Shown here: piece by piece, positions 1-39,090 of the stretch
How positions within the stretch are numbered: the stretch's first letter is position 1
How the letters are laid out: the number at the start of each line of letters is the position of its first letter
Origin: Candidatus Altimarinota bacterium
Lineage (GTDB): Bacteria; Patescibacteriota; Gracilibacteria; UBA1369; LOWO2-01-FULL-3
Reading direction: 5' to 3'
Assembly: GCA_016763975.1 (NCBI GenBank)
Contig: JAESSS010000018.1
Span: forward strand, 1-39,090
Length of the DNA: 39,090 nucleotides
Notes under the pieces: model-generated
Told to the model about the DNA's origin: nothing
The model's input: the letters and a program-made list of their open reading frames with translations, nothing else
The model's database searches: none
Position numbers and translations under genes: made by a program

Positions 1-3
1 AAT

Positions 4-1503
4 ATGTGCGGAATTGTTGGAATATTTGGACATGAAAATGTAGCACAGGACGTCTATGACGGATTGGTTACTTTGCAGCATAGAGGTCAGGATGCTGCGG
101 GAATTGCGACTTTTGACGGTAAGTTTCATTTGAGAAAGGATTATGGATTGGTAAAGGATATTTTTCGTACTAGGCACATGTCTAGACTAAGCGGGTATGC
201 CGGGCTTGGACATACGAGGTATTCGACGATTGGTACTGGGGAAATTGAGGAAGTTCAGCCTTTTATCGGATCTGCGCCTTTTGGAGTGGTGATGGCACAT
301 AATGGGAATCTTTTTAATTCACATGAACTGAAGAAGGAGATTTTTGAGAAGGATCATCGCATGGTTAATAGTGATAGTGATGGTGAAGTGATTTTGAATT
401 TATTTACAAAAGCATTAACCAAACAGAATGCTGACAAAATAGAGGGCAAACATATTTGGAAGGCTGTGGACAGCGTGTATAAACGTTCGAAGGGAGCCTA
501 CAGTGTGGTGGGATATATTGCGAAACAAGGAATGTTTGCTTTTAGAGATCCTTATGGAATTCGACCTTTGGTTTTTGGGAAAAGAGGAAACGGCATGATG
601 ACGGAGTATATTTTTGCTTCTGAATCGGTGACTTTGGATATTTTGGGATTTGAATTGATTGGGGATGTGGAAGCGGGTGAAGCAATTTTTATCGATGAAA
701 AAACTAGGAAGGTTGTGAGAAAAACTATGGGGAAGAAGGCGGCCGCTCCCTGTATTTTTGAGTATGTGTACTTTGCGCGGCCGGATTCATTGATCAATAA
801 TATTTCGGTATATAAATCAAGGTTGAGGATGGGGCAGATGTTGGCTAAACAAGTGAAAAAGGCGAATTTGGATATCGATGTAGTGATGCCGGTGCCGGAT
901 AGTGCCAGAGCGGCGGCTTTTGCGGTGGCTGATGAGTTGGACTTAAAATATCGTGAGGGATTGGTGAAAAATCGTTATATTGGAAGGACATTTATTATGC
1001 CGGGACAGAAAATACGTAAAAAATCGATTCGTTATAAGTTGAATCCGATGCCTTTGGAGATTAAAGGGAAAAAAATCCTTTTGGTTGATGACAGTATCGT
1101 AAGGGGCAACACTTCAAGAAAAATTATTGAGATGGTGAGGGGGGCCGGAGCGGAAAAGATTTATTTTGCTTCCTACGCACCACCAATTATTAGTCCAAAT
1201 TTGTACGGTATTGATATTCCAACAACAGAAGAGCTAATTGCTGTGGGCAATACTACAGAAGAGATTTGTGAAATGATTGGTGCGGACAAACTGTTTTATG
1301 GAACGGTGAAAGATATGTTCGAGGCTTGTAAAGCCGGGAATCCGAAGATTAAGGATTTTGATATGTCTTGTTTTGATGGGCGCTATGTCACAGGTGATAT
1401 CGATAAAAAAGTTTTGGCGGAGCAAGCGGCTTCCAGAACTGATGAAAGGGGTTGTGGGAGTTTGGATGACGAAATGGATGACGAACAAATGAATTTAATA
1501 TGA
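4..1503 (+). CDS. purF: Amidophosphoribosyltransferase (glutamine PRPP amidotransferase)
   Basis: Catalyses the first committed step of de novo purine synthesis: PRPP plus glutamine gives 5-phosphoribosylamine. The protein begins MCGIVGIF, so Cys2 becomes the N-terminal nucleophile of the Ntn glutaminase domain after Met removal, with no propeptide. The phosphoribosyltransferase domain carries the PRPP loop LLVDDSIVRGNTSR around residues 360-372. The length, 499 aa, is normal. In the Bacillus enzyme a 4Fe-4S cluster is held by four Cys. Here the equivalent of one is NLYGID in place of CFYGID, and only one Cys remains in the C-terminal region (MSCFDGRY), so I infer a cluster-free, E. coli-like enzyme. 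The stop TGA overlaps the purD start as ATGA, so the two are translationally coupled. The upstream context is outside the window. Confidence 0.97.
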   Translation: MCGIVGIFGHENVAQDVYDGLVTLQHRGQDAAGIATFDGKFHLRKDYGLVKDIFRTRHMSRLSGYAGLGHTRYSTIGTGEIEEVQPFIGSAPFGVVMAHNGNLFNSHELKKEIFEKDHRMVNSDSDGEVILNLFTKALTKQNADKIEGKHIWKAVDSVYKRSKGAYSVVGYIAKQGMFAFRDPYGIRPLVFGKRGNGMMTEYIFASESVTLDILGFELIGDVEAGEAIFIDEKTRKVVRKTMGKKAAAPCIFEYVYFARPDSLINNISVYKSRLRMGQMLAKQVKKANLDIDVVMPVPDSARAAAFAVADELDLKYREGLVKNRYIGRTFIMPGQKIRKKSIRYKLNPMPLEIKGKKILLVDDSIVRGNTSRKIIEMVRGAGAEKIYFASYAPPIISPNLYGIDIPTTEELIAVGNTTEEICEMIGADKLFYGTVKDMFEACKAGNPKIKDFDMSCFDGRYVTGDIDKKVLAEQAASRTDERGCGSLDDEMDDEQMNLI

Positions 1504-2801
1504 AAAAAGTACTTTTAATAGGAAGTGGAGCGAGAGAACATGTGATGACTGAGGCCTTGGTAAAGGGCGGAGCTGAAGTTTATGTTTTGGGGCCTGCCAA
1601 AAATCCAGGAATCGCTGATTTGGCGAGTGCTTATGAAATTGCTTCGGTGACTGATTTGGAGGCGATTCGTAAATATGCTTTGGAAGTTGGGCCAGATTTT
1701 GCTGTGTTGGGGCCGGAGGCGCCGATTGCTGCGGGTGTGGCTGATATGTTGTTGGCAAATGAGATCCATTGCGCTTCCCCACTGCAAACTGTTGGGAGGT
1801 TGGAGAGTTCGAAATCATTCACAAGGGATTTGTTGGCCAAATATAAAATTGAAGGGAATCCTGCTTTTAAAGTTTTCTTTGATGAGGAAGGATTGAGTGA
1901 GTTTTTTAAGGAATTGGGTGATGATTATGTGGTGAAGGCCGATGGATTGATGGGAGGCAAGGGAGTGAAGGTTTCGGGGGATCATTTGATTGGAATTGAG
2001 GAAGGAGTGGCTTATGCCAAGGAGTGTTTGGAGGAAGGAAATCGTGTAGTGATTGAAGAAAAATTAATTGGAGAAGAATTTTCACTAATGAGCTTCTGTG
2101 ATGGTACTCATACTGTGGAAATGCCGGCAGCACAAGATCATAAGAGGGCCTATGAAGGTGATGAAGGTCCAAATACGGGTGGAATGGGATCTTATGGTGA
2201 TGCGGACGGCTCACTGCCTTTTTTGAAGGCGGAGGATATTGAAGCGGCAGCGGAAATCACTCGTAAAGTAGCGAAGGCGCTTTTTGAAGAAACCGGAGTG
2301 CTTTTTAAGGGGGTGATGTATGGCGGTTTTATGGCGACTGCTTCGGGTGTGAAGTTGATTGAATACAATGCGAGGTTTGGTGATCCGGAGGCGATGAATG
2401 TTTTGCCATTGTTGAAGTCGAATTTTGTGGAAGTGTGTGAGGCGATTATTGCTGGAAATTTGGGAGAGTTGGAATGGGAGAGTAAAGCGACGGTTTGTAA
2501 GTATTTGGTTCCTGAGGGTTATCCTGGGAATTCTGTGAAAGGTGAGAAAATTGAGGTTGGTGAGATTCCTGAAGGGGTCAAAGTTTATTATGGTTCAGTA
2601 GATCAGCGTGAAGATGGTTTGTATTTGAGTGGATCGAGGGCGATTGCCTTTGTGGGAATTGCGGATACTCTTGAGGAAGCGGAAAAACTGGCGCAGTCAG
2701 CGGTGGGAAGTGTCAGTGGGCCGGTTTTTTATCGAAAAGATATCGGTACAGCAGAGCTGATATCGAAACGTGTAGAAACTATGAAGAAATTACGCGGCTA
2801 G
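1500..2801 (+). CDS. purD: Phosphoribosylamine-glycine ligase (GAR synthetase)
   Basis: Second step of purine synthesis: ATP-dependent joining of glycine to phosphoribosylamine, the unstable product of PurF, which explains the tight coupling of the two genes. Visible family motifs: N-terminal GSGAREH (about residues 8-14), the ATP-grasp segment EGPNTGGMGSYG near residue 222, KGVMYGGFMAT, and the metal/ATP-binding IEYNARFGDPEAM near residue 288. At 433 aa it is of family length. The start ATG overlaps the purF stop and there is no separate ribosome-binding site. The 3' end overlaps the convergent giant-protein gene by 12 bp, so no terminator lies between them. Confidence 0.96.
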   Translation: MKKVLLIGSGAREHVMTEALVKGGAEVYVLGPAKNPGIADLASAYEIASVTDLEAIRKYALEVGPDFAVLGPEAPIAAGVADMLLANEIHCASPLQTVGRLESSKSFTRDLLAKYKIEGNPAFKVFFDEEGLSEFFKELGDDYVVKADGLMGGKGVKVSGDHLIGIEEGVAYAKECLEEGNRVVIEEKLIGEEFSLMSFCDGTHTVEMPAAQDHKRAYEGDEGPNTGGMGSYGDADGSLPFLKAEDIEAAAEITRKVAKALFEETGVLFKGVMYGGFMATASGVKLIEYNARFGDPEAMNVLPLLKSNFVEVCEAIIAGNLGELEWESKATVCKYLVPEGYPGNSVKGEKIEVGEIPEGVKVYYGSVDQREDGLYLSGSRAIAFVGIADTLEEAEKLAQSAVGSVSGPVFYRKDIGTAELISKRVETMKKLRG

Positions 2802-5800
2802 ACTTTGGCGGAAGCTTGGGGCAAGTCCTAGTAGTTCGTAAATCGCGGCTTGGATGTGTGCGCGTTTTGGATCGTAGCCTTGCATTTCATCGTGGAGTTG
2901 GTCGTCGCCCATTGTTTCATAAAGATAGTCTTGGTATTGGGCGTAAGTAGCTGGCCGAGAGCTGAATTGTCTGTATCCAACTTGTTCACCTTTGAATATT
3001 ACAACTTTTTTACGCTTAATTTTCAATTGTGAGTCTGGCACTATTCCATGAACCTTCACCCTTTTGCCGTCTTGCCCACCGGACTTGATTAGTTCAAAGA
3101 TGCCTTTTGCTTCAAGCTGCAATAATTCCCCACGTGACCAACGACTAAGATCTGCGAAATCTTTGTGGTCTCCTGTGGCATTTTCTACTTTGGCTCTGGT
3201 GATTTCTCTTTGTACTCTTGGAAAGTTCATTAGTTTTGTCTCTGCCGGAATTGCTACTAATGATTCTGAACTTGTACTACTCCTAGCAGTATCCAAATAT
3301 CTGTAAGCGTAAACTGGACCGTTTTCATCTTCGAATTCATATACAAGTAATGCACGTGCCCTGCCCTCTAGGTTAAGTTGTGGTCCTGACTCTGGTGATT
3401 TGTGTTGGTCCTGAACTTTTGCTGCTATGTTGGCACGATCACTGCGGTTATTTCCTCTAAGCCATGTGCTGTTAATGGCATTGAATTTAGCGCGGTTTCC
3501 GTCAATTATTACAACTACATCGTTGTCAGTGAGTTCGGCATCTGTCTCAAAGTCTGTACCTTTAAAAATAACTTCATCTGGTGCATTTTTTGTATCATAT
3601 CGGTATCGATATGGATTACGCATTGTGGCTGCTGCACTAGTTGGGAGGAATAGTTTGTCTGGATTGAATAGACTCAATTTCAGCAAAGCATCAAATACAT
3701 CTTCCTCGCTAACTTCCATTCCTGCTGGAGCTGAATATTGTGCTAATTCTAAAGCTTCTTGGAAAAGGTATGCATATTTATCGATGGCTTGTTTTTCAGT
3801 TTCACTTGTAATGCTTCCGTGAAGTTGTACACAGAGTCTAGAAAACTGAGGAGTTGTTTTGACTGCAATTGCATTACTAGTCTTTATTGCAAAAGCAAAA
3901 GCCTGATGTGTTAATCCCCTTCTATCATCTCCTGAAGCAAGATGGCTGTTGAACCAAGCTTGAGCATCATCGCTGCCGGTATCTTGAGTAAGCATTTTGT
4001 CCTCCTTGATACTGCCCAAAACTTCTGCAACTAGTGCTGGATCGTCGATTGGTACATATATTTTTTCGTTCTCAACCTTGAGGTTGCTTCGGCTTCCATT
4101 TGCAAATGCGCTGTTTGGGAAACGGGCTTTTGTATCCTTGAATTGTGGTATGCGATCAAGTAATGCCCATGCATCCTGTGCATGTAAACAAGCACCACTG
4201 ATGGCAAGTGCGAGGTGAAGTTCGTCTAGTGGTATCTCGTTGAGAGTTTGCTCTATTAATGCTGAGCCTCTTTCTTCTGTTTCTTCTACTACTTCTCCAT
4301 CAGATTCAGCTTCTGGTGCAGTGTCTAGATCATCTTGGTTCCAAGACTCAACTAAGAGAGGATATGCCGTACCTGTGGCAGCTGTGATGATTCTGTTGAT
4401 GTGATCTTGCCCAGGCCTACGAGTTTTTCCATTTTTTGGGCTGTCCCCTCTCACGTTGTCTGGATCATCATCACGATCTACTACTTTTCTAAAAGAGAGA
4501 AGTAGCAAGTGGATAAATGCAGCTGCGATCTTTTTTTCCTGTTGTGGATCTGAACCTTTTTCATCTTCAAAGGTCTCTGTAGGATCTACACCAAAAACGT
4601 ACACTTCGTTGTCTGGAGGTACGATACATGCGTGTATTTCTACAACTTGACCATCTTGTGTAACTACATCGGCTACACAATGGTAAGAGTCTTTGAGCAT
4701 ATCCAGATCGACATGGATAAACTCAGGTTTCAAATTCAATTTTTCGAGGAAAACTCTTGTTTGCACTGGATCGAAAATCTTTACTTTAGAAACATGGTTC
4801 GAAAGCTTGTGTCCATCTTGGATCTCGACGTCTATACCTTGGTGGTGGACCTGTTTTTTAGTTTGAATCTTGGCCGCCAATTTTTTGACGTGTGAGATTA
4901 AATTGCGTAATGAATCACCGATGCTGAATTCATCATGATCTCTTAAGTGAATTACAAAAGATTCGAATGCTTCATGGTTATCACGGAGAAACTCCCTCAT
5001 TTTTGCTGTTTCTGGTGCTTCTTTCGGTGCTTTCGGTTTCGGTGCTTCTGGTTTTGGATCTGGTTTTGGAGTTGCTTCTACTGGGGGCAGATCTTCTAGT
5101 GTTAACAGCATTAGAACGTCGTGGAGGTCAGCTGCGGCACATGTATCGTCTAGATTTTCAGCTAAAAGTTTGGCAAACATTCTTGCTCCTTCAGTTCTAA
5201 CAATTGCATGGTGGTCTGAGCTGTGAAGCTCTTGTTCTCCGATGTATTCGCTAGCCGTTAGGTTCATGCTTGTTGCGTGGAATCTGTCGACATGGCCGTC
5301 TTGTTCTGGGAATTCGAAGTCTATATCGAAACGATCTTCTTTTTTTGTAATGCGGGCAACTTGTATTCCTAGGCGTCCGAGCAATGATTCTGGCTCAACT
5401 GCGATAAGACGTTCTGTATCACCTTCCTGCCAAGCATCAAGCTCTAAATATGCTTGTATTTCCTCTGCAAGTAGAGTTTGGCGAGGTGGGAAATTGGCGT
5501 GGGCTAGGTGAGGTGTGATATTGAGTGCTGCGTATGGTTTGGCGATGCGTGATTCAAATTCTTTGGGAGTTATTTTGCCTTTTTGTGCTTCGGCTTTTTT
5601 GGCTGCTGCTACTTCTCTCCCTTTTTGAAACTCTTGCTGTCTTAGCTTTGCTGCTTCTTTTTCTGCGGCCTTGGCTTCTTTTTCTGCGACCTTGGCTGCT
5701 TTTTCTGCGGCTGTTGCTGTGTTTTCATCCTTAGTCTTCTTAGCCAATGCATCTAACCTTGTACTTTCAACTGCTGCCTCATTTCCTAAAATAGTAATTT

Positions 5801-7112
5801 CGTTATTAAATGCTGTAACCTCAGCTTCTCCCAGTCCTGCACGTGCCAATAGTTCTTCGGCATCGGCATACTCGGCTCGCCCATAAAGTGCCTTGGCCAA
5901 AACTTTTCCTGGATTATCTACTGAGGCTAACATTGTAAGAAAAAGATCTGAATTGTTACTGGCAGACATAGTTGTCAAAATGTCGGATCTTACTTGGCCT
6001 TTAATTGTTTCAAAAGATACTTCCAAAATCTCAGGCCTAAGAGCCAATCTGCTTCCGAGATTTTTAGTTCTGGGAAGGACTTTGTGGAAAATTTCCTGAG
6101 CGAGTGGGCTGTCTTTCAGATCTGTAGAATGAAATTCTGCCAAGAAACGATCAGGATACTCAGAGTTATAAAGAGAGGCAATTATTCGTTCTCTTAATGA
6201 TTTAACAAACTGCTCTGTATCATCAACCTCCGTCTGTGTTTCACTTTCATAGTTGGCTTTGTCACCGGCAAGAAACTCATCGAGATAAGTTATCAAAGTA
6301 ACGGCTGCTCCAATACTGGTAATGGATTGAGGCATTTTTTCGTAAAGAAAGGGTATGTATCTGGTGTGTTGGTCCTTCATAAATCGCTCTATGAACCATG
6401 TACAAATCTCTAATATTTTCGCGGCACTCTTTGTTCCGCCTTCAGTAATTAAACTCTTTGCTCTAGGTACAGTCATGTCGCCATCAACAGGTATATCGTG
6501 TACGAAGTAGTCGTGCCGCTCCCCTTCTCTCTTTTCTCTTGCTGCTGTATATCTGTTTGATGCTTTTAATGTTGATGTCAAAATATCGACATTTTGTACT
6601 CCTAATGAGGATAAGTGAGATAGAATAGTCGCGATTTTTGTCTCTGCAAAAGTTTTTGCAGCTATACTACGTAACAACTTTAAACCTTTAGTTGAGTTAT
6701 GGTATCCGACACGTTGTAGTGAAGTTGCGAGTACTCCTGCCAAATGCTCTAGTGAGTTAGCATAAAAGAAGACTGAAAGAGCTAGACTATTTAGTGCTTC
6801 CTCGTTGTTGATGCGCTCTGCGATCAAATGAGAGACGTGGTCGTCATCGGCAATTGAAAGGCTAAACATGTAGGCTTTGTAGATCGAGGATGGTATTACC
6901 GCCTCCAAGCCACCAAGTTGATTGGAACATCGTTGTAATAGGGCTTTTTCGCCTGTGTTAAGCTTTGATTGTTTGTATCTCTGCAAGAAAGTTATTGCAG
7001 CTGAATCTGAGAGTTTCCCCTCTTCAAATGTTATTCCCATTAAAGTTTGAGCATCTAACTCTCCACCTGGGGTGAATCGAGCTTCCTGTTCTAGGGCTTG
7101 GGGGAAATTCAT
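2790..7112 (-). CDS. Giant cytoplasmic protein of unknown function (about 1440 aa)
   Basis: I do not recognise a family. There is no signal peptide or membrane segment, so it is probably cytoplasmic. From the N terminus: a long, mostly helical region to about residue 460; an Ala/Lys/Glu coiled coil at about 465-525 (repeats of AEKEAKAAEKEAA type); a mixed alpha/beta region; a Pro/Lys-rich linker near 680-712; another globular region with the phrase VYVFGVDPTETFEDE; an acidic linker near 940-960 (ESDGEVVEETEERG); and a large C-terminal region. The frame is open from 7136, but AAAGGA sits nine bases before the ATG at 7112 (MNFPQALE), and the 7136 ATG has no such site, so I prefer 7112. Transcribed divergently from the next gene. 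The alternation of globular domains and linkers suggests a scaffold or multi-domain regulator; this is inference. Confidence 0.8.
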   Translation of the reverse strand: MNFPQALEQEARFTPGGELDAQTLMGITFEEGKLSDSAAITFLQRYKQSKLNTGEKALLQRCSNQLGGLEAVIPSSIYKAYMFSLSIADDDHVSHLIAERINNEEALNSLALSVFFYANSLEHLAGVLATSLQRVGYHNSTKGLKLLRSIAAKTFAETKIATILSHLSSLGVQNVDILTSTLKASNRYTAAREKREGERHDYFVHDIPVDGDMTVPRAKSLITEGGTKSAAKILEICTWFIERFMKDQHTRYIPFLYEKMPQSITSIGAAVTLITYLDEFLAGDKANYESETQTEVDDTEQFVKSLRERIIASLYNSEYPDRFLAEFHSTDLKDSPLAQEIFHKVLPRTKNLGSRLALRPEILEVSFETIKGQVRSDILTTMSASNNSDLFLTMLASVDNPGKVLAKALYGRAEYADAEELLARAGLGEAEVTAFNNEITILGNEAAVESTRLDALAKKTKDENTATAAEKAAKVAEKEAKAAEKEAAKLRQQEFQKGREVAAAKKAEAQKGKITPKEFESRIAKPYAALNITPHLAHANFPPRQTLLAEEIQAYLELDAWQEGDTERLIAVEPESLLGRLGIQVARITKKEDRFDIDFEFPEQDGHVDRFHATSMNLTASEYIGEQELHSSDHHAIVRTEGARMFAKLLAENLDDTCAAADLHDVLMLLTLEDLPPVEATPKPDPKPEAPKPKAPKEAPETAKMREFLRDNHEAFESFVIHLRDHDEFSIGDSLRNLISHVKKLAAKIQTKKQVHHQGIDVEIQDGHKLSNHVSKVKIFDPVQTRVFLEKLNLKPEFIHVDLDMLKDSYHCVADVVTQDGQVVEIHACIVPPDNEVYVFGVDPTETFEDEKGSDPQQEKKIAAAFIHLLLLSFRKVVDRDDDPDNVRGDSPKNGKTRRPGQDHINRIITAATGTAYPLLVESWNQDDLDTAPEAESDGEVVEETEERGSALIEQTLNEIPLDELHLALAISGACLHAQDAWALLDRIPQFKDTKARFPNSAFANGSRSNLKVENEKIYVPIDDPALVAEVLGSIKEDKMLTQDTGSDDAQAWFNSHLASGDDRRGLTHQAFAFAIKTSNAIAVKTTPQFSRLCVQLHGSITSETEKQAIDKYAYLFQEALELAQYSAPAGMEVSEEDVFDALLKLSLFNPDKLFLPTSAAATMRNPYRYRYDTKNAPDEVIFKGTDFETDAELTDNDVVVIIDGNRAKFNAINSTWLRGNNRSDRANIAAKVQDQHKSPESGPQLNLEGRARALLVYEFEDENGPVYAYRYLDTARSSTSSESLVAIPAETKLMNFPRVQREITRAKVENATGDHKDFADLSRWSRGELLQLEAKGIFELIKSGGQDGKRVKVHGIVPDSQLKIKRKKVVIFKGEQVGYRQFSSRPATYAQYQDYLYETMGDDQLHDEMQGYDPKRAHIQAAIYELLGLAPSFRQSLAA

Positions 7113-7157
7113 ATTATCAGGTCCTTTGGCTTCCATATTATTTAGTTTTGAGGAGTA

Positions 7158-7186
7158 TTTTTAACAGTTTTACTGTCATCTGTCAA
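7158..7186 (-). promoter_or_regulatory. Promoter of the giant-protein gene
   Basis: On the minus strand TTGACA, 17-bp spacer, TAAAAA. Predicted start near 7151, giving a leader of about 15-39 nt depending on the start codon. Its -35 box lies only 6 bp from the -35 box of the divergent promoter at 7193. Confidence 0.6.
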
Positions 7187-7192
7187 TAGCCA

Positions 7193-7221
7193 TTGACTTC
7201 AAGGGTTTTCTGTTGAATAAT
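7193..7221 (+). promoter_or_regulatory. Promoter of the 407-aa membrane protein gene
   Basis: TTGACT, 17-bp spacer, AATAAT. The predicted RNA starts near 7228, about 17 nt before the ATG at 7245. No Shine-Dalgarno sequence is visible in that short leader. Confidence 0.55.
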
Positions 7222-7244
7222 GCTAACTAAATTTTAAATGTACT

Positions 7245-8468
7245 ATGGGAGTTTTAGAAACAATTTGGGTTGGCACAACGCACGCTAAGCTCAGCAAAGA
7301 GAAGGAGCATAGGCGTGAAATTGATGACAAAAAAGATCCGAAATCTATGGAGATTTCCTCTAGGATAAATTCTTTACGAGCTACGGGCTTATTACAATAT
7401 CTCAGTTATGGAATTGTTGCTCTAACTATTGCTTTTGGTGGGGATGCTATGAGGGCGATAGAAGGTGATCCCGTGGCCAACCGCCCACTGCAGCGTAAAA
7501 CATACAACCCGACCGCTAGGTCAGCTCACAGCCCTGCTCCTAAGGAGGCTGTTTTTGTGGCAAACGACCCTACGACGAAGGCTGTGTTTAAATTTTTGCA
7601 GACTAGTGGACTGACGGCAGCGGCTGATGCAGCAAAAATTATTAAGGATAACCCTGAATTTGCTGCACGTGATAGAACTGTGAGGGATGTGGTTTTTGGG
7701 CCAAAGGGGCTGGTTGCTAAAAATCCGACTGGGGCTCAGATGCATATTGCTAATAACTTTAGGACCAATGCGGTTCCGTTTTTTAATGAGTATGCGGATC
7801 TTGATGGTTCCCTGTTTGCTAGGCTGGGGAGTAAAGGATTTTTTACTGCTCCTATCGAAAATCAAAAGGTTAATAATCAGGCGAAGCATGATTGGTTTGC
7901 GGCTAGAGACATTCCTTACTATGAAGAGGAGACTAGGAGGCTTTTTATTCCTGATTATCACGATCGTGCAGCAAATGAATGGAATCAGTACTGGTATCGT
8001 TTGGCGATTATTGCGACGATGGATGCTCAGCCAGTGATGGTAGGAATCAAAAATCGAATGGGTGAAAGGCCGCTGATGAATATGCTTGGGGGCGGACTTT
8101 CAGGTGAATTTAGTAGTACAGTACCTGGATTAATAAACGGGATGGTGGCTGTGACGCAGGGCATGGTGAATTTATTACCTGATTCTGTGCATGAACCGAC
8201 CAGCCTGAATACTGTCGGCATAGTGGAGGTATTTAGAACTGCTGCCGAAACTATTATTGGTGAGTGGATGAAGGATGAAAATTCAAGAATCGCTAAATTT
8301 ATCAGTGCGCACAGGGACAATAAAACGGAGGTGCTAATGTACTTCATCATCAGAGCTTATTTGGATACTTTGATGCACGATACGGATTCTCCGGAAGAGC
8401 TGAAAGAGCTAATGTGGGAAATTGCTGATAATCCTGACCAATATATTGGTAGGCAGAAAAAACGTTAG
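7245..8468 (+). CDS. Single-pass membrane protein of unknown function (407 aa)
   Basis: Not recognised. A charged N-terminal tail of about 45 residues is followed by one hydrophobic segment at about residues 49-66 (LLQYLSYGIVALTIAFGG). A long, mostly helical domain of about 330 residues follows, rich in Trp, Tyr and Asn. The layout resembles the 343-aa protein encoded from 10743: charged N terminus, one membrane segment at a similar place, helical domain. Both end with a short similar stretch (ELMWEIADNPDQY here, SLLYIVAHPQEFA there), so they may be distant paralogues. Its own promoter lies just upstream. The stop overlaps that of the convergent tyrA-pheA fusion gene by 3 bp. Either topology is possible from sequence. 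Confidence 0.75.
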   Translation: MGVLETIWVGTTHAKLSKEKEHRREIDDKKDPKSMEISSRINSLRATGLLQYLSYGIVALTIAFGGDAMRAIEGDPVANRPLQRKTYNPTARSAHSPAPKEAVFVANDPTTKAVFKFLQTSGLTAAADAAKIIKDNPEFAARDRTVRDVVFGPKGLVAKNPTGAQMHIANNFRTNAVPFFNEYADLDGSLFARLGSKGFFTAPIENQKVNNQAKHDWFAARDIPYYEEETRRLFIPDYHDRAANEWNQYWYRLAIIATMDAQPVMVGIKNRMGERPLMNMLGGGLSGEFSSTVPGLINGMVAVTQGMVNLLPDSVHEPTSLNTVGIVEVFRTAAETIIGEWMKDENSRIAKFISAHRDNKTEVLMYFIIRAYLDTLMHDTDSPEELKELMWEIADNPDQYIGRQKKR

Positions 8469-10261
8469 GCTGATCCGAGGATTTTCAGTTTGGCTACTTT
8501 TTTGCTGAGTTTTTTGAGGGTTTTTGCGATTTTGGGCTGGGAGGAATTGCCTTCGAAGTCGAGGTAAAAGATGTAGTCGCCGAATTTGGATTGGGTGGGG
8601 CGGGACTCGATTTTTGTCATGTTTATTTTGGCTTTGGCGAAGTCTTCAAAGACTGAAAATAGTGAACCTGGTGAGTCCGCGTCAAAGTAGAATGCTATGA
8701 ATGTTTTTTTGGCTTGGGGGTTTGATTTGTGTTTACCTTTGCGGATGAGGATGAATTTGGTGGAATTGTCGCATTGGTCTTGGATGTCGTGGTGGAGGAT
8801 TTTGAGGGAGGATGCAGCTTGGGCTGGGGCGATAACGGCGATGGATTTGTCTTGGGAAATGAGCAGTTTTTCGATGGCGGAGCCAGTCGAGGAGTAAGAT
8901 TGTTTTGAGACTTTTGGGAAATGGTTTTTGAGGAATTTTTTGCACTGGTTGAGGGCTTGGGAGTGAGAAATCACTGTTTTGATATCTGTGGCTTTGGCGT
9001 GTGGCAGGGTGATGAGGGTGTGGTGAATTGGGAGGGAGGTTTCGGAGGCGATGTGTACGTTTTTGCTGAAAAGGTTGTCGAGGGATTCGCGTACGGTGCC
9101 GTTTAGTTTGTTTTCGATTGGAACTAGGCCTTCTTTGACCTTGCCGGCTGCTACTAATTCAAAAACTTCTTCGATGTCGCGAGCGAAGCATTTGCGGCCT
9201 TTTGGGGAGTAGTTTGTGGCGGCGATATGGGAAAAAGTGTTTCGGGGGCCGAGGAGGGCGAGGGCGGTTTTTGTTGGTTTTGCGGGGGAAGGAGCCGTTG
9301 ATTTGCGTTTTTTCTGGATGAATTTGTCGATTAGGTAGCTGGAATCATCGTAGGCTTCCTGGCAGTAAGATTTGAGAAAAGCTTTGTTTTTGGCAAAGTA
9401 TTTCTGGAATGCTTTGAGATCCTTTTTCTGTACTATTTTGATTAGTTCTGTGACGGACTTTTGGTGTTGTTTGAGGTATTTGAGAGTGTCTTTGTTGAGA
9501 ATTTGCATGTTGCCGTATAGGTTTGAGTCCTGGTTGATCAGGCGAGCGGCTAGTTGGATTTTGAGTTCGGAAGCTTTACTGGCAAGGGGAAGGATTTTTT
9601 TGATTGGCATTTTTGTACGACGCAAACTGTCGGCAAAGGCAAAATCAGCAAAATGAATCATGGCCTGGGTGACTGCCATCATTTTGTCGTTTTCTTTTGC
9701 GCTCATTTCTTTGATGATTACGCCATTTGTCTTGAGGAAATCCTTCATCCACTTAGTCCATTTTCCTGATTTTTTTGTAGGACAAATGATGATGGTCTGG
9801 CCTGGAATTGGATTAGAACCGCCAAACATCGGGTGTATACCGCAGACTTCACACTTGGCTTTGCACATGGCTTTAAGTGGAAATTCCTTCAGTGAGGTGA
9901 AGTCCATCAAGGCTGATTCTTTGGGCATATGAGGGGCAATTTCGCGGATCACCGCCTCAGTCTTGTCCATCGGCACGGAAACAATGGTGATGTCACATTT
10001 GGCAGCTAATTCGCTGTTGCTGAGTTTGGTTTTTTGATCGGAGATTATCACTTTTAAATTTCGTTCTTTGAAAAACGAAGTGAATAAACGGCCCATTTGG
10101 CCTTGTCCTCCAATAATTCCGATAAGCGGCTGCATGGAAGACTCTGCAGAAGCACCATTTACTTTGTTATCAGAAAATTTTGATTCTGGAGTATGAGATA
10201 TACGCTGCGAATCAAAATTTTCTTGCTGCCTTGTACCTGGCACTTCTGCAAAGCCTTCCAT
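8465..10261 (-). CDS. Bifunctional prephenate dehydrogenase-prephenate dehydratase (TyrA-PheA fusion)
   Basis: Both branches from prephenate, to tyrosine and to phenylalanine, appear to be in one 598-aa chain. Residues from about 43 to 325 form a TyrA-type dehydrogenase: Rossmann motif GIIGGQGQMGRL, then GIHPMFGG, and the helical dimerisation half with AVTQAMIHF. From about 335 a prephenate dehydratase follows: LGPRNTFSHIAA, VPIENKLNGTVRESLDNL, ISHSQAL, and NSTKF where the family usually has N-x-TRF. It ends in an ACT domain with the ESRP phenylalanine-sensing motif, implying feedback control. I see no AroQ chorismate mutase motif. The first 42 residues are not conserved-looking, and Met43 (MQPLIGIIGG) is an alternative start. 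The start lies 5 nt after the stop of the YtxH-like gene, so they are probably co-transcribed. Confidence 0.9.
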   Translation of the reverse strand: MEGFAEVPGTRQQENFDSQRISHTPESKFSDNKVNGASAESSMQPLIGIIGGQGQMGRLFTSFFKERNLKVIISDQKTKLSNSELAAKCDITIVSVPMDKTEAVIREIAPHMPKESALMDFTSLKEFPLKAMCKAKCEVCGIHPMFGGSNPIPGQTIIICPTKKSGKWTKWMKDFLKTNGVIIKEMSAKENDKMMAVTQAMIHFADFAFADSLRRTKMPIKKILPLASKASELKIQLAARLINQDSNLYGNMQILNKDTLKYLKQHQKSVTELIKIVQKKDLKAFQKYFAKNKAFLKSYCQEAYDDSSYLIDKFIQKKRKSTAPSPAKPTKTALALLGPRNTFSHIAATNYSPKGRKCFARDIEEVFELVAAGKVKEGLVPIENKLNGTVRESLDNLFSKNVHIASETSLPIHHTLITLPHAKATDIKTVISHSQALNQCKKFLKNHFPKVSKQSYSSTGSAIEKLLISQDKSIAVIAPAQAASSLKILHHDIQDQCDNSTKFILIRKGKHKSNPQAKKTFIAFYFDADSPGSLFSVFEDFAKAKINMTKIESRPTQSKFGDYIFYLDFEGNSSQPKIAKTLKKLSKKVAKLKILGSA

Positions 10262-10266
10262 ATAAA

Positions 10267-10626
10267 TTATTTTTTCTTGATCTTTTTAGCCACTTTTTTC
10301 ACAGCCTTTTTTGCTTTTGCAGTCTGTTTTTTGGCGATTTTCTTGGCTTTTCGTTTCACGTTCTTTGTCTTATTTTTCAGAGCTTTTTCGACTTTTTTGA
10401 AGCCATCTGTCTTGGATAGTTCTTCGTAACCTTCTTTGGCAGCGTCGCCTAGGTCTTTGCCCATTTCTGTAAATGTATCTTTGATAGTGTCTAAGCCCAT
10501 TCCCCCATCATGCATTTCTTTTTTGATATTTCTACGGATCTCTTCACCTTTTTTTGGTGAAAACAAAACTCCAAGTGCTGTACCGGCAACAATACCTGTA
10601 ATAAGTGATTTTAGGCCTCTAAACAT
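10267..10626 (-). CDS. YtxH-like small protein with Lys-rich tail
   Basis: A 119-aa protein. The N terminus LITGIVAGTALGVLFSPKKG is the hallmark of the YtxH-like family: a Gly-rich membrane segment ending in a P-KKG turn. The middle is amphipathic helix, and the last 40 residues are almost pure Lys/Ala, as in histone H1-like tails, which could bind nucleic acid or the acidic inner membrane face. YtxH-like proteins are stress-associated with no known enzyme activity. First gene of a two-gene unit with the TyrA-PheA fusion; I see no functional link between them. Confidence 0.8.
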   Translation of the reverse strand: MFRGLKSLITGIVAGTALGVLFSPKKGEEIRRNIKKEMHDGGMGLDTIKDTFTEMGKDLGDAAKEGYEELSKTDGFKKVEKALKNKTKNVKRKAKKIAKKQTAKAKKAVKKVAKKIKKK

Positions 10627-10645
10627 AGAAATGGGGGTTATTTTT

Positions 10646-10671
10646 GAACCTAGTTATATTAAACCAGGTTC
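10646..10671. promoter_or_regulatory. Operator-like dyad in a divergent promoter region
   Basis: Imperfect palindrome with arms GAACCT and AGGTTC, inner arms GTT/AAC and an AT centre. It overlaps a minus-strand -10-like TATAAC 20-30 bp before the YtxH-like gene and lies 30 bp upstream of the + strand promoter. It is a plausible repressor site, or a hairpin in the leader RNA. Confidence 0.35.
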
Positions 10672-10699
10672 GAGCAAATTCCAAACTTAGTATTCATAC

Positions 10700-10728
10700 T
10701 TGACACTCGAGTACTATTCTTTTATAAA
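10700..10728 (+). promoter_or_regulatory. Consensus promoter of the 343-aa membrane protein gene
   Basis: TTGACA, 17-bp spacer, TATAAA: a near-perfect sigma-70-type promoter. The predicted RNA starts about 8 nt before the ATG at 10743, too short a leader for a Shine-Dalgarno site. Confidence 0.8.
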
Positions 10729-10742
10729 TAGGGCTCTTAAGA

Positions 10743-11774
10743 ATGATAAAAATGTCAGAATTTTATAAGTTAAAATCAAAAGCGAGGTCAGCCCATCAAT
10801 TCATCGGGGAATGTGAAAAACCGCTGGATACAAATGATCCTGAGGTGATCGGTGCCAAATCAGCTATTTCCAAATACAGGTCTAGTATAGCGGTTCTTGT
10901 AGGTTGCATACTGATCTCGGTGGGTGGTGGGACTGCGCTAACGGTAAGTCTGATGGATAATCAAGATAGAGTTCACAATGTACGGAAATCCTCGGCTCTT
11001 GTAGCGAAAAGTGCTAACAGAATGCGTCAGCTTGATGATGCTCAATCTCATAGAGTTGGGTGGGGTGCAGTTATGAGGAATATGACTAGTCAATTAGATC
11101 CTGAAGGAAAAACTTATGAATTGGCTCGTAAACTGTCCAAGGCGATGTCAGATCCGAATGTGACACCACTGACTGAGGCTGGAAAGGAGCGTCAGGATAG
11201 CCCTTTATTTCAATGGCTTGAGGGTCATTCAATCCCCTATGTGAGAAAGGGGGAGGATGGTGGCCCAGTTCTTGTTTCTCCGGTATTCTGGTCAATTCTT
11301 GAGGATGATTCAATGCTGGGGAATTTGACTGCCCCACTAATATGGTTTGCTACGGCTGCGATGCTTGAACGTAATACTGTCAAAGGCACCCCATCAGAAG
11401 AACTTGCAGAGCTGATAACTGAAGATCAGGTCTGGCACCAAAATGCAATTGGTCTTTTAAATGTTGGACTTAACGGGGGTGTGGAATGGATTACATCTTT
11501 GACCAAACACAGAAGAAGCAATTTGCTTTATACTTTAGTATCAACGATTCAGGTTGGTATGAAAAAAGGTGGAGAGGGTTATGATTATTTTGATATTAAA
11601 ACAATTGAAGCTGCTCTTATTGTGTTTTGTACCCGCATGGTCATCTTGGAAGATGAGTACAAACCTAAATTTAAGGATAAGGACTGGGAGTCTCTTCTTT
11701 ATATCGTAGCCCATCCGCAAGAGTTCGCATTAGAGGTGCTACCGTTCACAAAAGAATCTCAGTTTTCACAATAA
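10743..11774 (+). CDS. Single-pass membrane protein of unknown function (343 aa)
   Basis: Not recognised. A charged N terminus of about 45 residues, then one strong membrane segment at about 46-70 (SSIAVLVGCILISVGGGTAL), then a mostly helical domain of about 270 residues. The plan is the same as the 407-aa protein at 7245, with a weakly similar C-terminal stretch; paralogy is an inference from reading, not an alignment. A second ATG at 10752 is an alternative start. Transcribed from a consensus promoter with a very short leader. The 3' side faces the convergent SLH protein gene across 71 bp. Confidence 0.75.
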   Translation: MIKMSEFYKLKSKARSAHQFIGECEKPLDTNDPEVIGAKSAISKYRSSIAVLVGCILISVGGGTALTVSLMDNQDRVHNVRKSSALVAKSANRMRQLDDAQSHRVGWGAVMRNMTSQLDPEGKTYELARKLSKAMSDPNVTPLTEAGKERQDSPLFQWLEGHSIPYVRKGEDGGPVLVSPVFWSILEDDSMLGNLTAPLIWFATAAMLERNTVKGTPSEELAELITEDQVWHQNAIGLLNVGLNGGVEWITSLTKHRRSNLLYTLVSTIQVGMKKGGEGYDYFDIKTIEAALIVFCTRMVILEDEYKPKFKDKDWESLLYIVAHPQEFALEVLPFTKESQFSQ

Positions 11775-11817
11775 AAAATAATGGGCAGTCACCTATCGTT
11801 GATAAGTAACCACCCAT
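11771..11817 (-). terminator. Terminator of the SLH protein gene
   Basis: Read on the minus strand, a 12-bp stem (ATGGGTGGTTAC with GTGACTGCCCAT, three G.U pairs) with a 13-nt loop, followed by TATTTTTTATT. On the + strand the same arms contain A/C mismatches, so it works for the leftward gene. Confidence 0.7.
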
Positions 11818-11845
11818 TCCTGCAGGTATTTGAATGTCTCTCGTA

Positions 11846-13492
11846 TTATTGTCCGAATCCGGCTTGTGCGTATCTGTACAGCATGTCTGCCATTTCAGCA
11901 CGTGTCATCGATTGTTCTGGGAAGAAGTAAGTGTCGTTACTATTCAGTGCGTAAGATTTTGCAACCCATGCGTAGTTTGAGTACCAAGCGTTTCTGTCAG
12001 TATCGTAGTAAGCGTTTGCGTAGTTGTTGAATGGTACGATCACTCCATCTTTTACTTTTCCAGTTTCTAGGAGCATCTTCAGTCCCTCTGCTTTAGTTAC
12101 AACTTTGTTTGGTGCCATTGTTCCATCTCCGTAACCGTTTACCACTCCAAGAGAGAGTGCAGTTTTGAAGGTAGACATGTACCAAGCGAATCTGTTGAGA
12201 TCTGCGAAACCGTAGTTTCCGCCATCTGAACTAAGAGTTCTAACATTGAGAGTTTCCAAGATAACTTTTAGTGATTCAGCACGAGTAATGTATTGGTTTG
12301 GTCTGAATTGACCGTCATTGTAACCGACGAATACTTTGTTGGCACTTGCCCATTTGATAGCGTCACAGTATTGGTTGTAGTTGTCCACGTCTGTAAATCC
12401 ACATGAAGTTCCGAATGGGTTTACTGCGTTGCTTGAACCTCTTACAAGGAAGTATCCTTTTTCAACATCTTTGCCTTTAAAGTTCTTGGCAGTGATTTTG
12501 TACTCGTAGATTCCATCAGAAACATTGTCTCCGTATTTGTCACGACCATCCCAATAAACTGTGTATGAACCGTATTGAAATTCGCTGTCTTGAGCCATTT
12601 CAACTACTGTATAGTCTTCTTCTTTAATTTCGATTGTTACTTCAGCTTCACGATCAAGTTTGAATGAAATTCCCAATTTTTCTGAACTTGGGTTAAAAGG
12701 AATGTTTTCAACTTTGTCTTTGAAAACGTTTGGTTTCCCTTTTTCTTTATCATCTTCATTGATTGTAAATGTAGCTTCGTGAACGTCATCGCCTTTTGAG
12801 TTGCGAGCATAAATTCTATAAGTATATTCGCCAGGAAAGTTTGAGAAATCGCTAGCGTCCACTTGGATAGTGTAGTTTCCGGCATCCAAATCTTTTTGAT
12901 CTACGACTTCGTCAAGCTTCTTACCATTTTTGTAGATAGTGATTTTTACGTCAGCTTGTGCACTAAGATCAAATACAAGATATGGTTTCTCTTTTAGTCC
13001 CGGATCAAATGAATTTTTTGTAAGAAAGGCATTTTTGATACGTGGGTCGATAGTGTCTTGATCAGCTCCAACAAAGTATTTTTTCACAATAAGATCACCG
13101 TCATCCCATACTGAAGTTTGAGTATCAGTTGCTTCGATCACATAAATATAAAGATCTTCGTTTACAATATCACCGTACATATCACGACCATCCCAAGATA
13201 CAGTCCAGTCCCCTTTTGGAAACCATTCATCCTGGCTTAATGTATCGATTTCGTCACCATATTCGTCTTCGATAGTAACGGTAACGTATGCACCTTTGTT
13301 AAGCACAAATGTGATTTCAGCCTCTTGATCTTCATATGGGTTGAAAAGTTTGTTTTCAACTTCTATGTCGAGAATCTGAAGTTTCATCGGTGAGTATGCA
13401 TCACTTGTATTGTGAGACGCAAAGGCAGTATTAGTGATTAGCAACGCTGTTGTAAGTGCTGCTGCAAGCCATTTTGTAAGTAGTTTCTTCAT
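11846..13492 (-). CDS. Secreted protein with FlgD-like Ig domains and three SLH domains
   Basis: Signal peptide at residues 1-25 (KKLLTKWLAAALTTALL, cleavage after AFA). Three FlgD-like/bacterial Ig units follow, two of them marked by the strand motif WDGRD-x-YGD-x-V...Y-Y-I near residues 100 and 320. Three SLH domains sit at the C terminus (from about 365): they start FTDVDNYNQYCDAIKWA, YGFADLNRFAWYMSTFKTA and YYDTDRNAWYSNYAWVA, each with an ITRAE or similar motif. SLH domains anchor proteins to cell-wall polymer. This is therefore a surface-layer-associated protein, the smallest of three of this type in the window, and the only one on the minus strand. It has its own promoter and terminator. 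Confidence 0.9.
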   Translation of the reverse strand: MKKLLTKWLAAALTTALLITNTAFASHNTSDAYSPMKLQILDIEVENKLFNPYEDQEAEITFVLNKGAYVTVTIEDEYGDEIDTLSQDEWFPKGDWTVSWDGRDMYGDIVNEDLYIYVIEATDTQTSVWDDGDLIVKKYFVGADQDTIDPRIKNAFLTKNSFDPGLKEKPYLVFDLSAQADVKITIYKNGKKLDEVVDQKDLDAGNYTIQVDASDFSNFPGEYTYRIYARNSKGDDVHEATFTINEDDKEKGKPNVFKDKVENIPFNPSSEKLGISFKLDREAEVTIEIKEEDYTVVEMAQDSEFQYGSYTVYWDGRDKYGDNVSDGIYEYKITAKNFKGKDVEKGYFLVRGSSNAVNPFGTSCGFTDVDNYNQYCDAIKWASANKVFVGYNDGQFRPNQYITRAESLKVILETLNVRTLSSDGGNYGFADLNRFAWYMSTFKTALSLGVVNGYGDGTMAPNKVVTKAEGLKMLLETGKVKDGVIVPFNNYANAYYDTDRNAWYSNYAWVAKSYALNSNDTYFFPEQSMTRAEMADMLYRYAQAGFGQ

Positions 13493-13525
13493 AATGTGAA
13501 TTGGTTATTTCACTTTGAGCTTATG

Positions 13526-13553
13526 ATTCTATCAGGTTTTCTGGTTTTGTCAA
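13526..13553 (-). promoter_or_regulatory. Promoter of the SLH protein gene
   Basis: On the minus strand TTGACA, 16-bp spacer, TAGAAT. Predicted start near 13519, leaving a leader of about 27 nt. The rest of the gap 13554-13851 is T/G-rich on the + strand with no gene that I can support. Confidence 0.7.
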
Positions 13554-13851
13554 GGGTCGTTTTTGTGATGCTTGGTTTGGCCTGGGATTTCACTACGTTT
13601 TGATGTTTTTGTCACGAAAAGTACGGTGTGGTGGGTTTTGCGATTGACGGAATTTTTGTGTTGTAGCTATGGCTTTTGGCTTGGATTTGGTGGTTTTTTA
13701 GTGTTTTTTAGTAGTTTTGGATGGTTTTTGGCGTTTTGAGGCTGATTTGGGGTTTGTTTGAGCGTGGATTGGAGCTATGTCCAGGTATGGTCTTGAGGGT
13801 GAGCAAAACATGTTATTTTCGCTTATCGGAGCTATTTTTCGGGTGTGGGAG

Positions 13852-13860
13852 TGATATAAT
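13852..13860 (+). promoter_or_regulatory. Extended -10 promoter of the HNH gene
   Basis: TGaTATAAT, a perfect extended -10 element, with no good -35 box. Predicted start near 13867, about 15 nt before the ATG at 13882; no Shine-Dalgarno site. Confidence 0.65.
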
Positions 13861-13881
13861 AAGTGTCCTCTAATCAATCTT

Positions 13882-14655
13882 ATGAAACTTCATGAAGAAT
13901 TTGTACAATTAGGCAGGGAACGTAGAAAACTGACTAATGCGATGTTGGCGATTTTGCCGGAGATATTTAAGTCGGGAATTTGGCGGAAGTATGCGGATTC
14001 GATTGTTGAATATGCTGGGAAGTTCGGGGGATTGGCGCCGAGTGCAGTGCGGAAAAGGTTGGGGCTGGATTTGAGCACTAAGCCACTTTTGGCTGAAGCG
14101 ATTCACGAAATTGGTGTGCACAAAGCAGCGATTATCAATTCCGTGACAACTGTGGAAAACCAAGAAGAAATGATCAAGGTGGCGAAATCTTTAAATAAAT
14201 CTTCTTTGATTACTTTTGTGAAAGATATAAAAGGTGAGGCGCGGGTTGATTTGAGTGTAGATATGGATCAGGAGACTGAATTTATGTTTCGCAAACTACA
14301 GGAAAAATTTGAAGGTCATTCTAATAAAAAGGCTCTTAAATCTATGATGAGAGCTTTGTTTATTGAACATTTCCCACAACAAAAGACTAGAAAAGTCCAG
14401 AAAAGTACGGTGACGCGACATATTCCAGCAGCAAAAAAACGAGAGTTGGGTGAGAAATGCGCTAAATGTGATCGTCCAGCAAAAGAATATCACCATGCTG
14501 TGCCGTGGAAAGAGTCACATTCTTACGATTCGCTGATCCCTTTATGCAGAGAACATCACCAAATAGAGCATATTAATGATGAACTGTATCAAAAATACCG
14601 TTTAAAGAGAGGGCGGGTGGGCCATCAAGAGTCTATTCCAAGCTATCCAGGGTAA
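13882..14655 (+). CDS. HNH endonuclease
   Basis: A 257-aa protein with a C-terminal HNH nuclease domain: Zn-knuckle CAKC at residues 193-196, the catalytic HHAVPW at 204-209, and CREHHQIEH at 222-230, which supplies the second Cys and the last His residues. About 190 residues of helical, charged N-terminal domain precede it. Part of that (IVEYAGKFGGLAPSAVRKRLG) could bind DNA. No intron, integrase, methylase or toxin gene is next to it, so its role (defence, mobility or repair) cannot be read from context. The last 50 bp overlap the 3' part of the convergent broken gene at 14602-14983. Confidence 0.85.
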   Translation: MKLHEEFVQLGRERRKLTNAMLAILPEIFKSGIWRKYADSIVEYAGKFGGLAPSAVRKRLGLDLSTKPLLAEAIHEIGVHKAAIINSVTTVENQEEMIKVAKSLNKSSLITFVKDIKGEARVDLSVDMDQETEFMFRKLQEKFEGHSNKKALKSMMRALFIEHFPQQKTRKVQKSTVTRHIPAAKKRELGEKCAKCDRPAKEYHHAVPWKESHSYDSLIPLCREHHQIEHINDELYQKYRLKRGRVGHQESIPSYPG

Positions 14656-14983
14656 TTTGAAGCCTAGGCGGGTGCTTTTGATTATTCCCCACATTAAATC
14701 CTTGCCTCTAGCGCCTTCCATCAATTCGCGAGTAATTTTGTAACCCTTGGGTTTGACTGATCTCCAATAGTTTGCAAGGAGCGAGGCATGTGATATTCAT
14801 CAGCTACGATCATAAATGCCTTGTTTCCGCAACAACAGCCTCTGTAGGGGGTGCGAGTGCGTTTTTTCGCCAAGTCATACAGTAAGAATGGGCAAAGATA
14901 GCTGCCGGGTTTTCCTCTGTTGGCAGGTGGTCTTGGACCTTGAATAGTCCGTTTTTCTCAGTTGTGATTTCGGAAACTTTCAT
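14602..14983 (-). pseudogene. Frameshifted gene, second in a two-gene operon
   Basis: The ATG at 14983 overlaps the stop of the 96-aa gene as ATGA, as in a coupled operon. Frame 1 starts MKVSEITTEKNGLFKVQDHL and stays plausible to about 14905. Sensible coding then continues in a second frame (GSYLCPFLLYDLAKKRTRT, CCCGNKAFMIVADEYHMPRSL) to about 14775. From there it moves to a third frame (ANYWRSVKPKGYKITRELM, WGIIKSTRLGFKLPW), ending at the stop at 14602-14604. Reassembled, it is a protein of about 125 aa with a CCC motif that I do not recognise. Two frame changes suggest a real pseudogene over one sequencing error; sequencing error or programmed shifting cannot be excluded. Confidence 0.6.
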
Positions 14984-15270
14984 TCTTGAGGCGCTAATTT
15001 TTTTATGGCAGCATTATACTCACTTACCTGCGTAAAAATGCGATACTCCTCCCCTTTAGCCCTTGCTTCAATATCCTGTAGAAAAGGTGGTGTTTTTTGA
15101 AGTAGGTCGTATGCCTCCGGATTAGGGTGGCTTTTAAGCTCCGCTCTTATCCTATGAGCCTTTTCAATTGCAGCATGTAATTCCTCAAGAATACCCTCCA
15201 ATTCACTATTGAGCTCTGTTACTCTTTCAACTACGCCCGTTTCAGTTGTCTTCTTATCTTCTAGAGCCAT
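14980..15270 (-). CDS. Small coiled-coil protein of unknown function (96 aa)
   Basis: Not recognised. Highly charged and helical throughout, for example VTELNSELEGILEELHAAIE and KAHRIRAELKSHPNPEAY. It probably forms a coiled coil and has no membrane segment or Cys. The stop TGA overlaps the start of the downstream broken gene (ATGA), so the two formed an operon; the partner's loss may leave this protein without its original function. No clear Shine-Dalgarno site upstream of the ATG. Confidence 0.65.
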   Translation of the reverse strand: MALEDKKTTETGVVERVTELNSELEGILEELHAAIEKAHRIRAELKSHPNPEAYDLLQKTPPFLQDIEARAKGEEYRIFTQVSEYNAAIKKLAPQE

Positions 15271-15336
15271 ATTGGTTTTTTTATGTATTGATACACTATC
15301 CTATTTACACCATACTGAGGGGCTTCGTCAAGCCCG

Positions 15337-15906
15337 TCAAAGCTTTACCCCAAACTCCTTTAAGAGATTCTTCAGCAAATGTAGGGGCATTCCCACCACA
15401 TTAAAGTAATCACCCTCGATTCCTTTGATGAAGAGGGCGCCGAGACCTTGGATGGCGTAGCCGGCAGCTTTGTCGGCGCCCTCACCCGAAGCAATGTATT
15501 TGGCGATTTCGGCCTCGCTGAGGCGTTGGAAAGTGACTTTTGTGGTTTCGACGGCTGTGACGTTTTTCTTGGTTTTTGAGTTGAAAATCGTGATTGCAGA
15601 GACCACTTCGTGGGTGGTGTTGGAGAGGAGGCGGAGAATTCGGGCGGCGTCTTCGTCATCTTTTGGTTTGTTGATGATCTGGTTTTGAAATGAGCCCACT
15701 GTGTCTACACCTATGATTAGAGCTTCGCGATAGTGTCGAGCGACGTTCTGGGCTTTGCCAAAGGCGTTGTGGCTGACAAGCGCTTCAGGAGTCTCTAGTT
15801 CGTTGAGTTCCTTAAAATCGCTGGGGTGGTGGGTAAATGGTAATTTTATGGTATTTAGTAGCTCAGTTCGGCGTGGGCTGGCTGAGGCTAGGACAATTTC
15901 GATCAT
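15337..15906 (-). CDS. maf: Maf-like nucleoside triphosphate pyrophosphatase
   Basis: House-cleaning enzyme that hydrolyses non-canonical or excess NTPs to NMP and pyrophosphate. Motifs: N-terminal LASASPRRTELL (residues 6-17), catalytic-loop GVDTV with Asp68 (usually GADTV), NKPKDDEDAARILRLLS, and the C-terminal YAIQGLGALFI...GDYFNVVGMPL. The frame is open from 16014, but the extra 36 residues are not Maf-like and would overlap rpsT. The ATG at 15906 gives the usual 189-aa length and starts the family's conserved region, so I use it. Divergent from rpsT across 69 bp. Confidence 0.92.
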   Translation of the reverse strand: MIEIVLASASPRRTELLNTIKLPFTHHPSDFKELNELETPEALVSHNAFGKAQNVARHYREALIIGVDTVGSFQNQIINKPKDDEDAARILRLLSNTTHEVVSAITIFNSKTKKNVTAVETTKVTFQRLSEAEIAKYIASGEGADKAAGYAIQGLGALFIKGIEGDYFNVVGMPLHLLKNLLKEFGVKL

Positions 15907-15912
15907 AATGAG

Positions 15913-15941
15913 TTGACTTAAAGGGGGTGATCTTTTAGAAT
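15913..15941 (+). promoter_or_regulatory. rpsT promoter
   Basis: TTGACT, 17-bp spacer, TAGAAT; predicted start near 15948, about 28 nt before the rpsT ATG at 15976. Confidence 0.7.
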
Positions 15942-15975
15942 CTGGCAGCTTTATTACTATTAAATACATAAGAAG

Positions 15976-16296
15976 ATGCCAATTATCAAGTCCGCGAAGA
16001 AGAGAATGCGACAAAATATCAAAAGAAGAGCACGAAGATTTCCTGTTCGTTCTGAGCTTAAAAGTGCTGTAAAAAAGGCTCTAGAGATGGTTGCCAATGG
16101 CAAAACTGAAGAATTGGTAAAATTCTTACCACACGTTTTTTCAGTAATTGATACTGCTGTAAAAAAGAAAATTCTTCACAAAAACAATGCTGCTCACAAA
16201 AAATCTCGAATTGCTCTTGGTTTGAACGCATTACAAGAAAAAGGTGGGAAAAAGGCTCCAGCTGCTAAGGCTGAGAAGGTTGAAGAAGCTAAATAA
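15976..16296 (+). CDS. rpsT: Small ribosomal subunit protein bS20
   Basis: Binds 16S rRNA during 30S assembly. The sequence starts MPIIKSAKKRMRQN and continues with RSELKSAVKKAL and ILHKNNAAHKKSRIAL, the typical Lys/Arg-rich three-helix pattern of bS20. It is 106 aa, slightly longer than usual because of an Ala/Lys/Glu C-terminal tail. It starts at ATG with AAGAAG directly before it and is monocistronic, with its own promoter upstream and a strong terminator 17 nt after the stop. Confidence 0.95.
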   Translation: MPIIKSAKKRMRQNIKRRARRFPVRSELKSAVKKALEMVANGKTEELVKFLPHVFSVIDTAVKKKILHKNNAAHKKSRIALGLNALQEKGGKKAPAAKAEKVEEAK

Positions 16297-16312
16297 AGAA
16301 AAACTTAGAAGG

Positions 16313-16339
16313 TCCCCTCTAGTAGGGGGCTTTTTTTTT
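16313..16339 (+). terminator. rpsT terminator
   Basis: Stem CCCCT/AGGGG with a 5-nt loop, followed by C and nine T residues: a textbook intrinsic terminator. Confidence 0.9.
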
Positions 16340-16382
16340 ATGGGTTTTTAGGCTAGAATGCGCCGCAGTTCATTAACAACTA

Positions 16383-16736
16383 GGGCCTGTAGCTCAGCTG
16401 GTTAGAGCAGTCGGCTTAAAGAAGAGAGGCTAAGTCAATTCGATACGCCTCAATATCATTGGGCTGCTTAGAGAGCAATTTCTAAGTGATCATCTGTCAA
16501 ATTCGGGGAACGCTAAGTCCATTATGGATATGCCAATCCCGAGCCAAGCGCTTTGCGTAATTTATGCAAAATGAAGGTGTAGAGACTAGACGGCAGACTC
16601 CCCTTTCTGTAAGGGCGGCATTAATGCCGCAGGGGATGAAGGGATAGTCCAGCTTACAAACTCGAAAGATGCTATGAAAATAGTAGTGAGACGCATAACC
16701 GATTTGTCCCTGGTTCAAGTCCAGGCAGGCCCACCA
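16383..16736 (+). tRNA. tRNA-Ile(CAU) interrupted by a group I intron
   Basis: The exons are 16383-16416 and 16694-16736. Joined they give a perfect 7-bp acceptor stem (GGGCCTG/CAGGCCC), A73 and an encoded CCA. The D arm is GCTC-AGCTGGTTA-GAGC, the anticodon arm GTCGG-CTCATAA-CCGAT, and the T arm CCTGG-TTCAAGT-CCAGG. The anticodon is CAU. The sequence around it closely matches the minor isoleucine tRNA, which needs lysidine at C34 to read AUA; initiator tRNA features (mismatched first pair, three G:C pairs in the anticodon stem) are absent. The intron sits between U33 and C34. Splicing is required before the tRNA can work. Confidence 0.93.
16417..16693 (+). other. Group I self-splicing intron in tRNA-Ile
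   Basis: 277 nt with no reading frame for a homing endonuclease. The 5' exon ends in U and the intron ends in G, as group I introns require. Internal guide GGCT at 16428-16431 pairs with exon GGCT, giving the U.G at the splice site. Core elements: P (AAATTCGGGGAACGC, 16499-16513), Q (CCAATCCCGAGCC, from 16533), R (GTAGAGACTAGACGG, 16579-16593) and S (GGGATAGTCC, 16641-16650). P4 pairs TCGGG with CCCGA, and P7 pairs GACTA with TAGTC. CCCTT/AAGGG near 16600 forms P8. Subgroup IC3-like is likely from the tRNA location but not proven. Confidence 0.93.
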
Positions 16737-16779
16737 TCTTGACTAAATCACCCTTTCTCTATTTACTGTGCTCAAAATT

Positions 16780-17415
16780 ATGCGTACATCTCTAGAAAAA
16801 TCAGATTTCAATCGAGAAGGAGTTTCGCCGGACAAGGTGCGCCATTATTATCGAGTGCTCTTTTTGGGGGTGACGAGGGAGGCAGATGCGTATTTGGATG
16901 AATTTATTGATTTTGATATTCAGAGATTACAGGAACTGACCGGCAAAGTGATTTCGGCTATTTTGCTGGATATTGATGCCTGTATTGCGCCTGCTTATGA
17001 TGATATTTTAAAAAAGAATCTGGATAAAATTGATCAGCTGAGAGCGGATGGAATTGGCATTGGTATTTGTTCTAATTGCAAAGCTATGGAGCGCCTTAAT
17101 CCATTGATTGAGCGTGGCATACCAATTTATTCTGGAAAGAGATCCAAACCTTCTGCAGATGTATTTTTAGATGCATGTACGGAATTTGGTTTTGAGCCAA
17201 GCACAACTTGGATGGTGGGGGAAAATCCGACTACCGATGGTGGTGCGGTTTCTGTACTTGGTGGCATGGCCTTTGTGAAACCAATACCGGCGGGTGGCAA
17301 GGATCTTGGTTTAAAGAAAAAGATTATGTTGCCGGTGCAGATGGCCTTGAGGAGAATTGCTATTTGGAGGACAGTGATTGGGAATTCAGATATTATCAGG
17401 TCTGAAAAATCATGA
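16780..17415 (+). CDS. HAD-like phosphatase family protein
   Basis: The core after about residue 58 follows the HAD fold: motif I LLDIDACIAP with the nucleophile pair Asp64/Asp66, motif II GICSN, motif III KPSADVFLDA, and motif IV near GENPTTDGGAV, where the usual GDN or GDQ is GEN. This looks like the YqeG/HAD-IIIA group; the Glu change may alter metal binding. A GTG at 16768 is open in frame, but the ATG at 16780 is the more likely start (211 aa). The stop TGA overlaps the ATG of a truncated glycosyltransferase start (ATGA), showing that this gene was once coupled to the glycosyltransferase now at 18597. Confidence 0.75.
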   Translation: MRTSLEKSDFNREGVSPDKVRHYYRVLFLGVTREADAYLDEFIDFDIQRLQELTGKVISAILLDIDACIAPAYDDILKKNLDKIDQLRADGIGIGICSNCKAMERLNPLIERGIPIYSGKRSKPSADVFLDACTEFGFEPSTTWMVGENPTTDGGAVSVLGGMAFVKPIPAGGKDLGLKKKIMLPVQMALRRIAIWRTVIGNSDIIRSEKS

Positions 17416-17417
17416 AT

Positions 17418-17460
17418 ACTCCCCCACTAATTAGCATTCTGATGCCGATGAAAGATGCGG
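17418..17460 (+). repeat. 43-bp direct repeat, left copy
   Basis: Exactly identical to 18603-18645. The two copies bound a segment with a promoter and one gene of unknown function. Confidence 0.95.
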
Positions 17461-17480
17461 CAGCAAGAATACTCACCGCG

Positions 17481-17508
17481 TTGACTAAATTTAAAAGTTA
17501 TATATTAT
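17481..17508 (+). promoter_or_regulatory. Promoter inside the repeat-flanked cassette
   Basis: TTGACT, 16-bp spacer, TATTAT; predicted start near 17515, about 20 nt before the ATG at 17535. The cassette therefore brings its own promoter. Confidence 0.65.
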
Positions 17509-17534
17509 TCGGAGCGAAATAATTATCACTTCGA

Positions 17535-18587
17535 ATGGAAACAATAGATACACAACAGTCAGCTGAGATGTTAGAGGCGAGTGCTACTTTGACCAGAAAT
17601 CTGGTTTTTATGGCTGAAGTTGACTATGTGTATGCGACATTGCATGACTTGATTGTAAATGTAAGAAAGGCGCTTCAGTCAGGTCTTATAGATGAGGAAG
17701 CTGGATTTATTGATGTACTCAATGAGGGAATTCGTTCTAATGCTCAATATTATTCAGGTTTGATAGATTTTGATCTACGTACAAAAAGTGGAGCAGATTA
17801 TATTGCAAACTTGCCATCTACGGTAAAAGAACAAGAGACACCAACTGTTGAGAATGTACCTAATTTGAGAATGCCCGAACTTTTATCAGGTGAATATGTG
17901 AATTGGAGACAGAAGGTAGAACAATACTTTCAAGATGTAGTTGCTCGGGATGCGGAGGCACTACTAAGCAAAATTGATTATATCGCAAGAAGGCAAAGGA
18001 TCGCCGAGCAGGCAGCGGAGTTTATGCTCCCAAACGGAGACAATATAGTGGTAGATGGTCAGTTTGATTTAGCTAGAGAAATAAACTTATTAATAAATGG
18101 GACCGAGCTACAATTGAGTGTGATTCTATCAAAACGGAGGAGTGATGGGTCTATATATTTTTCTGGCTGCCCCAGTCGAGCTCTGTCAAGATCAGAGATT
18201 GCTTGCTCCGATGAGCAAAATTTACTAACAATGTTTGAGTCTGCCAAAGAGGTTTTTGAATCTGCAATAAAACGGAAAAGTGCATATGGAAAGAATATAG
18301 GTCGGAGAGAGACTTCAGAAAGTGTTGAGTTGGAAATTTTTGGACAAAAGGTCTTACTGTCAGATGAGTTTAGTCATGCGGTAGATATCTATGGAGATCT
18401 ACCCTACTATGAATTTGAAATAGCCTCATTTGGGGCCCCTTCACTCCAAGCTGTGAGGGATGCCTTCTGGGATAATCCTGAGCAGTTTTTTGTTTATATT
18501 ATGGAAGGTTTGCTGAGGATTTGGGAAGTCTCGATGGAGGCCAGTCTCAGCGAAGAGACCGTAGAAAGTAGAGTTTTTGAGGTTTAA
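17535..18587 (+). CDS. Cassette protein of unknown function (350 aa)
   Basis: Not recognised. Acidic, largely helical and soluble, with no signal peptide or membrane segment. A middle part (about residues 180-230) looks more beta-rich and ends near FSGCPSRALSRSE. The C terminus contains VRDAFWDNPEQFFVYIM, loosely like the ends of the two membrane proteins at 7245 and 10743. It is the only gene between the two copies of the 43-bp repeat and has its own promoter, which suggests it was inserted between the HAD gene and the glycosyltransferase. No recombinase lies nearby. Confidence 0.75.
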   Translation: METIDTQQSAEMLEASATLTRNLVFMAEVDYVYATLHDLIVNVRKALQSGLIDEEAGFIDVLNEGIRSNAQYYSGLIDFDLRTKSGADYIANLPSTVKEQETPTVENVPNLRMPELLSGEYVNWRQKVEQYFQDVVARDAEALLSKIDYIARRQRIAEQAAEFMLPNGDNIVVDGQFDLAREINLLINGTELQLSVILSKRRSDGSIYFSGCPSRALSRSEIACSDEQNLLTMFESAKEVFESAIKRKSAYGKNIGRRETSESVELEIFGQKVLLSDEFSHAVDIYGDLPYYEFEIASFGAPSLQAVRDAFWDNPEQFFVYIMEGLLRIWEVSMEASLSEETVESRVFEV

Positions 18588-18596
18588 CTTCCCTCC

Positions 18597-19550
18597 ATGC
18601 CAACTCCCCCACTAATTAGCATTCTGATGCCGATGAAAGATGCGGGTTTGTTTTTGCGAGCTTGTTTAGATTCGATTTTGGGACAAAGTGAGGAGAATTG
18701 GGAATTGATTGTGGTTAATGATCATTCTAGTGATAATAGTGGGGAGATTTTGAGAGAGTTTGAAGATCCGCGGATTAGAGTTTTTGAAAATAATGGCCAG
18801 GGCATTATTCCTGCTTTGCGTTTGGCTTTGTCGGAGAGTGCTGGAGAGTTGGTGACGCGCATGGATGCGGATGATTTGATGAAGGTGGGCAAGTTGGCCA
18901 GTATGAAAAATGATCTCGTGCGTGAGGGCCGAGGGCATGTGGCGCTTGGTTTGGTGGAATATATTTGTGAGGGGGAGGGTTTTCGCAAATATGCGCAATG
19001 GTTGAATGTTTTGACGAGGGAGGGGCGGAATTTTGAGGAGATTTACAAGGAATGTGTGATTCCATCACCTTGTTGGATGCTGTGGAGAGAGGATTTAGAG
19101 GGATGTGGGGCTTTTGGGCGGGATGTCTATCCAGAGGACTATGATTTGTGTTTTCGCTTCCGTGAGAGGGGTCTGAAGTGCATTGCTTGTGATGAGGTTT
19201 TGCATGTGTGGCGAGATCATCCTGATCGAGCCTCTCGTAATGATGAAAATTATGCGGACAATCGCTTTTTGGATTTGAAGTTGGATTATTTTCTTAAATT
19301 TGAAAGTGGAGGCGAGTTGCTTTTGTGGGGTGCCGGTAGAAAGGGGAAATTATTGGCGGCGGATTTGGTGAAGCGAAAAGTGGATTTTCGATGGCTTTGT
19401 AATAATAAAAAGAAGATTGGTCGTGAGATTGGAGGCAAAGTTCTTGAGGATTGTGCTGTGGTGAATTCACTTCCTGATGCACGGGTGATTGTGGCTGTGG
19501 CAGGCGAGGCTCAGGAAGAAATAGATCAGAATTATTTCTTTTTCTGTTAG
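18597..19550 (+). CDS. Family 2 glycosyltransferase with C-terminal Rossmann-like domain
   Basis: Transfers a sugar from a nucleotide donor, probably to a cell-surface polymer. The N terminus PPLISILMPMKDAGLFLRA and ELIVVNDHSSDNSGEIL match the GT2 (GT-A) fold. The metal-binding D-x-D is RMDADD with Asp90/Asp92. YPEDYDLCFRFRERG supplies the ED catalytic-base region. After about residue 235 an extra domain begins with LLLWGAGRKGKLLAADLVKR, a Rossmann-like nucleotide-binding loop found at the end of some surface-polysaccharide glycosyltransferases. The start is supported by the conserved N terminus. It begins 9 nt after the cassette gene, but its original partner was probably the HAD gene upstream. 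Confidence 0.88.
   Translation: MPTPPLISILMPMKDAGLFLRACLDSILGQSEENWELIVVNDHSSDNSGEILREFEDPRIRVFENNGQGIIPALRLALSESAGELVTRMDADDLMKVGKLASMKNDLVREGRGHVALGLVEYICEGEGFRKYAQWLNVLTREGRNFEEIYKECVIPSPCWMLWREDLEGCGAFGRDVYPEDYDLCFRFRERGLKCIACDEVLHVWRDHPDRASRNDENYADNRFLDLKLDYFLKFESGGELLLWGAGRKGKLLAADLVKRKVDFRWLCNNKKKIGREIGGKVLEDCAVVNSLPDARVIVAVAGEAQEEIDQNYFFFC
18603..18645 (+). repeat. 43-bp direct repeat, right copy
   Basis: Second copy of 17418-17460; here it encodes the real N terminus of the glycosyltransferase. The codon just before the repeat differs (CCA here, AAT in the left copy). Confidence 0.95.
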
Positions 19551-19551
19551 C

Positions 19552-19589
19552 TTGTGTTAAGTTTGGTTCTTAAATTTAACCAAACACAA
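19552..19589 (+). other. Inverted repeat directly before a start codon
   Basis: TTGTG and TTTGGTT on the left pair with AACCAAA and CACAA on the right (9-nt loop, 5-nt bulge). It starts 2 nt after the glycosyltransferase stop and ends 1 nt before the next ATG. It could be a terminator or a translation-blocking hairpin; there is no T-tract. Confidence 0.6.
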
Positions 19590-19590
19590 T

Positions 19591-20172
19591 ATGGCTGTAA
19601 GAACCCTTGATCAAAGTGAAGCTGCTCGACAACCTATTGAGAATGAAGCTCTTGGGATGAAGGCTCTTGAGATTTTGGAAGCAGAACTTTGGGAAGCGAT
19701 GAAGGCAGGATTGAAGGAGGAAGGCCAAGAGCCAATGGGTGAGATAACTAGAGAAATTGCTAGAGGGGCTTTCGAAGCTATGGGGCAAGATGCTAGTGAA
19801 GAAAAAATTGATGAAGTCATGACAAAAGAGGTTGAGATTGATGATGTTGATATTAAATGGAATCTAGCTTCTCTTGCTTCAGAGCTAAGGGATGCTTGGA
19901 AAAAGCACTTTTTCCAAGCTGCTAGAAATGGAGACGTTTTGGGAGCTGATTTGGTTCCGGATAGTTTTGTAACTGCTCCTGGTCAGGAATTAGAAGACTT
20001 TGTTGCTAATTCCCCAATGGCTGATGAATTGAGTGAGGATTTATTGAGAAAGGTGGCAGCGGGAATGGCTGCTGAAGTGAAGGATAGGCTTCTGGCTGGA
20101 GATTCTGCTGTTTTTGGAATAGTGCTTGAGGATCTTGGTGACGGAACTTTTAAATTAAACATGAAAGCATAG
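19591..20172 (+). CDS. Acidic helical protein of unknown function (193 aa)
   Basis: Not recognised. Strongly acidic and almost entirely helical, with EAELWEAMKAGLKEEGQEP early and LRKVAAGMAAEVKDRLLAG late. There is no signal peptide, no membrane segment and no Cys. The last 25 residues (AVFGIVLEDLGDGTFKL) look like a small beta hairpin. The start ATG directly follows an inverted repeat, and a second inverted repeat follows the gene, so it is expressed separately from its neighbours. Confidence 0.75.
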   Translation: MAVRTLDQSEAARQPIENEALGMKALEILEAELWEAMKAGLKEEGQEPMGEITREIARGAFEAMGQDASEEKIDEVMTKEVEIDDVDIKWNLASLASELRDAWKKHFFQAARNGDVLGADLVPDSFVTAPGQELEDFVANSPMADELSEDLLRKVAAGMAAEVKDRLLAGDSAVFGIVLEDLGDGTFKLNMKA

Positions 20173-20186
20173 GTGTGACATTGTGA

Positions 20187-20226
20187 TTGAATAATTGTAG
20201 AATGTTTGCGTTCTATAATTATTCAA
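20187..20226 (+). promoter_or_regulatory. 16-bp inverted repeat overlapping a -10 box and touching a start codon
   Basis: Arms TTGAATAATTGTAGAA and TTCTATAATTATTCAA (one G.T pair) with an 8-nt loop. The right arm contains TATAAT (20214-20219), 8 nt before the ATG at 20228, which would give a leaderless mRNA. It could be an operator over the promoter, a terminator for the upstream gene, or both. Confidence 0.65.
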
Positions 20227-20227
20227 C

Positions 20228-21535
20228 ATGTCTAAAAAACCAAAAAAGACTCAGGAGAAGCTCGAAGAGAAGTCAGCCAAAGTGGAGGAAGAAGAGCAGT
20301 TGGTTCCGGTGAAAAAGCTAAACAAGGAAGAACAGGAAATGCTAGATGTGAAGAAGGAAATAAGCAAAGAGGACAAGGAAGAAAAGTCTGAGGGCAGCGG
20401 ATACAATGCCTTTTTGGCTGTGGTGGCTATTGCGGTGGTAGCGGCTTTGGGTATGTATTATCTTTTGACCAGTTTGGGAGGTGTTTCTAGTATTGTGGAG
20501 GTGGAAGAGGAGATTTTGACAGTTATTTATAGTAAAGAACTGAGGTCAGATAGTACTGAGGGTAGGAGTTTTCCTACTTTGCAAATTTTGAAGAGAGTTG
20601 GTGATGAGGCGCCGGTGGTTTTGGTGGAGGAAATTGGGGGTGTGGGTGAATATCCGAATTTTTTCCGTTTGGGACCTGACAACAAAAAGCTTTATGGAAG
20701 TTTGGAGTCCAAACTCGTGGTAATTGATTTGGAAGAAGGTGGTTATGAAGAAATTTTCACTCCAAATAAACAAGTGATGGATATTGATTTTTATGACGAT
20801 GGCAAAATGATCATTTGGGATCAGATTTACGCTTCACAGGATTTTGAATATTTTGTACATGAATATGATTTGGCTAGCGCTGAAGTAAAAGTTTTGCAAA
20901 GTGGAAATACCGAAGACAAATATCTTTTTCTCGGGGGCAAAAATGGCAATACCCTATTGTTGAATCAAGCGATGGGAGAGGCTTCTTCTCCTTGGACTAT
21001 GGATTTGGCAAATGGTGAGCTACAGAAGGTGGCTGATCCCGCGCTATTCGTCTCATTTTCTAGAACCGGTAAATATCTAACAATTCCGGATCAAGATGTG
21101 GTGGATATCTGTAATGATTTTATGGGTAGTTCTGTCAGTAGCTTTGCGGTGGCAAATGTGTCAGATGCTGAACATATTTTGAGTTTTGGTAAGGACGGAT
21201 TGGCTCTGTCTAATTTTTGGTTAAAAGCTGATGATAGTGAGATTGTTTACGCTACTCAGCCGGTGATGAAGGAACGTGAAGGCGAAGAATATGAGGATAG
21301 GACGAATCGATGTGCGGTTTTTAATCCTAAACGAACTTTTTATAAACAAAGTTTGAGTGCCGGATCTGAGCCGGAATTGGTGAAAAATCCAGATGACATC
21401 TATGAAGAATGGAATCCAGGGAAATTGCGAATCACCGGTGGCAAAGACGATACTGGCCTGACTTGGGTGTATTTCTACAGAGGCAAAGTAATCTTTGATC
21501 CGATTGGGAAATACCTGATCTCGGTTTATAAGTAG
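20228..21535 (+). CDS. Membrane-anchored protein with beta-propeller-like extracellular domain
   Basis: A Lys/Glu-rich cytoplasmic tail (residues 1-57) is followed by one membrane segment (about 59-83, FLAVVAIAVVAALGMYYLL). About 350 residues of beta-rich sequence follow, with repeating strand units such as FRLGPDNKKLYGSLESKLV, MDIDFYDDGKMIIWD and FSRTGKYLTIPDQD. These recall the blades of TolB/WD-type propellers, where each blade has a polar turn followed by a hydrophobic strand. No catalytic motif is visible. Probably an exported, membrane-tethered binding protein; the propeller assignment comes from pattern only. The next gene, hflX, converges with only 2 bp between stops. Confidence 0.7.
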   Translation: MSKKPKKTQEKLEEKSAKVEEEEQLVPVKKLNKEEQEMLDVKKEISKEDKEEKSEGSGYNAFLAVVAIAVVAALGMYYLLTSLGGVSSIVEVEEEILTVIYSKELRSDSTEGRSFPTLQILKRVGDEAPVVLVEEIGGVGEYPNFFRLGPDNKKLYGSLESKLVVIDLEEGGYEEIFTPNKQVMDIDFYDDGKMIIWDQIYASQDFEYFVHEYDLASAEVKVLQSGNTEDKYLFLGGKNGNTLLLNQAMGEASSPWTMDLANGELQKVADPALFVSFSRTGKYLTIPDQDVVDICNDFMGSSVSSFAVANVSDAEHILSFGKDGLALSNFWLKADDSEIVYATQPVMKEREGEEYEDRTNRCAVFNPKRTFYKQSLSAGSEPELVKNPDDIYEEWNPGKLRITGGKDDTGLTWVYFYRGKVIFDPIGKYLISVYK

Positions 21536-21537
21536 CC

Positions 21538-22794
21538 CTAGATCTTAGCCAGTACAGCTTCGATTAACTTGTCTAAGTTCATTTTTTCGTGAGCTGAAAC
21601 GAAGACTGGAGAGAATTCCTGGTATTGGTTGCGGAGTTCTTGGGGAGTGGAGGCGGATTCCCTCATATCTCCACGTTTATTTGTGTCTTCGACATGCCAT
21701 CCCAGGGCGCGGGCAGTTTCCGGACCAGCCCTCATCATGCTAAGACATTTAATTTTGACCTTTTTTTCTGATTCAATATATTTAACCACATCAATTTTAT
21801 CAAAAACGTAGAGTTTCGGTTTATCATTTAAGCCTAATTGCTCAATAATTTCCTCCACAACTTTGATCTTGTAGTGAATATCCGGATCTGAGAGGTCGAT
21901 AACGTGTAGAAGCAAATCTGCATCGACCGTTTCGGCGAGAGTGGACTTAAAGGCTTTGATCAGTTCAGGAGGCAGGTTCTGGATAAATCCAATAGTATCG
22001 GAAACAAGCAGCTCTGTGCCGGGTTGGTATTTGCCATCTTTGAGGCCGTTACTACCTTCGATGAAGAGTTTGCCGACCCTGGTGTCCAAAGTGGCAAAAA
22101 GGGCGTCAGCAACGTAAACTTCTTTTTTTGTCAGTGAATTAAGGAGTGAGCTCTTGCCAGCGTTGGTGTAGCCGACCAATGCCATTGTTTTGAGATTATT
22201 ACGGCGACGACGTTTGCGGTGGCCTGCATGAATGGTGTCGTAATGTTTTAGTTTGTCCAAAATCTTTAATTCTTGGCGTCGGAGATGGCGTTTCATCAGC
22301 TCAACGTTACTTTCTCCCTGACCTGCACGCAAACCGACTGCTCCAGCCTGACGCATCAATTCTGAACCCATACCAAAAATACGTGGTCCCATGTGACGAA
22401 TAGAAGCGAGGGCGATTTGGAGTTTGGCCTCAGTACTTTCGGCATGTTTACCAAAAATCTTCAAAATTAAATCGATACGATCCCAAACTTTCACATTTTG
22501 GTCACGAAAAATTTCACTAAGTTCATAAACTTGGCGCGGCTTTAGAATGTTGTTAACAATGAGCAGGTCTACATTGTTTTCTTCGGCCATTTCTTGGATT
22601 TCTTTTACTTTGCCTTTGCCAATATAGGTTCTGTAGTCGGGCAATCCCTTTTTCTGAATAGTTTTTAAAACCACCACTCCCCCATAGGTAGCAACCAGCT
22701 TTTCTACCTCCTCCAAGCGCTTCTCGGCCTCTACCTTGTCCATCTTGGTATCGATGACATCCACCAGAATTGTACGCAATCTTTTCGTCTTCAT
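21538..22794 (-). CDS. hflX: GTPase HflX
   Basis: Ribosome-associated GTPase that splits stalled or hibernating ribosomes. The N-terminal HflX domain ends in the Gly-rich stretch GMGSELMRQAGAVGLRAGQGE, followed by the basic helix RHLRRQELKILDKL. The G domain has P-loop GYTNAGKSSL (about 208-217), G2 TLDTRVGKL and G3 DTIGFIQNLP. The G4 position reads FDKID where most members have NKxD, an unusual base-specificity residue. At 418 aa it is a normal length. The -10 element sits 6 nt before the ATG, so the mRNA is probably leaderless. Confidence 0.94.
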   Translation of the reverse strand: MKTKRLRTILVDVIDTKMDKVEAEKRLEEVEKLVATYGGVVVLKTIQKKGLPDYRTYIGKGKVKEIQEMAEENNVDLLIVNNILKPRQVYELSEIFRDQNVKVWDRIDLILKIFGKHAESTEAKLQIALASIRHMGPRIFGMGSELMRQAGAVGLRAGQGESNVELMKRHLRRQELKILDKLKHYDTIHAGHRKRRRRNNLKTMALVGYTNAGKSSLLNSLTKKEVYVADALFATLDTRVGKLFIEGSNGLKDGKYQPGTELLVSDTIGFIQNLPPELIKAFKSTLAETVDADLLLHVIDLSDPDIHYKIKVVEEIIEQLGLNDKPKLYVFDKIDVVKYIESEKKVKIKCLSMMRAGPETARALGWHVEDTNKRGDMRESASTPQELRNQYQEFSPVFVSAHEKMNLDKLIEAVLAKI

Positions 22795-22800
22795 GGTTTT

Positions 22801-22828
22801 ATAGTAGTGCTTCTTGCCTAAAAAGCAA
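22801..22828 (-). promoter_or_regulatory. hflX promoter, predicted leaderless
   Basis: On the minus strand TTGCTT, 16-bp spacer, TACTAT, then 6 nt to the ATG, placing the RNA start at or next to the start codon. The same TTGCTT-16 layout occurs before the S-layer gene at 25942. Confidence 0.5.
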
Positions 22829-22870
22829 AATTAGACTAGTATTCGTGCATACAATTTAACCTCATTTTGT

Positions 22871-23056
22871 ATGAAAGATTGTTCTCCTTGTAAAAAGGTA
22901 CTACCTCTATTGCTTTCACTAACAGGTCTTTTCCTCCTTTTGGGGAACCTGGGAGTAATCACTGGCGGTTTTGCAGAATTCGTAATGATGTGGTGGCCAG
23001 CTACACTTCTAATCATGGGATTAGCTATGTTCTGCCCATGTCACGGCAAATCTTAA
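22871..23056 (+). CDS. Small membrane protein with LiaI/LiaF-like (DUF5668-type) segment
   Basis: A 61-aa protein with two membrane helices. LSLTGLFLLLGNLGVI is followed by WWPATLLIMGLAMF, the Leu-rich helix plus W-WP turn typical of the LiaI-LiaF-like transmembrane region seen in envelope-stress sensors. Both ends carry Cys pairs (CSPCKK at the start, CPCHGK at the end) that could bind metal or form disulfides. A strong terminator 15 nt after the stop supports it as a real one-gene unit. Confidence 0.7.
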   Translation: MKDCSPCKKVLPLLLSLTGLFLLLGNLGVITGGFAEFVMMWWPATLLIMGLAMFCPCHGKS

Positions 23057-23071
23057 TCGATTGCTTTTGAG

Positions 23072-23106
23072 AGGCTGTCCTTCATTCACTTGAAGGCAGC
23101 CTTTTT
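23072..23106 (+). terminator. Terminator after the small membrane protein gene
   Basis: 12-bp stem AGGCTG-t-CCTTCA with TGAAGG-CAGCCT (one bulged T), a 6-nt loop and a run of five T residues. Confidence 0.9.
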
Positions 23107-23117
23107 CTGTGTATAAT
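23090..23117 (+). promoter_or_regulatory. Promoter of the O-antigen-ligase-like gene, predicted leaderless
   Basis: TTGAAG, 16-bp spacer, TATAAT (23112-23117), then 6 nt to the ATG at 23124. The -35 lies inside the preceding terminator stem. An in-frame GTG at 23109 lies upstream of and inside the promoter, so it cannot be the start of this transcript. Confidence 0.65.
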
Positions 23118-23123
23118 TGCGCC

Positions 23124-24998
23124 ATGAAAAATTTGTGGCAATATATCAAAGATAATAGGTCTTCCATGCTTTTGGGCACGTTTTTTCTTATTGCCCTTTT
23201 GAATCCAGTATTTAAGAAATATGACTACGGAGCGGGCTTTCCGATGGTAATTGTGTTTGCAGTTTTGCTTGGAGCGTTGGCCCTAAGCGAGTGGAAGAAA
23301 GATCGTGAGCGAGATTGGTTGGAGCAGGGGGCACTATTGGCTTTTGTGGCGGCGATGATTTTGTCTTTTGTCTTTTCTGATGTGAAAAACTTGGGATTTT
23401 CTGAACTTTTGGCTTGGGTTACCGTGGCAGCATTTTATTTTATGTATGCCTATAGAGAGAATGAATGGTATGAGGTTTTTCTTAAAATAGTGGGAGTTGC
23501 GGCATTGTTGTCCGTGGCGCTGGGTTATGTAATGTATTTTTCTCTTCCGGAGCCGAGAATGAGTGGGCCGTTTTTTAACATCCTCTATCACGCAAATGAT
23601 TGGCCGAATGCTTTTGCTTTGTTTTTGTTGATGGTGTGGCCGTTATTTTTGATGAAGAAAGGGCGAAAATATGAAGTGATGTTGGGGTTTGTGCTTTCCG
23701 GATTGTTGCTGACTTTTTCACGAGGAGCAATGATTGCCTTTGGGGGACAGCTTGTACTGCTGATTGCTTATTTTTGGAGAAGTATTAATAAGAAAACAAT
23801 GATTTCGGTTTTGGTGACGGCGGTTGTGGCTGTGGGACTTTTTGGCACAGCAAATATTGTGAGGTCGTTTTCGCATGAAGTAATTGATGTTGAGGCGCGA
23901 ATAGCATTCGAAAATAATGAAGGACTAACTTCCAAACAGGAACGAGTGGACTTCTGGAAGGGGGCTTTTACTTTGATTAATCAAAAACCAATTTTTGGTT
24001 ATGGACCTTCTAGCTTCAGGCAAGCCTACAACCCTATTCAAGAGACATTTTTGGGGAATAGTGATCACCCACATAATCTTTTTCTAAAGATTGGGGCTGA
24101 GAATGGCCTGATTGCGTTGGGTGCCTTCTTTGTTTTCTTGGGAAGTTTTGTGCTTACGGTGGGGAGGAGATTCAAGAAGGAGATGAGTGATTGTGATAGG
24201 AAGATGGTTGTTTTGCTGGGTATTGCACTGGCAGGGGCTTTGGCGCACAGCATGATTGATTATAATTTTAATTTTATTGTGAATTTGATGTTGTTCTTTG
24301 GGTTTTTGGCGATTATTAGATCCAAGTACTTAGGTGAGAAAAAGGTGAAAAAGTCTTATGTTGTTTTGATCTTGTCTCTTGTGATTGGGATTTTTGCACT
24401 TTATGAAGGTTCTGTTTTGGTGGTAGATCGTTTGGTGGATCAGTCTGTGCTAAATAATTCGCTTTTCCCTAGAAATCACTATCTCAACGAAGCTGATGAG
24501 GCTATGAATGAGGGGGAATTTGAAGAAGCTCTTGTGAATATAGCCAAACAGAAAGAACTAAATCAGCATGATGATCGTGCCATTTATTTGGGGGCAGTTA
24601 TTTTGTGTGATGAAAGTTATGCAGGTTATGATTTAAATCAGTGTATTGCGGGGTTGTGGGATGGGATTGCCAAGAATCCTAAAAATGAAATTGGATATTA
24701 TAGTGATGTATTGAGGGCTTTGACCAAACATGCCACTAATAATGGTATTGCTCTGGAGAAATATGGCTCTGATATTTTTGATGTAATTAGACAGATGAAA
24801 GAGATGCTGCTCAACTATTATCAATTTGTGGAGAATAATGTGCATTTTACTGCTTATACTCATAATGTGGAGGCGGCAGCGGAATTGACCGATATACTAG
24901 TCCCCTATCTTGATAAGACCGAGGGCTTGGAATACATCGACAAGAAAGATAAGATGCTGGCAACTGCAAAAAGATTGCGAGCTGAAAAAAAATACTAA
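23124..24998 (+). CDS. O-antigen ligase/polymerase-like membrane protein (Wzy_C type)
   Basis: About ten membrane segments over residues 10-430, then a soluble C-terminal region of about 190 residues with helix-pair repeats resembling TPRs (EADEAMNEGEFEEALVNIAK). The family's functional loop is clear: FWKGAFTLINQKPIFGYGPS, then DHPHNLFLKIGAENGLIAL near residue 313, with the conserved H-N, preceded by FSRGAMIAF near 198. Such proteins join or polymerise surface glycans, or glycosylate proteins, on the outer side of the cytoplasmic membrane. The S-layer proteins encoded downstream are possible targets; this is inference. The stop overlaps the next start as TAATG. Confidence 0.88.
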   Translation: MKNLWQYIKDNRSSMLLGTFFLIALLNPVFKKYDYGAGFPMVIVFAVLLGALALSEWKKDRERDWLEQGALLAFVAAMILSFVFSDVKNLGFSELLAWVTVAAFYFMYAYRENEWYEVFLKIVGVAALLSVALGYVMYFSLPEPRMSGPFFNILYHANDWPNAFALFLLMVWPLFLMKKGRKYEVMLGFVLSGLLLTFSRGAMIAFGGQLVLLIAYFWRSINKKTMISVLVTAVVAVGLFGTANIVRSFSHEVIDVEARIAFENNEGLTSKQERVDFWKGAFTLINQKPIFGYGPSSFRQAYNPIQETFLGNSDHPHNLFLKIGAENGLIALGAFFVFLGSFVLTVGRRFKKEMSDCDRKMVVLLGIALAGALAHSMIDYNFNFIVNLMLFFGFLAIIRSKYLGEKKVKKSYVVLILSLVIGIFALYEGSVLVVDRLVDQSVLNNSLFPRNHYLNEADEAMNEGEFEEALVNIAKQKELNQHDDRAIYLGAVILCDESYAGYDLNQCIAGLWDGIAKNPKNEIGYYSDVLRALTKHATNNGIALEKYGSDIFDVIRQMKEMLLNYYQFVENNVHFTAYTHNVEAAAELTDILVPYLDKTEGLEYIDKKDKMLATAKRLRAEKKY

Positions 24999-25828
24999 TG
25001 CATAGGTTTAAAGCGATAATGTTTGATTTTGATGGCACTGTGACTGAGCCGGGGCAATATAGCCCGCCGCAGGAGCTTGCTGATGAATTGAGGAGTTTGG
25101 CTGGCAAGATGCCAATAGCTTTTTGTACTGGCAGACAGCTGGAGTCCTTTATGAACCATGGCTTTGATAGTTTGGGATTTAATGGGGATGAGTTAAAAAA
25201 CCTGTTTCTTATTGCTGAGAATGGCTCTATTGGCTATCACTTTGAGAATGGTAGTGCGGAAGAGTTTTATCGTGCGGATTGGCCTGAAGATTTTGTTAGT
25301 AGAGCCAAATTGATGGAAGATTTGGTGGAAGTTGTGAAAGAATTTGGCATGGTTTATAACAATGCTCACCAAGTTGTGGTGGTAATGAGGACAAAAATTC
25401 ATTATTCAGAAGTGAGGGACATTGAGGTGGTGAATGCCCTTTCTAAACAAATTTTTGAGGTGGTGGCTGCATACTTTGCACGTGAGTATCCCGGATATGA
25501 AGAGTATTTTCATATTGGAGATTCAGGAATTGGTGTGGTGATTTGTCCGGCCAAGGGTGATAAAGATAATGGCATACAAAAGTTTGCGGAATATTTGAGG
25601 GCCAAGAGGAGTTTGGAGCTGGGAAATGAGGCTAGAGAGATATTGGTAATTGGAGATAGTCCACAAGTTGGAGGCAATGATCACTACTTTTTGAATGGCG
25701 ATTATGGCACGCCTTATACTGTTGGGCACTTGGAAGAAAGTAACAAAAATCTTCGTACTGTCGTTTCCATTGATGGCAAGAGGTTGATGCATGCTGAAGG
25801 AACACTTCACTTGTTGAAAGGCCTTTAA
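24998..25828 (+). CDS. HAD-superfamily phosphatase
   Basis: A 276-aa protein with motif I MFDFDGTVTEPG (Asp10 and Asp12), motif II FCTGRQLE, and motif IV GDSPQVGGNDHYFLNG. The spacing and cap resemble Cof-type or sugar-phosphate phosphatases (HAD class II). Its start overlaps the stop of the ligase-like gene by one base, so the two are co-translated. A role in supplying or recycling a sugar phosphate for surface glycan synthesis would fit but is inferred from position only. Confidence 0.82.
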   Translation: MHRFKAIMFDFDGTVTEPGQYSPPQELADELRSLAGKMPIAFCTGRQLESFMNHGFDSLGFNGDELKNLFLIAENGSIGYHFENGSAEEFYRADWPEDFVSRAKLMEDLVEVVKEFGMVYNNAHQVVVVMRTKIHYSEVRDIEVVNALSKQIFEVVAAYFAREYPGYEEYFHIGDSGIGVVICPAKGDKDNGIQKFAEYLRAKRSLELGNEAREILVIGDSPQVGGNDHYFLNGDYGTPYTVGHLEESNKNLRTVVSIDGKRLMHAEGTLHLLKGL

Positions 25829-25882
25829 GTCAGGGCATATGATGAAAAATTATCTTTTTCGCTGCCTGTAGACAATTTAGGC

Positions 25883-25910
25883 TTGCTTTCTTGACAAAAA
25901 GTAATATTAT
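25883..25910 (+). promoter_or_regulatory. Promoter of the first large S-layer gene
   Basis: TTGCTT, 16-bp spacer, TATTAT; predicted start near 25917, leader of about 25 nt. A TTGACA also lies at 25891-25896 but has no -10 box at the right distance. Confidence 0.45.
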
Positions 25911-25941
25911 GACTCTCCTACAAATTTATAGCCAAGAAACC

Positions 25942-28900
25942 ATGATTAAAAAAATGTTCGCCGTGCTCAGCACGATTGCTATCCTTAGCACACTGATTGT
26001 CCCTTCTGCTTTTGCAGATTTTAAAGCTGACCTAATTGATACTGTTACTTTGACAGTCGATAGTTCTTCACCACAACTTTTCGAGCCAAGCGCTGGACAA
26101 GTTTTGAAGGTGGAGATTGCTTATCAAACCGGTTTTGACACACTTCGGTCTGATGGGACTGTAGTAGTAAAAAAGGGTGATGTGGTCGTCAAGACACTTG
26201 ATAGCTGGATTGATACAGATGCAAAAAGTTCTTTTGAGTGGGATGGTAAAACTTTTGATGCAACGCAAGAAGCAAAAGATGCTTGTGCTGCTACTGCAAA
26301 CGCATGTGTAGATGGTGACTATAATGTGGTAACTCATGTTGAGACCGGAGATGTTGGAAGTAAATCTTTTGAAGATGATATTGCTGCATTCAAGGTTTAT
26401 ACGACTCCAGCGGTTGCAATAACTAACTTGGCGGTTACAAATGCAGCTAAATTCAATCCAGCAACTCAAGGTGAGACTGCTGATGTTAGTTACGATCTTT
26501 CAAACGATGGATTCGTGACTGTACAGGTTGTAGACGCTGTTGGCGTGGTAAAGAGAACAATTGTAAACAACGTAAGCGAAACTGCGGGTTCACATTCAAC
26601 AACAACTAATGCAAACCTAGCGTGGGATGGTAAAGACCTAGACGGTAACTTGGTACAAACCGGTGACTACGAGGTGCAAGTTTTGACTAGAGCAACATCT
26701 ACTGGAACTGTTTTGGATAAACAAATTGTAGCTGTAAAAGTGGAGGTTCCTGCGACAATTCTTATCCAAGAATTTAATGTAGGTCCTGATCCTGTAGATC
26801 CTTCAGAAAATGGTAAAAATGAAGATCTTGCTATTAAATACACATTGAACAAGCTTGCTGAAACTGTAAATGTACAAATCCAAAAGTTGGATGGTACAGA
26901 AATAAAGAATTTCCAAAGTCAGAACGTAACTGAAACATTCTCATGGAACGGTACTTTTGCCGCTAAACTAATCGAAGCTGGTGAATATAAAGTGAAAATT
27001 GAAGTAATCAAATCTGGTGAAGCAACTGTGACTCAGGAAAAGAAATTCTTTGTTTCTTACCCAAACAGCCAGAAAGGATCAATTACAAGTTTTACAGTAA
27101 ATCCAGACGTCTTTAGCGCAAGTGCTGGGACAGACATTAATTTCACTACTAGTGAAAGTGCTAGAGTGACTGTGGAAATTCGTAAAGGATCACTTAGAGT
27201 TAAGAGTTATGAATCACACAATGACACACAATTTGGTGATGATATTGACCACACACTAGTTTGGAACGGAGATGACAATGCTGGAAAAGTTGTAAACGAT
27301 GGAACATATGAGGTGAAAATTATTACTAGAAATAGTTTTGGTGTAGTTGTTGAAACAAAAACTGTTGAATTGAAGAAAGGAATCAATATTCCTGAATCAA
27401 ACAGCCACATCTCAGGAATTGATCTAAGTCCTTCTAAGACTTTTAAGCCTGGAGAAGATGAAGATGAACTAACTATCGAATTCGATGTCAAAGTTGACCT
27501 AGAAGACCTTCTAGTGTTTGCAGTACGTGGAAGCATTGAGACTGAGATCGAAGATTTTGGAGATATTGATAAAGACAACAATATTGAAACAACTTGGGAT
27601 GGAACAATTGATGATGACGATGACGATTATGCTTCAGCTGGAAAATGGAGAATCGAGTTTAGATCTAAAAAAGATGGTATCGATAGAATCGCTGCTAAAG
27701 ATATCGAAATCAAATATGACAAACCTATTGTTGACGAAGCTAGAATGTCAAAGAAGGATTTTGATCCTAATGAAGGAGAATTTTCACATGTGATGTTTAA
27801 GATTGATGAAGATGCTGATGTAGATATCTTCTTGTACGATGATGGTGAAGAAGATGAAGAAATTATTGAAGACTTCGAAGTTGAAGCTAACAAATGGTAT
27901 GCAGTTGAATACGATGGTAGTGGCAAAGATGAGGATGACAAAGATTTGGAACTTTGGATTTTTGCTAAGAACAAAGCAAACGACAAAGTTTTTGATATCG
28001 AAAAAGTTAGCCTAGACCTTGATGACGACAGTGAAGTATCAAGCTCAAAATCTAATATTACTGAGGACTATATGAGCCCGGTACTAACTGATGGCAAAGA
28101 ACAAATGACTCTTTACTTCAGACTTGATGAAGACGCTGACGTGGTTGTTACTATCCACAAAGGTTTGAGCAAGAGTGGTACTAAACAAATCGAACTGCTT
28201 GATATCGAAGATATGCAGTCAGATAACTATGAAATCGAATGGGACGGTCGTGATGACGATGGAGACAAGCTAAGTAAAGGTTTCTACACTTACAAGATTG
28301 TTTCTAAGAAAAAAAGTACAGAAACTGAATATGGTCACTTTTATGTAGGTACTGTTGGTGATATCGATGGTACAGCTAGTGGAAGCGGTTCATCTTCTTC
28401 ATCATCTAGCAGCTCAAGTTCAAGCTCAAATAATAGTGGTTCAATCTCTTCAAACGTAACTATTGGAGGAAGTAATTCTAATAACAACGATGACGATCCA
28501 TTTGTACCACCTGCAAACAATACTCAAATTTTCCCAGATGTATCTGCAAGTTCAAAATATTTTGAAGCTGTAGACTGGGCTTACGAAGAAGAAATCTTCC
28601 AAGGTTATGCTGACGGTACATTCCGTCCACACCAAGCAATCAACCGTGTGGAAGTGTTGAAAGTGGTTCTAGAAGCAATGAAAATCAACGTTTTCTCTTC
28701 TGACGGAACTACTCAAGGGTTTAGTGATGTAAATGTAAATGACTGGTACATGCCTTATATCCGTACTGGTAAAGCTCTAGGTATCTTCAGTGGAGATGCT
28801 GGAAAAACAACTGCTCGTCCTGGTGACGTAGTAAATAGAGCTGAGGCCTTGAAATTTGCATTCGAAACTCTAAGAATAGCTGAAAACTACTCTGTTTCTT

Positions 28901-29085
28901 TCTGTGGCTTTAGCCCATATCCAGACGTGAGTGGTGCTGATTGGTTTGTAAACTATGTTTGTCAGTCTAATCAATTCGGTCTATTCGATAGTTTTGACGG
29001 GGTGAACTTTACACCTGCAGCCTTGAGTTCACGTGGAGAAGTAGCACTTATGCTCTTCAGAATGAACCAAGCTGACCTGTTCTAA
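25942..29085 (+). CDS. Large S-layer-type protein with seven FlgD-like Ig units and SLH domains
   Basis: About 1047 aa, exported. Signal peptide FAVLSTIAILSTLIVPSAFA, cleaved before DFKAD. Seven Ig-like units follow, each marked by a W-[DN]-G or similar turn, for example LAWDGKDLDGNLVQTGDYEV and IEWDGRDDDGDKLSKGFYTY. Many Asp/Glu runs (IDDDDDDYAS, EEDEEIIEDFE) suggest calcium binding. A Ser/Asn-rich linker of about 40 residues near 820-860 separates these from three SLH domains, starting at FPDVSASSKYFEAVDWA, which anchor the protein to the wall. The frame is open from a TTG at 25891, but that lies in the promoter region; the ATG at 25942 starts a proper signal peptide. Likely a structural surface protein. 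Confidence 0.9.
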   Translation: MIKKMFAVLSTIAILSTLIVPSAFADFKADLIDTVTLTVDSSSPQLFEPSAGQVLKVEIAYQTGFDTLRSDGTVVVKKGDVVVKTLDSWIDTDAKSSFEWDGKTFDATQEAKDACAATANACVDGDYNVVTHVETGDVGSKSFEDDIAAFKVYTTPAVAITNLAVTNAAKFNPATQGETADVSYDLSNDGFVTVQVVDAVGVVKRTIVNNVSETAGSHSTTTNANLAWDGKDLDGNLVQTGDYEVQVLTRATSTGTVLDKQIVAVKVEVPATILIQEFNVGPDPVDPSENGKNEDLAIKYTLNKLAETVNVQIQKLDGTEIKNFQSQNVTETFSWNGTFAAKLIEAGEYKVKIEVIKSGEATVTQEKKFFVSYPNSQKGSITSFTVNPDVFSASAGTDINFTTSESARVTVEIRKGSLRVKSYESHNDTQFGDDIDHTLVWNGDDNAGKVVNDGTYEVKIITRNSFGVVVETKTVELKKGINIPESNSHISGIDLSPSKTFKPGEDEDELTIEFDVKVDLEDLLVFAVRGSIETEIEDFGDIDKDNNIETTWDGTIDDDDDDYASAGKWRIEFRSKKDGIDRIAAKDIEIKYDKPIVDEARMSKKDFDPNEGEFSHVMFKIDEDADVDIFLYDDGEEDEEIIEDFEVEANKWYAVEYDGSGKDEDDKDLELWIFAKNKANDKVFDIEKVSLDLDDDSEVSSSKSNITEDYMSPVLTDGKEQMTLYFRLDEDADVVVTIHKGLSKSGTKQIELLDIEDMQSDNYEIEWDGRDDDGDKLSKGFYTYKIVSKKKSTETEYGHFYVGTVGDIDGTASGSGSSSSSSSSSSSSSNNSGSISSNVTIGGSNSNNNDDDPFVPPANNTQIFPDVSASSKYFEAVDWAYEEEIFQGYADGTFRPHQAINRVEVLKVVLEAMKINVFSSDGTTQGFSDVNVNDWYMPYIRTGKALGIFSGDAGKTTARPGDVVNRAEALKFAFETLRIAENYSVSFCGFSPYPDVSGADWFVNYVCQSNQFGLFDSFDGVNFTPAALSSRGEVALMLFRMNQADLF

Positions 29086-29104
29086 AGTATATTAGAAAAT
29101 AGTA

Positions 29105-29133
29105 TTGACAAATAGTAAAATGATAGTTATGAT
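29105..29133 (+). promoter_or_regulatory. Strong promoter of the second large S-layer gene
   Basis: TTGACA, 17-bp spacer, TATGAT; predicted start near 29140 and a leader of about 40 nt before the ATG at 29179. Confidence 0.75.
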
Positions 29134-29178
29134 TACTGCCTTACATATTTTCCCCCTAAACATTTAATCAAAAATCAT

Positions 29179-31581
29179 ATGTGGAAAAAATTTACAGCCC
29201 TAGTGGCAATCCTCAGTATCCTAGCAACAAACGTTGCATTTGCTGACAACGGTGGAACTCCAATCGATCCACCTGCAGGTGCACCATCTAACGATGCATA
29301 CCTTACAAACTTCTCTGTTGCTCCAATTACTATTAATCCTAGTATTGGTGAAAACATGGATGTTTCTTTCGACGTTCTAAAAGACGTAAGCCTCAACGCA
29401 TACGTTGTTGACGGTTCTTTGAACTTTGTAGAAACATTTACTCTTGGTGAAGCAGTGACTGCTGGTACATCAAAGAGTTATAAGTGGCATGGTACTGTTA
29501 ACAACGCTAGCGGTGGTACTGCTATTGCTGACGGTAAATACACTGTAGTTGTTTACGGAACTGAGAACGGAAACGTACTAGCTCCTGCCAGCCAGGAGGT
29601 AACTATCGAGTCTGCAGTTACTCCTGTAAATTCTCTTATTCCACAAGTAAATTTCTTGAAGGCTGTTCCACAATCATTCTCAGCTGCTGATGCTGATGTT
29701 ACAAACATCTCATTCGACGTATCTAAGGATGCTTACCTAGCAGTTGTTATCAAAAACACAAACAATGTTACTGTTCGTAGATTTGATGACTACAAAGAAG
29801 AATGGTACCTATCTTTTGAATCTCCACAATCACTATCTTGGGATGGTACTAACGAACTAGGTAATGAAGTGGCTGATGGTAAATACAAAATCGAGGTTAC
29901 AGCTACAAACGACGACGGTACAGATGTTGAGACTTACGAAGTTGAAATTGATACTACAGTTGTAGTAACTACAGGAATTCTACAAAACGTAAAACTTTCT
30001 CCAAGAGCTACTTGGGATCCTACTGATGAGTTCCTAGAAATCCACCTAGACCTTGAAACTAAAGTTAAATCTCTACGTATCGACGCTAAGAAAGGAAACA
30101 AAGTTATCGAGATTCTTGACGACGATTACGCTGATGACGGTGACTACGAAGAAGAATGGGATGGTACAGACGACGATGGTGATTACATTAGAGAAGGAAC
30201 TTGGGAAATTATCATCCGTGCAGACGGTGAAAAAATTACTAAGACTATCGACGTTAAATACGCTAAACCTAACGTTCTAGAAGCATACGTATCAAAAGAT
30301 TCTTTTGATAGCGACAAAGAAGAATTCACAAACCTTATCTTTAAAGTAAGCGAAGCAGCTCTAATTACTGTTGATGTTTACAAAGGAGCTAAGAAAGAAT
30401 TCACTCTTATCAAAGATGAAGAAGTTAGAAAGAACAAATGGTATTCATACACTTGGGATGGTTACGACGAAGACGGTGGAGAAGTAAACACTGGTAAAGA
30501 CTGGAGATTCCAAATCGTTGCTGAAAATCTTACAGAAGACGACGTATTCGGATTCAAGAGTGTTGATGTAGATATCGAAAGAGACAAAGTTAGCGATAAG
30601 AAAGCAAACGTTACTAACGATTCTATCTTCCCAGCTATCTTTGACGACAAAGTTATGAGCTACGCTAACCTTTACTACTGTGTAGATGAAGAAGCTGAGC
30701 TAACTGTTTCAATCTACGAAGGTGAGACTGCTTCTGGTAAAACTGAAGCTGAGCTACTAGATAAATACGAAGTAGATGCTGGTTGTAACTACCTTGAATG
30801 GAATGGTCGTGACGGAGACAACAAACAACTTGATGACGGTGTATACACTTACAAAATTCAATCTAAGGTTGGATCTCACAAAGATACTGAAACTGGATTG
30901 TTTGTAATCGGAAACACTGACACAACTTTGTACTTCGAAGAACCTCCGTTCATCGATGAAGAACCTGAACTACCTACTGTACCAGAATTTGAATATACTG
31001 ATTGTTCTGACTACTACTGGGATACTAAGGGTGTTGATTATGAATCATGTGAAGCTATCGCATGGGCTACTAAATGGGGTATCTTCTCTGGATACGCTGA
31101 CGGAAGATTTAGACCTTTCCAAACTATCAATCGTGCGGAAGTTCTAAAAGTAATCCTAGAAGCATTTGGAGACGGTGTTTCAATACTTCCTGCTAATGGT
31201 ACTTCACTTGGATTCGCTGATGTTGAGCCTCTTGCTTGGTACATGCCTTACATGAGAACTGCTCAAATTCACGGAATGCTCCACGGTTTTGGTGGAACAA
31301 ACGATGTGAGACCATACAAAGATGTGAATCGTGTTGAATTCCTTAAGCTTGCAATAGAAGCTAGTGACGCTTTCACAGGATTTGATATCCCATCTTACGG
31401 TTACTCTTACTACGCTGACGTAAACGCTAGCAACCCAGATCAAAACTGGTTCCTAGACTACGCTGGAGTAGCATACTCTTACGATCTCTTCGACGGTGCT
31501 TACCTTAACGGTGGTGCTGGAGTGACAAGAGCTGAAGTAGCTACTGTTCTCTACAAGATGAGTATGAATGGACTTTTATAG
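29179..31581 (+). CDS. Probable major S-layer protein with five FlgD-like Ig units and SLH domains
   Basis: 800 aa. Signal peptide WKKFTALVAILSILATNVAFA, cut before DNGG. Five Ig-like units (for example LSWDGTNELGNEVADGKYKI, EEWDGTDDDGDYIREGTWEI, LEWNGRDGDNKQLDDGVYTY) and three C-terminal SLH domains beginning at CSDYYWDTKGVDYESCEAIAWA. Paralogous to the gene before it. Codon choice differs from nearby genes: Asn, Asp, Tyr and Phe codons frequently end in C, and Leu is often CTA/CTT instead of TTG. This is a usual mark of very high expression, so I infer this is the main surface-layer protein. A 12-residue acidic/Pro linker (EEPPFIDEEPEL) precedes the SLH part. A strong terminator lies about 80 nt downstream. 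Confidence 0.9.
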   Translation: MWKKFTALVAILSILATNVAFADNGGTPIDPPAGAPSNDAYLTNFSVAPITINPSIGENMDVSFDVLKDVSLNAYVVDGSLNFVETFTLGEAVTAGTSKSYKWHGTVNNASGGTAIADGKYTVVVYGTENGNVLAPASQEVTIESAVTPVNSLIPQVNFLKAVPQSFSAADADVTNISFDVSKDAYLAVVIKNTNNVTVRRFDDYKEEWYLSFESPQSLSWDGTNELGNEVADGKYKIEVTATNDDGTDVETYEVEIDTTVVVTTGILQNVKLSPRATWDPTDEFLEIHLDLETKVKSLRIDAKKGNKVIEILDDDYADDGDYEEEWDGTDDDGDYIREGTWEIIIRADGEKITKTIDVKYAKPNVLEAYVSKDSFDSDKEEFTNLIFKVSEAALITVDVYKGAKKEFTLIKDEEVRKNKWYSYTWDGYDEDGGEVNTGKDWRFQIVAENLTEDDVFGFKSVDVDIERDKVSDKKANVTNDSIFPAIFDDKVMSYANLYYCVDEEAELTVSIYEGETASGKTEAELLDKYEVDAGCNYLEWNGRDGDNKQLDDGVYTYKIQSKVGSHKDTETGLFVIGNTDTTLYFEEPPFIDEEPELPTVPEFEYTDCSDYYWDTKGVDYESCEAIAWATKWGIFSGYADGRFRPFQTINRAEVLKVILEAFGDGVSILPANGTSLGFADVEPLAWYMPYMRTAQIHGMLHGFGGTNDVRPYKDVNRVEFLKLAIEASDAFTGFDIPSYGYSYYADVNASNPDQNWFLDYAGVAYSYDLFDGAYLNGGAGVTRAEVATVLYKMSMNGLL

Positions 31582-31657
31582 TCCGACTCGGGGTCGCTAA
31601 AGGCGATGCCCACCCAAACTAAGTACGGTTACATTTTTCATAGGAATGAGGGGAAGG

Positions 31658-31687
31658 ACCCCGCTCGCAAGAGTGGGGTTTTTCTTT
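31658..31687 (+). terminator. Terminator of the S-layer gene
   Basis: 9-bp stem ACCCCGCTC/GAGTGGGGT (one G.T pair), GCAA loop, then TTTTTCTTT. The 76 nt between the stop codon and the stem also hold a small hairpin, TCGC-TAAAG-GCGA. Confidence 0.9.
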
Positions 31688-31690
31688 AGT

Positions 31691-31738
31691 AAAAAGAATA
31701 ATTAGTAGAGCTGCGTATTTCATCTGATTATTCTTTTT
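31691..31738. repeat. Perfect 12-bp inverted repeat
   Basis: AAAAAGAATAAT at 31691-31702 and ATTATTCTTTTT at 31727-31738, with 24 nt between. It lies just after the S-layer terminator, where the foreign-looking segment begins. It could be a second (bidirectional) terminator or a segment boundary. Confidence 0.7.
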
Positions 31739-31810
31739 GCCACGTAAAATTGTAATTTGCCTTGTAATGGTTTTGGGCGTAACTTTTGCTGTGCTTGGGC
31801 GTAATCTAAG

Positions 31811-31839
31811 TTGACTAATACGTCGATTTAACGTATAGT
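31811..31839 (+). promoter_or_regulatory. Near-consensus promoter of a gene-free structured region
   Basis: TTGACT, exactly 17 bp, TATAGT; predicted RNA start near 31846, the first base pair of the long stem at 31845/31974. TTGGGCGTAA occurs twice, 24 bp apart, shortly upstream and could be an activator site. Confidence 0.7.
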
Positions 31840-31845
31840 TCGAGC

Positions 31846-32350
31846 TCTTTTACTACTTCTTATAGTTTGCCTGCAACTGTTGGTAGTCATAAGGATTTAT
31901 GGCCTGCATACACGCGATAGGGATTCCTTCAAGAAGGGAGACCTGCGCCTATTTTGTGGCCTAAGTAGTAAGAGGTGACCTTTGACATCTCGATAGAACG
32001 ATTACTTTTGAGCGCTTTCTGTGCTTGTAAGTAATCGAGTTAGTGTGAGTTAGGATTTGCTTCGTAGACGCGCTTATACGCGACTCAGTGAATTCGTAAA
32101 GGACCATCGGACTATGGGGATAAGGCGGCATCTTGCAGGCTGTCTTCTTGTCTCCATGTTCCGGTAGGTCCTTTGACTCCGTTTTAACTTGGTTCCCGTG
32201 CTTCGGCATGTGGAATCGATGGAATTAGAAGACTCACGAACATGTTGTTCGGGAGTTAAAGTTTTTAAAATTGGACTTGTGGCGTCTGGATGACGTGCAA
32301 GTTTAGTCGATTTTGACGAGGACTTCACGCATGTGTGTGGATTCCTCAAA
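31846..32350 (+). ncRNA. Candidate large structured RNA 1 (about 500 nt)
   Basis: No convincing reading frame. By eye it forms a series of stems: 31845-31858 with 31963-31974, enclosing 31911-31921/31948-31958 and 31924-31929/31934-31939; 31999-32007 with 32029-32037, plus inner AGCGC/GTGCT; 32098-32105 with 32167-32174, continuing through 32114-32124/32147-32157; 32191-32217 with a TTCG tetraloop; 32232-32256; 32275-32302; and 32318-32347. Many stems contain G.U pairs valid only on the + strand, matching the promoter's direction. I find no tmRNA, RNase P, SRP or 6S signature. It may instead be a long leader for the lipoprotein gene at 32454. Confidence 0.55.
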
Positions 32351-32362
32351 ATAGTGCATTAG

Positions 32363-32434
32363 CCCGCCCTTGGGCGGGGGGTAGAGAGTTCGCCATGCCG
32401 GTGGACCCTCAACGAACCGCCCTCCGACGGGCGG
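32363..32434 (+). other. Two G+C-rich hairpins before the lipoprotein gene
   Basis: CCCGCCC/GGGCGGG at 32363-32378 and CCGCCC/GGGCGG at 32417-32434. Neither is followed by a T-tract. They mark the switch to G+C-rich sequence. Confidence 0.6.
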
Positions 32435-32453
32435 CTGACAGGGAGATCGAGCA

Positions 32454-35111
32454 ATGCTTTCGAAGCGCGCTCTTATTGTGGCCCTTGCGGCCTTTTACCT
32501 GGTGGCCCTTACGGGTTGTCAGGCTGACAGAGAACAGGGGGATGCGGCGACGCTGACCCAGTACGGAACTGGTGGCGACGACGGCTCGACTGGTACTTCG
32601 GGGACGACTGGGACCACGAGCACCGACAGCAACGGCGGTACCAGTGGAACTTCGGGAACGACCGGAACTAGTGGAACCTCCGGAACCGACGGTTCGACTG
32701 GGACCTCCGGAACGACCGGGACTAGTGGAAACCCTAACGTCATTTGTGGCGACGGGGTATGCCAGCAGGCTGAAGAAGGTTGCGGGACTTGTCCCGGCGA
32801 CTGCGGCTGCGGCAACGTCCAGAAGTGCGTAAGCGACACGTGTTGCACACCAAACTGCAGCGACACCGCCTGCGGCCCCGATGGCTGTGGTGGTTCCTGT
32901 GGTGGCTGCTCTAATGGCGAACAGTGCCAAGGCGGCCAGTGTTCAGTTCAAGCCGGCTGCGGTAACGGCCTATGCGAAAGCGGTCTCGGTGAAAACTGCT
33001 CCAACTGCCAGTCTGACTGCGCGTCACAATGTGCCCTTGGCCAGATCTGCACATCGGAAGGCTCATGCTGTGCGCCGGACTGTTCCGGCAAAGAGTGTGG
33101 ACCTTCGGGTTGCGGTGGTGGAGTCTGCGGCGTTTGCCCAGGCCAATCCGCCTGCAATACTACAACCTTCCAGTGCGTGACCCAGGCCGGCTGCGGTGAT
33201 GGCATCTGCCAATCCGGAGAGAACTGTGCTAGCTGTGCGCTGGACTGCGGTTGTACCAGTGGCCAATGCACCCCCTTCGGCAGCTGCTGCACTCCTAACT
33301 GTGGGAGCAAACAATGTGGCCCAGACGGATGCGGCAACAGCTGCGGGTCATGCGGAAATCAGCAGGGCTGCCAAGCCGGTCAGTGTGTTAACGCCCCCAC
33401 CTGTGGGGATGGCTTCTGCCAGGCTAACGAGAGCTGCGCCAGCTGCCAAACGGATTGCTCCTGCGGCTTCGCCCAGGAGTGCACTCCAGCCGGAACCTGC
33501 TGCACACCAAGCTGCACCGACAAAGCCTGCGGCGGCGACGGTTGCGGTGGCCAATGTGGCGTCTGCGCGACTGGCTCGCTCTGCGACCAGTTCCAGTGCG
33601 TGATTCAGGTCACGTGTGGCAACGGGTTCTGCGAACCGGCTAACGGGGAAAACTGCGGGAACTGTCCCGACTGTGCGGATGTTTGCCAGGACGGCCAACT
33701 ATGCCTCGACAGCGGAACCTGCTGCACGCCGGACTGCGATAACAAGCAGTGTGGCGGCGACGGTTGCGGTGGCGAGTGCGGCGCCTGTCAAAACTTCGAA
33801 ACCTGCAATGCCGACGACGGTTCGTGCAACTGCATCCCGGACTGCTTCAACAAAGCGTGCGGGGACAACGGCTGTGGTGGCCAATGTGGCGACTGCGCCG
33901 GTGGACAAGCTTGCTCAACTTCCGGCCAATGCGTCTGCCAACCAAACTGCTCAGGTAAGACCTGCGGCGACAACGGTTGTGGCGGATCTTGTGGTAACTG
34001 CGCGGGCGGAACCACTTGCAATGCGGCCAGTCAGTGCGCGTGCGTGCCTCAGTGCTCCGGCAAGACTTGCGGAGCGGACGGATGTGGCAGCACTTGCGGC
34101 ACGTGCGCCGTAGGCAATCAATGCACGAATAGCGGCGTCTGTCAGTGCGCCCCCAATTGTACTGACAAAGAGTGTGGAGACAACGGGTGTGGAAGCAGCT
34201 GCGGGAGCTGCACCACGCCAGGCGAGACTTGCAACGCGGCGGGCACCTGTGAAGGTCCCCCGCCGTGCTTGGGCTCCTGCTTCGGCAAGGGCTGCAACGA
34301 GCTAGACGAGTGCGGCCTTAGCTGTAACACCTGTTCAGCTGGCCAGTTCTGCAACCAGAACAACGGGCAGTGCAACTGCGCGCCGAGCTGCACGGACAAG
34401 GTTTGTGGGGACGATGGGTGTGGCGGTTCCTGCGGGGGCTGTGACGCTGATCAGATCTGCGGAACTACCGGACAGTGCGAGTGCGCACCTCAGTGCTCGA
34501 ACAAGAACTGTGGAGATGATGGTTGTGGTGGCAGCTGCGGGATCTGCGATGGCACTTGCGCTGACGGTGTTTGCCAATGCATTCCAAACTGTACGGACAA
34601 GGTTTGTGGGGACGATGGATGCGGGGGTTCCTGCGGAGGTTGTCTCCTAGACGAGGTCTGCCAGTTAAACGGGCAGTGCGAGGCGCAATTCTGCTCCTCC
34701 ACCGACGACTGCTCTTCGGGGCAGTTCTGCTATGAATCCGGGTGCCACACCCCCTGTGACACTACGGTTAGCGCCTGTACCGACGACAACATCTGCCTGG
34801 TCCTTGAGTACGAACACGCGGGCGGCGTGCTGTCACTTTTGGAGCCGGGCTGGGACTTCTCCGTCAACGAGGAGCTCGAGCCGAACGGCTGGGTGCAACG
34901 AATCTGGGAGTGCCAGGAGTTAAAGCTCAACCTCCTCTTCAACGGCAATGCTGCCGTGAACATGGTGGTGAAGGCCTCACCCATGGGCATGGATGTCTAC
35001 CCCAACGCCGACGGAATTAACCCCGCCGGCGACATGGACTCCCCGTTCCCGGGTATGACCAGCTGGTTCGACCCGACCGGAGCTCCCACGCTCTTCATCT
35101 TCAACAAGTAG
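32454..35111 (+). CDS. Cys-rich repeat lipoprotein (885 aa)
   Basis: Signal peptide with lipobox ALTGC, so Cys22 should be lipidated after export. Then a Gly/Ser/Thr-rich low-complexity stretch (about 38-97). The bulk alternates two Cys-rich motifs: about five units of the CGDGICQSGENCASCALDC type and twelve regular plus one divergent unit of the CTPDCDNKQCGGDGCGGECG type. A non-repetitive C-terminal domain of about 120 residues, rich in Trp and Pro, ends the protein. Such Cys-rich modules are typical of secreted proteins of Myxococcota and related Deltaproteobacteria (established observation; similarity here judged by eye). G+C-rich codons and a clear GGGAGA ribosome-binding site set it apart from neighbouring genes, suggesting transfer. 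Confidence 0.85.
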   Translation: MLSKRALIVALAAFYLVALTGCQADREQGDAATLTQYGTGGDDGSTGTSGTTGTTSTDSNGGTSGTSGTTGTSGTSGTDGSTGTSGTTGTSGNPNVICGDGVCQQAEEGCGTCPGDCGCGNVQKCVSDTCCTPNCSDTACGPDGCGGSCGGCSNGEQCQGGQCSVQAGCGNGLCESGLGENCSNCQSDCASQCALGQICTSEGSCCAPDCSGKECGPSGCGGGVCGVCPGQSACNTTTFQCVTQAGCGDGICQSGENCASCALDCGCTSGQCTPFGSCCTPNCGSKQCGPDGCGNSCGSCGNQQGCQAGQCVNAPTCGDGFCQANESCASCQTDCSCGFAQECTPAGTCCTPSCTDKACGGDGCGGQCGVCATGSLCDQFQCVIQVTCGNGFCEPANGENCGNCPDCADVCQDGQLCLDSGTCCTPDCDNKQCGGDGCGGECGACQNFETCNADDGSCNCIPDCFNKACGDNGCGGQCGDCAGGQACSTSGQCVCQPNCSGKTCGDNGCGGSCGNCAGGTTCNAASQCACVPQCSGKTCGADGCGSTCGTCAVGNQCTNSGVCQCAPNCTDKECGDNGCGSSCGSCTTPGETCNAAGTCEGPPPCLGSCFGKGCNELDECGLSCNTCSAGQFCNQNNGQCNCAPSCTDKVCGDDGCGGSCGGCDADQICGTTGQCECAPQCSNKNCGDDGCGGSCGICDGTCADGVCQCIPNCTDKVCGDDGCGGSCGGCLLDEVCQLNGQCEAQFCSSTDDCSSGQFCYESGCHTPCDTTVSACTDDNICLVLEYEHAGGVLSLLEPGWDFSVNEELEPNGWVQRIWECQELKLNLLFNGNAAVNMVVKASPMGMDVYPNADGINPAGDMDSPFPGMTSWFDPTGAPTLFIFNK

Positions 35112-35187
35112 ACGCCCATCCCGAACCCACCGGGCGGCTACACCGTCCGGTGAGATTCCGGACCCTTCCATCTTTTCTATCGAGTGA

Positions 35188-35219
35188 CCTCGTCCGATGC
35201 TCTCATGCGTCGGACGAGG
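35188..35219. terminator. 13-bp hairpin after the lipoprotein gene
   Basis: CCTCGTCCGATGC pairs with GCGTCGGACGAGG around a TCTCAT loop; 77 nt after the stop. No strong T-run follows, so it may be an RNA-stabilising hairpin or factor-assisted terminator. Confidence 0.6.
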
Positions 35220-35248
35220 AACCTTTCCAAATTTTTATATGTTAAAGC

Positions 35249-35269
35249 AGCAATGTGAATTGCTTTTTT
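35249..35269 (+). terminator. Intrinsic terminator of the lipoprotein transcript
   Basis: AGCAAT/ATTGCT stem with GTGA loop followed by TTTTTT. Confidence 0.65.
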
Positions 35270-35402
35270 GGTATGCAAAAATTGGAAACTAGGCATTGTG
35301 AGTGTCTAAATGTTTCCCGGAGAGCGGGAAGGGGGCAGCGTTATAGCGTACCCTCCTTCCGTTCACCGTGCAGCAGAGGTTGAAGGGACTACTGCTACAA
35401 AG

Positions 35403-36359
35403 TTAGAAGGTGATGATGCCGCCGGTAGTGGCGGCGATCGAGATGCCTGCAACAGCTGAGTTGTCATTGTTGACCACCCAGCCGCCGCTGAGCTTGAGGT
35501 ACCACCAGCCGGAATGGGCTAGGATGACAGCGTTTATCGACATGGTCATCTGGTTCTGCTCGCCCGTGAAGGGGGCCTCGTTGAGGCTGATGACCCCCTC
35601 AGGGCCGAAGTCCAGCCAACTGGTGATCTCACCCATCAGGCCGACTTTTCCCATGAAAATCACGGGATGGGACTCCTTACTGGTGTCGCCATCGTCGACC
35701 TTCATATTGGAGACTCCTATGGAGACTCCGAAGGTCACATCTAAGCGTGGATAGACCTCGCGGGCGAAGTCAGCGGATATGACTGTGATGACGGGGCTAT
35801 TGCCCTCGTCGATGGCCACAAATCCGCGGACGGAGCCTCCGACGCGAAGTTTCCAGAGACTTTCACCGCTAGGATCAGGTTCCTCGACGGGTTTGTCGGA
35901 GGCCTTGTCCTTTTCGACGATCTCAAATCCGGCGGCCTCAATGGCTTTGCGGATCTGAGCCTTGATAGCGGCGAGACGCTTCTCGAGAGCACCAATCTCC
36001 TCGACCATTGCTCCGATGCAACGAGGCAATGGTTTGTCTTTGGGATCCTCATCCGCAGCTGCGGCGGGAGGTGCCTCTTTCTTCGCATTTTCGAGTCCCT
36101 TGCGCAGGGTCTCGATCTCGCCACGGAGGGCGTCGAGGGTTGATTTGTCTGCCGTCGAAGTGGCAAGGGCCGCTTCTAGTTTTGCGATCTCAGCGCCGTA
36201 GCGCTTGACTAAAGCCCGCCGTTTCGCTGCCCACGAGGGCGTTGCGCGACGACAACATTTTGTACAATCTGAATCCTGTGACATCGCTGGCGCAGGGGCT
36301 AAACTGACCGAAGCCAGCACGATAAGGACCGTCATGGCCCAGTTCATGTTCCTTCTCAT
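35403..36359 (-). CDS. Exported envelope protein: coiled coil plus beta-rich domain
   Basis: Signal peptide MRRNMNWAMTVLIVLASVSL, cut near PAMSQ. A Cys pair region (DCTKCC) and a helical coiled coil of about 130 residues follow (KRYGAEIAKLEAALATST, GALEKRLAAIKAQIRKAIE), with an Ala/Pro linker between. The last 150 residues alternate short strands (LRVGGSVRGFVAI, VTFGVSIGVSN, WWYLKLSGGWVV) and end in an aromatic residue (GGIITF), as outer-membrane beta barrels do. CPR bacteria usually lack such proteins, so this supports a foreign source. The frame is open to 36434; AAGGAGA eight bases before the ATG at 36359 fixes the start. Function unknown; barrel assignment is tentative. Confidence 0.75.
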   Translation of the reverse strand: MRRNMNWAMTVLIVLASVSLAPAPAMSQDSDCTKCCRRATPSWAAKRRALVKRYGAEIAKLEAALATSTADKSTLDALRGEIETLRKGLENAKKEAPPAAAADEDPKDKPLPRCIGAMVEEIGALEKRLAAIKAQIRKAIEAAGFEIVEKDKASDKPVEEPDPSGESLWKLRVGGSVRGFVAIDEGNSPVITVISADFAREVYPRLDVTFGVSIGVSNMKVDDGDTSKESHPVIFMGKVGLMGEITSWLDFGPEGVISLNEAPFTGEQNQMTMSINAVILAHSGWWYLKLSGGWVVNNDNSAVAGISIAATTGGIITF

Positions 36360-36434
36360 AGAACATTTCTCCTTCCCCACACAGGGGCTCAAAGTCCCCC
36401 GGTGGGTAGTTTCGGGGTACGTAACATTAAACAT

Positions 36435-36771
36435 GATTGAATTGGCAAATCACCAGTTTCTAACAATTTAAAGACCAGTAAATTGCCAACTCAATACTTT
36501 CTCACAATGCCTGTCAAAGATCATTGGGTAAGATGTCGGACCAGAAATGTATTCCTAAATTGGAATCAAGTGTTGATACGCGACGAAATTATACCCAGGC
36601 CAATTACCATATGTATAAAATTGAGTTTTGTCAATCTTGCAGCCTCAAAGTATCTAGAGAATAGGGCTTGCCTTTTACAGGGGAATGTTGTAGAATCCAC
36701 ACCTGCTTTTTAAATGCTTGGTTGATCGATGTGTCAAAACATCAGATCCTAAGATAAAAGTAGACAGTTCT
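36435..36771. other. Intergenic stretch without a supported gene
   Basis: AT-rich. It contains TTGGCAA at 36442-36448 and its complement TTGCCAA at 36483-36489, and a hairpin GATGT/ACATC near 36728-36743. A 76-codon frame at 36483-36713 has no protein-like character. Confidence 0.5.
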
Positions 36772-36800
36772 TTGACAGCCTACATACATTTTTCTAGAAT
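36772..36800 (+). promoter_or_regulatory. Consensus promoter of structured region 2
   Basis: TTGACA, exactly 17 bp, TAGAAT; predicted RNA start near 36807, at the left arm of the first hairpin. Confidence 0.75.
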
Positions 36801-37200
36801 TGGTCGGAAAGAATCCTGAGTGACGACACTCACTTAAATCCCCTTCCGACCATTTCTCAACTTTATACTCCAAGCGACTTCGGTCGCATAGAGTACTCTG
36901 CCTACTGCTTGGACCTTGCAGTTAGATGTGACAGAGTTTAAGGTCCCAAGCGCGATAAGCGTATTGAGGGGCACGAAGCCCCATTTGCCGAATGTATTTG
37001 TTTAAAATGAGTGCGTATGTTCCCACGTATCACCCTCCATTCTACAAATACACTCGGTCCTTACACCAAAATCCCCAGAGGCACGTGTCACTGGAGACAG
37101 AGGGGTTTCACGACCCCGATTTTGCTCGATTACCCTCGAGCCGATGTTACTCGATTATGAGAAGCTCGCAGGGTTTTAATCCTGCGAGCTTCTCAATTTG
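36801..37200 (+). ncRNA. Candidate structured RNA 2 (about 400 nt)
   Basis: No convincing gene. Stems seen: TGGTCGGAA/TTCCGACCA (36801-36809/36844-36852) with inner GAGTG/CACTC; TACTC/GAGTA enclosing GCGAC-TTCG-GTCGC (36866-36895); GCTTGGACCTT with AAGGTCCCAAGC (36907-36917/36940-36951, one bulge); GGGGC/GCCCC (36968-36982); a 14-bp pairing 36988-37001/37044-37057 with one mismatch; CTCGA/TCGAG (37125-37140); and a final 14-bp hairpin. Promoter and terminator-like ends make a complete transcription unit. Caveat: the predicted start at 36807 would cut the first stem. It could also be a leader of the NifU-like gene. Confidence 0.5.
37159..37194. terminator. Perfect 14-bp hairpin ending structured region 2
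   Basis: GAGAAGCTCGCAGG and its exact complement around an 8-nt T/A-rich loop. Only a weak T-run (AATTT) follows. It sits 5 bp before the extended -10 of the next gene, insulating it. Confidence 0.7.
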
Positions 37201-37207
37201 CTAAAAT
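37199..37207 (+). promoter_or_regulatory. Extended -10 promoter of the NifU-like gene
   Basis: TGcTAAAAT; predicted start near 37214. This excludes the in-frame ATG at 37206 and supports the ATG at 37239. Confidence 0.5.
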
Positions 37208-37238
37208 GTATGTAGGCTTAATTTCAAAAACTCAAATT

Positions 37239-37781
37239 ATGCAAAAGTTTTCTAAAGAAGAGGCAGATGGATGTGGCAAAACCGCAGATATTGAGGTTTT
37301 TGTTAAAGTGAGAAAGGATTCACAGATCCCGGCTTTTGATGCTGTGGGTGATTTTTATTTTCAATCAGAAGAACAATCAAAATATAACGATAAGGTAGCG
37401 GAGATGCTCACTGAATATAATGGTATGTTTTTGGATGATGTAATGAAGCTGGAGGAAAAAGATGTTTTTTCGGCAATGGGAGAAGATATTCATGCAAAAG
37501 ATAGATTTGCTATTCCGGCACTGAGAGCTGTAAAAAAGGCGATCATCAATTACTTCAAAGAAAGTGACCAAGAAGATCGTTATCGCAAAGCAACGGACAA
37601 AGTTATTTGTCATTGCAAACATGTCACCAAACAAGAGATCAAAGAAGCAGTGGAAAAAGGCAAAGATTCATTTATCGAAGTGATGAAATCCACAGGTTGC
37701 GGCACCGGTTGTGGCAGTTGTAGTCGCCAAGCGAGGGAGATTGCCGAGGGATATATACGAACAGGATTGGGAAGTTTTTAG
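37239..37781 (+). CDS. NifU-like protein with degenerate IscU-like and BFD-type [2Fe-2S] domains
   Basis: 180 aa from the ATG at 37239 (MQKFSKEEADGCGK). The C-terminal third is a BFD/NifU-central-type [2Fe-2S] domain: VICHCKHVTKQEIKEAVEKG with Cys124 and Cys126, then TGCGTGCGSC with Cys154, 158 and 161. The N-terminal part follows the IscU pattern (GCGKTADIEVFVKV, then DDVMKLEEKDVFSAMG and ALRAVKKAI). It keeps only the first of IscU's three cluster Cys (Cys12); the second and third positions are FYF and RFA. So it probably no longer acts as an assembly scaffold, but as an electron carrier or regulator. It lies just upstream of a thioredoxin-reductase-like gene on the same strand, a possible redox partner. 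Confidence 0.75.
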   Translation: MQKFSKEEADGCGKTADIEVFVKVRKDSQIPAFDAVGDFYFQSEEQSKYNDKVAEMLTEYNGMFLDDVMKLEEKDVFSAMGEDIHAKDRFAIPALRAVKKAIINYFKESDQEDRYRKATDKVICHCKHVTKQEIKEAVEKGKDSFIEVMKSTGCGTGCGSCSRQAREIAEGYIRTGLGSF

Positions 37782-37844
37782 AAGAGGGTCTTGCCTAAGG
37801 CAATACTATGGTGACATTTTTCACTGTAAGCTTTTAGAGGGATT

Positions 37845-37853
37845 TGCTATATT
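37845..37853 (+). promoter_or_regulatory. Extended -10 promoter of the flavoprotein gene
   Basis: TGcTATATT; predicted start near 37860, about 17 nt before the ATG at 37877. An in-frame TTG at 37844 overlaps this element and is not the start. Confidence 0.55.
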
Positions 37854-37876
37854 GTGGCCAATTTCTAATTTTTCCT

Positions 37877-38782
37877 ATGACTTACGATTTTATAATTATT
37901 GGTGGTGGATGTTCTGGACTTTCTGCGGCAATGTACGGCACTAGATTGGGTTTAACAACTTTGACTCTCACTGAGCTGCCAGGTGGATTAATTACGACTA
38001 CCCATCTTGTGGAAAACTGGCCAGGTGAAAAGAGCATTTCCGGTCCGGATTTGGCGATGAAACTTTATGATCATGCTTTGGCGAGTGGGGCCGAAATCAA
38101 AAATGAAAAAGTTGTGGATGTGGTTCGCGAGGGTGAACTTTATAAAGTAAAGGGAACTTCTGGAGAATATGAGGGCAAGACTTTGCTGATCGCGACCGGT
38201 ACCAAACATCGAAAATTAGGAGTGCCTGGTGAAGCTGAATTCGAAAACAAAGGAGTATCATATTGTGCACTTTGTGACGGAGCTTTTTTCAAAGAAAAAG
38301 TGGTTTGTATTGTAGGTGGAGGTGATTCTGCTGCCAAGGAATCACTCTTCTTGAGTGAACATGCTGCAAAAGTTTATATTATTGTGAGAAAAGATTTTAT
38401 GAGAGCTGAGCCTTTGAATGCTAAACGAGTTGAGGAAAATGAGAAGGTTGAGGTTTTGTATGAAACTGAGATTGAAGAAATTTTGGGTGGAGAATCTGTA
38501 GAAAAAATTCGATTAAAAGGCGGAAAGGAAATGGAAATGCAGGGAGTGTTTATGGCGATTGGTCACGATGCACAAACTGCTTTGGCAGAAAAGTTGGGAG
38601 TGGAGCTAACCGACCACAAAGAGATCAAAATCAATCGTCGTTCTGAAACAAATCTACCCGGAGTTTTTGCAGCGGGAGATTGTTGTGATACAGAATTCAA
38701 ACAAGCAATCACTGGATCATCTGAAGCGGTGACTGCTTCCTACCATGCCTATCATTTTTGTCGGGGAGATGGTGGGTTCTAG
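37877..38782 (+). CDS. trxB: Thioredoxin reductase-like FAD/NAD(P)H flavoprotein
   Basis: About 301 aa from the ATG at 37877 (MTYDFIIIGGGCSGLSAA). The FAD-binding Gly motif is GGGCSG at residues 9-14; ATGTKHRKLGVPGE follows. The redox-active pair is YCALCDG with Cys130 and Cys133 (usually CATC). The NADPH-binding motif is VGGGDSAAKES, and the FAD-closing motif is GVFAAGDCCDTEFKQ, ending ITGSSEAVTASYHAY. This is the low-molecular-weight thioredoxin reductase layout. No thioredoxin gene is in the window, so the true partner could be another protein, such as the NifU-like product upstream. The symbol is given by family, not by proven substrate. Confidence 0.9.
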   Translation: MTYDFIIIGGGCSGLSAAMYGTRLGLTTLTLTELPGGLITTTHLVENWPGEKSISGPDLAMKLYDHALASGAEIKNEKVVDVVREGELYKVKGTSGEYEGKTLLIATGTKHRKLGVPGEAEFENKGVSYCALCDGAFFKEKVVCIVGGGDSAAKESLFLSEHAAKVYIIVRKDFMRAEPLNAKRVEENEKVEVLYETEIEEILGGESVEKIRLKGGKEMEMQGVFMAIGHDAQTALAEKLGVELTDHKEIKINRRSETNLPGVFAAGDCCDTEFKQAITGSSEAVTASYHAYHFCRGDGGF

Positions 38783-38812
38783 GTAGTTTTGTAGGTTGCG
38801 TACCGCTGATCA

Positions 38813-39090
38813 TTAAGCCCCCAAGTATTTCAACAGCATTCTAACACCATGAGCTGTGGCACCTTTGCCTTGGTAGACTTGTGGTTCGCTTGTGTAGGCG
38901 GTTCCTCCGATGTCGAGGTGGCACCAGTCACGCTTATCGACGAATTCTTCGAGGAAGGCGGCGGCGGTTAATGTTCCCCCACCAAGTCTGGACATGTCGC
39001 AGTTTTTTAGGTCGGCGATGTCGGATTTGAGACGTTTGCGGTAGTCGCCGTGTATTGGAAGAGGCCATCCTAGTTCGTCCACTTCCCTAC
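38813..39090 (-). CDS. pepA: Leucyl aminopeptidase (M17), C-terminal part only
   Basis: The gene runs off the right edge; only the last 92 or so codons are present. VDELGWPLPIHGDYRKRLKS, DIADLKNCDMSRLGGGTLTA, FLEEFV and WCHLDIGGTAY match the end of the M17 catalytic domain, including the E-x-x-x-W-x-LP and S-DIADL-N signatures and HLDIAGTA (here HLDIGGTA). Such enzymes are hexameric, dizinc cytosolic aminopeptidases. The GTG at 39082 is an internal Val codon, not a start. Convergent with the flavoprotein gene, 30 bp apart. Confidence 0.9.
   Translation of the reverse strand, partial: REVDELGWPLPIHGDYRKRLKSDIADLKNCDMSRLGGGTLTAAAFLEEFVDKRDWCHLDIGGTAYTSEPQVYQGKGATAHGVRMLLKYLGA

Follow-up and report, generated by a model that had tools for sequence, protein, structure and literature searches.

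Antitermination through boxA is regarded as nearly dedicated to rRNA, together with a few autoregulatory mRNA cases, and the protein that binds boxA is NusB. Structured 5' RNAs are also found upstream of other genes, for example the EAR RNA (Bacillus eps), which precedes surface and exopolysaccharide genes, and the put RNA of HK022, which precedes phage genes. EAR, put, and the leaders associated with LoaP and RfaH depend on NusG paralogues or on different RNA elements. Kissing loops are also known from ROOL. The boxA consensus of gamma-proteobacteria is GYTCTTTAANA, and in a known mRNA case, that of E. coli suhB, boxA represses rather than activates (PMC5725501).

Here, we analyzed a stretch of 39,090 nucleotides (the window), which is contig 102 of a 1.45-Mb MAG. 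Positions 31846-32350 are part of a new 5' leader RNA family located before GC-rich lipoprotein genes in Candidatus Peregrinibacteria. A search with the neighboring TrxR-like gene returned named relatives that are mostly Candidatus Peregrinibacteria or Peribacteria MAGs. In the open-access literature (subscription papers and preprints were outside the scope), no paper combining Peregrinibacteria with noncoding RNA was found, and the matches listed included nothing about lipoprotein leaders with boxA.

A strongly folded region downstream of a predicted promoter

An initial annotation of this DNA had proposed that a near-consensus promoter drives a gene-free, densely structured transcript of about 500 nt. 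The computed promoter match is located where it had been placed (Table 1), and promoter-like sites are frequent in 31550-37300 (10 observed vs 2.5 expected). The plus strand of 31846-32350 is indeed without an ORF of note, and its computed fold reaches -198.7 kcal/mol (z -9.4), a value that none of 100 shuffled sequences attained. The strand specificity deduced earlier from G-U pairs holds because the reverse strand folds much less well (-122.3 kcal/mol, z -2.7). The predicted start was said to coincide with the first pair of the longest closing stem; it does open stem P1, but P1 spans only the first ~130 nt and not the whole RNA. The reported lack of hallmarks of known RNAs agrees with our Rfam 15 scan (OLE, ROOL, GOLLD, HEARO, tmRNA, RNase P, SRP, and 6S included), in which the window RNA gave nothing over the gathering threshold and no meaningful match at E <= 10. 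At the other leader loci scanned, nothing but tRNAs and the 16S rRNA of L350 exceeded the threshold.

Intergenic tiles of the same genome and of relatives have a median best-strand z of -1.2, and coding sequences a mean of -0.3. Against the intergenic background, 31846-32350 is exceptional, as are the island spacers 35112-35402 and 36435-37205; the idea that spacers are densely structured throughout the genome was rejected against this background. A strand-specific excess of structure is also present in the corresponding spacers of relatives (G numbers denote genomes), with z values for the plus vs the minus strand of -13.4 vs -4.4 in the window, -16.8 vs -4.6 in G012, and -11.7 vs -2.8 in G021, and with a smaller strand difference in G022 and G004. 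These values are rough because each rests on 12 shuffles.

Table 1 Features of the leader and of the adjacent island genes in the window.
Feature	Position	Strand	Remarks
Sigma-70 promoter TTGACT-17-TATAGT	31811-31839	+	Predicted start 31846; leaders with recognized promoters share TTGACW, a 16-18 nt spacer, and TAnnnT
P1, 5' strand	31846-31858	+	13 pairs with 31963-31975; from fold
Hairpin P2 (CUUAU/AUAAG)	31859-31893	+	Covariation
Loop L1 GCCUGCAA	31869-31876	+	Kissing partner of L2
P1, 3' strand	31963-31975	+	From fold
boxA GACCTTTGACATCTC	31977-31991	+	First 14 nt equal the 16S rRNA leader boxA of this genome
Hairpin 2 (P5)	32098-32174	+	Conserved core helix 32113-32124 / 32147-32158
Loop L2 UUGCAGGC	32133-32140	+	Complementary to L1 over 8 bp; window p 0.002
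Variable distal leader	32175-32445	+	More hairpins, no intrinsic terminator, AGGGAG ribosome-binding site at end
Lipoprotein gene downstream of leader RNA	32454-35111	+	885 aa, Cys-rich
p343, GC-rich exported coiled-coil protein gene	35403-36434	-	Second island gene; likely start is the Met of MRRNMNWAMTV
boxA-like GATCTTTGACAGGC in p343 leader	36509-36522	-	Match looser than in first leader
p343 promoter TTGACA-17-TATGGT	36606-36634	-	

Conserved helices and a loop-loop interaction

DNA-level searches with the window RNA against phages, plasmids, and 60 relatives gave only short AT-rich chance matches, and blastn across genera at the locus returned little beyond the terminator of the S-layer-homology (SLH) gene. 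Homologues were obtained via synteny first and then via structure. Within one genus, G012, G022, and G027 align, and 20 pairs are changed on both sides yet kept. Comparison of these three with G021, G018, G001, and the window yielded a shared plan, in which the promoter is followed by the closing stem P1, hairpin P2 with loop L1, and a boxA motif directly after P1; long forms have an additional second hairpin, whose loop L2 pairs with the P2 loop in a kissing pseudoknot.

The computed covariation supports this plan. P2, P5, and L1:L2 are paired in 161/161 cells of a trimmed alignment of 7 sequences, and both partners have changed in 9 pairs (0/500 shuffles). When any helix partner in the core alignment is slid, pairing falls to <=44%, and in a helix scan that covered this alignment exhaustively without knowledge of the structure, the three elements rank top three by covariation. 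P2 alone, assessed in 14 sequences, is paired in 100% of cells, 15 of which are changed on both sides (0/500 shuffles), while the P1 duplex between start and boxA beats shuffled sequence across 18 leaders (Fisher p 1.5e-9). The kissing loops stay paired via compensatory changes in 8 leaders from 5 genera, and L1:L2 complementarity surpasses that of shuffled loops (Fisher p 1.8e-12, 7 leaders), as illustrated by the pairs GCCTGCAA/TTGCAGGC in the window, GATACCCGC/GCGGGTATC in G021, and GCCCACTT/AAGTGGGC in G027. A search recovered a second G021 leader (E 6e-9) that was no part of the training data, and its loops pair as well (AATTCCCGCT/AGCGGGAATT). The core alignments were hand-trimmed with the structure in view and comprise only 7-14 sequences. 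In the shorter leaders (G014, G017, G015, G036, G049), kissing loops are missing or unrecognized.

The RNA is thus a structured family with covariation that is new to Rfam. Three of the refuting conditions listed in the initial annotation, namely a Rfam match, a lack of covariation among homologues (now seen for P2, P5, and L1:L2), and folding no better than that of shuffled sequence, were checked, and none refuted a structured RNA. The two options it had left, a new large structured RNA or a long leader of the lipoprotein gene, are supported together, in the form of a family outside Rfam that serves as a 5' leader; boxA, the kissing loops, and the set of similar leaders had not been part of that reading.

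A 76-nt repeat shared with locus L065 was rejected as a leader motif, as it is an interspersed repeat that occurs in L065 and not in L066. A ~75-nt interspersed repeat at 980-1055 of L065 (reverse-complement coordinates) has <=20 matches per genome in the G027 genus; several further family members have 1-14. The covariance-model candidates L191 and L194 were judged to be chance.

A boxA motif shared with the rRNA leader

The segment directly after P1, i.e. boxA, is the most conserved part of the leader. Its motif GACCTTTGACATCT was computed to be identical in 14/14 bases to the boxA that this genome carries in its 16S rRNA leader (G000:C98). Perfect matches to GAYCTTTRAMANCTC occur only twice in this genome, in the window leader and in a lipoprotein leader on contig 7. 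A match with one mismatch is located on contig 98 upstream of the 16S rRNA (SSU model, 197 bits), where GACCTTTGACATCTA corresponds to GACCTTTGACATCTC of the window leader. The rrn leaders of relatives carry the same kind of motif (GTTCTTTAACATC in G018, GACCTTTAACATC in G001), and the gamma-proteobacterial consensus is matched exactly by a leader on contig 4 of G018. The window boxA lies 131 nt downstream of the predicted start, and other leaders are similar; transcription is predicted, not measured. A loose boxA pattern with <=2 mismatches was found genome-wide without enrichment over a reversed control, and only perfect and contextual matches are informative.

Computational searches identified NusB in the same genome (TIGR01951, 139.8 bits, G000:C40) and in 27/30 genomes of the family; they covered NusB and not S10, NusA, NusG, or Rho. 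Judged by the sequence and genomic features tested, the leader meets those of a boxA element, its function being inferred. A lipoprotein family characterized by KVPxPxGYxWExTQSW (loci L346, L169, L180, and L198), which is present in the same genome and in G010, G021, and G026, has a short leader with boxA in a hairpin such as GAGATGTTCTTTGACATCTCG.

Genomic setting and distribution

The leader is housed in an island flanked by the SLH gene (end 31581) and a BFD/TrxR gene pair (37206, 37844). In G016, G006, G020, and G005, the SLH side and the BFD/TrxR side are only 160-350 nt apart, and many further genera of the family have GC-rich genes (GC 0.58-0.65) in the same slot, with a third-position GC of up to 0.86 vs ~0.3 for neighbors. 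The lipoprotein gene of the window has a GC of 0.61 and a GC3 of 0.69, with ~0.4 for the genome. Chimeric assembly or contamination as a source of the high-GC genes was rejected because many independent MAGs hold such genes in the same slot. For p343, no homologue was detectable by sequence within the family.

Several further observations were made in the window. The slot (31582-37205) holds GC-rich exported-protein genes in many genera and lacks them in others, and the contigs of several MAGs break off there. The spacer between the two convergent GC-rich genes (35112-35402) shows strong folding for either strand (z -6.7 to -7.2). At 36772-37218 (plus strand), the BFD gene has its own promoter, TTGACA-17-TAGAAT, and a strongly structured leader of ~400 nt, in which no boxA was recognized downstream of that promoter; the BFD start codon lies inside a perfect 16-nt inverted repeat (36777-36792 / 37203-37218). 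In the 3' region of the SLH gene (31620-31690), the motif ACATTTTTCATAGGAATGAGGGG followed by a terminator is kept across genera. At a distance from the island, a tRNA gene on the plus strand (16383-16736; Leu-UAA by ARAGORN with introns allowed) has its anticodon loop split by a group I intron of ~240 nt (Rfam RF00028, 16441-16674).

Covariance models run on 353 genomes of the class detected leaders in ten genera, nine within the family and one in a sister family, which is a lower bound because the strict filters of the wide search miss weak members, the window included. A contig scan anchored on TrxR gave no additional leader-bearing species. About 24 leaders were tabulated from covariance models and manual inspection, with TTGACW promoters, spacers of 16-18 nt, and mostly 55-131 nt between start and boxA. 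They end at ribosome-binding sites, and nearly all precede GC-rich exported-protein genes in AT-rich genomes, the ORFs having a GC of 0.52-0.65 and, in nearly every case, a lipobox or a signal peptide. The genome of the window has several, located before its lipoprotein gene, before p343, on contigs 7 and 44 (lipoproteins), on contigs 54 and 55 (exported), and possibly on contig 28. Each of three genes in the G021 island has its own copy. In a sample of five genomes (about 1.2 Mb), the extended motif was present upstream of 7/28 GC-rich genes vs 16/936 others (odds ratio 19, p 1.4e-6); since some of these leaders had served to define the motif, the test is in part circular. One record titled Nitrospirota bacterium (L201, JAUVQE010000021.1) is a Peregrinibacteria-like contig with a TrxR 74% identical and the same leader family.

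Proposed role and alternative explanations

No terminator-like site was computed on the plus strand between 31846 and 32454, which argues for a leader acting in cis. We consider it likely that this RNA forms the 5' leader of the lipoprotein mRNA and acts as an rRNA-type antitermination leader, in the absence of RNA-seq, Nus-binding, or termination data. This interpretation is favored because of the boxA identity, the presence of NusB, the strong promoters, and the GC-rich ORFs, and it implies, by inference, that boxA activates rather than represses. RNA polymerase would initiate at 31846, and P1 with its hairpins would then fold, exposing boxA (31977-31991) just after P1. The putative loading of NusB-NusE(S10) and partner factors, as on pre-rRNA, would yield a modified polymerase that could transcribe through the long, structured, untranslated leader and on through the GC-rich ORF, escaping termination by Rho or at hairpins. 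Across boxA, the loops of P2 and hairpin 2 are predicted to kiss, resulting in a compact fold that would probably set boxA accessibility and protect the leader. The role of the kissing loops is likewise inferred; they may hold boxA exposed or guide folding, and short leaders manage without them.

The same recruitment of Nus factors could instead switch the lipoprotein gene off by early termination, with the fold as an on/off switch, since boxA of the suhB mRNA is repressive (PMC5725501). The minimum-energy fold of the window lets boxA CUUUGAC pair with GUUAAAG near 32255, and boxA of G012 and G022 is able to pair with an upstream GUUAAGG, indicating that alternative folds exist. However, these pairings differ between genera, and strong promoters with very long transcribed leaders fit expression, so that repression appears unlikely to us. 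The length, the elaborate fold with kissing loops, and the rRNA-type boxA could also point to a stand-alone machine similar to OLE, ROOL, or GOLLD that is processed from the transcript, whereby the lipoprotein ORF would be merely co-transcribed and boxA would be due to the RNA being untranslated, as in rRNA. We regard this as quite improbable in view of the missing terminator before the ORF, the exported-protein ORF that almost always follows in the same orientation, the separate copies of the three G021 island genes, and the short forms that retain boxA and gene without hairpin 2. A ligand-sensing riboswitch, RNA thermometer, or mRNA stabilizer with an incidental boxA, compatible with the kissing-loop fold near the 5' end and the ribosome-binding sites at leader ends, can hardly be maintained, as boxA and not a pocket is the most conserved segment, matches the rrn boxA exactly, and precedes genes that share export and GC content but no common pathway.

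The leader carries the boxA signal that otherwise serves rRNA transcription in this bacterium, and this suggests that rRNA-style transcription is used for a set of foreign-looking surface proteins. A broader proposal, whose chances of being right or wrong we hold to be evenly balanced, is a dedicated boxA regulon in Peregrinibacteria. It would comprise surface lipoprotein genes that are rich in GC and look foreign, every one of them having its own structured kissing-loop leader or short boxA leader and being transcribed by an rRNA-type antitermination complex, so that polymerase crosses GC-rich ORFs in an AT-rich cell. With the leaders described here, the rrn boxA is now seen in a new covarying RNA family that, within a single Candidate Phyla Radiation lineage, precedes numerous genes for exported proteins. 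High expression is an inference suggested by rRNA-like transcription. If true, the proposal shows how reduced bacteria could express GC-rich surface proteins, and it provides a first handle on the function of these proteins as well as a bioinformatic signature for such genes.

Comparison with described systems

To our knowledge, no leader of the EAR, put, LoaP, or RfaH type combines an rrn boxA with kissing loops; the window leader differs from them in having both, without a Rfam match. It resembles OLE, ROOL, and GOLLD in length and elaborate fold, but it is the cis leader of an ORF and has no meaningful match to these families in Rfam at E <= 10. The 5' UTR of E. coli suhB likewise has a boxA upstream of an ORF; in contrast to the Peregrinibacteria cases, which are structured leaders of 100-600 nt before lipoprotein genes, boxA of suhB autoregulates a Nus factor and represses (PMC5725501). 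Compared to the rRNA operon leader (boxB-boxA-boxC, Nus antitermination complex), the window leader drives a protein gene with no rRNA after it and has P2 and a kissing pseudoknot, whereas it shares with that leader the succession of promoter, leader hairpins, and boxA, a boxA identical to that of the 16S leader in its own genome, and the presence of NusB.
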